Below are positions 1-64,000 of a stretch of 64,000 nt of DNA, in pieces. The position numbers and the translations under genes were made by a program. Numbering within the stretch: position 1 is the first letter of the stretch; each line of letters starts with the position of its first letter. The notes under the pieces were generated by a model, which had not been told where the DNA came from, ran no database searches, and saw only the letters and a program-made list of their open reading frames with translations. Origin of the DNA: Colwellia sp. (GTDB taxonomy: Bacteria; Pseudomonadota; Gammaproteobacteria; Enterobacterales; Alteromonadaceae); the NCBI GenBank assembly GCA_020630795.1, contig JAHDIK010000010.1, forward strand, positions 17,609 through 81,608. Direction: 5' to 3'.

Positions 1-617
1 AACGCTTCATCTACTTCTTCTTGAGGGATAAAAGCATTATATATTGGTGTTTTTACTACGGCTGGAGATACCGCATTAACACGAATATTGTGTTCGGCTA
101 ACTCCATTGCCATATGTTTAGTTAGCGCATGTAAACCGGCTTTAGCCATAGAATATGCAGAGGACGGAGTCGCTTTAATAGCTTGTTTAGCCCACATAGA
201 GCCAATGTGAACCATTGAGCCACCACCTGCGTTAACCATGATTTTGCTGACGGCTTGAGCAATGAAAAATGTCGCTCTGTTAATTGCTAAATACTGGTCA
301 TAATCGGTCAATTGATGCTCTAAAAAAGGTGTTGGCTTAAAGTACCCTGCGGCATTAACAAAATAGTGTATATCTCCAATGCTTGAGGCGATGGAATGCA
401 CCAAGTTATTTACATCTTCTTGCTTATATAAATCTGACTGAATCGTTATCAACTCACCAAATTCAGTAAGTGATTTTTTTGCTGAATCAAGTTTGTTTAA
501 AGAACGCCCTGTAATAATAACTTTTGTGCCAGATTTTAATAAATGTTCAGCAGTTGCTAAGCCAATACCGCTTGAACCGCCTACGATAAGAGCGACTTTT
601 TGAGTAGCTTTTTTCAT
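1..617 (-). CDS. SDR family oxidoreductase (3' end outside window)
   Basis: About 205 N-terminal residues of a classical short-chain dehydrogenase/reductase are present; the C-terminus lies beyond the left edge. Seen: the dinucleotide-binding Gly motif GGSSGIG near residues 13-19, the structural NAAG motif near residue 90, and the catalytic YSMAK (YxxxK) preceded by a serine-rich stretch. The ATG at 617 has an AGGT ribosome site just upstream. The family performs NAD(P)H-dependent carbonyl/alcohol interconversion in the cytoplasm; the substrate cannot be read from the sequence. The upstream intergenic DNA holds two copies of a 16-bp direct repeat, so the gene is probably regulated, possibly by the HxlR-type protein encoded at 2113-2436. 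Confidence 0.9.
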   Translation of the reverse strand, partial: MKKATQKVALIVGGSSGIGLATAEHLLKSGTKVIITGRSLNKLDSAKKSLTEFGELITIQSDLYKQEDVNNLVHSIASSIGDIHYFVNAAGYFKPTPFLEHQLTDYDQYLAINRATFFIAQAVSKIMVNAGGGSMVHIGSMWAKQAIKATPSSAYSMAKAGLHALTKHMAMELAEHNIRVNAVSPAVVKTPIYNAFIPQEEVDEA

Positions 618-683
618 GTTTTACCTCGTGTAATATCAAAAGAATGTGTGGATATTTAACGTGATAATTAGGTAAGAAAAAAC

Positions 684-718
684 TAGGTACAAATTGGTAG
701 TATAGGTACTTTTTGGTA
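684..718 (-). promoter_or_regulatory. Direct-repeat operator candidate upstream of SDR gene
   Basis: Two copies of TAGGTACwwwTTGGTA occur at 684-699 and 703-718, start to start 19 bp apart (just under two helical turns), in the gap between the SDR gene and the gene behind it. They read as TACCAAwwwGTACCTA toward the SDR gene. This looks like a paired binding site for a dimeric regulator. The nearby HxlR-like protein is the obvious candidate, but this is inference. Confidence 0.45.
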
Positions 719-766
719 CATCTTTTTGAAAATAAATAGAAAAATTATTGATAAATATTATGAGTG

Positions 767-1918
767 TTAGTTTGTCGCTTTTTCAAAAAGCGTAAGTAAA
801 TTAAGCTGGCTACTTTGTTTGTTATTAATATAAGACAAGGCTATTTTTTTAAAATCTATTTCGCTAAAGCGTTCTGGTTTTAGCACATTCTCGTAATGCA
901 TCGCATTTTCTTGCGTGATTAATGATAAATTAAAACTGTGAGTAATAGGTTGTTTATCTTCGTGGTGCTTAAAGTAATTCTCTTCGCTATGAATGATGAG
1001 CATGGCTATTGCACCCTTAACAAAATGTCCGCCAACACTAGCTGAAATTTTTCTATTTTTTATTTGCTCAATAGCGTTGTTTGTCCAATCAAATCCGCCG
1101 ATGAAAATGTCTTGTCCTGGTTTTCGGCCTAATATTTCAGACGCTTTCATAGCAGCTAATGCCATGGTGTCGGAGGCACTCCAAATCGTGTTTATATCAG
1201 GATTACGAGTTAACAAACGAATAGTGTGGTCGTAAGCCATTTTCTCTGACCATCCAGCGTGAACAATATTGGTAAGCGTTGCATTCTTTGTTCTACTTGC
1301 ATTAGTTAACCCTTTATTTCGTAAAAATGTTTCAGCGCTTGTTGTGCCACTAATACCTGCTATTACTCCTTTGTTTCCAGCAAGAGTTGCAGAGTTTAGT
1401 AAGTAATTAGCGAGATCATACCCAGCCTGCTGGTTACTAAACGATATTTCACCTATCCAATGAATATATTTTTCTCTAGGAGAGCCTATGAGGTCATGTT
1501 CATTGTCAGAAATAGTTTGTTCAAGAGTAATAACCTTGATTTGTTGTTTAGCTAGATAATCCATCATTGCTTTGGCATTGCCAGAGTAGTTACTTAGCAC
1601 AATGTAATCGATGGGGTGAGGAGATTTTTTGATAAATTGTTTAACTTTAGCGAACTGTGAAATTTTATTATTACTGTTGTGGATAACGGAATAATTAATA
1701 TTCAGTTGCTTGGCTGCTTCAGACGTTAATGCTTCTGTTTTTTGCCAGAACGGATCGCTTTCAACAGAAGGATTTACGAGTAAAACATTAACACGAGGTA
1801 CTTTGTTTAAAGTACCGTTGCGTGCTTGTGTAACAAAGGTTAAAAAGGTAATAGTGAACAAAACAAAAATTTGAATGAGTAAATTTTTGATTGAAGCGTT
1901 TTTGTACCCTAATTTCAT
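767..1918 (-). CDS. Periplasmic sugar-binding-like protein (type 1 PBP fold), orphan
   Basis: A 383-residue exported protein of the periplasmic binding protein type 1 family (ribose/LuxP/LacI-like). The N-terminus has a basic start and a hydrophobic segment (about residues 10-33), fitting a signal peptide. The first lobe starts with VNVLLVNPSVESDPFW, and the hinge/second-lobe segment around WSASDTMALAAMKASEILG and FIGGFDWT is typical of the family. The ATG at 1918 is preferred over the TTG at 1924; neither has a good ribosome site. No ABC permease or ATPase gene is adjacent, so it may be the sensing component of a membrane receptor rather than of a transporter. The ligand is unknown. Confidence 0.75.
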   Translation of the reverse strand: MKLGYKNASIKNLLIQIFVLFTITFLTFVTQARNGTLNKVPRVNVLLVNPSVESDPFWQKTEALTSEAAKQLNINYSVIHNSNNKISQFAKVKQFIKKSPHPIDYIVLSNYSGNAKAMMDYLAKQQIKVITLEQTISDNEHDLIGSPREKYIHWIGEISFSNQQAGYDLANYLLNSATLAGNKGVIAGISGTTSAETFLRNKGLTNASRTKNATLTNIVHAGWSEKMAYDHTIRLLTRNPDINTIWSASDTMALAAMKASEILGRKPGQDIFIGGFDWTNNAIEQIKNRKISASVGGHFVKGAIAMLIIHSEENYFKHHEDKQPITHSFNLSLITQENAMHYENVLKPERFSEIDFKKIALSYINNKQSSQLNLLTLFEKATN

Positions 1919-2112
1919 AATCAATAACTAGCTTGTTCATGAATACGTGTAACTAAAGTGTAGTACATATTTAGTCATGTTGATTAGAGCACTCAGTTTA
2001 ACGCTCTTCGACAAATCGAAAGAAAGTTTGTGCAGGCTCTGTCTAATATGAGATATGTTGTACTGACCGTCGTGTTTTAAATTGTTAAGGCCTTAGAGGT
2101 CATAGAGAAAAT

Positions 2113-2436
2113 ATGAAAAGAAAAATCGCTCCAATAGATTCAGCCCGAATGGTAGAAACCATATATGGATGCAAATGGTCATTAACGGTTTACCATTTAA
2201 TTTCAATGGGGATTAATCGCCCCGGTGAAATGGTAAGAAAAACAGAAGGGTTAACAACTAAAGTGCTCAACGTGTGTTTAAAGAAAAATACAGAGTTTGG
2301 CATTTTAGAACGTATTAGTTACAACGAAATTCCTCCTCGAGTAGAGTATGTTGTCACCCCATTTGGTGAACGATTTTTAAGAATACTTGAGGATTTAGAA
2401 CAATTGCAAAAAGATATCAATCAAGACTTAGCTTAA
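2113..2436 (+). CDS. HxlR-family winged-helix transcriptional regulator
   Basis: 107 residues, the normal length for HxlR/DUF24 one-domain regulators. The order of elements fits the family: a GCKWSLTVYHLI helix (family usually G-K-W-..-I-L), then a recognition region with LTTKVLNVCLKK, then the wing segment PPRVEYVVTPFGE, where the family has P-x-V-x-Y-x-L-T-x-x-G. HxlR proteins often answer to electrophiles or redox stress and control nearby oxidoreductase genes. Here the SDR gene with its repeated operator-like sequence is two genes away and on the opposite strand. It converges with the next gene, overlapping by 4 bp. Confidence 0.85.
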   Translation: MKRKIAPIDSARMVETIYGCKWSLTVYHLISMGINRPGEMVRKTEGLTTKVLNVCLKKNTEFGILERISYNEIPPRVEYVVTPFGERFLRILEDLEQLQKDINQDLA

Positions 2437-2735
2437 TTGTCGAAACGCTCATAAGCAGGCACATCAATGTATGTATCGTCACCTTTTTCAATCGCCGCTT
2501 TTAACGCAGATTTTCGTTTTTGGCGAGACTGAATTTTTTCACCGAATACAAATACGTGGGCTTTTTCCATCGTAGCTAATGCGTCTTCATGCGAAATGAG
2601 TCCGAGCATTTTACCTGCATGAATAAAGCCTTCGGTTCTATATTTCAGTTTGTCGTCTTTTTTATTGTGTTTAGACAGCCTAAAAACGGCTACAAGCTCG
2701 TTATAGCAGTGATTTAAGTATTCATCTTTATTCAT
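2433..2735 (-). CDS. Conserved-looking small protein of unknown function
   Basis: A 100-residue soluble protein when started at the ATG at 2735, which has a clear GGAG ribosome site 7-8 bases upstream. The open frame continues to 2909, but that upstream part overlaps the next small gene in another frame and is probably not translated as this protein. It contains an acidic/basic helical region, several hydrophobic helices and a basic patch (QSRQKRKSALKAA) near the C-terminus. I recognise no family. It likely forms an operon with the small gene at 2761-2931, with 25 bp between them. Confidence 0.65.
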   Translation of the reverse strand: MNKDEYLNHCYNELVAVFRLSKHNKKDDKLKYRTEGFIHAGKMLGLISHEDALATMEKAHVFVFGEKIQSRQKRKSALKAAIEKGDDTYIDVPAYERFDN

Positions 2736-2760
2736 ACTGTTCTCCATTTTAAATAAAGTA

Positions 2761-2931
2761 TTAGTCAATTTTTTTAATACTAACTTCAATATTTTTACTT
2801 GTTCCTGCAAACCACTTTTGTACGTAAATGCTCCCAATAACAGGCGGCATGCCGTCTTCAGGTATTTCCTTGTAGCGAATACTATTTTTGTTTTCTTTTT
2901 CGATTTCAAACTTAATTTTTTTATCAGACAT
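2761..2931 (-). CDS. Small 56-residue hypothetical protein
   Basis: ATG at 2931, TAA at 2761-2763. The product is lysine-rich at its start (MSDKKIKFEIEKENK) and has a central PEDGMPPVIGSIYVQKWF segment that looks like a folded beta-strand-rich domain. It sits directly upstream of the 2433-2735 gene on the same strand. The competing frame in this stretch is a weak N-terminal extension of that neighbour. The ribosome site (AGAG) is modest. It has no recognised family; the call rests on operon position and plausible composition. Confidence 0.5.
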   Translation of the reverse strand: MSDKKIKFEIEKENKNSIRYKEIPEDGMPPVIGSIYVQKWFAGTSKNIEVSIKKID

Positions 2932-3031
2932 ATTTAGGCTCTATCTATTCTTATGGGAATTATAGTTATACACAGATCGTAATAAAGAAAATCCATTACT
3001 ACAAAGGTATTTTTTATATGCAATACAGTGG

Positions 3032-3059
3032 TTGCGTTTATTTACAGCCTGTATATACT
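3032..3059 (+). promoter_or_regulatory. lexA promoter candidate
   Basis: TTGCGT at 3032-3037 and TATACT at 3054-3059, separated by 16 bp. The -10 hexamer lies inside the first SOS box, so LexA binding would block RNA polymerase directly. Predicted transcription start is near 3066. Confidence 0.5.
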
Positions 3060-3064
3060 GACAG
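3049..3064 (+). promoter_or_regulatory. SOS (LexA) box 1
   Basis: CTGTATATACTGACAG fits the gammaproteobacterial LexA operator CTG-N10-CAG exactly and shares the TATATA-like centre. It overlaps the -10 element of the lexA promoter. Confidence 0.9.
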
Positions 3065-3070
3065 TGAATG

Positions 3071-3086
3071 CTGTTGAAATAAACAG
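3071..3086 (+). promoter_or_regulatory. SOS (LexA) box 2
   Basis: CTGTTGAAATAAACAG is a second exact CTG-N10-CAG match, starting 22 bp after box 1 and so on nearly the same face of the helix, just before the lexA start codon. E. coli lexA also has two tandem boxes. Confidence 0.75.
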
Positions 3087-3107
3087 GTAACTGATTTAAG
3101 GATTAAA

Positions 3108-3722
3108 ATGCGGCCATTAACTCCCAGACAAGAACAAATATTTGGTTTAATTAAAGAAAAAATAGCTGAGACGGGTATGCCGCCGACTCGAGCTGAAATT
3201 GCTGAATTTTTCGGATTTAAGTCGGCGAATGCTGCGGAAGAGCATTTAAAGGCTCTTGCCAAGAAAGGTTATATTGAAATGTTACCCGGCACTTCTCGTG
3301 GTATACGCTTAACAGAAGAGTTTGTAGAGCAAGATGGTTTGCCTCTTATAGGGCGTGTTGCTGCGGGCGAGCCTATTCTTGCGCAAGAACATGTTGAAGA
3401 GCATTACAAAGTTGACGGCTCTTTATTTAAACCGGCGGCAGATTACTTACTTCGCGTAAACGGTGAAAGTATGAAAGATATCGGTATTCTTGACGGTGAT
3501 TTACTTGCCGTTCATCAAACAACCGATGTGCAAAATGGTCAGGTTATTGTTGCTCGTGTAGAAGAAGATGTAACAGTGAAACGTTTTAAGCGAGAAGGTA
3601 ACGTAGTTTATTTACATGCTGAAAACGAAGAATTTGCTCCTATTGTAGTGGATTTAACTAGCCAACATTTTAACGTAGAAGGAATTGCCGTTGGTGTAAT
3701 TCGTTCAGCGGACTGGATGTAA
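3108..3722 (+). CDS. lexA: LexA SOS-response repressor
   Basis: 204 residues, the usual length. Residues 1-65 are the winged-helix DNA-binding domain (start MRPLTPRQ, recognition region [15 protein letters not shown]). The self-cleavage site is Ala86-Gly87 in VAAGEP. The serine-lysine dyad is Ser121 (NGESM) and Lys158 (VTVKRF) in the S24 peptidase domain. The protein represses SOS genes until RecA-ssDNA triggers its autocleavage. Two SOS boxes just upstream indicate autoregulation. It is followed by its own terminator and is not in operon with the oxidase cluster. Confidence 0.98.
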
Positions 3723-3752
3723 ACAAATAATTAATTGTTTGTATTTTAATCA

Positions 3753-3790
3753 GGGTTTACGTTTGCTTGCAGACTTAAACCCTTATTTTT
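3753..3790 (+). terminator. Rho-independent terminator of lexA
   Basis: Hairpin arms GGGTTTA (3753-3759) and TAAACCC (3776-3782) with an additional inner GTTTGC/GCAGAC pairing, followed by TTATTTTT. Confidence 0.85.
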
Positions 3791-4050
3791 GATCACTTTA
3801 TAAGCTTTTATTACTCTTCTCTCCATTTTTAACGCTTAATCTCACCTTTCCTTCATACTTGTCTATAATTGATCGAAAAGTGAGCTAACTGTTTTTGTTC
3901 TAAAAAAATTTAATTGTACAAAAAATAATTAAGGCGAATAAAAGTTAGTCAATTTGTTTTTTCTATATATCACGCTGCCTACAGACATTATAGAGCTAAT
4001 ACTCCATTGTATTTATTGCGTTTTTTAAACTAAAAACTCTAATTTTAAAT

Positions 4051-4064
4051 TTGACCTAGATCAA
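4051..4064 (+). promoter_or_regulatory. FNR/ANR-like box upstream of coxB
   Basis: TTGACCTAGATCAA differs from the FNR consensus TTGAT-N4-ATCAA at one position. It is 4 bp upstream of the candidate -35 element, which would put its centre at about -45. It suggests oxygen-responsive control of the aa3 oxidase. Confidence 0.6.
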
Positions 4065-4067
4065 TAT

Positions 4068-4096
4068 TTGGGTAATTCTAGAATAGAAAGTATACA
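4068..4096 (+). promoter_or_regulatory. Candidate promoter of the cox operon
   Basis: TTGGGT (4068-4073) and TATACA (4091-4096) with a 17-bp spacer. An alternative -10, TAGAAT at 4079-4084, is also possible and would place the FNR-like box over the -35 region. Confidence 0.35.
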
Positions 4097-4245
4097 AAAA
4101 TTACAAGTAAGTCGAAGTTGAACATTCAATTCTCGCAACGCAAATAACAATAAAATAAATAGCAAAAAAAATACAAAAATTGTCTATTTTACATGCAGTG
4201 TTTTTGTCTTTTTTTGCGCTAATGAGGGGTGAAAGGAGATGTCGT

Positions 4246-5829
4246 GTGAAAAGACGTAACCTGAGTTGGCTGACACTAGGTGTTTTTCTTTCTAGTTCAG
4301 CATGGGCAGATATGCAATTAAATCTGACCAAAGGTGTAACGGAGATCAGTAGGGAGGTTTACGACCTTCATATGCTGGTTATGTACATTTGTACGGTAAT
4401 CGGTATTGTTGTATTTGGCGCCATGTTCTGGTCAATGGTTTTCCATCGAAAATCTAAAGGTGCTAAACCTGCAACGTTCCATGAAAGCACAAAAGTAGAA
4501 ATACTTTGGACTGCTATTCCAATTGTTATCTTAATCGCAATGGCCATTCCGGCAACAAAAACATTGATAGAAATGGAGAATAATGACAATTCAGATGTCA
4601 CCATTCAAATCACTGCATCTCAATGGAAATGGCATTACAAATACTTCGACCAAGATATTGAGTTTTATTCTGTTTTATCTACCCCCCGCGAACAATATGA
4701 AAATCAGCTGAACGACTCTTCTGAAAAAGGTGAAAATTACCTGCTTGAAGTAGACCGTCACTTAGTGATCCCAGCGAATAAAAAAGTACGATTTTTAATT
4801 ACTTCTGATGATGTAATTCATGCGTGGTGGGTTCCTGCTTTTGCGGTTAAACAAGATGCAAACCCTGGTTTTATTAACGAAGCTTGGACAAAGGTAGATA
4901 AGCCAGGCATATACCGAGGCCAATGTGCGGAGCTATGTGGTAAAGACCATGGCTTTATGCCGGTTGTGGTAGAAGTTAAATCTGAAGAAGATTATGCGAA
5001 ATGGATTGATGAACAAAATGCATTAAATGCTCAAGCTGCTGAAGCGGAAAAAGCATCATTGAACGCTTCAATGTCGATGGACGAGTTAATGACATTAGGT
5101 GAAACAACGTATGTTGCATATTGTGCCGCATGTCACCAAGTTTCTGGTCTGGGTTTACCACCGGCATTTCCTGCTCTTAAAGGTAGCCCAGTTGCGATGG
5201 GAGATGTTAATGAGCACATTTCAATCGTCTTTAACGGTAAGGCTGGAACCGGTATGCAAGGTTACGGAAAACAGCTTAGTTTGAAGCAAATAGCGGCAGT
5301 TGTAACGTATGAACGGAATGCTTGGGGCAATAGTACGGGTGATATGGTTCAGGCGTCTGACGTAAATGCCTCAACTGGAGGAGGCAATGGCGATACGGGT
5401 ACATCGATTGAGTCGGAAGTTGAAGCAGTGGCCGATAAGGTTGAACAAAAAACTGCTGAAATTGTTGCTGTGGTTGAAGAAAGTGCGCCTACCGAAGACT
5501 TAACCAAAGAATATTCCAAAGACGAACTCATGGAAATGGGTGAAAAAGTTTATTTGGCTTCATGTTCAGCCTGTCATCAACCAACAGGTGCTGGGTTACC
5601 TCCTGCATTTCCATCACTTAAAGGAAGTCCAATTGTAATGGGAGATGTTACAGCTCACATTGATATGGTCTTAAACGGCAGTGCGAAGAATCCAGCAATG
5701 GCTTCATTTAGCGGGCAATTAACTAAAACACAAATAGCAGCGGTAGTCACTTATGAGCGAAATGCTTGGGGTAATAATACCGGTGATGTTGTTCAACCAG
5801 CAGCGGTTGACGCTGTTAGTGCGAAATAG
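4246..5829 (+). CDS. coxB: Cytochrome c oxidase subunit II with two cytochrome c domains
   Basis: 527 residues from the GTG at 4246, chosen because AGGAG lies 7-8 bases upstream and a clean signal peptide ending in SSSAWA follows; the open frame itself begins at 4180. Two membrane helices (about residues 45-65 and 87-107) precede the periplasmic CuA domain, with ligands His192, Cys227, Cys231, His235 and Met238. Two class I cytochrome c domains follow, with heme motifs CAACH (293-297) and CSACH (440-444), joined by an acidic Ala/Val-rich linker. The second cytochrome domain looks like a tandem duplication of the first. The subunit takes electrons from cytochrome c and passes them to subunit I. 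It is the first gene of the cox operon, 11 bp before subunit I. Confidence 0.95.
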   Translation: MKRRNLSWLTLGVFLSSSAWADMQLNLTKGVTEISREVYDLHMLVMYICTVIGIVVFGAMFWSMVFHRKSKGAKPATFHESTKVEILWTAIPIVILIAMAIPATKTLIEMENNDNSDVTIQITASQWKWHYKYFDQDIEFYSVLSTPREQYENQLNDSSEKGENYLLEVDRHLVIPANKKVRFLITSDDVIHAWWVPAFAVKQDANPGFINEAWTKVDKPGIYRGQCAELCGKDHGFMPVVVEVKSEEDYAKWIDEQNALNAQAAEAEKASLNASMSMDELMTLGETTYVAYCAACHQVSGLGLPPAFPALKGSPVAMGDVNEHISIVFNGKAGTGMQGYGKQLSLKQIAAVVTYERNAWGNSTGDMVQASDVNASTGGGNGDTGTSIESEVEAVADKVEQKTAEIVAVVEESAPTEDLTKEYSKDELMEMGEKVYLASCSACHQPTGAGLPPAFPSLKGSPIVMGDVTAHIDMVLNGSAKNPAMASFSGQLTKTQIAAVVTYERNAWGNNTGDVVQPAAVDAVSAK

Positions 5830-5840
5830 GAGGAATTGTA

Positions 5841-7448
5841 ATGACAACAGATACGTTAACAGAACAACCGTCAGCCGATCACGATTCGCACGACGATCAT
5901 CATGATCATAAACCGACTGGAATTAAACGCTGGTTATACACCACTAACCATAAAGATATTGGTACCTTGTATTTATGGTTTTCGTTCATCATGCTGCTTA
6001 CAGGTGGCGCGTTGGCAATGGTTATTCGAGCAGAATTATTCCAGCCTGGTTTACAAATTGTTGAACCAGACTTTTTTAATCAGCTAACCACTGTACACGG
6101 TCTTATTATGGTGTTTGGGGCAATTATGCCCGCATTCACCGGGTTTGCTAACTGGATGTTACCGATGATGATCGGTGCTCCAGATATGGCATTACCAAGA
6201 ATGAATAACTGGAGCTTTTGGATTCTACCTTTTGCTTTTGCCATTCTATTAAGTTCATTTTTTATGGAATCAGGTGCGCCAAACTTTGGTTGGACTTTTT
6301 ACGCGCCACTTTCTACCACGTATTCAAATGGTAGTACGGCATTCTTTGTGTTTGCGGTTCACATCATGGGTATTTCATCAATTATGGGGGCAATTAATAT
6401 TGTTGTAACCATTATGAATATGAGAGCACCCGGCATGACATATATGAAAATGCCATTGTTTGTGTGGACGTTCTTCATCACTGCGTACTTACTTATAGCC
6501 GTAATGCCTGTGCTTGCTGGGGTGGTAACCATGTTGTTAACTGACACCTACTTCGGTACAAGCTTTTTTGACGCGGCAGGTGGTGGTGATCCGGTTATGT
6601 TCCAGCACATTTTCTGGTTCTTCGGACACCCTGAAGTTTACATTATGATTTTACCTGCGTTTGGTATTGTTTCTACTATCATTCCAGCGTTTGCACGCAA
6701 GAAGTTGTTTGGTTACGCGTCAATGGTTTACGCAACGTCTTCAATTGCCCTGTTGTCGTTTATTGTTTGGGCGCATCACATGTTTACAACAGGTATGCCG
6801 TTAGCTGGTGAACTGTTCTTTATGTACTGTACCATGCTAATCGCTGTGCCAACTGGCGTGAAGGTTTTCAACTGGGTAGCAACCATGTGGAGAGGTTCGT
6901 TGAGTTTTGAAACGCCTATGTTGTTCTCACTTGCCTTTGTGATCTTATTTACGATTGGTGGATTTTCAGGGTTGATGCTAGCGATGACTCCTGTTGATTT
7001 CCAATATCACGATACCTACTTTGTTGTGGCACATTTCCACTATGTATTGGTTACGGGCTCGTTATTTTCTATCTATGCTGGTGCGTATTACTGGTTACCA
7101 AAATGGACAGGAAATATGTACAGCGACTCGTTATCTAAGTGGCATTTTTGGTGTTCACTTATTTCAGTAAACTTGCTGTTCTTCCCTATGCACTTTTTAG
7201 GATTAGCGGGTATGCCAAGACGAATTCCAGATTATGCGCTGCAATTTGCAGACTTTAACAAATGGGTAAGTATTGGTGGCTTTGCGTTTGGTTTATCTCA
7301 ACTTATTTTCTTAGCGGTAGTCATCAAATGTATTAAGGGTGGAGAAAAAGCAGAGGCTAAACCTTGGGATGGAGCGGAAGGCTTGGAGTGGACTGTAGCA
7401 AGTCCAGCGCCATACCACACGTTTTCAACGCCGCCTAAAGTAGATTAG
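5841..7448 (+). CDS. ctaD: Cytochrome c oxidase subunit I (aa3 type)
   Basis: 535 residues and about 12 membrane helices. A histidine-rich N-terminus (residues 14-23) precedes the core. Heme a ligands are His86 and His400, the heme a3 ligand is His398, and the CuB ligands are His263, His312 and His313. The His263-Tyr267 cross-link motif is in GHPEVY, whose Glu marks a type A1 proton-pumping enzyme. It reduces O2 to water at the inner membrane. AGGAGG-like spacing after coxB and a 1-base stop/start overlap with the next gene indicate one transcript. Confidence 0.98.
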   Translation: MTTDTLTEQPSADHDSHDDHHDHKPTGIKRWLYTTNHKDIGTLYLWFSFIMLLTGGALAMVIRAELFQPGLQIVEPDFFNQLTTVHGLIMVFGAIMPAFTGFANWMLPMMIGAPDMALPRMNNWSFWILPFAFAILLSSFFMESGAPNFGWTFYAPLSTTYSNGSTAFFVFAVHIMGISSIMGAINIVVTIMNMRAPGMTYMKMPLFVWTFFITAYLLIAVMPVLAGVVTMLLTDTYFGTSFFDAAGGGDPVMFQHIFWFFGHPEVYIMILPAFGIVSTIIPAFARKKLFGYASMVYATSSIALLSFIVWAHHMFTTGMPLAGELFFMYCTMLIAVPTGVKVFNWVATMWRGSLSFETPMLFSLAFVILFTIGGFSGLMLAMTPVDFQYHDTYFVVAHFHYVLVTGSLFSIYAGAYYWLPKWTGNMYSDSLSKWHFWCSLISVNLLFFPMHFLGLAGMPRRIPDYALQFADFNKWVSIGGFAFGLSQLIFLAVVIKCIKGGEKAEAKPWDGAEGLEWTVASPAPYHTFSTPPKVD

Positions 7449-8038
7449 TGAGCAATATGAATAAAGGTAATAACGTGCAAAATAACGAAACCCAAGAGCA
7501 GCCCAGTAATGCGCAAAAAAACAAAAAGGTACTGTCAAAACTTGTACTGATTGTGTTTGGTATGTTCGGTTTTGGTTTCGCGTTAGTGCCTTTATACGAT
7601 GTGTTTTGTGACATTACAGGGCTAAACGGTAAAACCAACGAATCAGCTGCTAGTTATTCTGCTAGGAGCGTTGATGAAACACGTACCGTGAATGTGCAAT
7701 TTATCAGTAGAACAGCGCAAGGAATCCCATGGAAATTTGAACCCATGGAAAGGGAAATTACTGTTCATCCTGGTGAAACAAAGTTTGTGAAATTTTACGC
7801 TAAAAATGAGTCAACCCAAGATATTGTCGGACAAGCCGTACCGTCTGTGTCGCCTGGTTTAGCGGCTGCTTACTTTCAAAAAATAGAATGTTTTTGTTTT
7901 AATCAGCAACCACTAAAAGGCAAAGAAGAAGTAGAAATGGGACTACAATTTTATGTAGATCCTGAATTGCCTGAAGATATATCAACGCTAACGTTGTCGT
8001 ACACCTTGTACGATATTACAGGAAAGGTCGACTCCTAA
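7448..8038 (+). CDS. ctaG: Cytochrome c oxidase assembly protein CtaG (Cox11 family)
   Basis: 196 residues from the GTG at 7448, or 193 from the ATG at 7457. One membrane anchor (about residues 30-50) ends in VPLYDVFCDITGLNGKT, the typical Cox11 entry to the periplasmic domain. The copper-binding CFCF motif is present in IECFCFNQQPL. The family delivers copper to the CuB site of subunit I. It lies between subunits I and III, its usual place. Confidence 0.95.
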   Translation: MSNMNKGNNVQNNETQEQPSNAQKNKKVLSKLVLIVFGMFGFGFALVPLYDVFCDITGLNGKTNESAASYSARSVDETRTVNVQFISRTAQGIPWKFEPMEREITVHPGETKFVKFYAKNESTQDIVGQAVPSVSPGLAAAYFQKIECFCFNQQPLKGKEEVEMGLQFYVDPELPEDISTLTLSYTLYDITGKVDS

Positions 8039-8077
8039 GTAAAAATTGCGCTAAGCGCAAAAATGAGGGGAATTTTA

Positions 8078-8962
8078 ATGACGACAAAAGAATACGAAAG
8101 TTATTACGTACCAGCGCAAAGCCATTGGCCTATTGTGGGTGCAGTTGCGTTATTTTTAATTGCAATTGGTGCTGGTAGCTATGTATCTACCATAAACACT
8201 GAAGAAAGTGGTATTGGTGGTTACTTGCTTATTGCTGGTATTTGTTTAGTGGTATACATGCTTTACGGTTGGTTTAGTAATGTAATCAATGAATCGATGG
8301 CGGGTAAATATAGTCATCAAATGGATAACTCATTTCGACAAGGAATGAGCTGGTTTATTTTTTCAGAGGTTATGTTTTTTGCTGCTTTTTTTGGTGCGCT
8401 TTTTTACGCACGGATGCTTTCGGTGCCGTGGTTAGGTGGTGCGGGAAGTAACGAAATGACAGGTGCTGTTTTATGGCCTGAATTTACAGCAGCATGGCCA
8501 TTATTAAAAACGCCAGATGGTACTGAAACAACACAAATGGGTTGGTATGGACTACCGTTAATTAATACTATTTTATTACTAACATCTTCAGTTACTGCGC
8601 ATTTTGCACATTCAGCGTTAGAAAAAGATAATCGTAGCGGCTTAAAACTCTGGTTAGGGTTAACGATACTGCTTGGTATTGTGTTCTTATTCTTCCAAGT
8701 TCAAGAATATGCTCATGGTTATTCTGACGAAATGAAATTGTATATGACCAGTGGTATCTACGGCTCAACATTTTATTTGTTAACCGGATTTCACGGTATG
8801 CACGTTACCTTAGGTACCATCATGTTGATTATTGTGTTCTTACGCGTATTAAAAGGGCACTTTACCTCAACTAACGCTTTTGCGTTTGAAGCTGCAAGTT
8901 GGTACTGGCACTTTGTTGATGTGGTTTGGGTATTTCTCTTTGTATTTGTTTACATTATTTAA
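8078..8962 (+). CDS. ctaE: Cytochrome c oxidase subunit III
   Basis: 294 residues from the ATG at 8078, chosen for the GAGGGG ribosome site; an in-frame ATG at 8063 overlaps that site. It has seven predicted helices, with family motifs SEVMFFAAFFGALFYAR, VTAHFAHSALE, FQVQEYAHGY, and TGFHGMHVTLGTIML near the end, followed by WYWHFVDVVWVFLFVFVYI. Subunit III stabilises the oxidase core and its oxygen and proton entry. It is the last of the core subunit genes. Confidence 0.96.
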   Translation: MTTKEYESYYVPAQSHWPIVGAVALFLIAIGAGSYVSTINTEESGIGGYLLIAGICLVVYMLYGWFSNVINESMAGKYSHQMDNSFRQGMSWFIFSEVMFFAAFFGALFYARMLSVPWLGGAGSNEMTGAVLWPEFTAAWPLLKTPDGTETTQMGWYGLPLINTILLLTSSVTAHFAHSALEKDNRSGLKLWLGLTILLGIVFLFFQVQEYAHGYSDEMKLYMTSGIYGSTFYLLTGFHGMHVTLGTIMLIIVFLRVLKGHFTSTNAFAFEAASWYWHFVDVVWVFLFVFVYII

Positions 8963-8969
8963 AACTAGG

Positions 8970-9179
8970 TTAATAAGGTCTAGGGTTTGGAGTAATGAAG
9001 CCAGTTAAAATGCCTATCAGCATTAATATAACAATAAAGGCTGAAATCATTACTCTTCTCCCAATAAATTTCGACATTGATGGTTGATTAGGATCTCTTT
9101 TATTCATCACAATCAGTGCTTTAAATAGGTTATAAACCATAAAGATTAGGCAGCCAACTAGTATTATTTTAACGATCAA
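8970..9179 (-). CDS. DUF2909 small membrane protein
   Basis: 69 residues with two membrane helices (about 3-20 and 45-64) separated by a short basic loop, NKRDPNQPSMSKFIGRR. This matches the DUF2909 twin-helix proteins habitually found beside oxidase subunit III and SURF1 genes. It is encoded on the opposite strand to its neighbours, converging on subunit III with an 7-bp gap. The function is unknown; its location suggests a role in oxidase assembly. Confidence 0.75.
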   Translation of the reverse strand: MIVKIILVGCLIFMVYNLFKALIVMNKRDPNQPSMSKFIGRRVMISAFIVILMLIGILTGFITPNPRPY

Positions 9180-9220
9180 TTTGCCGTCTCCTATTGCTGT
9201 TTTATTGAGGATTTAATCGT

Positions 9221-9940
9221 TTGAATAAGTTGTTATCAAACATTCGTTTACCTTGGTTGATATTTACCCTACTGGTTTTTACAGCATTAGTAAAATTAGG
9301 ATTATGGCAAACGGACAGAGCCATAGAAAAAGAACAAAGGTTATTGAAAATTGAGAAGCTCACTCATCAACAAGCTTTATCAATTGACGAAGTGCTGAGT
9401 TTGTCTATTGAGAATGTTAACGATTTTCCAGTGCAAATAACTGGGGAATTTGAACCTAATATTTTATTTTTACTCGATAATCAAACCAATAATGGTCGAT
9501 TGGGTTACCGAGTTTACCAAGTGTTAAACACAGAGCGACACGCTATTTTAGTTAATTTAGGCTGGGTACAAGGTTCAATTAATAGAAATGAGTTACCCGA
9601 TGTTTCAACTATTGTCGGACAACGTACTTTTAAAGGCCATGTTCGGTTAATTGAAAAAGGCATTGTATTAACTGAACAAACGTATAACGCAGTAACTTGG
9701 CCATTACGCGTTCAACAAATTGATTTAGAAAAATTTTCAGACATTACCGATAAACAACTTTTACCCTTTGTTGTTTATGTCGCTGAAACGGAAGAGGTTG
9801 GTTATACAAAGAATTGGCAGCCAATTGTTATGCCACCAGAAAAACATAGAGCTTACGCATTTCAGTGGTTTAGTTTATCAATAGCATGGGTATTACTGAT
9901 GTTATGGGCATCAATTAAGTTTAATAAACAAAATAATTAA
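9221..9940 (+). CDS. SURF1 family oxidase assembly protein
   Basis: 239 residues from a TTG start with GAGG about 10 bases upstream; no ATG fits. The SURF1 layout is seen: an N-terminal helix (about 10-28) followed by GLWQTDRAIEKEQ, a periplasmic domain with NGRLGYRVYQV and VNLGWVQGS, the motif KHRAYAFQWFSLS, and a second helix at the C-terminus. The family helps insert heme a into subunit I. It opens the assembly-factor half of the cluster. Confidence 0.92.
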   Translation: MNKLLSNIRLPWLIFTLLVFTALVKLGLWQTDRAIEKEQRLLKIEKLTHQQALSIDEVLSLSIENVNDFPVQITGEFEPNILFLLDNQTNNGRLGYRVYQVLNTERHAILVNLGWVQGSINRNELPDVSTIVGQRTFKGHVRLIEKGIVLTEQTYNAVTWPLRVQQIDLEKFSDITDKQLLPFVVYVAETEEVGYTKNWQPIVMPPEKHRAYAFQWFSLSIAWVLLMLWASIKFNKQNN

Positions 9941-9953
9941 AAGGCTTAGTCGT

Positions 9954-10514
9954 ATGAGTGCAGCACAGCAAAAAAAATCTCGTCGTAATTTATTGATGGT
10001 TGTTGGCGCTTTCGTGCTACCTATTGTGTTGGCTAAATTAGCTTTAACACAGAATTGGTTAGATTATGGCGTAACTAACAAAGGTCAACTTGTTGAGAAT
10101 GAACTCACCCTAAGCGACTTAGGGATCAGCTCTCCCGATTTAAATAAAATGTGGCTTATTATGTACGCGTTGCCACAAGAATGTAACGTAGAGTGCGAAC
10201 AAACCTTACTGAGTGTAAATAACACGTATGTTGCACTTGGACGCGAAATGCCAAGAGTTAAAAACGTCGCTTTGTATCAACAGCATCTGTCTTCTGAACA
10301 ACTATCACAAATAGATATTGATAAATGGTCAGTGCTGCCAACGCCCACTAATACTCACCCGCTTATTCAACAACCAACCGTTTTGCTGGTGGACCCTTTA
10401 GGAAATATTATTTTAGAGCACCCATTGCCAGCTAACGATGAAGAGCAAGCGTTGTTTGGTAAAGGCATTCTTGCTGATATGAAAAAGCTGCTTAAATACT
10501 CAAAAATTGGGTAA
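9954..10514 (+). CDS. Membrane-anchored protein of the oxidase cluster, function unknown
   Basis: 186 residues: a basic start, one membrane helix (about 12-31) and a periplasmic domain. The segment WLIMYALPQECNVECEQTLLSV followed later by TVLLVDPLGNIILEHPLP resembles the strand-Cys-helix and VDPxGxxxxxY layout of SCO/thioredoxin folds, with the Cys pair spaced CNVEC. It is flanked by SURF1 and heme A synthase genes and overlaps the upstream frame of the latter. It is a possible copper or redox assembly factor by inference; no family name recognised. Confidence 0.75.
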   Translation: MSAAQQKKSRRNLLMVVGAFVLPIVLAKLALTQNWLDYGVTNKGQLVENELTLSDLGISSPDLNKMWLIMYALPQECNVECEQTLLSVNNTYVALGREMPRVKNVALYQQHLSSEQLSQIDIDKWSVLPTPTNTHPLIQQPTVLLVDPLGNIILEHPLPANDEEQALFGKGILADMKKLLKYSKIG

Positions 10515-10518
10515 CGAT

Positions 10519-11523
10519 ATGAGCCAAAATATTATAAAAATAAGACAACTCGTTATCGTAAGTATATTGCTAGCCATTGTTGTTGTAAGCCTGGGCGCAT
10601 ATACACGATTAACACATGCAGGGTTAGGGTGTCCTGATTGGCCGGGATGTTACGGTTTGATAGATGTACCTGAAACAGCCGAACAAATTTTAAAAGCTGA
10701 ACAAGCATTTCCTGAACGACCTGTAGAACCACAAAAAGCATGGAATGAGATGATCCACCGTTACTTTGCAGGAGCGTTAGGATTACTTATTTTAGCGATA
10801 GCGTTTTTGTCTGTTAAAAATCGAGAGGTAGGCACACCAGTATTCTTACCGCTGTTTATTTTAGTTGTTGTGACCTTTCAAGCGGCTCTAGGTATGTGGA
10901 CCGTTACAATGAAACTAATGCCCATTGTTGTTATGGCTCATTTACTTGGTGGGTTAACAACATTGTGTTTGTTGTTTTTGTTATATCTGCGCTTGAAGCG
11001 ATTCCATATTCGGGAAGGTAATACTACGCTCAGAAGTTATGCTAAATATGGCTTTATTGGCATTGTTATTTTAACTGCTCAAATAGCGCTTGGCGGTTGG
11101 ACGTCTTCAAATTATGCGGCATTAGTGTGTACTGAATTACCTATATGTCAATCAGGCTGGGAAGAACAATTAACCTTTGAAGAGTCCTTTGATCTTATTC
11201 CACCAGAGCGTGATACCTACGAATTTGGCCATTTAACCCACGACTCTCGGGTAACTATACATGTTATGCATCGCTTTGGCGCGATTGTTACTACTATTTA
11301 TTTAGTGTGGCTGGCGTTTGTGGTTATGCGCAAGTCCACCTCCGCGTACTTTAAAAATACATCGCTCGGTTTGTTGGTCGTTTTAAGCTGCCAAATTGGG
11401 TTAGGTGTTAGCAATATTTGGTTTTCTTTACCCTTGGGAGTTGCTGTTGCACACAATGTTGTAGCGGCTTGTTTAATGCTCACCCTTATCACCTTAGCTT
11501 ATGGCTTAAAGCGGAAAATTTAG
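10519..11523 (+). CDS. ctaA: Heme A synthase (CtaA/COX15)
   Basis: 334 residues from the ATG at 10519; the TTG at 10507 overlaps the previous gene. Eight membrane helices. Typical motifs: [21 protein letters not shown] near the start, [38 protein letters not shown], and in the second half [25 protein letters not shown] and [10 protein letters not shown], with the conserved His heme ligands. It oxidises the C8 methyl of heme O to give heme A for subunit I. It is cotranscribed with the heme O synthase gene. Confidence 0.96.
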
Positions 11524-11531
11524 GAGCACAT

Positions 11532-12449
11532 ATGAATACCACAACGTCTCAATTAGCTACATCGAATGTTTCGCATAACCAAACTACGTGGCGCGATTAT
11601 TACGAAATTACCAAACCTAGAGTTGTGGCGCTGTTGGTATTAACTGCGCTTGTTGGTATGAGTTTATCTGTACCGGGTGCAATACCTTGGCAAGTGTTAA
11701 TACCTGCCATGTTGGGTATTGGATTATTGTCGTCAGCGGCGGCAGCTATTAATCACATTGTTGACGAGCGCATCGACAGTGAAATGGGGCGAACGTACAA
11801 CCGTCCTTTACCCAACGGACGATTAAGTGCTAAAAATGCGATTACCTTTGCTGTGTCGATCGCTATTTTGGGGTTTGTTGTTTTGTATGGGTTGGTTAAT
11901 CCATTAACGGCATGGTTAACCTTGTCAGGGTTAGTTGGATACAGCTTTGTATATACAATGTACTTAAAGCGAGCAACACCGCAAAATATTACTATTGGTG
12001 GTTTAGCTGGCGCCATTCCACCGTTGCTTGGTTGGACGGCCATGACCAATGAAGTACACGCTCATGCATTATTGTTAGTGTTAATTGTTTTTACTTGGAC
12101 ACCCCCACATTTTTGGGCATTAGCCATTCATAGAAAAGATGAATACGCGAAAGTAAATATTCCGATGATGCCAGTAACTCATGGTGTTGAATTTACTAAA
12201 ACTCAAATACTGCTATATACCGTTTTGTTGTTTGTGGTGGGGCTGTTGCCTTATTTGGTTGGCATGTCTAACTGGCTTTATTTAATTGGCGCTGTTGTAT
12301 TGAATGTGGCGTTTTTTATGTATGCATGGAAATTAAAGTTTAACCCCAATGAAAATACGGCAATGGACACCTTTAAGTTTTCTATCGTGCATTTAATGGC
12401 GTTATTTATTATTTTGTTAGTAGATCATTACGCTTTACCTATATCATAA
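11532..12449 (+). CDS. ctaB: Protoheme IX farnesyltransferase (heme O synthase)
   Basis: 305 residues from the ATG at 11532 with GGAGCA ahead of it. UbiA-type prenyltransferase with about nine helices. Aspartate-rich substrate motif [20 protein letters not shown] (around residue 75) and the second motif [16 protein letters not shown] are present, as is the family signature [17 protein letters not shown]. It attaches a farnesyl group to heme B to make heme O, the substrate of CtaA just upstream (8-bp gap). Confidence 0.97.
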
Positions 12450-12483
12450 CCCGTGTGTTTTACTGATAAGCTTATAAAAAAAT

Positions 12484-13122
12484 ATGACTAAAGTTTTATA
12501 TACCATTGTTGCGTTAGCGGCTGCTTTAACCGGTGCTTTGCTGTTTAATCAACTTAATCAAAAGCCGATGCCCGAGCATGCTTTATATTATAAGCAAGCG
12601 CGAGATATCAAACCGTTTGAGATGACAGATCACCAAGGGAAAGCTTTCTCTAACGCGCAGTTTAATGGTAAATGGTCGTGGATTTTTTTCGGTTACACTT
12701 CTTGCCCAGATGTTTGTCCTACCACTTTACAAGACTTAAATTTTATCTATTCTGATTTGAAAGCTATAGCTAACAACACACAGGTTGTATTAGTGTCGGT
12801 AGACCCAAAGCGAGACACAACAGAAAGGCTCGCAGGCTATATAAAGTATTTTAATAAAGAGTTTGTCGCAATAAATGCGGGTCACGATGTGTTGTTTCCA
12901 TTTGCTCGAAATTTAGGACTAATGTACGCCATTAATGACGGTGAACACGAGCATAATGGCATGTACACCGTGGATCATAGTTCTTCAATGGTATTGATTA
13001 ATCCAAATGGCCAAATAGTCGCTATTTTTAAACCAAATCAAGCGCTAGGACTTTTACCAACGGTTGATGGTGAAAAGCTGGTTAGTGATTTTGCTAAAAT
13101 TGTAGCGATTAATCCTAGTTAG
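12484..13122 (+). CDS. SCO1/SenC family copper chaperone
   Basis: 212 residues. An N-terminal anchor (about 4-22) precedes a thioredoxin-like domain with the copper motif CPDVCP (Cys74, Cys78) and the third ligand His165 in TVDHSSSMVLINP. It supplies copper to the CuA site of subunit II and guards its thiol state. It is the last gene of the oxidase cluster, 34 bp after ctaB, and its stop overlaps the convergent deacetylase gene by 4 bp. Confidence 0.95.
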   Translation: MTKVLYTIVALAAALTGALLFNQLNQKPMPEHALYYKQARDIKPFEMTDHQGKAFSNAQFNGKWSWIFFGYTSCPDVCPTTLQDLNFIYSDLKAIANNTQVVLVSVDPKRDTTERLAGYIKYFNKEFVAINAGHDVLFPFARNLGLMYAINDGEHEHNGMYTVDHSSSMVLINPNGQIVAIFKPNQALGLLPTVDGEKLVSDFAKIVAINPS

Positions 13123-14198
13123 GTTAATGGAAACCAAGAACCGTCTGCATTGGTAATAAACCAGGGTTGCGAAAACCAATAAAATCGTCCAGGTTTTGAT
13201 ATGCTTGCAGCGGTGCAGTTACTTCTTGCTCTACCTACTTTTAATGACCCACTAAACTCAATGGTAAATTGAGTTTTACTAATCCAATTCAGTTCTTGTT
13301 TACCTAAACCCGATACATAGCAGGTTAATGCGCCTCGATAGAAGTCTTTAACGTTTACTGTAAAGGTTACCGATGTAAGCTCGCCTTCCTTAAAAATTGT
13401 TTGAGACGGACTATGCTTGCCAGCGTAATCTGGCATTAGTGTTAACGGTAGCGAATGAATTTTGTCTTTAAGGTTTTCAAGCTTATCGTAAGGAATAGAC
13501 GCAGGAAACCTTGGCACTATTGTTAAGTCAGTCGATGTTCCTAATGCTCCCGATTGTTGTGTAAAACCTACAAAATCATGTTTAGTTAGCCATTGCTGAA
13601 TAGCCGTTGAGTATTCTCCATATGGGTAAGCAAAAAACCGCCAGTTTTGCCCTGTGTGTTTACTAATAAGTTGTTCGGCTTCGAGTAGTTTTTCAGTTTG
13701 GTTTTTAAACCACTGATCTTTATCAACACCTGCGGTAGGGCGAACAAATGAATCGTGGGTGAATCCATGATTCGCAATAGTTACCTCATTCGGGGTTGAT
13801 TTAGCCAAAAAGCTAAGTTGTTCCCAAGATAGATATAAAGAAGAGTTTGATTGAACCGACACAGGATTAACAAAAATCGTGTACGGATAGTTAAATTTGT
13901 CGAGCAGTGGTTTAGCGTGAGTTAAATTATTGGTATATGCGTCATCAAATGTTATTACAACACTTTTGCTGGGAAGTGTTTCGTTGTTTCGAATGGCTTT
14001 AATCGCTGTTGGTAATGGTAATACAACAAAGCCTTCGTCATGCAAAAATTGTAGATGATTTTCAAATTGTTCGGGTGAAATACTGGTGCTTGGTGGTGTT
14101 GACTCACTTACATGGTGATACAGTAAAATAACCGTCGCTTGGCTTGAACTTATAAAAAGTAAGAAAAAAATAATCGTGATCAAAAAACGGTGAAGCAT
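13119..14198 (-). CDS. Exported polysaccharide deacetylase family protein
   Basis: 359 residues with a signal peptide (about 1-21, ending SSSQA). The NodB homology domain follows: ILLYHHVS, then VVITFDDAYTNN (motif 1, catalytic and metal Asp pair), NHGFTHDSF (motif 2, HxxxH-type) and RFFAYPYGEYS (motif 3). A C-terminal beta-rich domain of about 120 residues is of unknown role. The family removes N- or O-acetyl groups from surface polysaccharide or peptidoglycan. It stands alone, away from the glycan loci at the right of the window. Confidence 0.88.
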   Translation of the reverse strand: MLHRFLITIIFFLLFISSSQATVILLYHHVSESTPPSTSISPEQFENHLQFLHDEGFVVLPLPTAIKAIRNNETLPSKSVVITFDDAYTNNLTHAKPLLDKFNYPYTIFVNPVSVQSNSSLYLSWEQLSFLAKSTPNEVTIANHGFTHDSFVRPTAGVDKDQWFKNQTEKLLEAEQLISKHTGQNWRFFAYPYGEYSTAIQQWLTKHDFVGFTQQSGALGTSTDLTIVPRFPASIPYDKLENLKDKIHSLPLTLMPDYAGKHSPSQTIFKEGELTSVTFTVNVKDFYRGALTCYVSGLGKQELNWISKTQFTIEFSGSLKVGRARSNCTAASISKPGRFYWFSQPWFITNADGSWFPLT

Positions 14199-14402
14199 GA
14201 AGGTCTCTATCGTAAAAGGAAGTTAACGTAATGCTTGTTTAAGCGGCGCTATTGTATGTGAAAACACAATGAATGTAGAGCTGAAACCTTAATCACCATA
14301 ATTCACAGACCATTGTTTTGCTTTCTTAATCGTTGAGCGTTATTCTGCTGTTACCTTATATCTCCGATAAAACGAATAATATTATTCAATTAAGGACTCA
14401 TC

Positions 14403-14825
14403 ATGGAAGTAAAACTTGCCGATAGCCAAACAGATTTTCAACGTATTGCAGTAGTTATGCAGCAACTTCGAACGCAGTTTCCTGTTAGTTATATTAAAAA
14501 GCAAATGATTGAACAAATGGAAGACGGCTATCAAATTGCCTATATTGAAAAAGACAATGAAATTTTGTGTGTCGCAGGATTTGTTATTGGGAAAAAGCTG
14601 TCTTGGGGTAAGCATATTTACGTTGATGATATTGTTACAAATGAAAATACGCGTTCAAAATCTGCAGGCTCAGCAATGGTGAAATGGCTTAAACAACATG
14701 CAAAAGAAAATGGATGTCAGCAAATACATTTAGACGCGGGTGTGCAACGTTACATGGCACATAAGTTTTATTTAAGAGAAGGTTTTATTATTGCGAGCCA
14801 CCATTTTTCAATTAGCCCACTGTAG
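14403..14825 (+). CDS. GNAT family N-acetyltransferase
   Basis: 140 residues covering the GNAT fold: IYVDDIVTNENTRSKSAGSAMVKWL holds strand 4 and the acetyl-CoA pyrophosphate loop (R-x-K-S-A-G-S-A), and LDAGVQRYMAHKFYLREGFIIASHHF is the usual C-terminal part. The substrate is unknown. It is a single gene with its own terminator. Confidence 0.88.
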   Translation: MEVKLADSQTDFQRIAVVMQQLRTQFPVSYIKKQMIEQMEDGYQIAYIEKDNEILCVAGFVIGKKLSWGKHIYVDDIVTNENTRSKSAGSAMVKWLKQHAKENGCQQIHLDAGVQRYMAHKFYLREGFIIASHHFSISPL

Positions 14826-14854
14826 CGTGTAATACCGTTTACTAAAAACGAGTT

Positions 14855-14880
14855 AATAGCGGCACTATGTCGCTATTTTT
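14855..14880 (+). terminator. Rho-independent terminator of the GNAT gene
   Basis: AATAGCG (14855-14861) pairs with CGCTATT (14871-14877) and is followed by TTT. The stem reads into the stop codon of the convergent gene, so it may serve both. Confidence 0.6.
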
Positions 14881-15133
14881 GATCTGCTTTATAGGGATTT
14901 TTTAGCTTATAAGAAATATTGAGTAAACGATTCGCGAAAATTCCCGCATACCCATAAGCAGAAACACTAATGCCTATTGTAATAAAAGTAATGCCTAGTA
15001 TTTGCCAACAATGGTGTGTGTAGTAGCCCAAAAAAATAAATATAACACCAATAGTAAAAAGGCCAAGTCCACGCATAAATAACACTAAGCTATGCTGAGG
15101 ATCTTGACCTAATTTTTCTAAAACAACCTTCAT
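14873..15133 (-). CDS. Small inner-membrane protein, unknown
   Basis: 86 residues with two or three hydrophobic segments (about 19-36, 43-61). It starts MKVVLEKLGQDPQHS and ends in a basic tail. Encoded 33 bp downstream of nfuA on the same strand, so likely cotranscribed with it. No family recognised. Confidence 0.6.
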   Translation of the reverse strand: MKVVLEKLGQDPQHSLVLFMRGLGLFTIGVIFIFLGYYTHHCWQILGITFITIGISVSAYGYAGIFANRLLNISYKLKNPYKADQK

Positions 15134-15166
15134 AAAGTCGTTATATTACTTGGGTATCGAAAGATG

Positions 15167-15745
15167 TTAGTAGTATGAGTGTTCACCACGTTCGTGTTCT
15201 GTCATATCTTTAACACCTTTAATTTCGTCACCCATTATTTCTATTAATTGTTTTTCAATGCCGTCTTTTACGGTTACATCGATTTGACTACAACCGTTAC
15301 AGCCACCACCAAATTGGAGTACGGCGTAACCGTCTTCAGTAATTTCCATCAGTGTACATTCGCCACCGTGACCAGCTAACTGAGGGTTTACTTCTGCTTT
15401 TAAAAAGTAATCAACACGGTCAAAAAGAGGTGCGTCGTCATTCACTTTACGTAACTTAGCATTTGGCGCTTTAAGTGTAAGTTGAGAACCCATTTGATCA
15501 GTTACAAAGTCTATCTCAGCATCTTCTAAAAAAGGTTTGCTGTCAGCGTCGATATACGCTGAAAAACCTTCGAATGGAATTTCGATATCTTCAGGTTCAA
15601 TTGCATCGGCAGGACAATATGACACACCACATTCAGCGCTTGCTGTTCCAGGGTTTACAACGAATACACGAATACTTGTTCCCTCAGCTTGTTGAGATAA
15701 TAATTTACCAAAATGAGCTTGGGCAGTTTCTGAAATATTGATCAT
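15167..15745 (-). CDS. nfuA: Fe/S biogenesis protein NfuA
   Basis: 192 residues. An N-terminal degenerate A-type carrier domain (about 1-90) is followed by the C-terminal Nfu domain with the cluster-binding CxxC in [19 protein letters not shown]. NfuA carries [4Fe-4S] clusters to target enzymes under oxidative stress or iron limitation. It is usually found near comF/bioH in gammaproteobacteria, as here. Confidence 0.97.
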
Positions 15746-15974
15746 AGTAGGTTTCTACTCTCTACGGGTACATTAAACATAAGACGAAATACTTGAGTAA
15801 TTTGCTCAAGTATGAGGCTATTTTACTCTTCAAACATGTTTGGTGCTAGTGATACTTTGAAATAAACCACTAAATTGGTGGTAACACCTAGTGTAAATTG
15901 GCGTTGTTTGGTATTTTTATAGATACGCGTTAACTTCTTATAACTAGAGCGCGTGCAACATTTAAGGATAACCG

Positions 15975-18527
15975 ATGTATCTTCGCCGAATAACAACATT
16001 ATTGTTTACGTTAATATTTACTTCATTTTTACACGCTGCAGCAGTAACCGAATTTTTACCAAAAAACCATACATACGACACGAGTATTCCAACGCCTCAC
16101 AATATTATTGGTTTTGGATTAGGAGAAAAACACGTTCGTTATGATCAGTTACTGAGTTATATGACAGCGGTTAGTAACAAATCTGATCGTATTGTTATGA
16201 CTGAAACGGGCAAAACACACCAATTTCGTTCACAAGTGTTGTTTACAATATCGTCACCTAAAAACTTAGCCAACTTAGATCGCATATTAGAAAAAAGAAA
16301 AAACGTAAGTAACCAATCAAAAAATGATCCCTTGGTTATATGGCTTGGCTACAGTGTGCATGGTGATGAGTTAAGTGGCGCAAATGCCTCAATGGCGGTG
16401 TTATATCATTTAGCAGCAAGTACAGACAAACAGGTTAAACAGTGGTTAGACGATACCGTTATTGTTATTGAACCAAGCATAAATCCAGACGGAATGGACC
16501 GTTTTGTTAATTGGGTAACAGATCATAGAGGTTCAACACCTAATGCCGATCCTAATCATATTGAACATCACCAAGGTTGGAGACGAGGGCGTACTAATCA
16601 TTTTGGATTTGATTTAAACCGAGATTGGTTATTGTTATCGCAAGTCGAAACCCGTAATCGCATGGCGTATTTTCACCAATATCAGCCTCATGTTGTTGGC
16701 GACTTTCATGAAATGGGTGCCGATAAAAGCTACTTTTTCCAGCCAGGCGTACCGAGCAGAACTAACCCATTAACACCTAAAAATGCTATTGAACTTACGC
16801 ATTTGTTAGCAAGCTATCACGCAAAAGCACTAGACAAAAAAAATAGGCTTTATTACAGCGAAGAAAACTTTGATGACTTTTATTATGGCAAAGGCTCTAC
16901 GTATCCTGATATTAACGGTGCAGTAGGTGTTTTATTCGAACAAGCCACCAGTCGAGGTATGCAAATAGATTCAGTTAATGGATTGGTTACGCTGGAATAT
17001 GGCATTCAAAACCAAGTATTAACATCGTTCTCAACGATTCAAGGTGCATGGGAAAACCGTGAGCAGTTTAAAAAACATCAAACAACCTTTTATAAAAATG
17101 CAGAAAAACTTGCGAAGAAAGAAAAGTTTAGCGGTTATCTGGTCACAGAATCGAACGATAACTATCGTTTAACGCAGTTGTTACAAAAACTTAAATTACA
17201 TCAAATTAACGCTTATCAGCTAAAAGATGATTTTAGGTTTGAAGGAAAAATTTTCAAAAAGGCTGACACTTATTATGTGCCATTGGCTCAGCCAAAATAT
17301 CGTACGATAAAAGCGCTTTTCGAACAGCCAACAACGTTTAAAGATAATACTTTTTATGATGTTTCGGGTTGGACGCTGCCACTTGCTATGAATATTGAAT
17401 TTCATGAAGTAGGGCGTACATGGGGGCTAAAGCTACGAGATAATGCGTGGAAAAATACAAAACCAAATCAAATTTCTGTGCCTGAAAACGCGTATGCTTA
17501 TGCCTTTGAGTGGCATCACTTTTTAGCGCCTAAACTACTGAATCAGCTTATGGCGAACAATATTGTCGCTAAAGTAGCCACTAAACCTTTTACATCGCAA
17601 GTTGCAGGCATAAACCAAGCGTTTAACGCAGGTACTATTGTCGTTTTAGCGAGTAATCAAGAGGCGCAGCAGTGGCAAAAAATATTAATTAATATTGCAG
17701 CGCAAAATAATATTTCTTTATCAGCAATCTACTCAGGGTTAACCAGTAAAGGTATTGACTTAGGAAGTGGTTCATTTCATTTAATAGCACCGATAAATGT
17801 ATTACTCATCGGTGGTAAAGGTGTTTCTGAGTCTGAAACAGGAGAAGTTAAGTTTTATTTAGATGATACGTTAAACATTCCTGTTTCGGTTATTGAAAAG
17901 GAGCGATTAGGTAAAGTTAATTTAAATAAGTATTCGCATATTTTAATGGTTGACGGTAATTACGATAGTTTGTCGGCGAATACGGTATTGAATTTAGAAA
18001 TATGGCTGAACAACGGTGGGGTATTATTTGGTCAGAAAAAAGCGGCTAAATGGTTGTCAGAAAAAGACATACTCAAAACGCAGTTTGTACATAAAGGGCA
18101 AATTGATCAATTGTTTGATACCTCGTCACTAACGTATGCTGACAAGTCAGATTTGGCTGCTAGAAAACGTATTGCTGGCGCTATTTTCAATACTAAAATT
18201 GATCTTACGCACCCATTAGCTTTTGGTTATCAAAATAACGAATTGCCTGTATTTAGAAACAACAATCTTATAATGAATCCTATTGAGTATCCGTTTGTTA
18301 ATGTAAGTACTTATTCAGATAACAGTTTATTGAGTGGCTATACTGATAAAAATTTGGTTAATCGTTTAGCACAATCTGCTTCGTTAATTGCACACAACGC
18401 AGGTAAAGGAAGAGTTATTGCAACAACTGATAACTTAGCGTTTAGAGGTTATTGGCATGGCACAGCTAAATTGCTGTCTAATACCTTATTTTTTGGTAAA
18501 GCCTTTAGCGCTAAAGTGGGTAACTAA
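15975..18527 (+). CDS. Secreted M14 family zinc carboxypeptidase
   Basis: 850 residues with a signal peptide (about 1-22). The M14 catalytic domain shows His129 and Glu132 (HxxE in GYSVHGDE), the substrate-binding region SINPDGMDRF and FDLNRDW, and the third zinc ligand His245 in GDFHEMG. A long C-terminal part, including a glutamine-amidotransferase-like fold typical of large bacterial M14 proteins (ILMVDGNYDSL, ending TTDNLAFRGYW), follows. It probably hydrolyses peptides in the periplasm or medium. It converges with comF. Confidence 0.9.
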   Translation: MYLRRITTLLFTLIFTSFLHAAAVTEFLPKNHTYDTSIPTPHNIIGFGLGEKHVRYDQLLSYMTAVSNKSDRIVMTETGKTHQFRSQVLFTISSPKNLANLDRILEKRKNVSNQSKNDPLVIWLGYSVHGDELSGANASMAVLYHLAASTDKQVKQWLDDTVIVIEPSINPDGMDRFVNWVTDHRGSTPNADPNHIEHHQGWRRGRTNHFGFDLNRDWLLLSQVETRNRMAYFHQYQPHVVGDFHEMGADKSYFFQPGVPSRTNPLTPKNAIELTHLLASYHAKALDKKNRLYYSEENFDDFYYGKGSTYPDINGAVGVLFEQATSRGMQIDSVNGLVTLEYGIQNQVLTSFSTIQGAWENREQFKKHQTTFYKNAEKLAKKEKFSGYLVTESNDNYRLTQLLQKLKLHQINAYQLKDDFRFEGKIFKKADTYYVPLAQPKYRTIKALFEQPTTFKDNTFYDVSGWTLPLAMNIEFHEVGRTWGLKLRDNAWKNTKPNQISVPENAYAYAFEWHHFLAPKLLNQLMANNIVAKVATKPFTSQVAGINQAFNAGTIVVLASNQEAQQWQKILINIAAQNNISLSAIYSGLTSKGIDLGSGSFHLIAPINVLLIGGKGVSESETGEVKFYLDDTLNIPVSVIEKERLGKVNLNKYSHILMVDGNYDSLSANTVLNLEIWLNNGGVLFGQKKAAKWLSEKDILKTQFVHKGQIDQLFDTSSLTYADKSDLAARKRIAGAIFNTKIDLTHPLAFGYQNNELPVFRNNNLIMNPIEYPFVNVSTYSDNSLLSGYTDKNLVNRLAQSASLIAHNAGKGRVIATTDNLAFRGYWHGTAKLLSNTLFFGKAFSAKVGN

Positions 18528-19267
18528 TCGAGTTTATCAGGGAGTGAAATAGTAATGGTTAATACTGATACTGTTTTCACTCCTTGGGTTTTAAGTAATG
18601 TGGATATTTCACTTACTGTAGATCCTGTTGTAATCACATCATCAATAATCATCACATGTTCAGGCCATGCAACTTGGTTAGATAATTGAAAAGCATTTTT
18701 CATGTTTTTACGTCGAGAAGCCCCTGTTTGTCCTACCTGACTTTCCGTATTTGAGATGCGCTGAATGGCATGTTGCTTGTATGTTACCTCACTGAGTTTA
18801 CTGAACTTGTTGGCAATTAAATGCGCTTGGTTAAACCCTCTTTTTCGCCACTTTTTAGTATGTAAAGGCACCGAAATTAATAAATCAGGTTTAGGGATGT
18901 TGTTGTAATCTAAAGCTTTCGACCAATGTTTATAGAGCAATGAACCTAACAAGTTAGCAAGATCGAATCGACCTTGATATTTTAGTTGCCCTACCCAGTT
19001 TGAGTAAGGCCAGCTATGAGGAGCAACAGAAAATAAATGGTCAAAAGTATGGTTCGGAAGTATTTTATTAACGCTGGGCCAGTTCAATAAATTACCTTCA
19101 ACGAGCGAGTAATTAAATTGCGGAAGATCTTCTAAGCAGTAATTACACAGTAAGGGAAACTCTTTAGGCGGCGTATCGCATAATATACATAAAGACGTAG
19201 CGACTTTAATTTTGGATACGATGGAGCTTATTGATAAATTATGTGTGAACACGCGTAGTTTGTTTAA
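18524..19267 (-). CDS. comF: ComF family phosphoribosyltransferase-like protein
   Basis: About 247 residues from the ATG at 19267; the frame also opens at 19291 and 19282. An N-terminal four-cysteine zinc-finger region (LCILCDTPP...LLCNYC) is followed by a phosphoribosyltransferase domain with the PRPP motif VMIIDDVITTGSTVSE near the end. In naturally competent bacteria ComF is needed for DNA uptake; in many gammaproteobacteria (GntX) the role is uncertain. It is divergent from bioH, a widespread arrangement. Confidence 0.9.
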   Translation of the reverse strand, partial: LNKLRVFTHNLSISSIVSKIKVATSLCILCDTPPKEFPLLCNYCLEDLPQFNYSLVEGNLLNWPSVNKILPNHTFDHLFSVAPHSWPYSNWVGQLKYQGRFDLANLLGSLLYKHWSKALDYNNIPKPDLLISVPLHTKKWRKRGFNQAHLIANKFSKLSEVTYKQHAIQRISNTESQVGQTGASRRKNMKNAFQLSNQVAWPEHVMIIDDVITTGSTVSEISTLLKTQGVKTVSVLTITISLPDKLD

Positions 19268-19346
19268 CATGCCAAATTCCATTTTTAGCAACCTTTTAGT
19301 AAACTACCTTAATTATTATATCTCTTCCAAGTGTTATTTTTAAAAC

Positions 19347-20150
19347 ATGAATCTCCCTTTAAATTCTAGGCAATATGGCCAAGGCGTTCCCGTTGTGTTT
19401 ATTCATGGTTGGGGACTAAATTCGGCCGTTTGGCAACCTATCATTGAACAGCTTCAAGATCATATTCAAATAACCACGATTGATCTGCCTGGCTTTGGCC
19501 TTAACATTGAACACGCTATGTCGCCTTACACGTTAACTAACGTAGTTGATGAGCTACAAGCAGTTATTGAGCAACCGTCTGTTATCGTAGGTTGGTCGTT
19601 AGGAGGTTTAGTTGCAACGGATATTGCCTTGCGTTATCCCGACAAAGTAAAGGGGCTTGTTACTGTTGCTAGCTCTCCGTGTTTTGTGGCAAAAGGTGAA
19701 GATGAAAATTCGTCAAACTTTTGGGCAGGTATTCAGCCTAACGTACTTAAAATGTTTCATCAGCAACTCGCGCAAGACACGAAGAAGACCATTGATGGCT
19801 TTTTAAAGATTCAAGCAATGGGTAGCCCTCATGTGCGTCAAGATATTAAAACCATTCGTGATTTGATTATGCAGTACGACTTGCCAACGGTTGCAACATT
19901 GGATGAATCGCTAGCGCTATTAGAAACTGTAGATTTACGTGCTGAGTTATCGCAAATAAGCGTACCGAGTTTGCGCATTTATGGAAAGCTTGACAGTTTG
20001 GTTCCTAAAAATGCAATAGAGGATATTGGCGCTTTAATGCCAAAAAGTGAGGCGTATATATTTGATAAGGCATCTCACGCGCCTTTTATATCTCACTCAG
20101 ATGAATTTACCCATGTATTATTGCAATGGTTGGAAGCGAATAGTACGTAA
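19347..20150 (+). CDS. bioH: Pimeloyl-ACP methyl ester carboxylesterase BioH
   Basis: 267 residues of an alpha/beta hydrolase. Oxyanion-loop motif FIHGWGLNSAVW, nucleophile Ser84 in GWSLGG, acid Asp in YGKLDSLVP and catalytic His in ASHAPFISH. BioH frees pimeloyl-ACP from its methyl ester, closing the first stage of biotin synthesis. The divergent comF gene supports the assignment over a generic hydrolase. Confidence 0.93.
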   Translation: MNLPLNSRQYGQGVPVVFIHGWGLNSAVWQPIIEQLQDHIQITTIDLPGFGLNIEHAMSPYTLTNVVDELQAVIEQPSVIVGWSLGGLVATDIALRYPDKVKGLVTVASSPCFVAKGEDENSSNFWAGIQPNVLKMFHQQLAQDTKKTIDGFLKIQAMGSPHVRQDIKTIRDLIMQYDLPTVATLDESLALLETVDLRAELSQISVPSLRIYGKLDSLVPKNAIEDIGALMPKSEAYIFDKASHAPFISHSDEFTHVLLQWLEANST

Positions 20151-20346
20151 TCATTGGTATGATTCACACATTGTTGTATGTAGCTTATTGATCTTTAGTA
20201 GTTTCTCGAATTTATTTACTTTTTGATGTTTTTGGTTAATAATTAAACACATAGTTGCGTGTAATTTTTATATGTATTTTCTGGTCTACTTGAGTAGTAC
20301 ATTAATATCATTAACACGTGTAAATTAAGGTTAGCAGGAGAGTCTA

Positions 20347-20622
20347 ATGGAAATACAATCAGCGTTTAACGCCGGTGTTCAAGGTTTTCAAAAAGCCACT
20401 GAAGACGCTAATCAGGCAGCAGCAGATATTGCTCGTAATACTGCGGGTATTAACGAGCCGTTACAAACGACGAATGAGCCTGTAGCGCAAAATCAATCTA
20501 CACCTAATTTAACGCAATCTATCGTTGATTTAAAAGTTGCTGAGTACCAAGCTAAGGGCTCGGCAGAAGTGGTAAAAACAGCCGATGAAAACCTAGGTAC
20601 CTTGCTCGACGTAAGAGTGTAG
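20347..20622 (+). CDS. Small hypothetical protein paired with SprA-like gene
   Basis: 91 residues, Ala/Asn/Thr-rich and without Cys or membrane helix. It starts MEIQSAFNAGVQGFQKA and ends in a helical KVAEYQAKGSAEVVKTADE segment followed by LGTLLDVRV. An AGGAG ribosome site precedes the ATG. The short N-terminal helix, low-complexity middle and C-terminal helix resemble small flagellar-rod-like proteins, but I cannot assign a family. It sits 32 bp upstream of the metalloprotease-like gene, suggesting they work together. Confidence 0.7.
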   Translation: MEIQSAFNAGVQGFQKATEDANQAAADIARNTAGINEPLQTTNEPVAQNQSTPNLTQSIVDLKVAEYQAKGSAEVVKTADENLGTLLDVRV

Positions 20623-20654
20623 AACTACCTAACGTGTAAAGTACGAACGTTATT

Positions 20655-21614
20655 ATGAACATTACGCCGCATTTAAATCCCACACCTATTGCAACTGTGG
20701 TTAATCCGCAGACAGATAGCTTGCGCCGTGAAAATGATAATCGTCAAATCATTACTCCTCCAACAGCTCCAAGCGGCTCTGCCGCTGAAAAAGGCGTAGC
20801 TGATAAAGACAAAGGTAAAACACCTGCTCAAAATAATGAGCAGTTTGATTTTACAGAGCTTCGTAAAAAAGCTGAGCTGAATGACACACGTATTAGTGAC
20901 GACTCTCAGCAAGGAAGTGAAAAGGGCTCTGAACAAGAAGCGCGTCATAACCACGAGCATGAAGGTGGAAGTCATGACGAATCTCACAGTGAAGACATTA
21001 CCAGTCAAGAAGCCATTGAAATAAAAAGGCTACAACAACGAGATCAAGAAGTTAGAGCTCACGAGCTCGCACATGCGTCTGTAGGTGGTGCTACAACAGG
21101 GCTTCCTTCATACGAGTTTGAAATTGGTCCTGACGGTAAAAAATATGCGGTAGCGGGTGAAGTATCAGTAGATTTAGCTGCTGTGAAAGGTGATCCTAGA
21201 GCCACTATTGCTAAAATGGAAAAGGTACATGCTGCAGCACTTGCTCCGGCTAACCCGTCTTCGCAAGATGTGCGTGTTGCAGCGCAAGCAACAGAAATTA
21301 TTGCGCAAGCAAAAGCAGAGTTGTTAGCGCTTGAGTTAGAAGAGTCAGAAACGCAACGTCAGCAAAATAAAGCGTCGCCATATATAGATTCAAATAATGT
21401 TTTTAACGAATCGAGTCAGTCGCAGCTAGACAGCGATGCGTTTGATAAACAAATAACCAGTACACTTAAAGCGCAAGAGTCTATTGTGCCGTCAGCAGAG
21501 AATAGTCGACCCGCCGATGTTACAGAACGAGCGCTGCGTATTGAAGGGTATTACTCTAATATCACTCAAGCATATGAAAAAAGCTCGTCTCACCAGTTTC
21601 AGTTAACGGCTTAA
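20655..21614 (+). CDS. SprA-related putative metalloprotease
   Basis: 319 residues. A long disordered, His/Glu/Ser-rich N-terminus (about 1-115) precedes the conserved core: RLQQRDQEVRAHELAHASVG with the zinc motif HELAH at 136-140, then GLPSYEFEIGPDGKKYAVAG and a Ala-rich helix. This matches the SprA-related family (PF12118), annotated as putative metalloprotease CJM1_0395-like; the biological substrate is unknown. No signal peptide is visible. Confidence 0.85.
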   Translation: MNITPHLNPTPIATVVNPQTDSLRRENDNRQIITPPTAPSGSAAEKGVADKDKGKTPAQNNEQFDFTELRKKAELNDTRISDDSQQGSEKGSEQEARHNHEHEGGSHDESHSEDITSQEAIEIKRLQQRDQEVRAHELAHASVGGATTGLPSYEFEIGPDGKKYAVAGEVSVDLAAVKGDPRATIAKMEKVHAAALAPANPSSQDVRVAAQATEIIAQAKAELLALELEESETQRQQNKASPYIDSNNVFNESSQSQLDSDAFDKQITSTLKAQESIVPSAENSRPADVTERALRIEGYYSNITQAYEKSSSHQFQLTA

Positions 21615-21679
21615 CTAGGTTCAGCTACGCTGTTTTGCTCTTTCACTTTAGTTAAAAGCTTATTGATATAGGCAAAAAT

Positions 21680-21705
21680 AAACCCGCATATAGCGGGTTT
21701 CTTGT
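21680..21705. terminator. Bidirectional hairpin terminator
   Basis: AAACCCGC (21680-21687) pairs with GCGGGTTT (21693-21700) across a short ATATA loop, with A-rich DNA on the left and T-rich on the right. It lies between the convergent SprA-like and pyrE genes and can stop both. Confidence 0.85.
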
Positions 21706-21723
21706 TTGGTATTTTCAATGATA

Positions 21724-22377
21724 TTAAATACCGTAGTTTTCGCGATATTTTCTAATACTATCAAGGCTTGTCGTTAAACTAGCATCTTCAGTTACTTTTT
21801 CTTCCAAGTAACAAATTAAGTCTGCTAAGGTCACAATTGAGATAACGTGCGTACCGAAGTCACGTTCCACTTCTTGGATAGCTGACAATTCACCTTGCCC
21901 TTTTTCTTGGCGATCTAAAGCAATCAAAACACCAGAAAGGTCAGCACCGTTAGCTTTAATAATTTCCATTGATTCGCGAATAGCTGTTCCAGCAGTTATT
22001 ACGTCGTCAACCAACATCACTTTACCTTCAAGTGGAGAGCCTACTAAGTTTCCACCTTCACCATGCGTTTTCGCTTCTTTACGGTTAAAACAGTATGGAA
22101 GATCCATATTATGATGATCAGCTAATGCTACCGCCGTAGTTGTAGCGATTGGAATACCTTTATATGCAGGGCCAAATAACAAATCAAACTTAATGTTTGA
22201 ATCTGCTAATGTCGACGCATAATAACGGCCTAACTTTGCTAAATCACCACCCGTGTTAAATAACCCAGCGTTAAAAAAATATGGGCTTGTACGACCAGAT
22301 TTTAAGGTAAATTCACCAAAACGTAATACATTTTTGGCTAAAGCAAACTCAATAAATTCGCGTTGATAATCTTTCAT
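21724..22377 (-). CDS. pyrE: Orotate phosphoribosyltransferase
   Basis: 217 residues, usual length. The N-terminal [21 protein letters not shown] and the PRPP-binding motif [17 protein letters not shown] are diagnostic. It converts orotate and PRPP to OMP in pyrimidine synthesis. It lies 13 bp downstream of rph, as in E. coli, but this gap is too short for the long E. coli-type attenuator. Confidence 0.97.
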
Positions 22378-22390
22378 TGTTCTATCTCAC

Positions 22391-23104
22391 TTAGCTTAAT
22401 GCAGTTTTTTGTGAATCAAATAATTCACTAATACCTGCTTTTGCAAGCGCTAGCATTTCTTGCATTTCGTCAAAACTAAACGGTTCTTCTTCCGCAGTAC
22501 CTTGTACTTCAATTAACTTGCCTGTGTCAGTCATTACTACGTTCATGTCTGTATCTGCAGCTGAATCTTCTGGGTAGTCTAAATCGGCTACCGCTTCACC
22601 TTTGTATATGCCAACCGATACAGCAGCAATCATGTGCTTTAACGGGTTAGTTTTTATAATGTCTTTTGCGCGCATGTAATTAAGAGCGTCTACTAGTGCT
22701 ACACATGCACCCGTAATAGAGGCTGTACGTGTACCGCCGTCAGCTTGAATAACATCACAATCTACACTAATTGTATTTTCGCCTAGCGCCTGTAAATCAA
22801 CCGCTGCACGTAAAGAGCGTGCAATTAAGCGAGATATTTCTAATGTACGGCCACTTTGTTTGCCGCTTGCTGCTTCTCTTCGCATACGTGTGTGCGTTGA
22901 ACGTGGAAGCATTCCGTATTCAGCTGTAACCCAGCCTTTACCTTGGCCTTTTAAAAAGCGAGGAACACCTTCTTCAACTGATGCAGTACAAATAACTTTA
23001 GTATCACCAAACTCGATAAGTACTGAACCTTCAGCATGAGTTGTGAATTGACGTGTAATGGTGACCGGACGAATCTGTCCTGATGTTCTGCCGCTTGGAC
23101 GCAT
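22391..23104 (-). CDS. rph: Ribonuclease PH
   Basis: 237 residues from the ATG at 23104 ([18 protein letters not shown]), the usual family start; the open frame extends upstream to 23167 without support. Motifs: [49 protein letters not shown] and the catalytic region [18 protein letters not shown]. It trims the 3' ends of tRNAs by phosphorolysis. Operon with pyrE. Confidence 0.97.
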
Positions 23105-23244
23105 GTTTAAATTCCTAACTTTGAATAATTGCTGAGCATTATAAAGCTTCAATCTACAATTTGACATAATGACGAAGTAAGTATTTTGAAATATAGTAAT
23201 TAAAAGTAAGGTCTATATTGGCGTAACCTATTGAAGGATTTTTT

Positions 23245-23769
23245 ATGACGCGTTTTTCTATTGTTATTTTTGCCGCACTTTTGTTGTGTTTTACGGCATC
23301 GCCTTTCGCTAAAACAACTGTAGCTTCCCTGCCTGAATACAGCAAAGTTTACGATGACACACGTGACCCCTTTAAAGATGCTGTGGCGGCAATAACTTTA
23401 GCAAAAGAAACAAATCGAAATGTGTTGATTGAAATTGGTGGTAATTGGTGTACTTGGTGCCATCGTATGGATGACTTTCTAGAGAAAAATCCAACGGTTT
23501 ATGATGCACTTCACCGTAATTATGTTGTACTAAAAATTAATGTAAGCGATAGCAATGAAAATGAAGCGTTTATGAAGTCACTACCGCCAGTATTAGGATA
23601 TCCGCATATGTACGTTTCAAACAGTTCAGGAAAAATGCTGTTGTCGAAAGATACTGCTGAATTACAAGAAGACGGTAATTATTCCGTTCAAAACTGGTTA
23701 GCATTTATTGATAAGTGGAATGTAGGGTCTGATGCGTCAATAGCAAAAACGGGGCGCGTAAGTGAATAA
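23245..23769 (+). CDS. Exported thioredoxin-like protein
   Basis: 174 residues with a signal peptide (about 1-22). A thioredoxin fold with the redox motif CTWC in IGGNWCTWCHRMDDFL, of the DUF255/thioredoxin_7-like type, and a cis-Pro region PPVLGYPHMYVSN. It overlaps the next gene by 8 bp, so it belongs to the oxidoreductase operon and could mature or reduce its partner in the periplasm. Confidence 0.82.
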   Translation: MTRFSIVIFAALLLCFTASPFAKTTVASLPEYSKVYDDTRDPFKDAVAAITLAKETNRNVLIEIGGNWCTWCHRMDDFLEKNPTVYDALHRNYVVLKINVSDSNENEAFMKSLPPVLGYPHMYVSNSSGKMLLSKDTAELQEDGNYSVQNWLAFIDKWNVGSDASIAKTGRVSE

Positions 23770-24460
23770 AATGACTATGTTGAAAAGTATCTCTTCGTTT
23801 TTTGACCGCCAATATCAAACACCGCGTTGGTTAGCGCATAAATTAAGCAGAAGAAGCGCATTAAAGTCAGCAGCTGGTGCTGCGACCATAGCAAGCATGC
23901 CTTTAATGTTAAGTGCTAAAGCGTTATTGCAATCAGCCCCATTACTCGCAGAAAAGAAAATGCAAGATCCATGGCTAACGCTTGATGCAGTGCTTAATCA
24001 CTTACTTCCTAAATCGCCGACAGGCCCTAGTGCCGTAGAACTAAATGCCACGCAGTATTTATTTAATGTGGTACACGAACAGCCCACCGAAAAAGGCGAA
24101 ATTGAGTTTATTTATAAAGGTGTTGGTTGGTTAAATAGTTATACGCAAAGTCAGTTGAAGCAGAATTTTTCAATGTTATCCGATCAAAATAAAGAAAAAA
24201 TGTTACGCGCAATAAGCCGCTCAGTTGCTGGTGATAACTGGATAAACAATCTTGTTAATTATTTGTATGAGGCGATGCTGTCACCACCTATTTATGGCGG
24301 TAATCCAAATGGTATTGGTTGGCAGTGGTTGGAGCATAAAGGGGGCTACCCGCTACCTAAAGTGGGCGATCGTTATTACGAGCTACCAGGGCAAAAACCA
24401 ATTAATATTGTGAATATTCCAGTTAATAACACGCTTGCACAAGGTCGCACAAAATCATGA
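23762..24460 (+). CDS. Gluconate 2-dehydrogenase subunit 3-like protein (Tat signal)
   Basis: 232 residues from the GTG at 23762; an ATG at 23771 is the alternative. A twin-arginine signal (SRRSALKSAAGA) is followed by a subunit-3 domain with LDAVLNHLLPKSPTGPSAVELN and GGNPNGIGWQWLEHKGGYP. The small subunit escorts the FAD-containing GMC subunit through the Tat pathway in related dehydrogenases. It overlaps the GMC gene by 4 bp (ATGA). Confidence 0.85.
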   Translation: MNKMTMLKSISSFFDRQYQTPRWLAHKLSRRSALKSAAGAATIASMPLMLSAKALLQSAPLLAEKKMQDPWLTLDAVLNHLLPKSPTGPSAVELNATQYLFNVVHEQPTEKGEIEFIYKGVGWLNSYTQSQLKQNFSMLSDQNKEKMLRAISRSVAGDNWINNLVNYLYEAMLSPPIYGGNPNGIGWQWLEHKGGYPLPKVGDRYYELPGQKPINIVNIPVNNTLAQGRTKS

Positions 24461-26169
24461 AATACGACATCTGTATTGTAGGTAGTGGTGCTGGTGCATC
24501 TCCCGTAGCTTATACGCTCGCAAAAGCTGGCGCTAAAGTACTAGTGCTAGAAAAGGGGCCTTGGTTAACCGAAGAAAATTTTTATAAAGACGAATTAGCC
24601 ATAAGTTTACGTGATTCATATAACCCTAAATTAGAAGAGCAACAACACGTAATAGAAGAACTATACGAACGTGATAATGGCGATACGTATTGGCAAGGTG
24701 AGCCAACGAGTGAATCGGGGTGGAGTTTTTGGAACGGTAATGTTGTAGGTGGCTCATCAAACTTTATGAGTGGCTATTTTCATCGACTTAAACCAATAGA
24801 TTTCAAACTTAAAAGCGAGTTTGGTGACATAAGTGGGACAAATGTTGTGGATTGGCCCATCACTTACGACGAATTAGAGCCTTTTTATACAATGGTTGAC
24901 CACCAAGTGGGTGTGTCGGGTAAAGTTGTGCCACATCCCCATCAAGAACCTAGGTCGGAAAATTTTCCGTATCCACCTATCGCAGAACACCCAGTCGCAT
25001 CTTGGATAGATAAAGCCGCTAAGAATATAGGCTTTCATTCTGTGCCCGTGCCTAGAGCCGTATTGTCTCAACCTGCAATGGGAAGAAGAAGTTGCGAATA
25101 CTCGGGTTATTGCAGCAGTTATGGATGTTCGTCGGGTGCAAAAGGTAGCGGGCGAGCAGCATTGTTGAATCATGCAGTAGCCTCAGGTAATTGCACGATT
25201 AAACCTAATGCTAAAGTGTATAAAGTTGACACTGATAACAAAGGCGAAATTACCGGAGTGCTTTATTACGATGTTCAAGGGCGTAAAAAACGCGCAGTAG
25301 CATCTACTTACGTTATTGCTTGCCAAGCAGTAGAAACCTCGCGATTGTTACTTGCCTCGACAGGTGAAAAATTTCCTAATGGTTTAGCGAACAATAGTGG
25401 CCAAGTGGGAAAAAACCTTGTTTTCAGTGGTGGTGGAACAGGCCAAGGCGACTTTATATTTGATGAGCTAACCAAGGAGCAAGTCGAGCAACTTAAACAA
25501 GTAGGCCCTTTTATTAATAGAGCATTACAAGACTGGTATAGAATCGACGACAAATCGTTTGAGGGAGCCAATAAAAATGGCTCAGCTAAAGGTGGAACGA
25601 TTGACTTTTTGTTCCATCAAAACCCAATTGCTAGAGCACGAGGGAGCCAGCGCGATCATAACGATGAACTTGTGTGGGGAGAGCAACTCAAACAGAACTT
25701 AAAAGCTGAGTTTACTACCTATAAAACCCTACGATTTGAAGTGTTTAATGACTGGTTACCCACTAACGATTGTTTTGTCGCTCTTGACGACGAAGTAACG
25801 GACAAATGGGGAGATCCTGTAGCAAAGGTTCGTATTGGTTCACATGATCACGACTTGTTGGTGGGTGAATATTTGGCAGAAAAAGCGGAAAAATTGCTGG
25901 AAGAACTTGGAGCCAAAAATATTTCATCATCTATCAGCAGTTATCCAGCTACTAACTTGATGGCTGGTGGCTGTCGTTTCGGTGATGATCCCAAAACATC
26001 TGTACTCAACAAGTATTGCGAGGCGCATGAAGTTAGAAACTTATATGTAACCGACGGTTCTTTCATGCCAACAGGTGGTAGTGTTCCATATACTTACACC
26101 ATTTATGCTAACGCATTTAGGGTAGCAGAACACATCAAACGTAAATGGGCTGATACACAAGCTTCGTAA
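24457..26169 (+). CDS. GMC family FAD-dependent oxidoreductase
   Basis: 570 residues. N-terminal FAD motif GSGAGASPVAYTLAKAGAKV and the GGSSNFMSGYFHRLKP GMC region; the C-terminal VTDGSFMPTGGSVPYTYTIYANAFR carries the second GMC signature. It lacks its own signal peptide, in keeping with Tat co-export with the twin-arginine partner. The family oxidises sugars, gluconates or alcohols, passing electrons to a cytochrome c; no such cytochrome gene is adjacent here. Substrate unknown. Confidence 0.9.
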   Translation: MKYDICIVGSGAGASPVAYTLAKAGAKVLVLEKGPWLTEENFYKDELAISLRDSYNPKLEEQQHVIEELYERDNGDTYWQGEPTSESGWSFWNGNVVGGSSNFMSGYFHRLKPIDFKLKSEFGDISGTNVVDWPITYDELEPFYTMVDHQVGVSGKVVPHPHQEPRSENFPYPPIAEHPVASWIDKAAKNIGFHSVPVPRAVLSQPAMGRRSCEYSGYCSSYGCSSGAKGSGRAALLNHAVASGNCTIKPNAKVYKVDTDNKGEITGVLYYDVQGRKKRAVASTYVIACQAVETSRLLLASTGEKFPNGLANNSGQVGKNLVFSGGGTGQGDFIFDELTKEQVEQLKQVGPFINRALQDWYRIDDKSFEGANKNGSAKGGTIDFLFHQNPIARARGSQRDHNDELVWGEQLKQNLKAEFTTYKTLRFEVFNDWLPTNDCFVALDDEVTDKWGDPVAKVRIGSHDHDLLVGEYLAEKAEKLLEELGAKNISSSISSYPATNLMAGGCRFGDDPKTSVLNKYCEAHEVRNLYVTDGSFMPTGGSVPYTYTIYANAFRVAEHIKRKWADTQAS

Positions 26170-26266
26170 ATTAATTTAACATGTAATTGTGATACTTTTG
26201 TTAAGATTTTACTGTACTTAGCAACCATAATTACTAAATACACTTAATTAGTATTGGAACAAAGTT

Positions 26267-27220
26267 ATGAATAAATTCACTCTGATAACGTCTTTATTAC
26301 TGAGCACAACGATAGTAGCTTGCGGTGGCGGCGGAAGTGAAACTGTCAGTGCGCCTGAAGTTGAAACACCACCTGTAACCACACCCGTAACTCCAACACC
26401 AGAGCAACCAGCTACATTCACGGGAATGTTTGTAGATTCTGCAGTGGAAGGGCTCAGTTACTCAACACCATCCGGCAGTGGCTTAACTAATGACAAAGGC
26501 GAATTTATTTATCAAGCCGATGAAAAAGTAACTTTTTCTTTGGGGGGAATTGTTTTTCCTGAAATAGATGCGAAAGATTTAATTACGCCATTAGATTTGT
26601 TCGATACGATGGACATTAACCATGAAGCAGTAGTTAACACATTACGTTTATTACAAACTTTAGATGCAGATGGTGATCCTGAAAATGGTATTACAATTCC
26701 TGCGTTAGTGCGTACGCTTGCAGAATCAATAACGTTAGATTTAAACGATGCGAACTTTGTAACCGAAATAGAAGGGCTTTTATCTAACACTGGCTTAATG
26801 AATACCTTATTAGTGTCGAGTGTTGATGCTATTTATCATTTTCAAAATACACTCGATACATTAGAAGACAATGGTCGCTGTGAAAAAACTCACAGTAAAG
26901 TAGGCTATAGCGGGTCTTTTTCAACCTTGTCTCACAACGTATCAGGTACGGCTACCATTATTGATAACTGTACTATTGAAATTACCAACTTTACCTACGA
27001 CGGTGGCGGTCCTAAAGTATACTTCTACGGCGGTATAGACCACGACTATGCTGCTAGCTCAGCATTTTTAATGGGACCACAGTTACAAGGTACTGTTTAC
27101 GAAAACGATACACTAACTATTACATTACCCAATGGTAAAACACTTGATGATTTAACAGGCATAAGTGTGTGGTGTTCTGACTTCAATGCAGATTTTGGAA
27201 ACATGACATTCACAATGTAG
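26267..27220 (+). CDS. Lipoprotein of unknown function
   Basis: 317 residues. Lipoprotein signal with the acylated Cys at 19 (TTIVACGGGGS), a Pro/Thr-rich linker, then a domain beginning FTGMFVDSAVEGLSYSTPSG with TNDKGEFIYQADEKVTFSLGG, typical of surface lipoproteins of Alteromonadales. The C-terminal domain has four Cys and the repeated Gly/Asp-rich strands. It follows the GMC operon by 97 bp with its own ribosome site. No enzymatic motif. Confidence 0.8.
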   Translation: MNKFTLITSLLLSTTIVACGGGGSETVSAPEVETPPVTTPVTPTPEQPATFTGMFVDSAVEGLSYSTPSGSGLTNDKGEFIYQADEKVTFSLGGIVFPEIDAKDLITPLDLFDTMDINHEAVVNTLRLLQTLDADGDPENGITIPALVRTLAESITLDLNDANFVTEIEGLLSNTGLMNTLLVSSVDAIYHFQNTLDTLEDNGRCEKTHSKVGYSGSFSTLSHNVSGTATIIDNCTIEITNFTYDGGGPKVYFYGGIDHDYAASSAFLMGPQLQGTVYENDTLTITLPNGKTLDDLTGISVWCSDFNADFGNMTFTM

Positions 27221-27327
27221 CCAGCATATAAAAAGAAGATCTTTCATAGTACCTTGTATGTCTGGATAGATAGAGTTGGCTCAGGCATAATCTCTAAATA
27301 ACCAACTGAAACATTCAAGGTACCAAT

Positions 27328-28191
27328 ATGATCCATAGTATGACCGCATTCTCACGTGTAGAAGTAAAAGGTGAGTGGGGCAACGCAGTATGGGAAATAC
27401 GTAGTGTAAATCAACGTTTTCTAGAAACGTACTTTAGGCTACCAGAGCAATTTAGAAGTATTGAACCCGTTTTACGCGAACGTTTTAGAAAAAATCTTAA
27501 TCGAGGCAAAGTAGAATGTAGCCTACGCTTTAATGCAAACGCCTCAGCCAAAACCAACTTGTCGCTTAACAAAGAACTCGCCCAGCAACTTATTGAACAT
27601 GCTGGTTGGATAAACGAGCAAACCTTAAACAGTCAATTAAATCCTGTAGAAATAATGCGTTGGCCTGGCGTAATGGAAGCTGAAGAAACCGACATGAGTA
27701 TTATTCAAACCGAGATACTCGCGGGATTTGATCAAGCACTTACCGATTTCATAGCAGCTCGAGCGAGCGAAGGCGAAAATATGAAAGCGCTTATTGAACA
27801 ACGCTTAGACGCCATTACCGCTGAAGCAGATAAAGTTAAGGCGTTCATGCCAGAAGTTATTCAATGGCAACGCAATCGTATTACCGACAAATTTACTGAC
27901 GCTAAAATAGAATTAGATTCAACGCGTGTAGAACAAGAACTTGTTCTACTTGCCCAAAAAATGGATGTGGATGAAGAAATTGACCGTTTATACAGTCACG
28001 TAAAAGAAACGAAAGGTATTCTTAAAAAAGGCGGCGCTCAAGGCCGACGTTTAGATTTTATGATGCAAGAATTCAATCGTGAAGCTAACACACTTGGTTC
28101 AAAATCTATTAATTCTGACATTACAAATTCAGCTGTTGAATTAAAAGTGTTAATAGAGCAAATGCGCGAGCAGATCCAGAATATTGAGTGA
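27328..28191 (+). CDS. yicC: YicC family protein (RNA-processing)
   Basis: 287 residues, full length. N-terminal MIHSMTAFSR, WEIRSVNQRFLETYFRLPE (YicC_N), and C-terminal LVLLAQKMDVDEEIDRLYSHV and GRRLDFMMQEFNREANTLGSKS (DUF1732), ending EQMREQIQNIE. E. coli YicC is an endoribonuclease acting on small RNA turnover. The 3' end of this gene is the integration site of mobilisable islands in Vibrio and relatives; an integrase gene follows directly. Confidence 0.96.
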   Translation: MIHSMTAFSRVEVKGEWGNAVWEIRSVNQRFLETYFRLPEQFRSIEPVLRERFRKNLNRGKVECSLRFNANASAKTNLSLNKELAQQLIEHAGWINEQTLNSQLNPVEIMRWPGVMEAEETDMSIIQTEILAGFDQALTDFIAARASEGENMKALIEQRLDAITAEADKVKAFMPEVIQWQRNRITDKFTDAKIELDSTRVEQELVLLAQKMDVDEEIDRLYSHVKETKGILKKGGAQGRRLDFMMQEFNREANTLGSKSINSDITNSAVELKVLIEQMREQIQNIE

Positions 28192-28336
28192 TTAGTTTTT
28201 ACATATATATTCACAAAAATAGCCAGATTTAGCGCCTTATTCAGGTTTTATTCACGAAATATTCAGTCGAATTAATAAAAACCTGCTTTAAGGTGGTGAC
28301 TTTGGCGGTGACAACTCACCACTTGAAGCAACTTGT

Positions 28337-28379
28337 CTCCTCATTTTACTCACCACATTTTGGTTGAGAATTTGAGGAG
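28337..28379 (+). other. Hairpin covering the integrase ribosome-binding site
   Basis: CTCCTCA (28337-28343) is complementary to TGAGGAG (28373-28379), and inside it CTCA (28349-28352) pairs with TGAG (28365-28368). GAGGAG is the Shine-Dalgarno sequence for the GTG at 28387, so folding would block translation of the integrase. A second inverted pair, GGTGGTGA/TCACCAC, lies about 45 bp further upstream. Confidence 0.5.
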
Positions 28380-28386
28380 AAAATTT

Positions 28387-29658
28387 GTGAGTAAAACCGA
28401 TAAATCTAAACAGATTGAAGCACTAGTTTATTCTGGTGATCCTACCTTTCAGAATGTCTATCCAAGTTTATATATCGATGTAAGATCAGTTGGTGTTGCC
28501 AACTGGGTTTTCCGTTACCAACTTCGGGGAAGGCGATGTCAGTTCAAAATCGGCAGCTATGGACAAGACCATGAGCAACTATTGGACTTCCCTGACGCGG
28601 TTAAAATCGCAATTGATTGCCGCCAAAAGTTAAATGATGGTATCGATCCTAAACTGGAAATGGAGCGCCAAAGCCGCCCTAAGCTCATAACGTTTGACGA
28701 TTGTGCTCAGAAGTATTTAGCTAAAAAGCGCGAGCAAATTCGAACTGCTTTTGTTTACGAACGAATCTATAACAAAGAGATTAAAGCCCACCTCGGTTAT
28801 GTTCGGATGGAGCACATTAACAGTTATGATATTGATAACGTTATTCAACGTATTCTAGATACGGGTAGGCCAGCGGTCGCGAACCAAGCCTTGCTTTTAA
28901 TCAAACGTGTCTTTCGAGTCGCTATTAAGTACAGCGTTATTGTGTCAAATATCGCACAGGAGTTTTCACAAACGGAAGATGCAGGGGGAGCAGATAATAA
29001 ACGTCAGCGATTTTTAGAAGAGCATGAGATAGAAGCAGCCTTTAGAGTTTTTAGGGAAAACCCTGTGAAGATCACACAGTCGTCCTATATTGCACTATCG
29101 TTATTGCTTATGCTGGGTACACGGAAAATGGAGCTGTTATCAGCAAATTGGACGCAAGTTGATATTGAGCGGCAGACCTTTAAATTATTTGCAAGTTCAA
29201 CTAAAACCGATGCTGCACTTGTGATCCCTATTCCTGATCTGGCAATTCCGCTGTTTCAGGATTTACGAGTGCTGAGTGGCCACTCGGAGTATCTCTTTCC
29301 TAAACGTAAAGCGAGTCAATACCCTCACATTGGGCCTGATACCTTGAATGATGCTGTAGCTTGTTTGTTTGGTATTTCATACGGAAAGCGGGATAGAGGT
29401 CCTAACCGTATGGAGGAAGCAGGTGTTGAGCATTTTACCTTACATGATTTGCGCCGTACTTTTCGCACGTTTCTTTCTAAACTAGGTGTTAACCGCGAAG
29501 TTTCTGAAAAATGCATGAATCATAGCTTAAAAGGCGTGGAGAAAACCTATGATTGCTACGGTTTTTTTCCTGAGCGAGTAAAAGCTCTGAACAAACTCAG
29601 TGAATATGTTGCTCCTTTACTTAACTATAAGCCCCTAGTTGCTGCTACAGTTGGTTAA
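28387..29658 (+). CDS. Tyrosine integrase at the yicC site
   Basis: 423 residues from the GTG at 28387, preceded by GAGGAG at 7-8 bases; the open frame starts at 28333. An N-terminal arm-binding domain with a beta-rich start (WVFRYQLRGRRCQFKIGSYG) precedes a core-binding helical domain and the catalytic domain. Catalytic set by position: Arg246, Lys273, His353-x-x-Arg356, His379 and Tyr388 in GVEKTYDCYGF. It is the P4/MGI type of integrase. It lies 195 bp behind the yicC stop and reads in the same direction, the layout of islands mobilised by SXT-like elements. Only a small cargo follows. Confidence 0.93.
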   Translation: MSKTDKSKQIEALVYSGDPTFQNVYPSLYIDVRSVGVANWVFRYQLRGRRCQFKIGSYGQDHEQLLDFPDAVKIAIDCRQKLNDGIDPKLEMERQSRPKLITFDDCAQKYLAKKREQIRTAFVYERIYNKEIKAHLGYVRMEHINSYDIDNVIQRILDTGRPAVANQALLLIKRVFRVAIKYSVIVSNIAQEFSQTEDAGGADNKRQRFLEEHEIEAAFRVFRENPVKITQSSYIALSLLLMLGTRKMELLSANWTQVDIERQTFKLFASSTKTDAALVIPIPDLAIPLFQDLRVLSGHSEYLFPKRKASQYPHIGPDTLNDAVACLFGISYGKRDRGPNRMEEAGVEHFTLHDLRRTFRTFLSKLGVNREVSEKCMNHSLKGVEKTYDCYGFFPERVKALNKLSEYVAPLLNYKPLVAATVG

Positions 29659-29673
29659 CTAAATTATAGAGTT

Positions 29674-29705
29674 CTGCTGAGCAATGCTCAGCGGAGTTTT
29701 ATATT
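29674..29705 (+). terminator. Terminator of the integrase gene
   Basis: GCTGAGC (29676-29682) and GCTCAGC (29686-29692) with an AAT loop, flanked by a further pair of bases, followed by AGTTTTATATTTT. Confidence 0.8.
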
Positions 29706-29787
29706 TTGGCTGCAAATAAGCCATGAGTTTAATGGAACAGGTTTAATGTTAAACTTTCAATAATATTGTTATGTAAGGGGATGACTT

Positions 29788-30225
29788 TTGATTACTATTC
29801 GACAAGGCGAACTAACAAATTGCGAACAAGATTTTCAAATAGTGTATAGACTGCTATGCACTGAGCCTGTAACGAAACTTTACGAGGAAGATCTTAGGAT
29901 ACGTGTAGATGATGGCAATACCATTTTTATCATGGAGTGCTCAGATCATGGAGTAATAGGTACGGCTGATATTAGGTGTGATGCAGTTGCGGATTACACA
30001 TTAGTTTCCTTAGTCATTGATCAGCAGCACAGAGGTAAAGGTTTTGGCACTCAGTTACTTAAACATGTAGAAGGTCATGTTTTTAGCATTGACGTTGATA
30101 CATATGATAGTAAGTTAAAATGTATACCGGGAAATGATAGCTTTACGTATTACCATAATAGGGGGTATAAAAGCGATGGCTTAAGAATGGTTAAAGTTTT
30201 AGACTCAAATAATGCGTATCACTAA
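29788..30225 (+). CDS. GNAT family N-acetyltransferase (island cargo)
   Basis: 145 residues. Strand-4 and acetyl-CoA loop region TLVSLVIDQQHRGKGFGTQLLKHVE, with the Q-x-x-G-x-G pyrophosphate motif, then a C-terminal YYHNRGYKSDGLRMVKV. The start is TTG at 29788 with AAGGGGATGA upstream. It sits between the integrase and the hipBA pair and is probably accessory DNA; the substrate is not evident. Confidence 0.8.
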   Translation: MITIRQGELTNCEQDFQIVYRLLCTEPVTKLYEEDLRIRVDDGNTIFIMECSDHGVIGTADIRCDAVADYTLVSLVIDQQHRGKGFGTQLLKHVEGHVFSIDVDTYDSKLKCIPGNDSFTYYHNRGYKSDGLRMVKVLDSNNAYH

Positions 30226-30370
30226 TCCCAATGCTCTTAAGCAGGCACTAGCCAATAACCGACTAGAATCGAAGGTACCTTCTAAAAAGGTCAAAGAGCT
30301 TCTAGAGAAAGCTTTGACTGATTCGACTATTACTACTTCTCAAGTTCTAAATTTACTGTGTAATAGCTAA
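30212..30370 (+). CDS. Small ORF of 52 residues between GNAT and hip operators
   Basis: ATG at 30212 overlaps the end of the GNAT gene by 14 bp; TAA at 30368. The product (MRITNPNALKQALANNRLES..., Lys/Leu-rich helix KKVKELLEKAL) is a plausible short helical protein. The frame is open over the whole gap up to the first hip operator. No clear ribosome site; coupled translation from the GNAT gene is possible. Uncertain. Confidence 0.35.
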   Translation: MRITNPNALKQALANNRLESKVPSKKVKELLEKALTDSTITTSQVLNLLCNS

Positions 30371-30380
30371 TTGTAAATAG

Positions 30381-30398
30381 TTCACCACTACTAGTGAA
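30381..30398. promoter_or_regulatory. Hip operator O1
   Basis: TTCACCACTACTAGTGAA: a perfect TTCAC-N8-GTGAA palindrome, the first of four copies phased at 50 bp. Confidence 0.7.
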
Positions 30399-30430
30399 CT
30401 ATTGTTGAATTACTACTACAACATCCTATA

Positions 30431-30448
30431 TTCACTACTACTGGGGAA
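30431..30448. promoter_or_regulatory. Hip operator O2
   Basis: TTCACTACTACTGGGGAA: second copy, starting exactly 50 bp after O1; one mismatch in the right half-site. Confidence 0.65.
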
Positions 30449-30480
30449 TATAACTCATCTTATGACTACTATCTAATTTA

Positions 30481-30498
30481 TTCACTAGTAGTAGTGAA
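30481..30498. promoter_or_regulatory. Hip operator O3
   Basis: TTCACTAGTAGTAGTGAA: third copy, exactly 50 bp after O2. It is a perfect TTCAC-N8-GTGAA match lying just upstream of the candidate -35 element. Confidence 0.75.
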
Positions 30499-30504
30499 TA
30501 TTTC

Positions 30505-30532
30505 TTGCTAATGTGACTTCTAGTAATATAAT
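30505..30532 (+). promoter_or_regulatory. hipBA promoter candidate
   Basis: TTGCTA (30505-30510) and TATAAT (30527-30532) with a 16-bp spacer. Operator O4 starts inside the -10 hexamer and O3 ends six bases before the -35, so a bound HipB dimer would block transcription. Confidence 0.6.
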
Positions 30533-30548
30533 CACTACTAGTGGTGAA
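30531..30548. promoter_or_regulatory. Hip operator O4
   Basis: ATCACTACTAGTGGTGAA: fourth copy, exactly 50 bp after O3; one mismatch at its first base. It overlaps the -10 element and the predicted transcript start. Confidence 0.7.
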
Positions 30549-30567
30549 TTATTGGGTACATATCAAT

Positions 30568-30858
30568 ATGGCTAATCGAGTTAAAGTTTCAGACATGCCT
30601 AGCTCTACACACATAGAAGATGCGGAAGTACTAGGTAAGCTAATTAAAGCAAAACGAACAAAGTTGAATATGAAGCTGGCAGACTGCGCAGCGCTATGTG
30701 GAGTCGGTATAAATACGCTATCACGTATTGAAAACGGCAATGCTAATTGTACTTTGTCCGCAGTCTTTTCGGTTTTACAAGGGTTAGGGATAAAGCTAAC
30801 AACAAAAGAGCTACTAACTCCGAACGACAATACTGTAGCTGATAACGAGTGGGTCTAA
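30568..30858 (+). CDS. hipB: HipB-like antitoxin, HTH regulator
   Basis: 96 residues from the ATG at 30568; a GTG at 30541 lies inside operator O4 and is unlikely. Cro/C1-type helix-turn-helix: LGKLIKAKRTKLNMKLADCAALCGVGINTLSRIENGNANCTLSAVFSVLQGLGI. It should bind the four palindromes upstream and neutralise HipA. The leader is short and the ribosome site weak. The hipA start follows its stop by 3 bases. Confidence 0.85.
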   Translation: MANRVKVSDMPSSTHIEDAEVLGKLIKAKRTKLNMKLADCAALCGVGINTLSRIENGNANCTLSAVFSVLQGLGIKLTTKELLTPNDNTVADNEWV

Positions 30859-30861
30859 CTG

Positions 30862-32205
30862 ATGAATGATAAATTAGATGCCTACAGCCTAAATATAAGA
30901 TTTGCAGAAAACGTTATCGGTGAACTATCACTGAACAAAGAAACTGGCTTGCCCAAACTAGAATACAATGATTATTGGCAACAAAATGGTTTCGCCATAT
31001 CTCCAAACCTAACGCTTGATAATAATCACGACAACTCTGTTGCATATAACTTTCTTGATAATGCCTTACCTGAAGGAGAAGCTCGATTGCTTCTTGCAGA
31101 AAGGACTGGAGTATCAGAAAAAAATGTTTTCTCACAAATACGCGAAATAGGCGGTGATCTTTCAGGGGCATTCACGTTCATGACTAACAGTATTGAACAG
31201 AATGCCAATGAAGCTGATAAGCCAGCTTTCAGATTGGTCACTGAAGGTGAACTTGAAAGTAGACTAGATACTAAAGAAGACATAGGTTTATTAACATGGG
31301 ATGACAAGCCTAGGCTCAGTGTGGCTGGGGTTCAGGATAAGCTCAACGTATTCATAAATGATAAGGGCGAGATTGGTTTTGGTGATGGAACGTTATGCTC
31401 TACGCATATCTTAAAATTTGAAAAGAAAAACAGTCTGAACCTAGTGCTCAACGAATACTTTTGTATGAAGCTATCCGCAGCAGTTGGCTTACCTACTGCC
31501 GAAGTCGAGTTCACTCGATTTGGAAAGCATCCAGCGCTTATCGTTCATCGTTTTGATAGAAAATATGTCTCAGAGAAAAAACAAGTGTTGAGGAGGCACG
31601 TCATTGACGGATGCCAAGCTTTGAACTTGCCTAGGGATTTTAAATACGAACGAAATTTGGGTGACAACAGAGATGTATTGCATATAAGAGATGGCGCAAG
31701 CCTCCCTAAATTATTTGAGTTTAGTAAATCAATGTCTTCCCCTGCCCAAAGCGCACAATGGCTAATCAACTGGCAGTTATTTAACTTAATCATTAGTAAT
31801 TATGATAGTCATGGAAAAAACGTATCACTGTTTTGGGGTAAGGAGAATAGTAGCTTCACTCCTGCTTATGACCTCGTAAATATTGCCATGTTTTCTCAAT
31901 TTAAACATGTGTTAGCTATGGCAATGGGAGGTGAATTTGATCCCAATGATATCAATGCCTATCAGCTAGCTGACTTTGCCGAAACTTGTGCAATAGATAA
32001 AAAATTACTGGCAAGGTTACTTTCTAATTTAACAAAACAAGTGCTGTCCACCTTAACAGAAGAATCTTTTATTCAAGATCTAATCAAGACCAATGACTTT
32101 TCGGCAGAACAGCAAATATACATAGGTCAATTGAAAGACAATATTGTATCAAGAGCACAACATTTAAGCTCTCAAACTTCATTGATCTCAACAATCGAAG
32201 TGTAA
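30862..32205 (+). CDS. hipA: HipA-like serine/threonine kinase toxin
   Basis: 447 residues, E. coli HipA length (440). An N-terminal couple domain (FAENVIGELSLNKETG) is followed by the kinase core: the Ser-containing ejection loop RLSVAGVQDKLNV with Ser153, Lys185 in HILKFE, catalytic Asp315 and Asn320 in SNYDSHGKNVS, and metal-binding Asp337 in AYDLVN. All residues needed for activity appear intact. In E. coli HipA phosphorylates glutamyl-tRNA synthetase, stopping translation; the target here is not known. Translationally coupled to hipB. Confidence 0.92.
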   Translation: MNDKLDAYSLNIRFAENVIGELSLNKETGLPKLEYNDYWQQNGFAISPNLTLDNNHDNSVAYNFLDNALPEGEARLLLAERTGVSEKNVFSQIREIGGDLSGAFTFMTNSIEQNANEADKPAFRLVTEGELESRLDTKEDIGLLTWDDKPRLSVAGVQDKLNVFINDKGEIGFGDGTLCSTHILKFEKKNSLNLVLNEYFCMKLSAAVGLPTAEVEFTRFGKHPALIVHRFDRKYVSEKKQVLRRHVIDGCQALNLPRDFKYERNLGDNRDVLHIRDGASLPKLFEFSKSMSSPAQSAQWLINWQLFNLIISNYDSHGKNVSLFWGKENSSFTPAYDLVNIAMFSQFKHVLAMAMGGEFDPNDINAYQLADFAETCAIDKKLLARLLSNLTKQVLSTLTEESFIQDLIKTNDFSAEQQIYIGQLKDNIVSRAQHLSSQTSLISTIEV

Positions 32206-32333
32206 TGGAAATTTTTTAATGCCTTGTTCGATATTGATGCGCGACTGTTGTTTTCATTTTGTTAATAAACGGTTAATATTTGTACGTGTAAATGTGGAAC
32301 TTACAAAGTTAACAAAGCAAAATGGAGTGATTT

Positions 32334-32975
32334 ATGAAATGCTTGCCAATACTACCTATAGTGTTTTCAGCCTTGAGCCTTTCATCGCTCGCGAATCAAG
32401 TTGATCAAACTGTTGAATTTTCAATTCAGATGATGAAACAGCACAATTCTATTCAACGTATGTCTACCTGTTCAGGTATCGACGCTAATATTTTAGAGCA
32501 AGGCTATCGAAAAACGTTAACGCATTGTTTAACGATATTTGGTGACAACGAGAGTAAAGTTGAGCACTGCTTACAAACTAAATTGTCCAAAAATACTGGA
32601 ATGACCAACAGTAAAATGATGGATTGTAGTGAGCAAATATCGCCTAATGAAACAAGTCTTAATGAGTTAAATAAAGAAATTGAAACATTAGAAAATAGCA
32701 TTGCTGAGTTGGAAGATGCTGATGAATTGTCAACAGCGCAACAAATTGCCTTGGAAGCGATGCAAGAGCGAATAGACAATTTGTACGACAAACAAATGCA
32801 ATTAGAAGATGTTGCAGCTTATGACAACATGTCAGACACTGAAAAAGCGTTAGAAGATGTATACAGGGCAATAGGTGATGGCGACCCAACACCGCTTCAA
32901 AATAAGCAAATTGAAGCCCTGTTAAATAAAATGAAAAACGAGCGTTTGGAACGTTTTAAAAGCTTATTGAAATAA
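32334..32975 (+). CDS. Exported Cys-containing helical protein, unknown
   Basis: 213 residues. A signal peptide (about 1-20, ending SLSSLA) is followed by a segment with four Cys (STCSGIDANI, LTHCLTIF, KVEHCLQT, MMDCSEQ) likely forming disulfides, then a long coiled-coil-like region with many Glu/Leu/Gln. GGAG precedes the ATG by 7 bases. It lies 32 bp before the OmpA-type lipoprotein gene, so the two may act together in the periplasm. No family recognised. Confidence 0.75.
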   Translation: MKCLPILPIVFSALSLSSLANQVDQTVEFSIQMMKQHNSIQRMSTCSGIDANILEQGYRKTLTHCLTIFGDNESKVEHCLQTKLSKNTGMTNSKMMDCSEQISPNETSLNELNKEIETLENSIAELEDADELSTAQQIALEAMQERIDNLYDKQMQLEDVAAYDNMSDTEKALEDVYRAIGDGDPTPLQNKQIEALLNKMKNERLERFKSLLK

Positions 32976-33007
32976 GCACACAAGTGATGGATTAACGAGG
33001 AATAATA

Positions 33008-34510
33008 ATGAAAAAACATATTGTATTTTTATCAGCGTGTTTAACGTTAGCGGGTTGTGCAAGCCAACCCGCATTAGTTGAAAGTGAAGCAATTCAAAAG
33101 TATTTACCTGTATCAACTTTAAAGGCGAAGTTAGCTGATGAGGTTGATAATGAATTAAACATTTTGTCGCCTAAATATTATGAAAAAGCGACTGATTTAT
33201 ACGCGCAAGCAATGTCGTTAGCAAAAGCTGACAATAATAAAGCGAGTGCTAAAGCTGAAGAAGGGTTGAAAGCTCTTGCACAGGCGAAAAAAACAGAAGC
33301 ACTAAACAAAGATGTTTTAGAAGAGGTGTTAGCGGTTCGTGCAAAAGCTGTTAAAAGTAAAGCTTCTATATCAAGCCCTGATGCTTTTGAAGACGCAGAA
33401 GAGCAGCTATTAGAGTTAACGTCGCTCATTGAAAATGGTGATGTAGAAAAAGCGAAAGAGAATCGCGCAAAAGCAATGAAGGCATATGCTGATATTGAAC
33501 TAGCGTCTATCAAGGTAAATATTGTAGACGCTGCTAAAAAAGCAATAGAACAAGCAAAAGACAATGATATTGATGATTATGCACCGCGCACGATGAAGTT
33601 AGCGGAAGAAGATTATCAGCTTGCGTTAAACACCTTAGATGCTGATCGCCGTGAAACCACAAAAGCCAATGAGCATGCACAGCGTTCTATTTGGAATGTT
33701 GAGCGTGCTATTGGTATTTCAGAGGTGATTAAAAACTTTGAGCAGTCTGATTTTGAAGAAGAAGACAAAGTACTTTGGTATCAAGAACAAGTGGCTCGCA
33801 TTGTGTCACCAATACAATCTAAAGTCGGTTTTAATGATCAAAATAAACAAGTGGTGAAAACACTTACGGGTAAAGTACAAAACTTGGTTGACGAAAAAGA
33901 CTCGGTAACTGTAGCAATGACTGCAGCTCAGGCAAGAGAGTTGAAAATAGCTAAAGAGAAAGAGTTAGCATTGGCTGAAGCTAAAGCACGAGAAGCAAAA
34001 ATAGCAAAAGAAAAAGAACTCGCGTTAGCAGAAGCACAGCAAAAGGTTGATGCAGATAATCAGCGTAAAGCTGAAGTAGCGGCTAAATTTAATGGCATTC
34101 AATCAATGTTTACGCAAAATGAAGCTGATGTTTATCGCCAAGTAGATAATGTGCTGATTCGAGCTCATGGTTTTTCATTTAAGTCGGGAAACAGCGAAAT
34201 AGATGCAGCGAACTTTGGACTGCTAAACAAAATAATTAAAGCGATAGGTGAGTTTCCTGATGCACAATTGGTTATCTCTGGTCATACCGATAATAGTGGT
34301 AGCGATGCGATTAACTTAAGACTGTCGAAAGAGCGTGGTAAAAAGGTAGCCGATTTCTTAATTGAGGTAGGCCATATAGACGCGGGAAGAATTGAGTCGA
34401 ACGGTTATGGTAAAGCTAAGCCCGTTGCCCGCAACGATACAAAAGAAGGAAGGGCTGCTAATCGCCGTGTAGAAATTTTAATAGTGAATAACGTTGAGCC
34501 TATTTTGTAA
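33008..34510 (+). CDS. OmpA-family lipoprotein with long helical region
   Basis: 500 residues. Lipobox LTLAGCASQ with Cys at about 17. An Ala/Lys/Glu-rich helical region, with a repeated AKEKELALAEAKAREAKI segment near residues 305-345, separates it from a C-terminal OmpA domain (about 385-495) with the peptidoglycan-binding VISGHTDNSGSDAINLRLSKERG and NGYGKAKPVARNDTKEGRAANRRVEI. It probably ties the outer membrane to the cell wall. A strong terminator follows. Confidence 0.88.
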   Translation: MKKHIVFLSACLTLAGCASQPALVESEAIQKYLPVSTLKAKLADEVDNELNILSPKYYEKATDLYAQAMSLAKADNNKASAKAEEGLKALAQAKKTEALNKDVLEEVLAVRAKAVKSKASISSPDAFEDAEEQLLELTSLIENGDVEKAKENRAKAMKAYADIELASIKVNIVDAAKKAIEQAKDNDIDDYAPRTMKLAEEDYQLALNTLDADRRETTKANEHAQRSIWNVERAIGISEVIKNFEQSDFEEEDKVLWYQEQVARIVSPIQSKVGFNDQNKQVVKTLTGKVQNLVDEKDSVTVAMTAAQARELKIAKEKELALAEAKAREAKIAKEKELALAEAQQKVDADNQRKAEVAAKFNGIQSMFTQNEADVYRQVDNVLIRAHGFSFKSGNSEIDAANFGLLNKIIKAIGEFPDAQLVISGHTDNSGSDAINLRLSKERGKKVADFLIEVGHIDAGRIESNGYGKAKPVARNDTKEGRAANRRVEILIVNNVEPIL

Positions 34511-34558
34511 CGTTATTTTCTATTGTTTTACGTATTAGTGTAAAGTACTGTATAAATG

Positions 34559-34597
34559 AAGCTATGGTGTAATTGAATTGCACCATAGCTTTTTTAT
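34559..34597 (+). terminator. Strong Rho-independent terminator
   Basis: AAGCTATGGTG (34559-34569) and CACCATAGCTT (34581-34591) form an 11-bp stem followed by a run of Ts. Confidence 0.92.
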
Positions 34598-34631
34598 TTT
34601 TTACGCATTTATTAAGTTGTAGGTAGTAATC

Positions 34632-35684
34632 ATGATTTCAGTAGTATTAGGTATTTGTCTTCATGCTATTGGAGCAGCGTCATCATCAAGCAGCATTGTA
34701 CCGGGTAAGTTTATCAAAAACTGGTCGTGGGACGTGTATTGGTTAGGTTTCTCAACCGTTTCTTTGTTGATTCTGCCTATATTTATTTGCTATTTAACAT
34801 TCCCTCAAGCTACTTATATTGTAGAAATACTATCGACCACTGATTCTAATACGCTTTTGACTACCTTAGGTTTAGGTTTTGTTTACGGGTTTGGTGGTTA
34901 TGGTTTTGGCCTAGCTTGTAAAATGCTGGGTTTTTCGTTGACTTACGCTATTTCAATTGGCTTTAGTGCGACTATTGGTACGCTAATTCCACCGTTTGTT
35001 CGAGGTGGTGAAGAGCTAGATAGGTTGCTGAATACTGAACAAGGATTTTATGTTTTTTTAGCATTAGCTATCGCTATTTTGGGCATGTTTTTAGTGGGAA
35101 AAGCTGGCTATGGACGTGAAAAATATGAGCAAAAAAACAATAATCTGCTCGATAGTGTTTTATTGAAAGGTGTTTGCATAGCTTTGCTTGCAGGTTTTCT
35201 GTCTGCTTGTTATGGATTTGCTCTGCATACCGGTGAGCCGATGGCTATACGCGCAGAGGCATTAGGAGTAGATGAGCTCATGCGTGTCAACATTGTGTTT
35301 ATTCTCGCTAACGGTGGGGCATTTATTTCTAACTTACTCATTACTATTTATTTAATTACTAAATATAAAGTTTTTAGGCAGTTTGTTGATGGTAATACTA
35401 AAGAGTTGAGTCGAAATTATGTATTAGCTGTATTAGGTGGAGCTGCTTGGTATTTTCAATTTTTCTTTTTTGGAATGGCTGAAAGCTACATGGGAAGTTT
35501 TAAAGTTGCTTCTTGGGCTATCCATATGATACTATTGATTATTTTTGCACAATTGTGGGGATTATATTTTAAAGAGTGGAAAACATGTCCCACTCATGTA
35601 AAAAGTAACTTATACGCTGGTTTGTCTGTGCTAACAGGTTCAGTACTAGTGGTTGCTTACGGCAACTTTGTAACAACCACTTAG
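34632..35684 (+). CDS. RhaT-like membrane transporter (drug/metabolite superfamily)
   Basis: 350 residues with ten predicted membrane helices. The start (VVLGICLHAIGAASSSSSIVPGKFIKNWSWD) and the FGGYGFGLACKMLGFSLTYAISIGFSA region are those of the L-rhamnose-H+ symporter RhaT. RhaT proteins import rhamnose, but no rhamnose genes are nearby, so the real substrate may differ. It is a single gene. Confidence 0.8.
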   Translation: MISVVLGICLHAIGAASSSSSIVPGKFIKNWSWDVYWLGFSTVSLLILPIFICYLTFPQATYIVEILSTTDSNTLLTTLGLGFVYGFGGYGFGLACKMLGFSLTYAISIGFSATIGTLIPPFVRGGEELDRLLNTEQGFYVFLALAIAILGMFLVGKAGYGREKYEQKNNNLLDSVLLKGVCIALLAGFLSACYGFALHTGEPMAIRAEALGVDELMRVNIVFILANGGAFISNLLITIYLITKYKVFRQFVDGNTKELSRNYVLAVLGGAAWYFQFFFFGMAESYMGSFKVASWAIHMILLIIFAQLWGLYFKEWKTCPTHVKSNLYAGLSVLTGSVLVVAYGNFVTTT

Positions 35685-35706
35685 TTGTTTTCCTGAATTC
35701 TTTTTT

Positions 35707-38145
35707 CTACACCGATATGTTAATGCGTGGTATACCATCTTTCGAGTTGTCTATTTGAGGTGTACATAGCAATATTCTTCCTGAAGCTATGCCACTGTTG
35801 ACTGCTTGTGATTTAAAATGCTTTTCACGTTGATCACCTATCTGTTTTAGTTGCTTTATTTGAGCTTCCGTTAGCTTGCTATAGAATGGTAAGTCGATGT
35901 CGCTAGGTGTACTTATTGCACAAATTTTTACTTGTGTGTCTTTTTTATCTTTCATTAACGCAACAAATTGAGATAGGTATTGGCTTTGTTTTTCGTCTAA
36001 TTCTATTTGTTTAGGTTGATAAGGCAGATCTTCAAAGCGAACTTTTAAAATAAATTCACCCGCAACCATCGCCACTGATACAACATTTGCGTATGGCACG
36101 AAGGTTTTCATTATGTAACTTTCAGTTGCCGACATAACGGCTTTTTTCGTAATCAAGGCTATAAAGTTGCTAACACCGAATGATGGATCTGATGTTTTTC
36201 CTGAAAGTGGTATATCAAGCTCTAAGTTGCCATTACTGTCTTTTAACATACCTAACGCCGCATTAAGTGGTATGCCTACTTGGTCTTTAACCGTATTGGT
36301 TTCGTAACTATCGGCCGCGCCAGTTTCTAAGCCTTTGATGTTGAATGCGACTTCCCCGTCAATATCGTCATCAACTAAGGTTACATCAATATTTGTATTG
36401 AGTTGCCCGCTCGTTAATTCAAGCTCTAATGCGTCTTTCATATAGGTTGATACAGCGGGAAGTGAAAGCTCTTTTAGTTGCCCTTTTACATGATATGTTT
36501 GGTGTTGAGCAAAAGGTTTGATAAATCCATCAAACGCAAAATTAGCGTATTCATTACTGCGACCAATTAGCTTCACTGGAGTTTTATTCTCTTTTAACGT
36601 ATTCGTATTACTTAAAGTGCCAACACTAAGTTCGTCAATCATGAGTGAACGTTCGTAAACAGGATTTACGCTATTATCTACAAAGTTGATTTGGTTGTTG
36701 TTGATAATATTAAAAGCGTTCAACGTAATGTAAAACGGTTTGCTGTTTGCTGCTTTACTTGAATCGGCAGAGGTCGTTGTAGGCTCGTTATTTTTTTGAC
36801 TTGTATCGCCTGACGTATTTTCTTGTGGGGCTAGTGCAACCAGTGTAGCAATAGCTTTGTCTTTATCTAAAATAACGTGACTTGTAATCGAGTCGATATC
36901 TATAGCGTTAATCGTTACTGAATCACTAGCGCCGCGAATGTTATCAACCGTGATTTTTTTGATTTTTGCTAAAGCGGGTAAGTTACTGGCATTACGTTGC
37001 GAGAAGAGTAAGTCGTTAACAACTACCGTTTCAACTGTTGCAGTAGGTAGTTGGTTTTGTGTATTTTTTTCTCCATCTTTTATCGTAAGCAGTGGTGCAA
37101 TGTTGGTTATGTTGAGTTGGTTAAAAGCCAATATTTGTTCTTTTTTGTTTTCACCCGTTACGTTTAATTCTTCTAGCGCTAGTTGCGCTATCCCAGAAAG
37201 TTGATTGAGCGAATTATCGTTTAATGAAAGCGAAAAATTGGCTGCTGTTAGCTTAGCATTACCGAGGTTAATTGTATTTTGGTTGGTATTTACAAATAAA
37301 TCTTGGTTGGATAATTCAGCGTTAGCGACTTTTACTGTTAACTTTTTATCTGCAATAGTGAGTTTCTGTTCGCTTGAAAAAGATACGTTACCGTCAAGCT
37401 CATGCAAAGGCTTAATTAAATGCAATATTTTTGTAAGCGGGTACTTACTTATTTCGGTGCTACTCTTAATTGTGCCGTTTCCGTTATTTAAAAGCACGTT
37501 AGCTGTTATGTTTAGTGGTGCGTCATCAATGAGCGATTGCATATCAATAGCTGCAATTTGTTCTAATTCAGTCGCTTGAATATCACTCACTTTTAACTTG
37601 TTGATGGTGAATTTATGTGAGTGACCGTCTAATAGTATATTTACGTTACTGTTAGTTAGTACTAATGCATCGAGCAATATTTGATAAGGTAGTGGCTCTT
37701 TATGTGTGGTTTCTGGTTGTGGTTCTTTTGCGTCGCTATTTTCTTTACTTTCTACAGGAGGAGCTATTTGCACTCCTGCAACCATAATTTTATCCGCGTT
37801 TTTTTCTATTTCAATATCAATGCCATTTATTAAAAACTCTTCAATAAGTACTTTGTCTGACAGTAGTTTATGAAGTGCTAGCTGCAGTGTTAAGGCTTTT
37901 GCCGATAAAACAGTTTTGTTCTCTTTTGTTAATAATAAATCTGTAATAGTTACTCGCGTAAGGAATGGGTTAAAGGTGATTTGCGAAGATTCAGACAGTA
38001 TTAATCCCATTTCTGCTAATGGCTCTGCGGCAAAATGTTTAATAACAGTAGACGAAAGCGTCCAAATTAAAAGGTATAAAGTGAATACGGTAGCAACAAT
38101 TGCAATGAAAATTGTTTTGTAAAGTGGGCGAGATTTCGACGACAT
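35707..38145 (-). CDS. DUF748 / AsmA-like envelope protein
   Basis: 812 residues. An N-terminal membrane helix (about 9-29) is followed by a long beta-rich domain with SQITFNPFLTRVTITDLLLTKENKTVLSAKAL, the DUF748 start, and GQLNTNIDVTLVDDDIDGEVAFNIKGLE, the conserved late region, then LDIPLSGKTSDPSFG. The last ~110 residues resemble an OmpA-like fold. Relatives are inner-membrane anchored with a periplasmic bridge-like domain, thought to move lipids between membranes. Function here is not proven. Confidence 0.85.
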   Translation of the reverse strand: MSSKSRPLYKTIFIAIVATVFTLYLLIWTLSSTVIKHFAAEPLAEMGLILSESSQITFNPFLTRVTITDLLLTKENKTVLSAKALTLQLALHKLLSDKVLIEEFLINGIDIEIEKNADKIMVAGVQIAPPVESKENSDAKEPQPETTHKEPLPYQILLDALVLTNSNVNILLDGHSHKFTINKLKVSDIQATELEQIAAIDMQSLIDDAPLNITANVLLNNGNGTIKSSTEISKYPLTKILHLIKPLHELDGNVSFSSEQKLTIADKKLTVKVANAELSNQDLFVNTNQNTINLGNAKLTAANFSLSLNDNSLNQLSGIAQLALEELNVTGENKKEQILAFNQLNITNIAPLLTIKDGEKNTQNQLPTATVETVVVNDLLFSQRNASNLPALAKIKKITVDNIRGASDSVTINAIDIDSITSHVILDKDKAIATLVALAPQENTSGDTSQKNNEPTTTSADSSKAANSKPFYITLNAFNIINNNQINFVDNSVNPVYERSLMIDELSVGTLSNTNTLKENKTPVKLIGRSNEYANFAFDGFIKPFAQHQTYHVKGQLKELSLPAVSTYMKDALELELTSGQLNTNIDVTLVDDDIDGEVAFNIKGLETGAADSYETNTVKDQVGIPLNAALGMLKDSNGNLELDIPLSGKTSDPSFGVSNFIALITKKAVMSATESYIMKTFVPYANVVSVAMVAGEFILKVRFEDLPYQPKQIELDEKQSQYLSQFVALMKDKKDTQVKICAISTPSDIDLPFYSKLTEAQIKQLKQIGDQREKHFKSQAVNSGIASGRILLCTPQIDNSKDGIPRINISV

Positions 38146-38258
38146 TAAACAAGCCTTGAAAAGATAATTTTGAAAAGGTATTCATGAATTCTAGCAACTA
38201 AATGGAGCAATTACTTCATTCAAATGAGCTAAAATTATAAATTGAAAACTTTGTTGTT

Positions 38259-39221
38259 TTAAAACAAGTCAGGAAATTTACGGCGATAGCGCGGCAGCAT
38301 AGTTTCGTTGCCAATTAATCCCCCTTGATGAATATAGATGATGGGCGAATCATCACCGCTGTTTTTAACGTAATGCAAAATACTTTCCCAACCAGCGGGG
38401 TCGTAAAGTAAATCAAATTCAATTTGTGTGTTATCTAATAAGCTTTTCCATTGTTTAAAATGCTCTGCGTATAGCTTGCCAAAGTGGTATTTTTTTTGTG
38501 TGGGTAAAATGGTTGGCCAATGTGATTTATTTACCTTTAGTTCTGAAAATTGTTGTTCTAGATAAGTGTCGTCACCTACGCACGCACAGGTTAATACATT
38601 AATCGGAAGTTGCTGTTTTTTGAACCATGATTGAAGGAATAATGCTGTTGTACCGGTACCCGCTGGTAGCATAATATTTACGGCAGAGTAGCGTTCTATC
38701 CACCTTTTTTGAGAGATAAAATCAGCAAGTTCTTGTGCTAATTGGTGAACACCAAACTCGGCAGATACTGATCTTCCACCTTCTTGAATAAATAAACTTG
38801 TGTTGGGTAACGTTTGTGAAAAACCTCGCATTAAAGTATCAAGGTTGAGGCCCGTTTTTTTATCGCTTTCAGGTAAAAAACGTTTCTCTATAATGTTCGC
38901 GCCGAGCTCAATGGCTTTCGCGTAGTTACCTAACCCGCTATTTAATAACCATGGGGGGATTCGGTCTACGTAATAGTCAAACTTTAGCCCCTTTAAATGT
39001 GCAAGGGCAGCTAATGAATACAGTGAATTAGCTTGAATAGATCCGTATCCTACTATTTTTGTAACTGATGGGGATATGTGCTCGAGATAATATGCAAATT
39101 TACGTGCTTTGTTTCCTGAAAAGTATGGATTAAGCAAATCATCCCGTTTTACATAAAAATCAAACCCTTGGTAGTGAACCTTTTGAATGGGCGATGTAGA
39201 TAAAACGGAATGTGTTTTCAT
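38259..39221 (-). CDS. PLP-dependent ACC deaminase/D-cysteine desulfhydrase-like
   Basis: 320 residues of fold type II. Lys38 in YFSGNKARKFAYYL is the expected pyridoxal-phosphate lysine (family G-N-K-x-R-K). Mid-protein LPAGTGTTALFLQSW provides the phosphate-binding Gly-rich loop, and a late IYIHQGGLIGNE segment is present. Enzymes of this family deaminate or desulfurate small amino acids. It is 11 bp downstream of bolA, probably cotranscribed. The exact reaction is not inferable. Confidence 0.85.
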   Translation of the reverse strand: MKTHSVLSTSPIQKVHYQGFDFYVKRDDLLNPYFSGNKARKFAYYLEHISPSVTKIVGYGSIQANSLYSLAALAHLKGLKFDYYVDRIPPWLLNSGLGNYAKAIELGANIIEKRFLPESDKKTGLNLDTLMRGFSQTLPNTSLFIQEGGRSVSAEFGVHQLAQELADFISQKRWIERYSAVNIMLPAGTGTTALFLQSWFKKQQLPINVLTCACVGDDTYLEQQFSELKVNKSHWPTILPTQKKYHFGKLYAEHFKQWKSLLDNTQIEFDLLYDPAGWESILHYVKNSGDDSPIIYIHQGGLIGNETMLPRYRRKFPDLF

Positions 39222-39232
39222 AGCGTTTAGCT

Positions 39233-39541
39233 TTATTTACTGCCGCCTGCACATGCTGGGGATTTATTGGCACTTCCACCTTTTTTAGCCCATTCTTCAG
39301 GTGTGAATGTATGTAATGCTAATGCGTGAATGACATTTGCCAACTCTGATGCCAACAAGGTATTAATTTTACGATGGCGAGCAATTAAGCGTAATCCTTC
39401 AAATGCTTCAGTAACAATAACAACGCGAAAATGGCTAGTATCGGTGCCGCTGCTGTGCTTATGACTTTCGTTCTCTATTTCCAAAAACTCAGGAGAAAAT
39501 TCAGCGGTAAGTTTAGTATGTAATGTTGTTTCGACGGTCAT
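39233..39541 (-). CDS. bolA: BolA family protein
   Basis: 102 residues. FRVVIVTEAFEGLRLIARHRKINTLLASELANVIHALALHTFTPEEW covers the BolA fold with the invariant His of ARHRKI and the C-terminal HTFTPEEW. BolA proteins bind Fe-S clusters with monothiol glutaredoxins and influence cell shape and stress. A Cys in the C-terminal SPACAGGSK tail is an addition beyond the domain. Confidence 0.93.
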   Translation of the reverse strand: MTVETTLHTKLTAEFSPEFLEIENESHKHSSGTDTSHFRVVIVTEAFEGLRLIARHRKINTLLASELANVIHALALHTFTPEEWAKKGGSANKSPACAGGSK

Positions 39542-39691
39542 GAGAAATTTACCTATAAGGCATGATTTTAGTGTTTGGCTATTATGACACCTTGCAAAGC
39601 CCCGAGCAAAGCGTCTGAGTTGATGTTAAGTCTAGATAGCAATTCATAATTAATATAATATTTGTGCGTGTTACTACAAGGAAACGCTATC

Positions 39692-40798
39692 TTGAATCGA
39701 ATACTATTTTTGTTGTTGTCTCTTTTTTCATTTTACTCTTATTCATTAAATTTTGTTGAAGATAAGTCACCTGATCTTGGCTTAATGAAAAACTTTAAAG
39801 CGAGTGAATTGTGCGCTGTTTCTGAAAAAACACATCAATATTTAATGAGTAATATTGATGATGAATTTGCTGTTAAAGTTGGTGACATTTTTGCTAATAA
39901 AGTGACGTTGCCTCAAGTAAAAGAAACGCTTACATTTATTTGTAACATCTACCGTGAAGACGTTCGAGCCAAAAGGCAGAGCCGTTTACACAACACAGAG
40001 TTTTTAGCGGAAAACTTTACGTTTTATCGTTGGATGCCTGATACGAAAACGGCACAGCATATCGCACGGAAAAGCAATAATGCGGTAAAAACTCGTTTAT
40101 TGAACAATATCCCTGACGATCAAATATTTTTAACTAAATATTACACAAAAATGTTAGATGGAAGCCCTGTCAAAACCGAACACTATACACAAGCGTTGTA
40201 TGCAATTCCGTTTGATGAAGAAGCGTTATCGTTGAAAGAGGCCGATAAAAATAAAACATCAACGCGTTTTACGTATACACGACAAGCCGTTATTTCAGGT
40301 GCGTTACTCAAGAAGAACTTAGCTAAGCCATTGGTATGGATAACCGAAGAAGCACTGCACGATGTTTTATTGCAAGGCACAGGCGTATTACAAGTTGACG
40401 GAAAAATTCGTTATTTTAATGTGCATCGTAACAATGGTATTGCTTACGATTATAGTATTGGAAAGCGTGAACAGGCTAGATATTGGTATTTTGCAGAAGT
40501 ACCTAGCATTATGGGATACGGTAAAACGTTAGACAGTAAAATAGCCGTTAATCCGCATGTAACGTTTGCAGGTAATGTAAAGGATTTAGGGCTTGGAAAA
40601 CTATTTTTAGTGAGCTTTGAACAAGAAGGGCTGCAAGTGAGTCGATTAGGTGTGTTGGCTGATCAAGGTGGTGCGTTTGATAACAACTTTTTTCAGTTAG
40701 ATTTATTGGTAGACAGCTACAAGGGGTGGGAAGACTATCATGCCGCTAATAAAACCATGCCTGATTATGCTAAGGCATGGCTACTGATTAAAAAATAA
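39692..40798 (+). CDS. Exported MltA-like (lytic transglycosylase fold) protein
   Basis: About 368 residues from a TTG at 39692 with AAGGA 9 bases upstream; the frame opens at 39662. A signal peptide is present (LFLLLSLFSFYSYS). The middle segment YTRQAVISGALLKKNLAKPL, then LHDVLLQGTGVLQVDGKIRYF and IAYDYSIGKRE, follows the order of MltA (MLT A-type murein transglycosylase), and GVLADQGGAFDNNFFQLDL resembles the 3D catalytic Asp region. It is a divergent member; catalytic activity is uncertain. It would act on the cell wall in the periplasm. Confidence 0.65.
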   Translation: MNRILFLLLSLFSFYSYSLNFVEDKSPDLGLMKNFKASELCAVSEKTHQYLMSNIDDEFAVKVGDIFANKVTLPQVKETLTFICNIYREDVRAKRQSRLHNTEFLAENFTFYRWMPDTKTAQHIARKSNNAVKTRLLNNIPDDQIFLTKYYTKMLDGSPVKTEHYTQALYAIPFDEEALSLKEADKNKTSTRFTYTRQAVISGALLKKNLAKPLVWITEEALHDVLLQGTGVLQVDGKIRYFNVHRNNGIAYDYSIGKREQARYWYFAEVPSIMGYGKTLDSKIAVNPHVTFAGNVKDLGLGKLFLVSFEQEGLQVSRLGVLADQGGAFDNNFFQLDLLVDSYKGWEDYHAANKTMPDYAKAWLLIKK

Positions 40799-40842
40799 CA
40801 CCACAGAATATAACAACAATAATCGTATAGCTGTTTAGCCGA

Positions 40843-42786
40843 TTATGCGGTTATTGATTGAAGACTAGCATCTAGCGAAGCTTCTTCTTTGTTTTTTAAC
40901 GTAGGGCTTGATTGCGATTCAGTTGACTTAGGTAATGATGTTGGCCTGTATTCTAAAGGCGCTTCAATCAATATATTTCTTATTGCGTCAACGTCGTCAT
41001 TTTCAATTGACTGAGTAAGAGCATTTAAAATCGCTTCGACTTCTACCCAAGGTAAGTAACGCTCGTTGGCGGTTAATATACGCTCGTGAAACGTTTTCTT
41101 GGCATTGTCATCAATAAGTAGTTCTTCATAGAGCTTTTCACCTGGACGTAAACCACTAAATTGGATTGCGATATCGCCTTCTGGGTTGTCATCATCTTTA
41201 ATGGTTAAACCCATCAAGTGCGTCATTTTATGTGCTAAGTCTAAAATTTTAACTGGAGAGCCCATATCTAATACGAACACGTCTCCACCTGAACCCATAG
41301 CACCCGCTTGTAGTACGAGTTGAGCCGCCTCCGGAATGGTCATAAAGTAACGGATAATATCAGGGTGGGTTATCGTAATCGGTCCGCCACGTTGTATTTG
41401 TTTTTTGAACAGAGGAACAACTGAACCAGAAGATCCTAATACATTACCAAACCTAACCATCACAAAGCGTGTTACATGTTCTTTATTTGCTAACCCTTGA
41501 AGTACTAGCTCTGCCATACGTTTCGTTGCACCCATTACATTGGTGGGGCGAACGGCTTTGTCTGTAGAAACCAAAACAAACGTCTCAACCTGACATAGAA
41601 TGGCGGCTTTTGCGATTTCGTATGTACCAAACACATTATTAGTAATACCGGCGATTACGTTGCCTTCTACCATAGGGACGTGTTTGTAAGCCGCTGCATG
41701 ATAGATAGTTTGCACTCTATGTTGTTGTATAGCTTGTTTCATTAACAGGCCATCTTGAACATTGCCGATAACTGGAACTAACTCAAGCGGATTACCTGTT
41801 TCAGCAAATTGCTCTGTTAGTTCTTGATGAATTTCATATAAAAAGGCTTCACTCACATCTAGCAAGATTAATTTTTTTGGCAAGTTAGATACGATTTGTC
41901 GACAGAGTTCTTTACCAATCGACCCACCTGCACCTGATACTAAAACGATCTTATTAGTGATATTGGCAGATAATAATTCTGGAATAGGGCTAACAGCTTT
42001 ACGGCCCAATAACTCTTTTACTGATATTTCTCGAAGCTCATCAATTGTGCGCTTACCTGACACCATGTCAGACATTGTTGGAACTGTAAGTAACTCAAGG
42101 GCGTAGGGCTCTAATTCATCAACAATTTGTTTTAAACGAATTGGATCAACGTTTGAAATAGCAATTAGTACTTTAAATTTACCGTACTTTTTAAGCAGCT
42201 TACTGACTTCTTTATGAGAATAAACTTTTAAACCTAAAACGTTTCTACCTTGATAGCGCTTTTTCTCATCTATGTAGGCGAGAGGTTGATATTTTTTACC
42301 TAAAGTTAGTGCATTAACGAGTTCTCTACCCGTACTACTAGCTCCATAAATGACAACACCTTCTCGTTCATCAAACCATTTTTTCTCAAAAATTAATCCG
42401 AAAATAGCGCGAGCGCTGGTAATTTGAAGTGTCGCTAATACGAGAAATACAATAGGAACAGAACGAGGAACAAATGCATCGATAAAAAAACCTGCGGCGT
42501 AAAATATAACGGTGCTACTGATTAAAATGAGAAATATTTTAAGAAATGCTTTTGCGTTGAAGTATCGAACAACTGAACGATATACATCAAATTTTATAAA
42601 TAACAGTAATGTGGAAACAGAAACTATTGAAAATACAATCCATTCGGCTTGTGAAAAAGTGCTATCAGTGAGTCCCATGCGAATGAAGTATGAGATAAAG
42701 AAGGCAATGGTTAATGCAAATAGATCAAAACCTAAAGCAATTAAGTATTTTATTGAACTGGGTATAAGGTCGATTTTTCTTATCAT
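40843..42786 (-). CDS. UDP-sugar 4,6-dehydratase, membrane type (PglF/WbpM-like)
   Basis: 647 residues. Four N-terminal membrane helices (first ~120 residues) and two Rossmann regions: GVVIYGASSTGREL (degenerate) and the active one VLVSGAGGSIGKELCRQI. The catalytic STDKAVRPTNVMGATKRMAE holds Thr-Asp-Lys and the downstream Tyr-to-Met variation typical of this membrane group. It turns UDP-GlcNAc into the 4-keto-6-deoxy form, the first step toward diacetamido sugars. It is the last gene in a four-gene minus-strand set with the aminotransferase, acetyltransferase and sugar transferase. Confidence 0.92.
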   Translation of the reverse strand: MIRKIDLIPSSIKYLIALGFDLFALTIAFFISYFIRMGLTDSTFSQAEWIVFSIVSVSTLLLFIKFDVYRSVVRYFNAKAFLKIFLILISSTVIFYAAGFFIDAFVPRSVPIVFLVLATLQITSARAIFGLIFEKKWFDEREGVVIYGASSTGRELVNALTLGKKYQPLAYIDEKKRYQGRNVLGLKVYSHKEVSKLLKKYGKFKVLIAISNVDPIRLKQIVDELEPYALELLTVPTMSDMVSGKRTIDELREISVKELLGRKAVSPIPELLSANITNKIVLVSGAGGSIGKELCRQIVSNLPKKLILLDVSEAFLYEIHQELTEQFAETGNPLELVPVIGNVQDGLLMKQAIQQHRVQTIYHAAAYKHVPMVEGNVIAGITNNVFGTYEIAKAAILCQVETFVLVSTDKAVRPTNVMGATKRMAELVLQGLANKEHVTRFVMVRFGNVLGSSGSVVPLFKKQIQRGGPITITHPDIIRYFMTIPEAAQLVLQAGAMGSGGDVFVLDMGSPVKILDLAHKMTHLMGLTIKDDDNPEGDIAIQFSGLRPGEKLYEELLIDDNAKKTFHERILTANERYLPWVEVEAILNALTQSIENDDVDAIRNILIEAPLEYRPTSLPKSTESQSSPTLKNKEEASLDASLQSITA

Positions 42787-42903
42787 TATTATTACACCTG
42801 TAAGTGATTATTTTGCACCTCCATGCAGCAACAAAACATTCTTGTAACAATATTTTTACAATTTTTTATCGTTTTGTCATCATATATTTTGAATATAAAA
42901 TAA

Positions 42904-44082
42904 TCACTTAGCGCTGATTTGTGAAAAAACCTCAGTGATAACAGAGCAAGTTTTTGATATTTCTTCACTTTTTAGTGTTGGGTGCACTAAAAACATAAGA
43001 GAAATATCTCCTAATTTTTTTGCTTTTTTTAGCGGTGTAGAGGGGATAAAGCCTGTATTTTCAAATGCTTTTTCTTTATATACCTCTGAACAACTGCCTG
43101 AAAAACACGGAATACCCTTGTTAGTAATCGCCTCAATAATCAGGTCACGCGTCCAGCCCTGAGGTAGCTTTTCTTCGTTAATTGATACGTAGCATTTGTA
43201 GAATGCATGTTCTATATATTCAGGTGTTTGAGATACCTGAATAAATTCAAAGGGCTTACACGCTTCAAATATTTGCTGTGCATATAATGTGCGCGTTTTG
43301 GTCCACGACGGCATGCGTTTAACTTGAATTCGTCCAATAGCCGATTGCATTTCAGTTAACCGCCAATTCGTACCAAACGATTCATGTAACCATCTATATC
43401 CAGGCGGATGCTCCGTTTCATATACTGCTTTATATGATTTACCGTGATCTTTAAATGCCCAGGCTGTCCGCCAAAGACTTTCGTCGTTAGTGGTTAGCAT
43501 GCCACCTTCACCGCCAGTCGTCATAATTTTATCTTGGCAGAAAGACCATGCACCAATATGTCCAATACTTCCAACTGAGCGCCCTTTATATTTTGCTCCG
43601 TGTGCTTGTGCGCAATCTTCAATAACGTATAAGTTGTATTGTTGAGCAAGCCCCATAATATCGTCCATCTCACACGGCCAACCTGCAAGGTGAACACAAA
43701 TAATAGCTTTGGTTTTCTTTGTTAAAACAGGCTTAATCGTCGCGGCACTAATATTTTGGCTATCAAGTTCAACGTCAGCGAATACTGGGGTTGCACCTGC
43801 ATTCACAATACTACTGATTGAGGCAATAAAAGTACGAGAAGTTACGATTACTTCATCGCCCGCACCAATATTTAAAGACTGTAGTGCGAGGTCTAACGCT
43901 AAGGTCCCGTTACCGACGGCTACCGCATATTTGCTGTCGGTATATTCTGCGAATTCTCTTTCAAATGAACGACCTTCTTGTCCGGTCCAGTAATTAACTT
44001 TATTTGACGCTAAAACGCGTGAAACAGCGGTGATCTCTTCTTCTGTAAAGTTTGGCCATGGAGAAAGTTCGGTATTTAGCAC
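42904..44082 (-). CDS. DegT/DnrJ/EryC1 family sugar aminotransferase
   Basis: 392 residues of fold type I. LALDLALQSLNIGAGDEVIVTSRTF, CAQAHGAKYKGRSVG, and WSFCQDKIMTTGGEGGML, whose Lys binds pyridoxal phosphate, mark a sugar 4-aminotransferase. It would aminate the 4-keto sugar made by the neighbouring dehydratase. It lies 8 bp downstream of the PglD-like acetyltransferase gene. Confidence 0.92.
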   Translation of the reverse strand: MLNTELSPWPNFTEEEITAVSRVLASNKVNYWTGQEGRSFEREFAEYTDSKYAVAVGNGTLALDLALQSLNIGAGDEVIVTSRTFIASISSIVNAGATPVFADVELDSQNISAATIKPVLTKKTKAIICVHLAGWPCEMDDIMGLAQQYNLYVIEDCAQAHGAKYKGRSVGSIGHIGAWSFCQDKIMTTGGEGGMLTTNDESLWRTAWAFKDHGKSYKAVYETEHPPGYRWLHESFGTNWRLTEMQSAIGRIQVKRMPSWTKTRTLYAQQIFEACKPFEFIQVSQTPEYIEHAFYKCYVSINEEKLPQGWTRDLIIEAITNKGIPCFSGSCSEVYKEKAFENTGFIPSTPLKKAKKLGDISLMFLVHPTLKSEEISKTCSVITEVFSQISAK

Positions 44083-44090
44083 AGTATTTC

Positions 44091-44723
44091 CTATGAATTT
44101 ATTATTTTTTTAAAGGTCGCTGGTACACCAGCATATAAAGCATTGTCTTGTGTTGACTGAGTAACAGCGGCACCCGCAGCAATGTGTGTTTTACTGCCAA
44201 TAGAAATGTATTCAATTATTGAAGCGCCAATGCCTATCCACGCTTGTTCACCTATTGATACTCCGCCCGCAACATTAGCCCCAGGAGATACGTGAGTACA
44301 GGATCCTACAACGCAATCGTGGTCGATAGTCGCAGATGTATTTATTATGCAACCATTTGCTATTTCAGCACCAATATTAACAACCGAGTTTGCAAATGCG
44401 ACAACACCTTGACCCACGTTGGCATGCTCACTTATACAGGCACTAGGATGAATCAATGTAATTATATTTGCCTTAGTATTACTGAGCTTTTCAAGTGTTT
44501 CTGCGCGAAGCTTGTTATTGCCAAAAGCAACGATAAAGTCAGCATTCGTAATGTATTTCTCGAATGAGTTTGTAGTGTCGATAATATCCCAATGGAGGTT
44601 TTTAATGCGCTGAGGGTAGCAATCATCAATAAAAACGATGCTGTTATATTGTTTTGTAGCTTCGGCACAGTCTGCAACGACTCGACCATGACCGCCAGCT
44701 CCAACAATGATTAACGTTTTCAT
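44091..44723 (-). CDS. PglD-like sugar O/N-acetyltransferase
   Basis: 210 residues. N-terminal UDP-sugar-binding Rossmann motif VGAGGHGRVVADCA, then a left-handed beta helix with hexapeptide repeats (IGAEIANGCIINTSATIDHD and HVSPGANVAGGVSIGE). The catalytic His of the TIDHDC motif is conserved. It N-acetylates the 4-amino sugar of the preceding step. One base separates it from the sugar transferase gene. Confidence 0.92.
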   Translation of the reverse strand: MKTLIIVGAGGHGRVVADCAEATKQYNSIVFIDDCYPQRIKNLHWDIIDTTNSFEKYITNADFIVAFGNNKLRAETLEKLSNTKANIITLIHPSACISEHANVGQGVVAFANSVVNIGAEIANGCIINTSATIDHDCVVGSCTHVSPGANVAGGVSIGEQAWIGIGASIIEYISIGSKTHIAAGAAVTQSTQDNALYAGVPATFKKIINS

Positions 44724-45323
44724 TTAACTTCCAGTAAACTTTGACATGGTTGCTTCACCTTCCGCATTAATGTCTGATTGTGCAAACACTTTTTTTACGG
44801 TGAGAAATAAGATTTTTATATCTAACCAAAAGGATTGATTAGCAACGTACCAAGTATCAAGTTCAAATTTCTTTTCCCACGAAACGGCATTTCTACCATT
44901 TACTTGAGCCCAACCGGTGATACCCGGTTTTACGTTATGTCGTTTGGCTTGTTCAGGGGAGTATAATGGAAGGTACTCAACTAGGAGTGGTCTAGGGCCT
45001 ACCAAACTCATATCGCCTTTGAATACATTCCATAAGCCAGGTAGTTCATCAAGGCTTGAATTTCGAAGTTTTTCACCGAATGGAGTTAGTCGCTCGCTGT
45101 CTGGAAGTGGTTCGCCGTTTTCATCTGTTGCGTCTCGCATTGAGCGAAACTTTACCATCTCAAATATTTCTCCCTGCAATCCTGGTCTCTTTTGTTTAAA
45201 AATAACAGGCTTACCAAGATTTTTGGCTATTCGTCTACTTACTAACCAAATGATTGGACTAAGGAGAATGAGTAAAATACCAGATACAACAATATCAAAT
45301 GTTCTTTTTATTATATTTTTCAT
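44724..45323 (-). CDS. Phosphoglycosyl transferase (PglC-like sugar transferase)
   Basis: 199 residues, a monotopic transferase with one re-entrant N-terminal helix. Motifs FKQKRPGLQGEIFEMVKFRSMRDA, DELPGLWNVFKGDMSLVGPRPLL and RHNVKPGITGWAQVNGRNA define the family; the Asp-Glu dyad is present in LDELPG. It puts the phosphosugar on undecaprenyl phosphate, starting an oligosaccharide. First gene of its minus-strand operon. Confidence 0.94.
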   Translation of the reverse strand: MKNIIKRTFDIVVSGILLILLSPIIWLVSRRIAKNLGKPVIFKQKRPGLQGEIFEMVKFRSMRDATDENGEPLPDSERLTPFGEKLRNSSLDELPGLWNVFKGDMSLVGPRPLLVEYLPLYSPEQAKRHNVKPGITGWAQVNGRNAVSWEKKFELDTWYVANQSFWLDIKILFLTVKKVFAQSDINAEGEATMSKFTGS

Positions 45324-45470
45324 TATGTTGGCATGTTTTTCGGTGTTAAATGTTAATACAGTGTAATTAAATTACTTCATTTTCATTAAAAACAAGGTAA
45401 ATTGTACTCTATAACAATAACAAAATTAATACTATACGTGGTTTGTTAATACGCTTTGGCACTAATAAAT

Positions 45471-45482
45471 GCGGTAGTAATA
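45471..45482 (+). promoter_or_regulatory. Weak ops/JUMPstart-like element
   Basis: GCGGTAGTAATA lies 67-78 bases upstream of the polymerase gene, on the transcribed strand. It shares GCGGTAG with the ops element recognised by RfaH, a factor that carries transcription through long glycan operons. The rest of the consensus is poorly kept. Confidence 0.25.
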
Positions 45483-45548
45483 TGTAGATTAAAGGGTTTG
45501 TAAGTTGTTTATTTGTATTATGCAAAGCTGCCTTTTGACTGATACCTT

Positions 45549-46874
45549 ATGAGATTATCTTTAGATCTAGTAAAAGCAAACCCTGAAATTTTACTTTCAG
45601 GGTTGTTGATTATGGGATTCGGTATTACAAACCAACAAGTATTACTTTTAGGTGTGGTACTTATAGGTGTTATTGTTGCCGCGATCTTCCCGTTTGGCCG
45701 CAATATTCAATTTCTGATTTTCCTCTTGCCGTGTTCGGCTGTTTTTATGAAAGCGACATATCTCCCTGTTTCGCTCGCTACATTGGTTTTTCTCGCAGTA
45801 TTTGGTCGCTATATGATGACTCAAATGGCGAGTGCTCAGTATCACAAAGCAGGATTAGCATTTACACTGATACTCATTATTTTTGAGTTAATGCATATTA
45901 TTTATAATCCTGTCATGGTATCTACTCAAACTATTAGGTGGTTGATTTTATTTGTATTTGTTGCGCTGTTGTTATTTGATAGGAATAAATACGCGAGCTT
46001 TTCTCAGGTTCGTTACGCATTGCTTGTTGGGTTATTTATTTCGACTTTTTACGGGTTGTTGTCTAAGTACTTTCACCCCGAAGTTATTGTGAACGGAAAA
46101 ATAATAGCGCGGTTTGCAGGTGGAGCAGGCGACCCCAATAATTATGGTTTGTTTTGTTTATTGCTTATTTTCTTCTATTTACCTGCTGCTCCTAAAATCA
46201 GAATTAATAAAGTTGGTTATTTTGTGATTTTAGCCATGTTGTTTTGCGGCTCGTTAACTGTAAGTCGAAGCTTTTTCTTGGTTACAACCTTAAGTTTATT
46301 CATGTATTTTGTGTTGTACTTTAAAGACGCAATGGGCAGTGTTTTTTTTAGATTACTCGCTGTTACCAATATTCTATTTACGTTAATTGTTGTGTTTATG
46401 CTGTGGGGACAATCAATTGATTTGGATTTAGATATTCTCAAACGATTTGATAGTAACAACCTCTCCGAATTAACAGGGTCGCGGAGTGATATTTTAAAAG
46501 AATACGTTGCTATGTTTTTCAGAGTTCCCTTTGAGTATTTATTATTTGGAGCGGGTATTAACGGATATTTGGGGTATTACAACTATTACTTTTTACAGCA
46601 AGGTTTATTTGAAGAGGTTGTTGGCCCACATAATACTTTTTTAGAAATACTTATTAGCTTTGGTATTGTAGGTAGCGGTATTATTATTGGTTTTGTGTAT
46701 TCTGCGTTTAAAGCGGAGCAAATTAGGTTGCAAAATTATCGCGTTTACAAGCTAGCTTTTATTCCTTTCGCAGTGTTTGTTCTTTATAGTTTTAGTCTTC
46801 AAAATTTAGGAAAATACAGTAGCTTTTTTATTTTAATGATGATTATTTACAGCACTTACCGACGTGATAATTAA
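45549..46874 (+). CDS. O-antigen polymerase/ligase family protein (Wzy/WaaL-like)
   Basis: 441 residues, about 11-12 membrane helices. A large periplasmic loop near residues 280-345 and the motif GPHNTFLEILISFGIVG, seen in the Wzy_C/O-antigen ligase family, place it among polymerases or ligases. It starts the plus-strand glycan operon, divergent from the pgl-like set, with its stop touching the flippase start. Confidence 0.87.
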   Translation: MRLSLDLVKANPEILLSGLLIMGFGITNQQVLLLGVVLIGVIVAAIFPFGRNIQFLIFLLPCSAVFMKATYLPVSLATLVFLAVFGRYMMTQMASAQYHKAGLAFTLILIIFELMHIIYNPVMVSTQTIRWLILFVFVALLLFDRNKYASFSQVRYALLVGLFISTFYGLLSKYFHPEVIVNGKIIARFAGGAGDPNNYGLFCLLLIFFYLPAAPKIRINKVGYFVILAMLFCGSLTVSRSFFLVTTLSLFMYFVLYFKDAMGSVFFRLLAVTNILFTLIVVFMLWGQSIDLDLDILKRFDSNNLSELTGSRSDILKEYVAMFFRVPFEYLLFGAGINGYLGYYNYYFLQQGLFEEVVGPHNTFLEILISFGIVGSGIIIGFVYSAFKAEQIRLQNYRVYKLAFIPFAVFVLYSFSLQNLGKYSSFFILMMIIYSTYRRDN

Positions 46875-48395
46875 ATGAGCCAGTTAAAAACAGAACGTAA
46901 ATTAGGTGTATTGCTGAGTTATAGCTCTTTAGCTATTCGGAATGTACTTGGTTTATTGTTAATCCCATTTATTATTCATCATGTAGGGGTAAGCCATTAC
47001 GGTATTTATAGCCTTGTAACTACGCTTGCTGGATATTTGGTGGTTTTAGAGTTTGGATTATCTAACACTATTATCCGTTTTATTTCTCGATATAAAGCAA
47101 ATGAAGACTCTGAAAAAGAAGCTCAGTTTATTGGTGTTATTTTAACAATCTATAGTGTTATAACTGCGGTTGTATTACTCGTTGGTGTAGTTGTTTGGCT
47201 TAATCTTGAACGAATTTTTTCCGACTCGCTAACGCTTTCTGAGATTGATCTTTTAAAGCCTGCCTTTGCAATATTACTTATAAATGTTGCAATAACGCTA
47301 ATGAGTAATAGTTTTACTGGCATTATTAGCGCGTATGAACGATTTACTTTTGAAAAAATCACTGAAATCTTTATTTTTTTACTTCGCTGCACTTTAGTTT
47401 TTATTGGTCTTTATTTAGGGAAGGGCATATTAACAATCGTTATTGTAGATACGTTAGTAAATGCTATTCAAGCAGTCTGCCGTATCTTATTTGTGAAATT
47501 AAAACTTAATGTTTCCATTTCGTTTTTATTCCCAGATAAAGAAACAATTAATGAAATTATTGTATATACATTTTTTATTGCGCTTAACGTTATTGTTAAT
47601 CAAATAAACTGGCGGTTGGACAATCTCATTATTGGTACGCTTACGTCGAGTCGTGATGTCGGCTTTTTCAACATTGGTAGCCAGCTGGTTTTCAGTTTTA
47701 TCGCATTTGCATCGGCTATTTCTAATATCTTTGTGCCAAAAATAGTTAAGTTAGTTACCTTAAATGCAACATCTAAACAGCTTACCGACGAACTTATTCA
47801 CATTGGTCGTTTACAAATGGTGGTGCTAGGTTATGTACTCGTAACATTTATTGCTTTTGGTGGTTTGTTTATTGAATTGTTTGTTGGACCTGAATTTAAA
47901 GTCGCTTATTGGGTTGCACTCATTCCTATGTGCCCGTTTATGTTAGTACTCGCACAAACTTCTTCAAATGCGGTACTTCAAGCCTTAAATAAACACAAAG
48001 TGAGAAGTGTATTGTTGCTGATAACCGCGTTATTAAACGTGGCCATATCAATATTTTTAGTGAAAGAGATTGGATTATTAGGGGCGTCAATTGGTACCGC
48101 AGCATGCTTAGTAATAGGTGAGCTGGTGCTGGTTAATATTTATTTAACACGCGTCATAAAATTGAACATGGCATTTTTTTATTGGCGATTATTTCAAACG
48201 AGTGCTCCTGTAATGCTTGGCACGTGGGGTATAGCCTATTACATGTCAACGATACTCGAAGCATCTTGGTTGGGGCTAGTGATAGGCTGTTTAACAACAG
48301 GGGTTGTATATGTTGGTTTGGCTTATGTGTTTTCACTGTCGAAGAACGAAAAACAACGCGTGAATTCATTTATTTTTTCTAAAAATACAAAGTAA
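46875..48395 (+). CDS. Oligosaccharide flippase (Wzx-like, MATE/MOP type)
   Basis: 506 residues with 12-14 membrane helices. GVSHYGIYSLVTTLAGYLVVLEFGLSNTIIRF near the start and INWRLDNLIIGTLTSSRDVGFFNIGSQL in the middle are typical of the polysaccharide flippase family. It would turn undecaprenyl-linked repeat units across the inner membrane. The first base follows directly after the polymerase stop. Confidence 0.93.
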   Translation: MSQLKTERKLGVLLSYSSLAIRNVLGLLLIPFIIHHVGVSHYGIYSLVTTLAGYLVVLEFGLSNTIIRFISRYKANEDSEKEAQFIGVILTIYSVITAVVLLVGVVVWLNLERIFSDSLTLSEIDLLKPAFAILLINVAITLMSNSFTGIISAYERFTFEKITEIFIFLLRCTLVFIGLYLGKGILTIVIVDTLVNAIQAVCRILFVKLKLNVSISFLFPDKETINEIIVYTFFIALNVIVNQINWRLDNLIIGTLTSSRDVGFFNIGSQLVFSFIAFASAISNIFVPKIVKLVTLNATSKQLTDELIHIGRLQMVVLGYVLVTFIAFGGLFIELFVGPEFKVAYWVALIPMCPFMLVLAQTSSNAVLQALNKHKVRSVLLLITALLNVAISIFLVKEIGLLGASIGTAACLVIGELVLVNIYLTRVIKLNMAFFYWRLFQTSAPVMLGTWGIAYYMSTILEASWLGLVIGCLTTGVVYVGLAYVFSLSKNEKQRVNSFIFSKNTK

Positions 48396-48403
48396 GTACA
48401 TTG

Positions 48404-49522
48404 ATGAATATTCTAATAATCGGTGCGTACCCAAATTCTATTGTAGGCTTTCGCGGCCAGTTGATCCGAGGTTGGGTTAAAAAGGGGTACAAAGTAACCG
48501 TAATGGCTGCAGATGCCGATCCTGCAATAATAAAAAAAGTAACTGCCCTTGGTGCTGCATTTAGACCATATAAGGTTGAGCGAAATGGCCTGAATCCGCT
48601 AGCAGATCTTAAAACATTATCTGAACTTATTAAAGCACTCAATGACTGTAAACCAGATCAGATATTAGCGTACACAATCAAACCAATAATTTGGGGGGGA
48701 ATCGCTGCAAGTTTTTACGGAAAAGCGAATTTTCATGCGATGGTTACGGGTTTAGGTTATGCATTTGAAACAGGTGGATTTAAACGAAATTTTATCAATC
48801 GTATTGTTAAAGGGTTATATCGATTTTCGTTAAAAAAAGCTAAGAGTGTTATTTTTCAAAACACGGATAACCTACAAACATTTGTGAGCCAAGGAATTGT
48901 TCCTAAAGATAAAACGTATAGAGTACACGGTTCAGGTGTGGATCTGTCTGAATATCCCAAAACTCCTTTACCTAAAGGTGCGCCTATATTTTTATTAGTA
49001 GCACGATTGCTGGGTGATAAAGGGATAAGAGAATATGCTAGCGCAGCACAGAGTGTGAAACAGAAGTACCCTGAAGCAACCTTCCAGCTTTTAGGGCCTG
49101 AAGACTCCTCTCCCGACCGTATTAATTCTGATGAGCTAAAGTCATGGTGCGATTCAGGTGCCATTACTTATTTAGGCGAAACAGACCACGTATTATCTTT
49201 TGTTCAAAAGTGCCATATATATACGTTACCTTCATATCATGAAGGTTTACCACGCTCCGTGTTAGAAGCTATGTCAGTAGGACGACCTATTTTGACAACC
49301 AATACGTCTGGTTGCCGAGATACTGTTATTAAAGAACGAAATGGAAAGCTAGTATCCCCTAAAAATGCCAAACAATTAGAAGATCAAATGATTTGGTTTA
49401 TTGAAAACCCAGATTTATGGCAAAACATGGCAAATGAAAGTAGGACAATCGTCGAAGACTATTTTGATGTGATGAAAGTTAACAAGCATATAAATAGTAT
49501 TGTTTTTTCATACAAAGATTAG
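48404..49522 (+). CDS. Glycosyltransferase family 4
   Basis: 372 residues from the ATG at 48404; a TTG lies three bases earlier. GT-B fold: an N-terminal NILIIGAYPNSIVGFRG acceptor domain and a C-terminal donor domain with LLVARLLGDKGIREY and the E-x7-E motif in LPSYHEGLPRSVLEAM. The start resembles PglA-type enzymes that add the second sugar to undecaprenyl-PP-bacillosamine. Cotranscribed with the flippase. Confidence 0.9.
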   Translation: MNILIIGAYPNSIVGFRGQLIRGWVKKGYKVTVMAADADPAIIKKVTALGAAFRPYKVERNGLNPLADLKTLSELIKALNDCKPDQILAYTIKPIIWGGIAASFYGKANFHAMVTGLGYAFETGGFKRNFINRIVKGLYRFSLKKAKSVIFQNTDNLQTFVSQGIVPKDKTYRVHGSGVDLSEYPKTPLPKGAPIFLLVARLLGDKGIREYASAAQSVKQKYPEATFQLLGPEDSSPDRINSDELKSWCDSGAITYLGETDHVLSFVQKCHIYTLPSYHEGLPRSVLEAMSVGRPILTTNTSGCRDTVIKERNGKLVSPKNAKQLEDQMIWFIENPDLWQNMANESRTIVEDYFDVMKVNKHINSIVFSYKD

Positions 49523-49744
49523 ATTGATATATAAACCAAATTAAGTAGTAAACATGATGAAAACTATGAGAAAATATTAAATACTATTTAATGAATAGTA
49601 TTTTCCGGTTAGTTGCGAAAGTGAAGAATAATGAATAGAGTGGTTTAATTTTCAACATTACGCATACGGTATTCCAAGTATAGATACGTATTAATTTTTC
49701 GATGTAAATTTATACTTACCATTTTATATTAAGAGAAATAAACA

Positions 49745-50674
49745 GTGAAGAAAGTACTTATATCCGTTATTACCTGTCGTCGCCCATTGTGGTTAAAAAG
49801 GTTACTTGAAGCTTTACAGAAGCAAGATGTAGATTCATCAATATCTGCGAGTATCCTAGTTGTAGACAATGCTCTTGATGCAGATACAGAAAAAGTAGTA
49901 ACTGACTTAAGTAATGAAGGAGTTAATATCCCTGTTACTTATGATGAAGAGCCTATTCCTGGAATTGTTGCGGCACGAAATAAGTGTGTGGATGTTTTTC
50001 TAAATAGCGATAACGATTTTCTTATTTTTATTGATGATGATGAGTGGCCCCAATCGGCTGACTGGATTAATAAATTGGTGAATGCTGTAGACGAGCATAA
50101 AGTAGATATAGTTACTAGTCATGTTATTTCGGTCGGGGAGCCAGGCACACCAGAGTGGGCAATTGATCTGATTTATGGTCGAAACCCTTATCAGCCAAAT
50201 GATTTTATCGATGTTTTTTATACAAATAACTTACTGTTATCGCGAAATGTTATTCAAAGCCTTATACCTGTATTCGATTCTAGATTTGCGATGACAGGTG
50301 CGAGTGATTATCACTTTGCTTTACGCTGTAAACATAAAGGGTTTAAGTGTATTTATATTGATAGCCCAGTAGAAGAGGAATTTCCAAAAAGTAGAGCAAC
50401 GGTAAAATGGTTTAGTCGAAGAGGCTTTCGTTCAGGTATAGGGTATACGCGATCTCATTTGTTTGAAGAAAAATTATATAATGCGATATCTCGATGTATT
50501 GCTATGGCAGGCGTTCGCTTTTTACGAGGAATATTCTACTTGTTATTGGGGGCGTTAAGCTTCAACAAAACCAAATTTGTTGATGGTATTTTTAGAGTGT
50601 GTTCTGCTTATGGAACTATCGCAGGTTTTTTTGGTGTTAAGCATGAAGAATACAAAACGATCCATGGTAAATAA
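49745..50674 (+). CDS. Glycosyltransferase family 2
   Basis: 309 residues from a GTG; the AGAGAAATAAACA leader has a modest ribosome site. GT-A fold: VLISVITCRRPLWLKRLLEAL start, metal-binding FIFIDDDEWPQ, and a helix-rich C-terminus after SRATVKWFSRRGFRSGIGYTR. It is separated from the previous gene by about 220 bp of AT-rich DNA in which I see no gene. The acceptor sugar is unknown. Confidence 0.88.
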   Translation: MKKVLISVITCRRPLWLKRLLEALQKQDVDSSISASILVVDNALDADTEKVVTDLSNEGVNIPVTYDEEPIPGIVAARNKCVDVFLNSDNDFLIFIDDDEWPQSADWINKLVNAVDEHKVDIVTSHVISVGEPGTPEWAIDLIYGRNPYQPNDFIDVFYTNNLLLSRNVIQSLIPVFDSRFAMTGASDYHFALRCKHKGFKCIYIDSPVEEEFPKSRATVKWFSRRGFRSGIGYTRSHLFEEKLYNAISRCIAMAGVRFLRGIFYLLLGALSFNKTKFVDGIFRVCSAYGTIAGFFGVKHEEYKTIHGK

Positions 50675-50730
50675 TGATGTGTATTTTGTAACATTTCTTC
50701 AGTGATCGTGTGTTAACACTGGCTTAGTAA

Positions 50731-51339
50731 ATGAATAAAATTGATTTTAATGGAAAGGAAGTAACTCCTTCGAAAATAATATGTATTGGTCGTAACTACG
50801 TTGAGCATATTAGTGAGTTGGGAAATGAAATTCCAGACGACATGGTGGTATTTAATAAACCGAACTCTGCTATTGGTAGGGAGTTATATGCATTTTATGG
50901 TGAACCTATTCATTATGAAGCAGAAATATGCTTTTTATATCAATCAGGAAAATTTTCGGCGGTCGGGGTTGGTTTGGATTTAACCAAGCGAGCTTTACAA
51001 TCATCACTCAAAGGAAAAGGTTTACCGTGGGAGCGAGCAAAAGCTTTTAATAATTCAGCGCTGTTTAGCAAGTTTGTATCATTAGATTCACCTGATGATT
51101 TAACAATCGAGTTAATTGTAAATGATGAGCTACGACAACGAGGAAATGTTGGAATGATGATGTATAAGCCTTCAGACATTCTTAAAGGAATAGAGTCATT
51201 CATGACGTTGGAAGACGGGGATATTGTGATGACTGGAACACCAAAAGGGGTTGGACAGGTATGTGTTGGCGACAAATTTACAGGGCGTATTCTAGGTGCG
51301 GCGGAAAAACTTGTTGAAGTATGTTGGATCGCTAAATAA
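50731..51339 (+). CDS. Fumarylacetoacetate hydrolase (FAH) family protein
   Basis: 202 residues. PSKIICIGRNYVEHISELGN, FNKPNSAIG, HYEAEICF and the late FMTLEDGDIVMTGTPKGVGQV are the standard FAH motifs with metal-binding Glu residues. Members cleave C-C bonds of keto acids or decarboxylate oxaloacetate. The location inside a glycan region is not explained. It starts 56 bp after the glycosyltransferase and may share its transcript. Confidence 0.9.
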   Translation: MNKIDFNGKEVTPSKIICIGRNYVEHISELGNEIPDDMVVFNKPNSAIGRELYAFYGEPIHYEAEICFLYQSGKFSAVGVGLDLTKRALQSSLKGKGLPWERAKAFNNSALFSKFVSLDSPDDLTIELIVNDELRQRGNVGMMMYKPSDILKGIESFMTLEDGDIVMTGTPKGVGQVCVGDKFTGRILGAAEKLVEVCWIAK

Positions 51340-51351
51340 TTCTATTAATTC

Positions 51352-51804
51352 CTATTCATTTAGTAGTGCTTTTAAGTCTTTCTCGTACTTTAATTGTTTA
51401 GTTTTATTAAATCCTACATGAGTGGCAACTAAAACTCCTTTCTTATTAATAACGTAACTTGACGGCATGCCTTTAAGTTTATATTGCTTTGCAACTTCTC
51501 CATTAGGATCGTAAATCACAGAGAAATTAGCAGGTGTTTGCTTGAGAAATTCAGTGGCATAAGACTTTTCAGCATCAACATTAATGCTAATCACTTTTAA
51601 GTTATTGTACTTTTTTTGAATGTTATTCATCCAAGGGAATGACTTTTTACATGGAGTGCACCACGATGCCCAAAAATCGATGTATATAACTTTCCCTTTG
51701 TTGTCTTTTATCATTTCAGCTAATTCCTTGCTACTATTCTCTGCTTGCGCGCTTGTAGAAAAGATAAGTAAAGAAAACAAACTCGCAAATAAGATCTTTA
51801 ACAT
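51352..51804 (-). CDS. TlpA/ResA-like periplasmic thioredoxin
   Basis: 150 residues with a signal peptide (ending STSAQA) and the redox motif CTPC in DFWASWCTPCKKSFPWM. KGMPSSYVINKKG contains the cis-Pro loop. It probably reduces disulfides in the periplasm, for example in cytochrome maturation. Convergent with the FAH gene. Confidence 0.92.
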   Translation of the reverse strand: MLKILFASLFSLLIFSTSAQAENSSKELAEMIKDNKGKVIYIDFWASWCTPCKKSFPWMNNIQKKYNNLKVISINVDAEKSYATEFLKQTPANFSVIYDPNGEVAKQYKLKGMPSSYVINKKGVLVATHVGFNKTKQLKYEKDLKALLNE

Positions 51805-51995
51805 ATGTTACCCATTCAACTGAAATATAAGACTCTGTTATTAAAACATGAGTAAAAAGTAATAGGAAGCTTATATACGATCACCTCCGTTTCGCGTGTT
51901 AAATATAAAAGGGCTATATTCATACGCTGTGCTGTTTATTACTGTTAGTGTTTAGTAAAATACAGGTACTTTCGTATATTCGAGTATCTAATGTT

Positions 51996-52484
51996 ATGTC
52001 TATTAAATTTCAGGCTGCTTCTATCTTATTTTTTGGGGCTATAGTCTCAAGTCCTATATTATCTGCTCAAGAAGCAACTACTTCGTCTAAAGAGCATAAT
52101 GAATGGCTTAAAAGCTTATTTAGTAAGCAACATGAAGCACTTATACCTAAAGTTGCTGTGGCTGATATGTTTTATGCCTGTAATATCGAAAGTAATCACG
52201 ATTTTGGTAAGAAGTCACTTAAAGAGTTAATCAACAACGTTAGCAAAGAAAGGTTAGCCGAAAAATTAACCGCATGCCTTGGTAACGAGAGTGTGAAATC
52301 TGAAAAAGCCGTGAATTTCGGTTTGATTGGGTGTTTTCAAGATCAATTGGGTGACTTACCTGAAAACGAGCAGCGTCAAAAAATTAAGCTAGTAAAGCAA
52401 GCTATCGCTTCGCTTTCCATAAATGAGAAGAAAAAAAGTTTATCTCAATGCGTTACTGACCAAGCTATTAGTTATTTAAAATAA
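51996..52484 (+). CDS. Exported Cys-containing protein, unknown
   Basis: 162 residues from the ATG at 51996; the open frame starts at 51948. A signal peptide (about 1-25) is followed by a helical domain with four Cys (MFYACNIES, KLTACLGNES, LIGCFQDQ, LSQCVTDQ). The Cys spacing and general layout recall the exported protein at 32334-32975, but identity by eye is low. Function unknown. Confidence 0.7.
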   Translation: MSIKFQAASILFFGAIVSSPILSAQEATTSSKEHNEWLKSLFSKQHEALIPKVAVADMFYACNIESNHDFGKKSLKELINNVSKERLAEKLTACLGNESVKSEKAVNFGLIGCFQDQLGDLPENEQRQKIKLVKQAIASLSINEKKKSLSQCVTDQAISYLK

Positions 52485-52489
52485 GTAGA

Positions 52490-52861
52490 TTACTGTTTAT
52501 TAACAGTAGTATTGTTATCTTTGTTAAAAGAGCTTGGAAGAATATCAACACCAACCATTTTTCCTAACTTTATGAGTACGGGGATGGTAATTGGTGAAAA
52601 CGGTAATACAGCAAAAACGCCAAGCCCTAGGCCTTTCAATATATCCATAAACTGTTTATTGGCGAGAGTCATTTCATCAGGTGAAGCTTGCCTTTTGCTG
52701 TACTTTTTGTAAATGCTAAGCATTTCTTTCGTTTCTACTTTTTCTTGTGAAAGCGCAATTTTGAGACTAACCATCTGACGTTTTAATTTTATAAAGGTAC
52801 GCCGTTTACCTATAACCGTTACGCGAATTGGTGCTTTGATAAAATGTACCCAAATTTTCAT
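52490..52861 (-). CDS. Small LETM1-like membrane protein
   Basis: 123 residues. The C-terminal half GLGLGVFAVLPFSPITIPVLIKLGKMVGVDILPSSF matches the helix plus LPSSF end of LETM1-like ribosome-binding proteins known from mitochondria and some bacteria. An N-terminal basic helix region precedes it. Convergent with the exported protein gene (6-bp gap). The assignment is by motif only. Confidence 0.5.
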   Translation of the reverse strand: MKIWVHFIKAPIRVTVIGKRRTFIKLKRQMVSLKIALSQEKVETKEMLSIYKKYSKRQASPDEMTLANKQFMDILKGLGLGVFAVLPFSPITIPVLIKLGKMVGVDILPSSFNKDNNTTVNKQ

Positions 52862-52918
52862 CTAACGGTGTCTCATTTTGGTGTTGTACAACAGGAAATT
52901 TATTGATGTGACAAATTG

Positions 52919-52945
52919 AAAAGAGCCACGTTTAGTTGGCTCTTT
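52919..52945 (-). terminator. Terminator of the exopolysaccharide minus-strand operon
   Basis: AAAGAGCCA (52920-52928) and TGGCTCTTT (52937-52945), read on the minus strand, form a 9-bp stem ending in T-rich DNA just past the secretion ATPase gene. Confidence 0.75.
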
Positions 52946-52951
52946 AGGTTG

Positions 52952-53989
52952 TTATGATTTTTCTTCAAAATTCGTTTCAGCGTAAAGCCTATTTTTATGT
53001 TTCAACAGCTTATCAACATAGCGCGCCATTTTAATCTTTTGCTTTATAGAGGTTTCAAGAATTTCCTCTATTTCTCGTAGCACTTCTCTAATGTTCTCGA
53101 CTTTTTCAGGTGCGTTAATAACACCTTGAGCATTAGAAGGTTCGTTGCTTTCTAGGGTCTGGTTATTCATTGATCCTGTTAATTCAACTTCCATTTCTAC
53201 AGCTACTTCATTAATCGCTTCGTCATTAATAATCGACAGCTCTTCTAAAAAGCCAAACAGTAGGAGTCGATCAACAAAAATATTTATTTTTCGAGGAACA
53301 CCTAGTGTTTTTTCATGAATCAGATTAAATGCCGACTCAGAAAATACATTTTCTTTGGTACAACCTGCTTGCTGAAGACGATGAATGATATATTCCTTCA
53401 CCTCTTCTATTTTGAGCGGCTTTAGGTGCGCAGAAGCAATAATACGCTGTCTGAATTGCTCCATGGTAGGCGCTTGTATAATGCCTTTAAGTTCTTCTTG
53501 CCCAAGTAAAAAACTCTGAATTAATGGTTTGTTATCCATTTGAAAGTTTGAGAGCATTCTCAATTCTTCCACTGTTTCAACAGGTAAATTCTGAGCTTCA
53601 TCAACAAGTAGCAAGGCACGTTTTCCTTGTTGATGTAAAGATCTTAAAAACTTTTCAATCGCTTGAAGTAATTCTGCTTTGCTGCTGCCTTCACAATGTA
53701 TATTAAACTCAGAAATGACTAATTCTAATAGTTCTTCTGGATTCAATTTAGTCGTTACTAATTGCGCAGCAACAATTTTTGAATCACTAATATTGTTGAG
53801 TAGGTTACGAGCAAGCGTTGTTTTACCTGTTCCAATAGGGCCAGTGATTACAATAAACCCTTCACCTTGATCTAAACCATATTGCAAATACGACATTGCT
53901 CTTTGGTGGTGATTTGATGCAAAAAAGAAGCGAGGATCTGGGCTCAGCTGAAATGGACGCTCTTTAAATCCATAATAATTCTCGTACAT
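52952..53989 (-). CDS. XrtA/PEP-CTERM locus secretion ATPase (ExeA-like)
   Basis: 345 residues. MYENYYGFKERPFQLSPDPRFFF start, Walker A GPIGTGKTT (about residues 51-59), Walker B LLLVDEAQNL. The order and sequence match the PEP-CTERM-associated ATPase family (TIGR03015). It likely works with the outer-membrane barrel encoded upstream in polymer export. Last gene of the minus-strand operon, with a terminator behind it. Confidence 0.88.
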   Translation of the reverse strand: MYENYYGFKERPFQLSPDPRFFFASNHHQRAMSYLQYGLDQGEGFIVITGPIGTGKTTLARNLLNNISDSKIVAAQLVTTKLNPEELLELVISEFNIHCEGSSKAELLQAIEKFLRSLHQQGKRALLLVDEAQNLPVETVEELRMLSNFQMDNKPLIQSFLLGQEELKGIIQAPTMEQFRQRIIASAHLKPLKIEEVKEYIIHRLQQAGCTKENVFSESAFNLIHEKTLGVPRKINIFVDRLLLFGFLEELSIINDEAINEVAVEMEVELTGSMNNQTLESNEPSNAQGVINAPEKVENIREVLREIEEILETSIKQKIKMARYVDKLLKHKNRLYAETNFEEKS

Positions 53990-53993
53990 ACTG

Positions 53994-55556
53994 CTACAAA
54001 ACCTTATTTAATTCTAAAGTGATACGATTTTCTTTGTATTCAAAAAATGTTGGAGTGGCATCCCTATTTTGATGACTTAAACCAATAGTTACATTAAGTG
54101 AGTTATTTAGACTACGGTCGTAATTAATTTTATACATTCTATGTTGACTTAATGCCTCTGTTGGAAGGCCTATAGCATTATGATTTTTTGAATATATACT
54201 TGATAACCTGATGGTGGAATAACCACTTATTTTTCTAGAAATACTAAAATTCGCTCTGTCAATTTTACTTTTACGCTCAATGTTGGTTGCTACATTATTG
54301 CCTAAAACTGTACGTTCAGTTTTACTTAAATTGAGTGAAAATGTAGTTCTTGGCAGTGTTAGCGCTGATTGCCATGATAGCTTTTTATTGAGTGAAAAAG
54401 TATTGTCTTCCGCGATTTGGAGATCGAATAACTCAATGAAAGCGTATCCATCAGGAATGTTTGCGGTCTGTGGGATACAGTCTAGGTCTTGATTACATAA
54501 GAAGAAACCTGCTGATTCACGGCTAAAATTATCACGAGTGAATGTTTGAACGGATTCATCGTAACTTATAGTATTTCTAAATCGACGATTTTCGTGTGAT
54601 AAGTTGAAGTTGTAGCTATCTCCATAGAAACGTTGTGACTTACCAGCTAACAATGACGTTCTTTGAGTAGGTTGCCATTCTACATTAGCATCAAAGTAGT
54701 TATTTTGTTGATCGTCATCTGTCGGAATATTGTATGATAGATCAACAGTTAATCTTGGAATAACATTCCAACGAAAGCCAAAACCGTATGAATTAGACTC
54801 TGCAACTCTGCCAGCACCAACACTTCCAGAGTTATCTTCACGGTATAAACGGAGAAAAGGGTTAAATTTATAGGGAGATATATATCCTACTTTAATTTCA
54901 TTGGTATAAGATTCTCCTGTATTGCCTCTATTTTCTCTTTCTCTGAACGAGGCGTTAATATCCCAATACACAAAATCGGCACTTGTTCCGTTACTAGAAG
55001 TTAAGTTTGCAGAATACCCCTGTTGTTCTCCGAGCCCATCTTCTGATTTAGTAGTATTGTATATAATACTAGCGCCTATAATATACTGGCGATTCCTGAC
55101 ATCGTATTTTACTCCTCCAGAGTATTGCTCGTATTGAACAGTATCGCCTGAAAGGGTATCAGCATAAGGACTACGAAAGCTATTTCGAGCTCTATTTTGA
55201 ATACTCGCAGAGCCAATTAAAGAAAAGCCACTTGACCATAAATCTACATTAACACCGCTATTTAGTGTTAAAAATTCATCATTTTGGCTGCTGTCATGAC
55301 TATACGAAGCTTTATGTGCTTCTGCTTCAATATTTAACGCAGTAATTTTTGATTTGTAGTTAGAGGTTAGGCCTAAACCAAGCTGATTTACAAAACTAGA
55401 CGTCTTATCAAAGCTGTTCTCGCTGTCATAATTAACGTTGTCAGAATATGTTTGATTTACTCTGACATGAGGCTCGAATTGCCATTCATTAGCATTTACA
55501 TTCTGTGTAAATGCTATAAATATGGATAGCCTTAAAATATTATTCTTTAGCGCCAT
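53994..55556 (-). CDS. XrtA-system outer-membrane beta-barrel protein
   Basis: 520 residues from the ATG at 55556; an upstream start at 55577 would overlap the kinase gene further. A signal peptide is followed by many alternating strands with aromatic belts (WQFEPHVRVNQTYSDNV, GFGFRWNVIPRLTVDLSYN) ending in a terminal strand RITLELNKVL. It fits the TIGR03016 family of PEP-CTERM loci and may form an export channel or surface scaffold. Confidence 0.82.
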   Translation of the reverse strand: MALKNNILRLSIFIAFTQNVNANEWQFEPHVRVNQTYSDNVNYDSENSFDKTSSFVNQLGLGLTSNYKSKITALNIEAEAHKASYSHDSSQNDEFLTLNSGVNVDLWSSGFSLIGSASIQNRARNSFRSPYADTLSGDTVQYEQYSGGVKYDVRNRQYIIGASIIYNTTKSEDGLGEQQGYSANLTSSNGTSADFVYWDINASFRERENRGNTGESYTNEIKVGYISPYKFNPFLRLYREDNSGSVGAGRVAESNSYGFGFRWNVIPRLTVDLSYNIPTDDDQQNNYFDANVEWQPTQRTSLLAGKSQRFYGDSYNFNLSHENRRFRNTISYDESVQTFTRDNFSRESAGFFLCNQDLDCIPQTANIPDGYAFIELFDLQIAEDNTFSLNKKLSWQSALTLPRTTFSLNLSKTERTVLGNNVATNIERKSKIDRANFSISRKISGYSTIRLSSIYSKNHNAIGLPTEALSQHRMYKINYDRSLNNSLNVTIGLSHQNRDATPTFFEYKENRITLELNKVL

Positions 55557-56400
55557 ACCCATACCCGTAATAGCCATACATATCCTTGTGTGATTTTATT
55601 GCTTTATTAACAACTAAACCCAGTGCAATATCATCGTTTAAGTGTTCCGTAGCTTGTTGTATATCAGCAATATGGGTTTTTGACTCTTCAACTACAAGTA
55701 GCGCTTGCCCCATTAAGTTAGCTAAAACTAGCGTTTCCGTTACGCCAATTAGTGGAGGGCAATCAAATATTACAATACGGTCCGGATAACGAGCTGCTAA
55801 TTCATTTGCTAGAGCTTGCATTTTGTCACTGGCTAATAGCTCATTTGATAAATGATGTGGTTCGCCGGCTGGAATCACCTTCAACTTATCTATATTTGTA
55901 TTGTAGATAATCTGACTGATACTTTCTTCTTCACCTAGTAAATATTCAATTAGTCCAGAGGCACTGCCTACTCCTAGTTCCCTATTGATACTGGGTCGCA
56001 GTACATCAGCATCAACCAGTAATACAGTTTTATCTTGCTCTAATGCGATACTGAGCGCTAAATTAATTGAAACAAAAGTCTTCCCTTCATTCGGCTTCGA
56101 ACTACTCACCATAATCAAGTTGCTATTATTAAGTGTTTTTGACGCTGCACCAAAGGCGTTGTTAAGCAACTTACGTTTAATTTGTCTAAACTCGTCTTTA
56201 ATGCTCTTTCGAGAGCCATTGTCGATTAAGTACCCTCGAGCTTCCAAGGAAGGTTTATCTATTTCTAGCGAGTGAGTTGCTTGAGACGTTATGGCCTCGT
56301 CTTGTTGGGGTAAATTTTGATTGACAGGAACCACGTCATCTAAAGTTTCAGGTTTCCCCGTTACCTTTTGTTTAGCTAAGGCTTTTTCAATAGTACTCAT
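55540..56400 (-). CDS. XrtA-associated tyrosine autokinase (BY-kinase)
   Basis: 286 residues, cytoplasmic half only, as in TIGR03018. Walker A SSSKPNEGKTFVSINLAL, Walker A' VLLVDADVLRPS, and Walker B VIFDCPPLIG. A C-terminal tyrosine cluster (MYGYYGYGYGAKE) is the likely phosphorylation tail. It pairs with the Wzz-like membrane protein encoded upstream to set polymer length. Confidence 0.93.
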   Translation of the reverse strand: MSTIEKALAKQKVTGKPETLDDVVPVNQNLPQQDEAITSQATHSLEIDKPSLEARGYLIDNGSRKSIKDEFRQIKRKLLNNAFGAASKTLNNSNLIMVSSSKPNEGKTFVSINLALSIALEQDKTVLLVDADVLRPSINRELGVGSASGLIEYLLGEEESISQIIYNTNIDKLKVIPAGEPHHLSNELLASDKMQALANELAARYPDRIVIFDCPPLIGVTETLVLANLMGQALLVVEESKTHIADIQQATEHLNDDIALGLVVNKAIKSHKDMYGYYGYGYGAKE

Positions 56401-56402
56401 TG

Positions 56403-57992
56403 TTAAAAAATCCTTCTTAATGGAGCTTGTATAGTTTCAGGAAATAAGGCGTATGCAAGAAATGCTATAAATAAAAATAACAGTAGAGTATTTGAGAGAA
56501 TAAATATAATTGTCTTCTTCTTATGCCATTTTTGTAAACCTAAACTTTCTGATGCTGAGACAATACCAAAAATTGGTATTCCTGATAATCTAGAAGCTTG
56601 CGCACTCGATGTTACAACGGGATTAATTTGACTAACTAATAGTGATAAACCTGTACCTATTGCGTAGCCCAGAATCGTAACCGCAAATAGGAATAATATA
56701 CGTTTAGGACCAGTTGGTTCAGTAGGAGCTCTCGGAGGTTCAATAACATTGAACTTAATTTTACTGTTGGTGTCATCAGCTTGTTTTGCTAGTTGCGCTG
56801 TTTCTCTTCGCTTTAATAAGTCTTCATATTTTTCTTTAGTAATTTCATATCCTCGATTTAAAGCAACTAATTCGGCTTCAATTTCTGGTAGTACATGAAT
56901 TTTACTTTCTAGATCTGCAACTTCTTTACGATAGTTTTCCGCTCTCACAGTAAAAGATGCTACTTGATTTTCAAGCTGATTAATTTGCATTAAAATTCCC
57001 TGAGTCACAGGGCTTTGGCTTAATGCATATTTTGCATTTTCATTTTTTGAAGAATCTAAATATTTTTTAATTTCATTTTTTCGTTGTTTATTAAGATGAG
57101 CAAGTCTACTTTGAACTTCTTTAACATCAGGGTGTTTATCTGTATATCTTACTAACAGACTGTCTAAAGAAGCCTCTAGTTCTGATATACGATCATCATA
57201 GGTAGTTTCAATCGAATTATCATTTTTAATACTATTTTGGGGCTTGTTAGATTGATCGCTTGCACTTGGCAGTTGTGCTTGCGCAGATTCGAGTTGCGTT
57301 TGTGTTTCAAGTAAACCAAGCTCAATAGATTTTAACTGCTCTTTAGCAATAGTAAGTTTTTGATAGTAACCGCCATACTGATTAGGTAATACGTCGTTAT
57401 ATTTTTGTTTGAAGTCAGTAAGACGACTTTCTGCAGCCAATAAACGATTTTCATAGTCATTTATTTGTGTGGTCAAAAACTTTTGAGCAGAGTCACTATC
57501 ATTTCGATTTTCACCAATCGTTGTTTCAATGAATACTGTCAGAACTGCTTGAACTACATCCCTAGCCATTTCTGGATTTTTATCCTCAAAAGAAATTCTG
57601 AAGATGTTTTGTTTACGTCCACCTGTTTTCTTTATGATGATGTCTTCTTTTAAGTCATCAATTAGCTCTTCGTATTCTAGATCGTTATTTACACGAACAT
57701 CAAAATCAGTCATACGAGTAATTCGTTCTAAATTGGCACGACTGAGTAATGTTTTAACCATTAACTGTATTTGGGCTTCCGTATTTGTTTCAACGGTTAT
57801 CCCCTTTAATAATGGTCCTAAAATAGACTGCGTATCGGCAAATACAATTGCTTCCGATTCATATACGTCGTCCATTTGAGAAACAAACAGCCAGCCGATT
57901 GGACATAAAAGCCACGTAGCTATCATTAAATATCTACGCTTTATCCATATACCTTTCAGGTAATCTAATACCTGTTCAATAATTTCTTGCAT
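56403..57992 (-). CDS. Wzz-type chain-length determinant (XrtA system)
   Basis: 529 residues. Two membrane helices (near residues 20-38 and 490-515) flank a large periplasmic coiled-coil domain (ENRLLAAESRLTDFKQKYND; YRKEVADLESKIHVLPEIEAE), and a Pro-rich PPRAPTEPTGPKRILFLF motif precedes the second helix. It belongs to TIGR03007. The BY-kinase gene follows by 2 bp, so the two products form one complex. Confidence 0.92.
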   Translation of the reverse strand: MQEIIEQVLDYLKGIWIKRRYLMIATWLLCPIGWLFVSQMDDVYESEAIVFADTQSILGPLLKGITVETNTEAQIQLMVKTLLSRANLERITRMTDFDVRVNNDLEYEELIDDLKEDIIIKKTGGRKQNIFRISFEDKNPEMARDVVQAVLTVFIETTIGENRNDSDSAQKFLTTQINDYENRLLAAESRLTDFKQKYNDVLPNQYGGYYQKLTIAKEQLKSIELGLLETQTQLESAQAQLPSASDQSNKPQNSIKNDNSIETTYDDRISELEASLDSLLVRYTDKHPDVKEVQSRLAHLNKQRKNEIKKYLDSSKNENAKYALSQSPVTQGILMQINQLENQVASFTVRAENYRKEVADLESKIHVLPEIEAELVALNRGYEITKEKYEDLLKRRETAQLAKQADDTNSKIKFNVIEPPRAPTEPTGPKRILFLFAVTILGYAIGTGLSLLVSQINPVVTSSAQASRLSGIPIFGIVSASESLGLQKWHKKKTIIFILSNTLLLFLFIAFLAYALFPETIQAPLRRIF

Positions 57993-58055
57993 TCCCTACC
58001 TCTAAAAAATGGGATTAGTAAATTCGTTTAAGTTTAATCGCATTAAAATACTAGA

Positions 58056-58691
58056 TTAGAACCAAGTTTCAGGAATTACGATAATATCACCAGGTAAAAC
58101 ATCAACATTTGCTGAAATGTCACCATTCTTAATTAGGTCTTCAATAAAAATGTCGTATTGTTTTTGTTCACCATTTTCAACGCGAACTAATTTTGCTCGA
58201 TTACCGTTTGCAAATTCAGTTAATCCGCCAACACCAATCATTACATCTAATAATGTCATTTGTTGAGTATAATTTATTGCACGTGGTGAAGCCGCTTCAC
58301 CAATAACACGTATTTGTTCACTAAAAGGGCCGTTAAACTTGTTCACGGTTACTGTGACAACAGGCTCTTTTATATATGTGCTAAGAATACTTTCAATTGT
58401 TCGAGCGAGTTCAGTCGGAGTTTTACCCGATACTTCAATATCTTCAACTAAAGAAGTCGTGATCATGCCATCCGGTCTAACTGTGAATGTGCCTGAAACT
58501 TCAGGGTTTCGCCAGACGAATATGTTTACAACATCACCCGCCCCTATTAAATATTTGTATGAAGACACATCTGCGGTTGTTGAAGCGTGAACAGTTGCAG
58601 GAGGTAAAGTGGTAGTTTGACAGCCTGAAATAAGCTGAGTCAAAAAAAGCATAACTGTAATTAACAAGTGTTTAATCAAGCGATTTTCCAT
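58056..58691 (-). CDS. Polysaccharide export lipoprotein (Wza-like, XrtA system)
   Basis: 211 residues. Lipobox LISGCQTTT (Cys near 24) then the polysaccharide export domain: YLIGAGDVVNIFVWRNPEVSGTFTVRPDGMITTSLVEDIEVSG, followed by a SLBB region with VIGEAASPRAINYTQQMTLLDVM. It corresponds to the TIGR03027 family. It is the first gene of the minus-strand operon and diverges from the sugar transferase gene at 58930. Confidence 0.93.
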   Translation of the reverse strand: MENRLIKHLLITVMLFLTQLISGCQTTTLPPATVHASTTADVSSYKYLIGAGDVVNIFVWRNPEVSGTFTVRPDGMITTSLVEDIEVSGKTPTELARTIESILSTYIKEPVVTVTVNKFNGPFSEQIRVIGEAASPRAINYTQQMTLLDVMIGVGGLTEFANGNRAKLVRVENGEQKQYDIFIEDLIKNGDISANVDVLPGDIIVIPETWF

Positions 58692-58929
58692 GGTTTTAAC
58701 CTTTATATTTAAAACTAAAATTATACATATCCTTCAATTGTATTTGATTTTTATCTGCGATGCACATTATTTCCTAAACAGAAGCTTTTAATAAAATGGA
58801 CTATGTAAAATAACCGTTTATCTTGGTATTATTAGCAACACTTTCTTTACATTTGTCATGCTATGAATTCTAATATGCCCGATTCTGGCACTTCATCAAA
58901 ACATATTTAAAAAGGAATATTGATTTTAT

Positions 58930-60336
58930 ATGTCTAGCCCAAAATTTAGAGATATGTCTGCAGGTAGTAGAACCATTGTACTGGTCGAGTTGTTCTTGTT
59001 TGCAGGGGCATTGTTATTAACAGTATATTTGAATAGCCTTTTTGAATACGTTCCTGATGTTTCACCGTCGTTACAAACCCTGGGAATTTATTCGTTAGTA
59101 TTTGCACTTATCGTACAACTATCTTCGTTAGCTTTAGGGCTGTATAACTCTAAGCTACGTGAAAGTTTACGCGGGGTTGCTAGACGCTTATTAGTTTCAG
59201 TTGCGACGGGCTTCTTTATAGCTGCGCTTATCAATCCTTTTTATGGAGAAAACTCTCTTCCTATTGATATCTTAGCTTTCGCTGCATTTTTGAGTTTAGT
59301 TTTAGGTTGTGCTTTTCGATATATCACGTTAAAGCTTGATTTTTTTGGTTTTAATAAACGAAAAATTTTGGTGATTGGAGCGGGTGAACGAGCTTCCATT
59401 ATTGAAAAGAGAATGCGACGAGATGTAGACCGTCAAGGATTTCATGTTCATGGCTTTATCGTGATGGAAGGTGACACCGAAGAAGGTGGAATTGTTAATG
59501 AAAATCGTATTGAATTTGATGGTTCCTTAGTTAATTACGCACTTGAACATGAAATTGATGAAATTGTTGTTGCAAGTGATGAAAGACGTAATAACCTCCC
59601 CGTTGATGATTTATTTGCGTGTAAAATTCGCGGCATAGAAATCACTGAAATTTTAGATTTTATCGAACGTGAAACAGGCCAGATTGCTGTAAACCTTATT
59701 TACCCGAGTTGGGTTATTTATTCAAATGGATTTGCTTCTGCTAACCATCTAAGAAATACCCTTGATTGGATTTTTAATGCCAGTATGGCATTTTGTTTAT
59801 TACTTGTTACATGGCCTGTAATGCTTATCACGAGTATTCTAATTAAACTTGATGAAGGGCTTAAAGCGCCGATATTTTATTTGCAAGAGCGAGTTGGTTT
59901 AGACGGCCAGGCATTCAACATTATTAAATTTAGAAGTATGAGGGTTGATGCTGAAAAGGATGGCGCACAAATGGCTCAACTCAATGACGATCGAACAACA
60001 ACTATTGGTAAGTTTATTCGCAAATATCGAGTAGACGAATTACCTCAAATCTACAATGTAATTAGAGGGGATATGGGATTTGTAGGTCCTAGGCCTGAAC
60101 GCCCTGAATTTGTTCAAAAGCTTATTAAAAACATACCTTATTATAACGAACGTCATAACGTAAAACCTGGATTGACTGGGTGGGCACAGTTGAAGTATCC
60201 CTACGGCTCAACTGAAAATGACTCGTTAGAAAAGTTAAAATACGATTTGTATTATATTAAACATAGAAGTTTCTTGTTGGATTTACTTATTTTAATAAGG
60301 ACGGTTGAAATAGTATTGTTTGGGAAAGGGCGTTAG
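58930..60336 (+). CDS. XrtA-system initiating sugar transferase (EpsB-type)
   Basis: 468 residues of the polyisoprenyl-phosphate hexose-1-P type. Four or five N-terminal helices, a Rossmann-like domain (KILVIGAGERASII), a further helix, and the catalytic domain: LQERVGLDGQAFNIIKFRSM, YRVDELPQIYNVIRGDMGFVGPRPERPEF, HNVKPGLTGWAQ. It matches TIGR03013. It starts the repeat unit of the exopolysaccharide and is a second initiator beside the PglC-like one at 44724. Confidence 0.93.
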   Translation: MSSPKFRDMSAGSRTIVLVELFLFAGALLLTVYLNSLFEYVPDVSPSLQTLGIYSLVFALIVQLSSLALGLYNSKLRESLRGVARRLLVSVATGFFIAALINPFYGENSLPIDILAFAAFLSLVLGCAFRYITLKLDFFGFNKRKILVIGAGERASIIEKRMRRDVDRQGFHVHGFIVMEGDTEEGGIVNENRIEFDGSLVNYALEHEIDEIVVASDERRNNLPVDDLFACKIRGIEITEILDFIERETGQIAVNLIYPSWVIYSNGFASANHLRNTLDWIFNASMAFCLLLVTWPVMLITSILIKLDEGLKAPIFYLQERVGLDGQAFNIIKFRSMRVDAEKDGAQMAQLNDDRTTTIGKFIRKYRVDELPQIYNVIRGDMGFVGPRPERPEFVQKLIKNIPYYNERHNVKPGLTGWAQLKYPYGSTENDSLEKLKYDLYYIKHRSFLLDLLILIRTVEIVLFGKGR

Positions 60337-60482
60337 CTCATTGTTCCAAAGCGTTAAGGAGTTAAATCTAGAGCATGCCGTCGTAACTTCTGGTTTAGCC
60401 CCTTAATAATTCACGTATTTACAGGAAGGGTATGCTTAAGACAGTTCAAAAGTTCTTGGGTATATGAATACATATAAGACTC

Positions 60483-61595
60483 ATGTCATTATCAGATAAA
60501 AATTTATTAATCATTACTAATCTTTATCCTGTTCCTTGGGCGCCCAATAGGGCTAGCTTTAACAAACAGCAATTTGATTTTATAGAAGAATATATGTCTG
60601 TAAAAATAGTTATTTTATTGCCGTGGATTGAATGGATAAAACATCGTAGCGACATTGTAAAAAGCGAAAAAATTAAATATTGTCCCTATTTTTATATTCC
60701 TAAATTTGGTAGACGTCTTGTCCCCTTTCTACAGAGTCTGTCGTTGTTATGTTTATTGCCTTGGATGAAGAAACAAAAAGCTTGTGCATTATTAGCTTCG
60801 TGGGCTTTTCCTGATGCGGTTTCAGCATCAATGATAAACAAATACCTAAGACTACCATTTTATGTAAAAGTTCATGGAACTGATGTGAATGAAAATACCC
60901 AGTTTTTGCCTCGTAGTAACTCGATGAAGAAATGGCTATCTAAAGCTAAAGCTGTTTTTTGTGCCAGTAACGCACTTGCGGAATCTTTAATAAATATAGG
61001 GATATCAAAGGAGAAAGTATTAGTTAATTATAATGGTGTTAATACTCATGTTTTCTACCCTGGCTCCCCTGAAGGAAAGACTTCTAAATCTATCATTTTT
61101 GTCGGCAATTTAATCTTTACTAAAGGTGTGAAGGAATTAATTCAAGCCTTTACTGAGCTACAAGAGAGCATACCTGATGTTACTCTTGATATTATAGGGG
61201 ATGGTCCGCTTAGATCTTTTTTAGAAAAAGAGTCTGCGGAACTTAAATTGCCTATAAATATTCATGGCTCATTACCGTTAACCAAGGTAGCTGAAAAAAT
61301 TAGAAATAGCAGCATCCTTGTTTTGCCAAGCTATCGAGAAGGTGTTCCTAACGTTTTGCTTGAATCTTTTGCTAGTGGTGTTCCCGTTGTCGCGACTGAT
61401 GTAGGGGGAATTCCAGAGGTTGTTAATAATAATGTTGGAATATTGGTGGCACCTCGTTCAGTGAACGATTTAAAGCAAGGGATTGTTGAAGCTCTAAATA
61501 CTCAGTGGGATCGTAATGAAATTATAGAACACTCGAATAGATTTAAATGGAACAATAATGTTAAGTTTGTATTAGAGCGATTGGAGGCTGAATGA
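60483..61595 (+). CDS. Glycosyltransferase family 4
   Basis: 370 residues. GT-B fold with N-terminal LLIITNLYPVPWAPNRASFNKQQFD, FYVKVHGTDVN, then the donor site VGNLIFTKGVKELIQAF and LPSYREGVPNVLLESF (E-x7-E). The ATG follows 146 bp of intergenic DNA in which I see no gene. Its stop overlaps the acetyltransferase start by 4 bases. Confidence 0.92.
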   Translation: MSLSDKNLLIITNLYPVPWAPNRASFNKQQFDFIEEYMSVKIVILLPWIEWIKHRSDIVKSEKIKYCPYFYIPKFGRRLVPFLQSLSLLCLLPWMKKQKACALLASWAFPDAVSASMINKYLRLPFYVKVHGTDVNENTQFLPRSNSMKKWLSKAKAVFCASNALAESLINIGISKEKVLVNYNGVNTHVFYPGSPEGKTSKSIIFVGNLIFTKGVKELIQAFTELQESIPDVTLDIIGDGPLRSFLEKESAELKLPINIHGSLPLTKVAEKIRNSSILVLPSYREGVPNVLLESFASGVPVVATDVGGIPEVVNNNVGILVAPRSVNDLKQGIVEALNTQWDRNEIIEHSNRFKWNNNVKFVLERLEAE

Positions 61596-62113
61596 GAGCT
61601 TTAAAAAGTGATATATACAGGAAGCAAAAAATTTTTCTTGATGAAGGTTATCAGGTTTCAATATTACGCACGTTTTTGAGTGATGGAACGTCTGCGAATC
61701 TATTATACCGACTTACTAGTTTCCTCGTAAAATACTCAATGTCCCCTCTTGCAATAATCACTATTTGGTTTAATCGAGTTATCAATGGGTGTGTTATAGG
61801 TGCTAAAGCATCTTTTGGACATGGGTTGGTAATAATGCACCCTGTTGGTGTGGTTATCAACTCAAAAGTTGTTGGAGGAGAAAATATTGTTCTTGAAAGT
61901 GGTGTTGTTATTGGTGACGAGAAAGGTAAAGCACCTATTTTAGGGAATAATATCTTTATAGGGGCGGGAGCAAAAATTGTTGGCGGTATTACAATTGGTG
62001 ATAATGTGAAAATTGGTGCAAACGCTGTTGTTGTTAAAGATGTTCCTAGTAATGTCACAGTCGTGGGAATTCCCGCAAAAATAATAAATAAAGATCAGGG
62101 AAAAAAATGCTAA
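61592..62113 (+). CDS. Serine acetyltransferase-like hexapeptide acetyltransferase
   Basis: 173 residues. CysE-like short form: an N-terminal helical part with LRTFLSDGTSANLLYRLTSFL then hexapeptide repeats (ASFGHGLVIMHPVGVVINSK, GEKGK-type turn, IFIGAGAKIVGGITIGDNV). The active-site His is in IMHPVG. In glycan loci such enzymes acetylate sugars of the repeat unit; no cysteine-synthesis context is seen. Overlaps the next gene by 7 bp. Confidence 0.85.
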   Translation: MRALKSDIYRKQKIFLDEGYQVSILRTFLSDGTSANLLYRLTSFLVKYSMSPLAIITIWFNRVINGCVIGAKASFGHGLVIMHPVGVVINSKVVGGENIVLESGVVIGDEKGKAPILGNNIFIGAGAKIVGGITIGDNVKIGANAVVVKDVPSNVTVVGIPAKIINKDQGKKC

Positions 62114-63249
62114 TTATATTTTGGATTTCTTTAGCAATACTTGTTTATTCATATTTACTATTTCCACTTTTGTTGAAAGTATTTGTTACTCCGGAGAGTA
62201 TAGAAGAAAAGGATATGGAAACATATCCAGATGTAGATATTATAATTGCTGCATATAACGAAGAGTCTTGTATTCATGAACGGATAGAAAATGCCCTAAA
62301 CCAAGACTATAGTGGTAAATTGCGCATTTTAGTTGCATCTGATGGAAGTCACGATCGGACAGGAGAGATTATTACCGGATTTAAAGATGAAAGGGTCATA
62401 GCGACCAATTTTGAAGAAAATAGGGGTAAAATATCTGTTTTAAATGATTTAGTGTCTCAATCTAATGCAGAGTTTCTTGTGTTTACTGACGCTAATACCG
62501 ACTTTCGTAAAGATGCAGTCAAAGTTTTAATCTCTAGTTTTTCTGAAAATACAGGTGCAGTATCGGGAGAGCTTTTGCTTGTTACTGATGATGGTAATCA
62601 AAATAAAGATGGCTTGTATTGGAAATACGAACAGTTTTTGAAGCGTTGTGAATCGTCATTGGGTGGTATTTTAGGCGCTAATGGGGCTATTTATGCTATA
62701 CGTAGGGATTTATATCAGCCACTTTCTAAAGACACTATTGTTGATGACTTTTGTATAGCTATGAATGTTAAGAAGCAAGGTTATGATGTTCTATACAATG
62801 ATAAAGCTATTGCGTCTGAAGAGGTCGCTCCTTCATTACAAGATGAATTTGGTAGAAGGGTTCGCATTGGCATCGGCAACTATAAGGCATTCAATGCAAA
62901 TTTATGGGCTTTATCTCCTTTAAATGGGTGGTTCAGTTTTTGTTATTGGTCGCATAAAGTGTTTCGTTGGTTTGCCCCTCATTTGATGGTTTTAGCATTT
63001 ATTTCCAATTTATTTTTAATCGAACAGCCAGTGTATTTGGTTTTATTTTTGGCACAAATTGCATTTTATTATGTTGGATGGATTGGCCAACGTAAAATTA
63101 ATCAAGGAATTAAGGTTGGTAGTATTGTTGCAATCATAAGCTTTTTCTTTTCCATGAATTTAGGGTTAGGGTTAGGGTTTGTGCGTTTTCTAAAAGGGCA
63201 TCAGAATGGTGGTTGGCAACGTACTGCTAGGCAAGGAGAAACAAAGTAA
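62107..63249 (+). CDS. Glycosyltransferase family 2, membrane-bound
   Basis: 380 residues. An N-terminal helix, then a GT2 catalytic domain (IIIAAYNEESCIHERIENALNQ, VFTDANTDF, DDFCIAMNVKKQGYDV, EFGRRVRIG), and three or four C-terminal helices. The D,D,D,(Q)RxRxR arrangement is that of processive or exopolysaccharide transferases. The stop overlaps the next start by one base. Confidence 0.9.
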   Translation: MLIIFWISLAILVYSYLLFPLLLKVFVTPESIEEKDMETYPDVDIIIAAYNEESCIHERIENALNQDYSGKLRILVASDGSHDRTGEIITGFKDERVIATNFEENRGKISVLNDLVSQSNAEFLVFTDANTDFRKDAVKVLISSFSENTGAVSGELLLVTDDGNQNKDGLYWKYEQFLKRCESSLGGILGANGAIYAIRRDLYQPLSKDTIVDDFCIAMNVKKQGYDVLYNDKAIASEEVAPSLQDEFGRRVRIGIGNYKAFNANLWALSPLNGWFSFCYWSHKVFRWFAPHLMVLAFISNLFLIEQPVYLVLFLAQIAFYYVGWIGQRKINQGIKVGSIVAIISFFFSMNLGLGLGFVRFLKGHQNGGWQRTARQGETK

Positions 63250-64000
63250 TGTTTAGTGTGTTTATAATTTTTCTATTTATTATTGGGTTAGGTTCATTCT
63301 TTTTTGTTGTAAAAAAGAAAAATATGGACTTATGGATTTTTTCGTATTTTAGACAATTGTTTAATAAGCCCGAAGTTAACACCACTAAGCATGTGTTATT
63401 TTGTTTTGTCGACCATTATGAGCCACAATGGCGCAATGATGATATTGATGTCGAGAGAGCACGTGTCGATCGTTGGTTTAAAGATTACCCCTTGATGGCA
63501 GAAAAACACAAAGACTCTGATGGACATATGCCTAAGCATTGTTTTTTCTACCCAGAAGAAGAATATCGCCATGAACATTTAGCAAAGCTTTCGGATATGT
63601 GCTATCGAGGTTTTGGTGAAATTGAAATCCATTTGCACCATGATAATGATACAGCTGAAAACTTTTCTACAGTTATGACAAACTTTGCAAATACTTTGCA
63701 CCATGAACATGGGGCACTGCCAGTGCATCCTGAAACGGGGCAAATCATGTATGCTTTCATTCATGGTAATTGGGCATTGGACAACTCATTGCCAGACGGC
63801 AGTCAATGTGGAATTGATAATGAGTTAAGCCTATTAAAAGAAACGGGATGTTATGTCGATATGACCTTGCCTTCCGCACCGAGCTTGGCGCAAACCTCAA
63901 AAATAAACTCTATTTATTACGCGACTGGTAAACCAGGAGCGTGTAAATCACATGATGATGGAGTAGACGTTGAAAACGGAAAGGCTTCTTCTGGTGATCT
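63249..64000 (+). CDS. Unknown exported/anchored protein, perhaps deacetylase-like (3' end outside window)
   Basis: About 250 residues seen, no stop before the right edge. ATG at 63249 overlaps the previous stop (taATG). One N-terminal helix (about 3-20) is followed by a domain with FCFVDHYEPQWRNDD, EIEIHLHHDNDTAENF and YAFIHGNWALDNS. The VDHYEP start, the metal-like HLHHDNDT and the HGNWAL sequence recall NodB-type deacetylases or similar glycan-active proteins, but I do not recognise a named family. Part of the exopolysaccharide operon. Confidence 0.7.
   Translation, partial: MFSVFIIFLFIIGLGSFFFVVKKKNMDLWIFSYFRQLFNKPEVNTTKHVLFCFVDHYEPQWRNDDIDVERARVDRWFKDYPLMAEKHKDSDGHMPKHCFFYPEEEYRHEHLAKLSDMCYRGFGEIEIHLHHDNDTAENFSTVMTNFANTLHHEHGALPVHPETGQIMYAFIHGNWALDNSLPDGSQCGIDNELSLLKETGCYVDMTLPSAPSLAQTSKINSIYYATGKPGACKSHDDGVDVENGKASSGD

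Follow-up and report, generated by a model that had tools for sequence, protein, structure and literature searches.

The founding module of persistence is HipBA. How complexes bound at its promoter restrain the HipA kinase is at present pictured from E. coli, where the operators are paired at 28 bp. Among solved complexes, that of S. oneidensis HipBA is the closest by sequence, in both HipA and HipB, to the pair considered here, and its structures are reportedly those of Wen et al. 2014 (PDB 4PU3 and related entries). In Legionella pneumophila HipBST, an excerpt of PMC10653801 describes three evenly spaced operators bound by HipB; the inter-operator gaps, as reported, are 53 bp. Caulobacter crescentus hipBA1 and hipBA2 carry a series of identical inverted repeats (extract of PMC7029023), with three operator sites each (extract of PMC8545095), at intervals that the authors call consistent with the complexes of E. 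coli. According to the same extract of PMC7029023, hipA7 probably impairs the dimerization of HipA within operator complexes. Thus, the pitch of an operator array could matter for toxin control.

The hipBA pair analyzed here lies in a 64,000-nucleotide stretch of Colwellia DNA, the whole of which we call the window. Its features are the following.

30381..30398, no strand: candidate operator O1, TTCACCACTACTAGTGAA, 0 mismatches
30431..30448, no strand: candidate operator O2, TTCACTACTACTGGGGAA, 1 mismatch
30481..30498, no strand: candidate operator O3, TTCACTAGTAGTAGTGAA, 0 mismatches; ends 6 bp before the -35 hexamer
30505..30510, plus strand: -35 hexamer TTGCTA, consensus match only
30527..30532, plus strand: -10 hexamer TATAAT, consensus match only
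30531..30548, no strand: candidate operator O4, ATCACTACTAGTGGTGAA, 1 mismatch (A for T), inside TATAAT; overlaps the -10 hexamer
30568..30858, plus strand: hipB, 96 aa, predicted Xre/Cro-type antitoxin and repressor; PF01381 (HTH_3), 32.8 bits, cut-off 23
30862..32205, plus strand: hipA, 447 aa, HipA kinase; PF07804 (HipA_C), 150.6 bits, cut-off 30.5; PF13657 (Couple_hipA), 53.9 bits, cut-off 22.5

A motif scan recovered the four TTCAC-N8-GTGAA palindromes exactly where the original prediction had placed them, starting at 30381, 30431, 30481 and 30531, two of them perfect and two with one mismatch. The claimed period was likewise exact, with start-to-start distances of 50, 50 and 50 bp. Run over all 5-base half-sites and gaps of 6 to 10, a de novo caller given neither spacing nor half-site returned TTCAC-N8 with the same four sites at a score of 13.0. 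In 2000 dinucleotide shuffles of the region, scores averaged 5.8 and never exceeded 10.0 (0/2000 at 13.0), and none of the 2000 contained three equal successive spacings. Taken singly, the window's matches with up to two mismatches are about as many as chance would give (43, compared with 33.4 ± 5.6, a count of 43 being reached in 8 of 100 shuffles); what is unusual is therefore the array rather than any single site. Across the 3.9-Mb genome the motif is not enriched, with 160 matches (≤1 mismatch) and 167 for the reversed control, and a genome-wide regulon was rejected on these counts. The four palindromes are most likely HipB operators, since near relatives keep the sites and half-sites track the HipB recognition helix across the family, as described below.

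hipB lies directly upstream of hipA, in the same orientation and 3 bp apart. With both HipA domains, the kinase residues and an upstream Xre-type HTH gene, the pair is by its sequence a HipBA type II toxin–antitoxin system. HipA is unsplit, carrying Couple_hipA and HipA_C in one 447-aa protein, unlike the separate HipS and HipT of HipBST; the Legionella HipBST system, with that split toxin, also differs from the window in its six-base repeats. In phmmer searches HipA matched S. oneidensis HipA (4pu3_A) at E=1.2e-87 and E. coli HipA at 1.1e-23, and it has one match in the genome at E ≤ 0.001. An alignment of 12 sequences, E. coli HipA among them, shows no variation at S153, D315, N320 and D337; we take these residues to include the P-loop Ser, the catalytic Asp and the metal Asp. 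HipB falls below the curated NCBIfam cut-offs of subfamily and equivalog models (TIGR03070, 43.3 bits against 71.65, E=2.6e-11; PRK09726, 27.9 against 79). Its name therefore rests on gene order, the HTH domain and a phmmer match to S. oneidensis HipB (4pu3_D, E=2e-6). The recognition helix reads GINTLSRIENG, and the protein ends in ...ADNEWV, so that the C-terminal Trp called universally conserved in an extract of PMC3376134 is present.

The surroundings of the locus have features of their own. In the stretch 27328-32205, a tyrosine integrase gene (28333-29658), a GNAT gene (29788-30225) and hipBA come right after yicC, and the integrase, which has an arm-binding domain, ends 0.7 kb upstream of the array. 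In 7 of 14 loci, scanned up to 5 kb upstream and in some only 1.5 kb, a motif from the yicC 3′ end, GATCCAGAAYAT, also precedes hipA by 0.5–2.6 kb. This recurrence makes it look as if hipBA islands insert preferentially at the yicC 3′ end, as at a hotspot. No island-flanking direct repeats of at least 16 nt were found in 28050-33100, and no tRNA genes in the window. A 213-aa open reading frame after hipA (32334-32975) has a MobL match below threshold (17 bits, cut-off 28.5).

Close relatives keep the array. We tried 26 loci of the TTCAC family, 25 of which, the window's own included, have a recognizable hipB start. Four (L002, L004, L010 and L012) have four sites each, 49–50 bp apart, with O1 at −185/−186 from the hipB ATG and 0–1 mismatches. 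L023 also has four (mismatches 2, 1, 0 and 1; 50, 50 and 51 bp apart; O1 at −188), and L055 has three, O1 not being found. Among the other 18 loci, at up to two mismatches, there are three sites in nine, two in seven, four in L056 and one in L008; in five of the seven two-site loci a third site falls on the lattice at 3 mismatches. The gene-nearest interval is 49 bp in all 17 of these 18 loci that have at least two sites. The inner eight bases and the spacers vary, and the array stays with hipB in relatives whose upstream DNA differs. Relatives also have A as the first base of O4, since this base is part of TATAAT. Homologous pairs lacking the repeats, named at the outset as the finding that would count against HipB operators, were not encountered among the nearest relatives; L008, a more distant member of the TTCAC family, has one clear site only.

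The regularity extends well beyond these relatives. The hipA relatives surveyed span the window's family, order, class and phylum, with others from the genome_contigs collection; they make 241 loci in all, consisting of those returned by the searches and a hand-picked part of the further places listed. Partial hits (L011, L017, L019, L020) and motif hits (L051-L054) were left out, as were places already represented by earlier loci (L138, L168, L169, L170, L174, L179, L180). An iterated profile located hipB in 128 of 129 and 110 of 112 loci, with no call in L082, L150 and L171. De novo operator calling covered these 238 loci; 17 were redundant at 85%, leaving 221. An array was significant (p ≤ 0.05, 40 shuffles per locus) in 173 of the 221 and not in the remaining 48. 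Nearly all significant loci (161/173) belong to one of two classes, a long class of 87 with spacings of 49.8 ± 0.6 bp and a short class of 74, to which E. coli belongs, at 27.5 ± 0.6 bp; the other 12 comprise 2 intermediate, 4 with both spacings and 6 with neither. Of 445 individual spacings, 189 fall at 48–52 bp (mean 49.81, sd 0.57), 174 at 26–29 bp (27.45, 0.64) and 12 at 37–41 bp. Shuffled regions, taken from the first 115 loci, place 3.6% at 48–51, 3.4% at 27–29 and 2.3% at 38–40 bp. The long-class lattice has two sites in 9, three in 56 and four in 22 of the 87 loci.

Two loci stand out individually. L247 has a short-class array of nine called sites, the most in the survey, at 27-bp steps or multiples over ~290 bp, several of the nine being 8-of-10 matches. 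In L254 the operators are 39 and 39 bp apart, midway between the classes, and its HipA sits on a long, unsure branch. In four genomes (G282, G374, G417 and G292) one long-class and one short-class system occur together, and each keeps its own spacing, which indicates that the host does not decide the spacing. The regular spacing noticed in the window is a real constraint, though not one special to this locus, shared as it is by one entire side of the HipBA tree.

That tree was built by maximum likelihood from 111 HipAs (72 long, 37 short, 2 intermediate) with a quick search and no bootstrap; it covers rows with a class and a HipA of at least 380 aa, among them some whose HipA was retrieved once their spacing was already known (40 stretches). 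Spacing class changes once on it, at a branch with SH-aLRT 100, an outcome that near-copies favor. When class labels were shuffled there were 31.3 changes on average, and none of 500 shuffles was as low as one. All 72 long-class rows, the window's HipA (L001) among them, lie on one side of that branch. The HipA columns that separate the two classes are too many to point to an interface. By comparison, the half-site core takes 22 forms and changes at least 26 times on the 82 rows in which it is fully resolved, where the spacing changes once. These changes were counted on a fixed 4-base core; single-linkage clustering was dropped, having lumped unrelated sites together, with 115 in one cluster. 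hipBA arrays offer a clear case of spacing conserved far longer than the sites themselves.

HipA type also predicts the spacing class of loci held out from the tree. Profiles of long-class and short-class HipA were built from tree rows and applied to two samples. The viral sample supplied 28 of 41 loci, the other 13 being without upstream DNA or repeats of others, and the plasmid sample supplied 17 among the 30 matches listed, of 1814 records, with 2 phage records unused. Of these 45, one had no hipB and four were redundant, leaving 40 to be scored. Predicted and observed class agreed in all 32 that could be classified (24 long, 8 short; 8/40 were unclassified), of which 23 have significant arrays and 9 non-significant ones. 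The agreeing plasmid loci include significant arrays in Legionella lytica, Aeromonas caviae and Sinorhizobium fredii NGR234 and non-significant arrays in Sulfurospirillum and Arcobacter.

What varies in the sites appears to follow HipB. The helix sequences GINTL and SINTL go with ATTCA(C), KQATI with TATCC, RQATV with TATACG, SKQA with AATCCT, TKKTL with AAGTGTA, SKPTL with AAGTNAA, GVRFI with TTTCCCG or close to it, and GLTF with TTTATNCG. The exceptions are AKQTY (L061) with AAGT, SKQTL (L118) with ATTAA, and the RQDTV group, which is mixed. HipB pairs below 35% identity have a half-site core in common in 21 of 46 cases when their recognition triplets match (25 differ) and in 44 of 3669 when the triplets differ, the pairs in both comparisons not being independent. 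These associations suggest that the half-site letters are read by the recognition helix through a partial code, with which the operators of uncharacterized pairs can be guessed. The clearest single illustration is L131, a distantly related hipBA from another genome in the same family as the window: its HipB is 29% identical to the window's, yet with a SINTV recognition sequence it has the same INT residues and the same ATTCAC half-site, at 50 bp. Cross-regulation between such pairs is conceivable.

On balance, we favor the reading in which the palindromes are autoregulatory HipB operators whose pitch is fixed by the geometry of neighboring HipA-HipB2-HipA complexes. HipB dimers, alone or with HipA, would occupy the four operators. 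The predicted promoter (TTGCTA, 16 bp, TATAAT; 10/12 consensus bases) lies between O3 and O4, and the original placement of O4 on the -10 and O3 just upstream of the -35 agrees with this consensus match. Occupancy of O4 would block the -10, with O3 just above the -35, so that a full array could be expected to shut off hipBA. A TATAAT-like hexamer precedes the gene-nearest operator in 55% of long-class loci and 8% of short-class loci; because such hexamers are common at other ranks too (18–37%), we make no family-wide promoter claim. The spacing would be fixed because neighboring complexes must meet in one geometry and would, in effect, be a ruler set by complex shape. In the clade of the window pair and S. 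oneidensis HipBA, an extended complex would repeat at a 50-bp pitch, or some five turns of curved DNA, and a compact complex in the E. coli clade would repeat at 27–28 bp. The letters of the half-site change often, and the pitch, depending on the HipA/HipB assembly, would hardly change at all. If so, pitch would be a sequence-only readout of complex architecture, and one that can be tested by spacing changes.

A more specific form of this proposal is plausible, and we hold it tentatively. The switch between 50 bp and 27–28 bp may be a switch of quaternary architecture, a ruler with two states, in which the DNA of 50-bp arrays is curved and the units are packed as a filament or partial wrap. 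Since array DNA curved at ~10 bp per turn would have all operators facing one side, HipA-HipB2-HipA units joined end to end could hold the kinase off and the promoter shut. The textbook case of E. coli would then be only one of two states.

Rather than contact, the 50-bp pitch might reflect separate occupancy, HipB operators being placed so that extended complexes do not collide and three or four sites buffer the repressor. We regard this as unlikely. Intermediate occupancy is raised as a possibility for Legionella HipBST in an extract of PMC10653801, and the absence of interstitial sites from the spacers also fits: in 185 spacers (49–51 bp intervals) the best extra match averages 5.22 of 10, compared with 5.27 in shuffles. 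The role first suggested for degenerate half-sites between the copies is rejected on the same figures; GACTACTATC is indeed present at 30464, yet spacers hold no extra sites above shuffles. However, collision avoidance sets a minimum, not an exact pitch such as that of the 48–52 bp spacings, with their sd of 0.57 bp, and the spacer DNA shows phased A/T. In 130 intervals of exactly 50 bp, A/T in the spacer core is phased with operator centers (z of 5.8–5.9 at 9.5–10 bp, with 5.9 at 10 bp), and the phasing is seen in the 57 intervals other than the gene-nearest (z of 4.5 at 9.5 bp and 3.6 at 10 bp; all z values from single-base shuffles). At five turns per interval, 17 of 19 recognition-helix groups lie above the dinucleotide-shuffle mean (mean effect 1.28 compared with 0.13), SKPT and PVDVI among them by almost nothing. 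The corresponding numbers of groups are 10 at three turns, 3 at four and 2 at six; at seven turns 15 of the 19 lie above the null, with a smaller mean effect (0.22 compared with −0.13). DNA that curves at ~10 bp per turn around a protein surface, or along one, would be expected to show such phasing. The bending in a fixed geometry that was first proposed for the array stands to the extent that it fits this pattern.

The same phasing could be turned around, with DNA shape coming first. The operators would then sit on a curved or wrapped stretch, perhaps organized by a nucleoid protein, 50 bp would be five turns, and any HipA–HipA contact would be secondary. The match of spacer-core A/T to operator centers at 9.5–10 bp is what such a reading would lead one to expect, but we judge it improbable, more so than separate occupancy, because both classes coexist in four genomes and HipA type predicts class, which together indicate that the proteins, and not the host, decide the pitch.

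Three other readings can be dismissed briefly. That the spacing is a relic of recent tandem duplication of a 50-bp unit is very improbable: two of the window's three spacers do share 42% of their bases (other pairs, 27% and 23%), and repeats D1 and D2 run past the palindromes, but spacer-to-spacer identity within 50-bp loci is at background (0.309 compared with 0.295 in shuffles, 119 pairs), on which duplication is rejected at the family level, and the pitch also holds with HipAs (L122, L123 and L131) whose matched part has only 29–33% identity with that of the window. Arm sites of the neighboring integrase, suggested by its arm-binding domain and proximity, and hairpins or terminators deserve almost no credence and are rejected, since the array accompanies hipB where the surroundings differ, the inner N8 is not constant from one relative to the next, and a terminator scan calls none at the four sites. 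Binding by an unrelated host regulator, for which we found no point in favor, is scarcely credible given the association between half-site and HipB recognition helix and the lack of motif enrichment elsewhere in the genome.

The array in the window is real, in all likelihood an operator array of its HipBA pair, and, by itself, a known kind of element. What is apparently new, within the literature searched, is a family-wide rule of two spacing classes, with one switch, that is independent of the half-site. Searches of open-licence PubMed Central found no description of a 50-bp HipB lattice or of the two-class rule; Wen 2014 and Schumacher 2015 lay outside that search, and the operator spacing of S. 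oneidensis may already be in print in one or the other.

It is useful, finally, to contrast the window with the two crystallized HipBA systems. E. coli K-12 hipBA also has four palindromes with an N8 gap and a HipA kinase with HipB. Its nearest operator is at −39 from the start codon, compared with −37 in the window, and its TATAAT also overlaps that operator, by one base in the printed sequence. As first proposed, the half-sites are unlike, TATCC-N8-GGATA in E. coli and TTCAC-N8-GTGAA here. This contrast was sound for the half-site and incomplete overall, since the intervals differ too, 28, 39 and 28 bp as against 50, 50 and 50 bp, and E. coli HipA lies on the other side of the single class switch. 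The S. oneidensis-type locus L075, with a HipB that matches the crystallized 4pu3_D at 61/61 aligned residues, has instead four operators near 50 bp, as the window does (51, 50 and 50 bp apart), with a different half-site and helix (AAGTGTA and TKKTL, compared with ATTCAC and GINTL). An extract of PMC10627512 describes the toxin parts of S. oneidensis HipBA and of E. coli HipBST as separated by the HipB dimer, and the E. coli HipBA complex as closely packed. Thus, for the two crystallized HipBA systems, the long class goes with an extended shape and the short class with a compact one. Should the HipBAs across the tree from E. coli use a 50-bp lattice, the picture drawn from E. coli may not apply to them.
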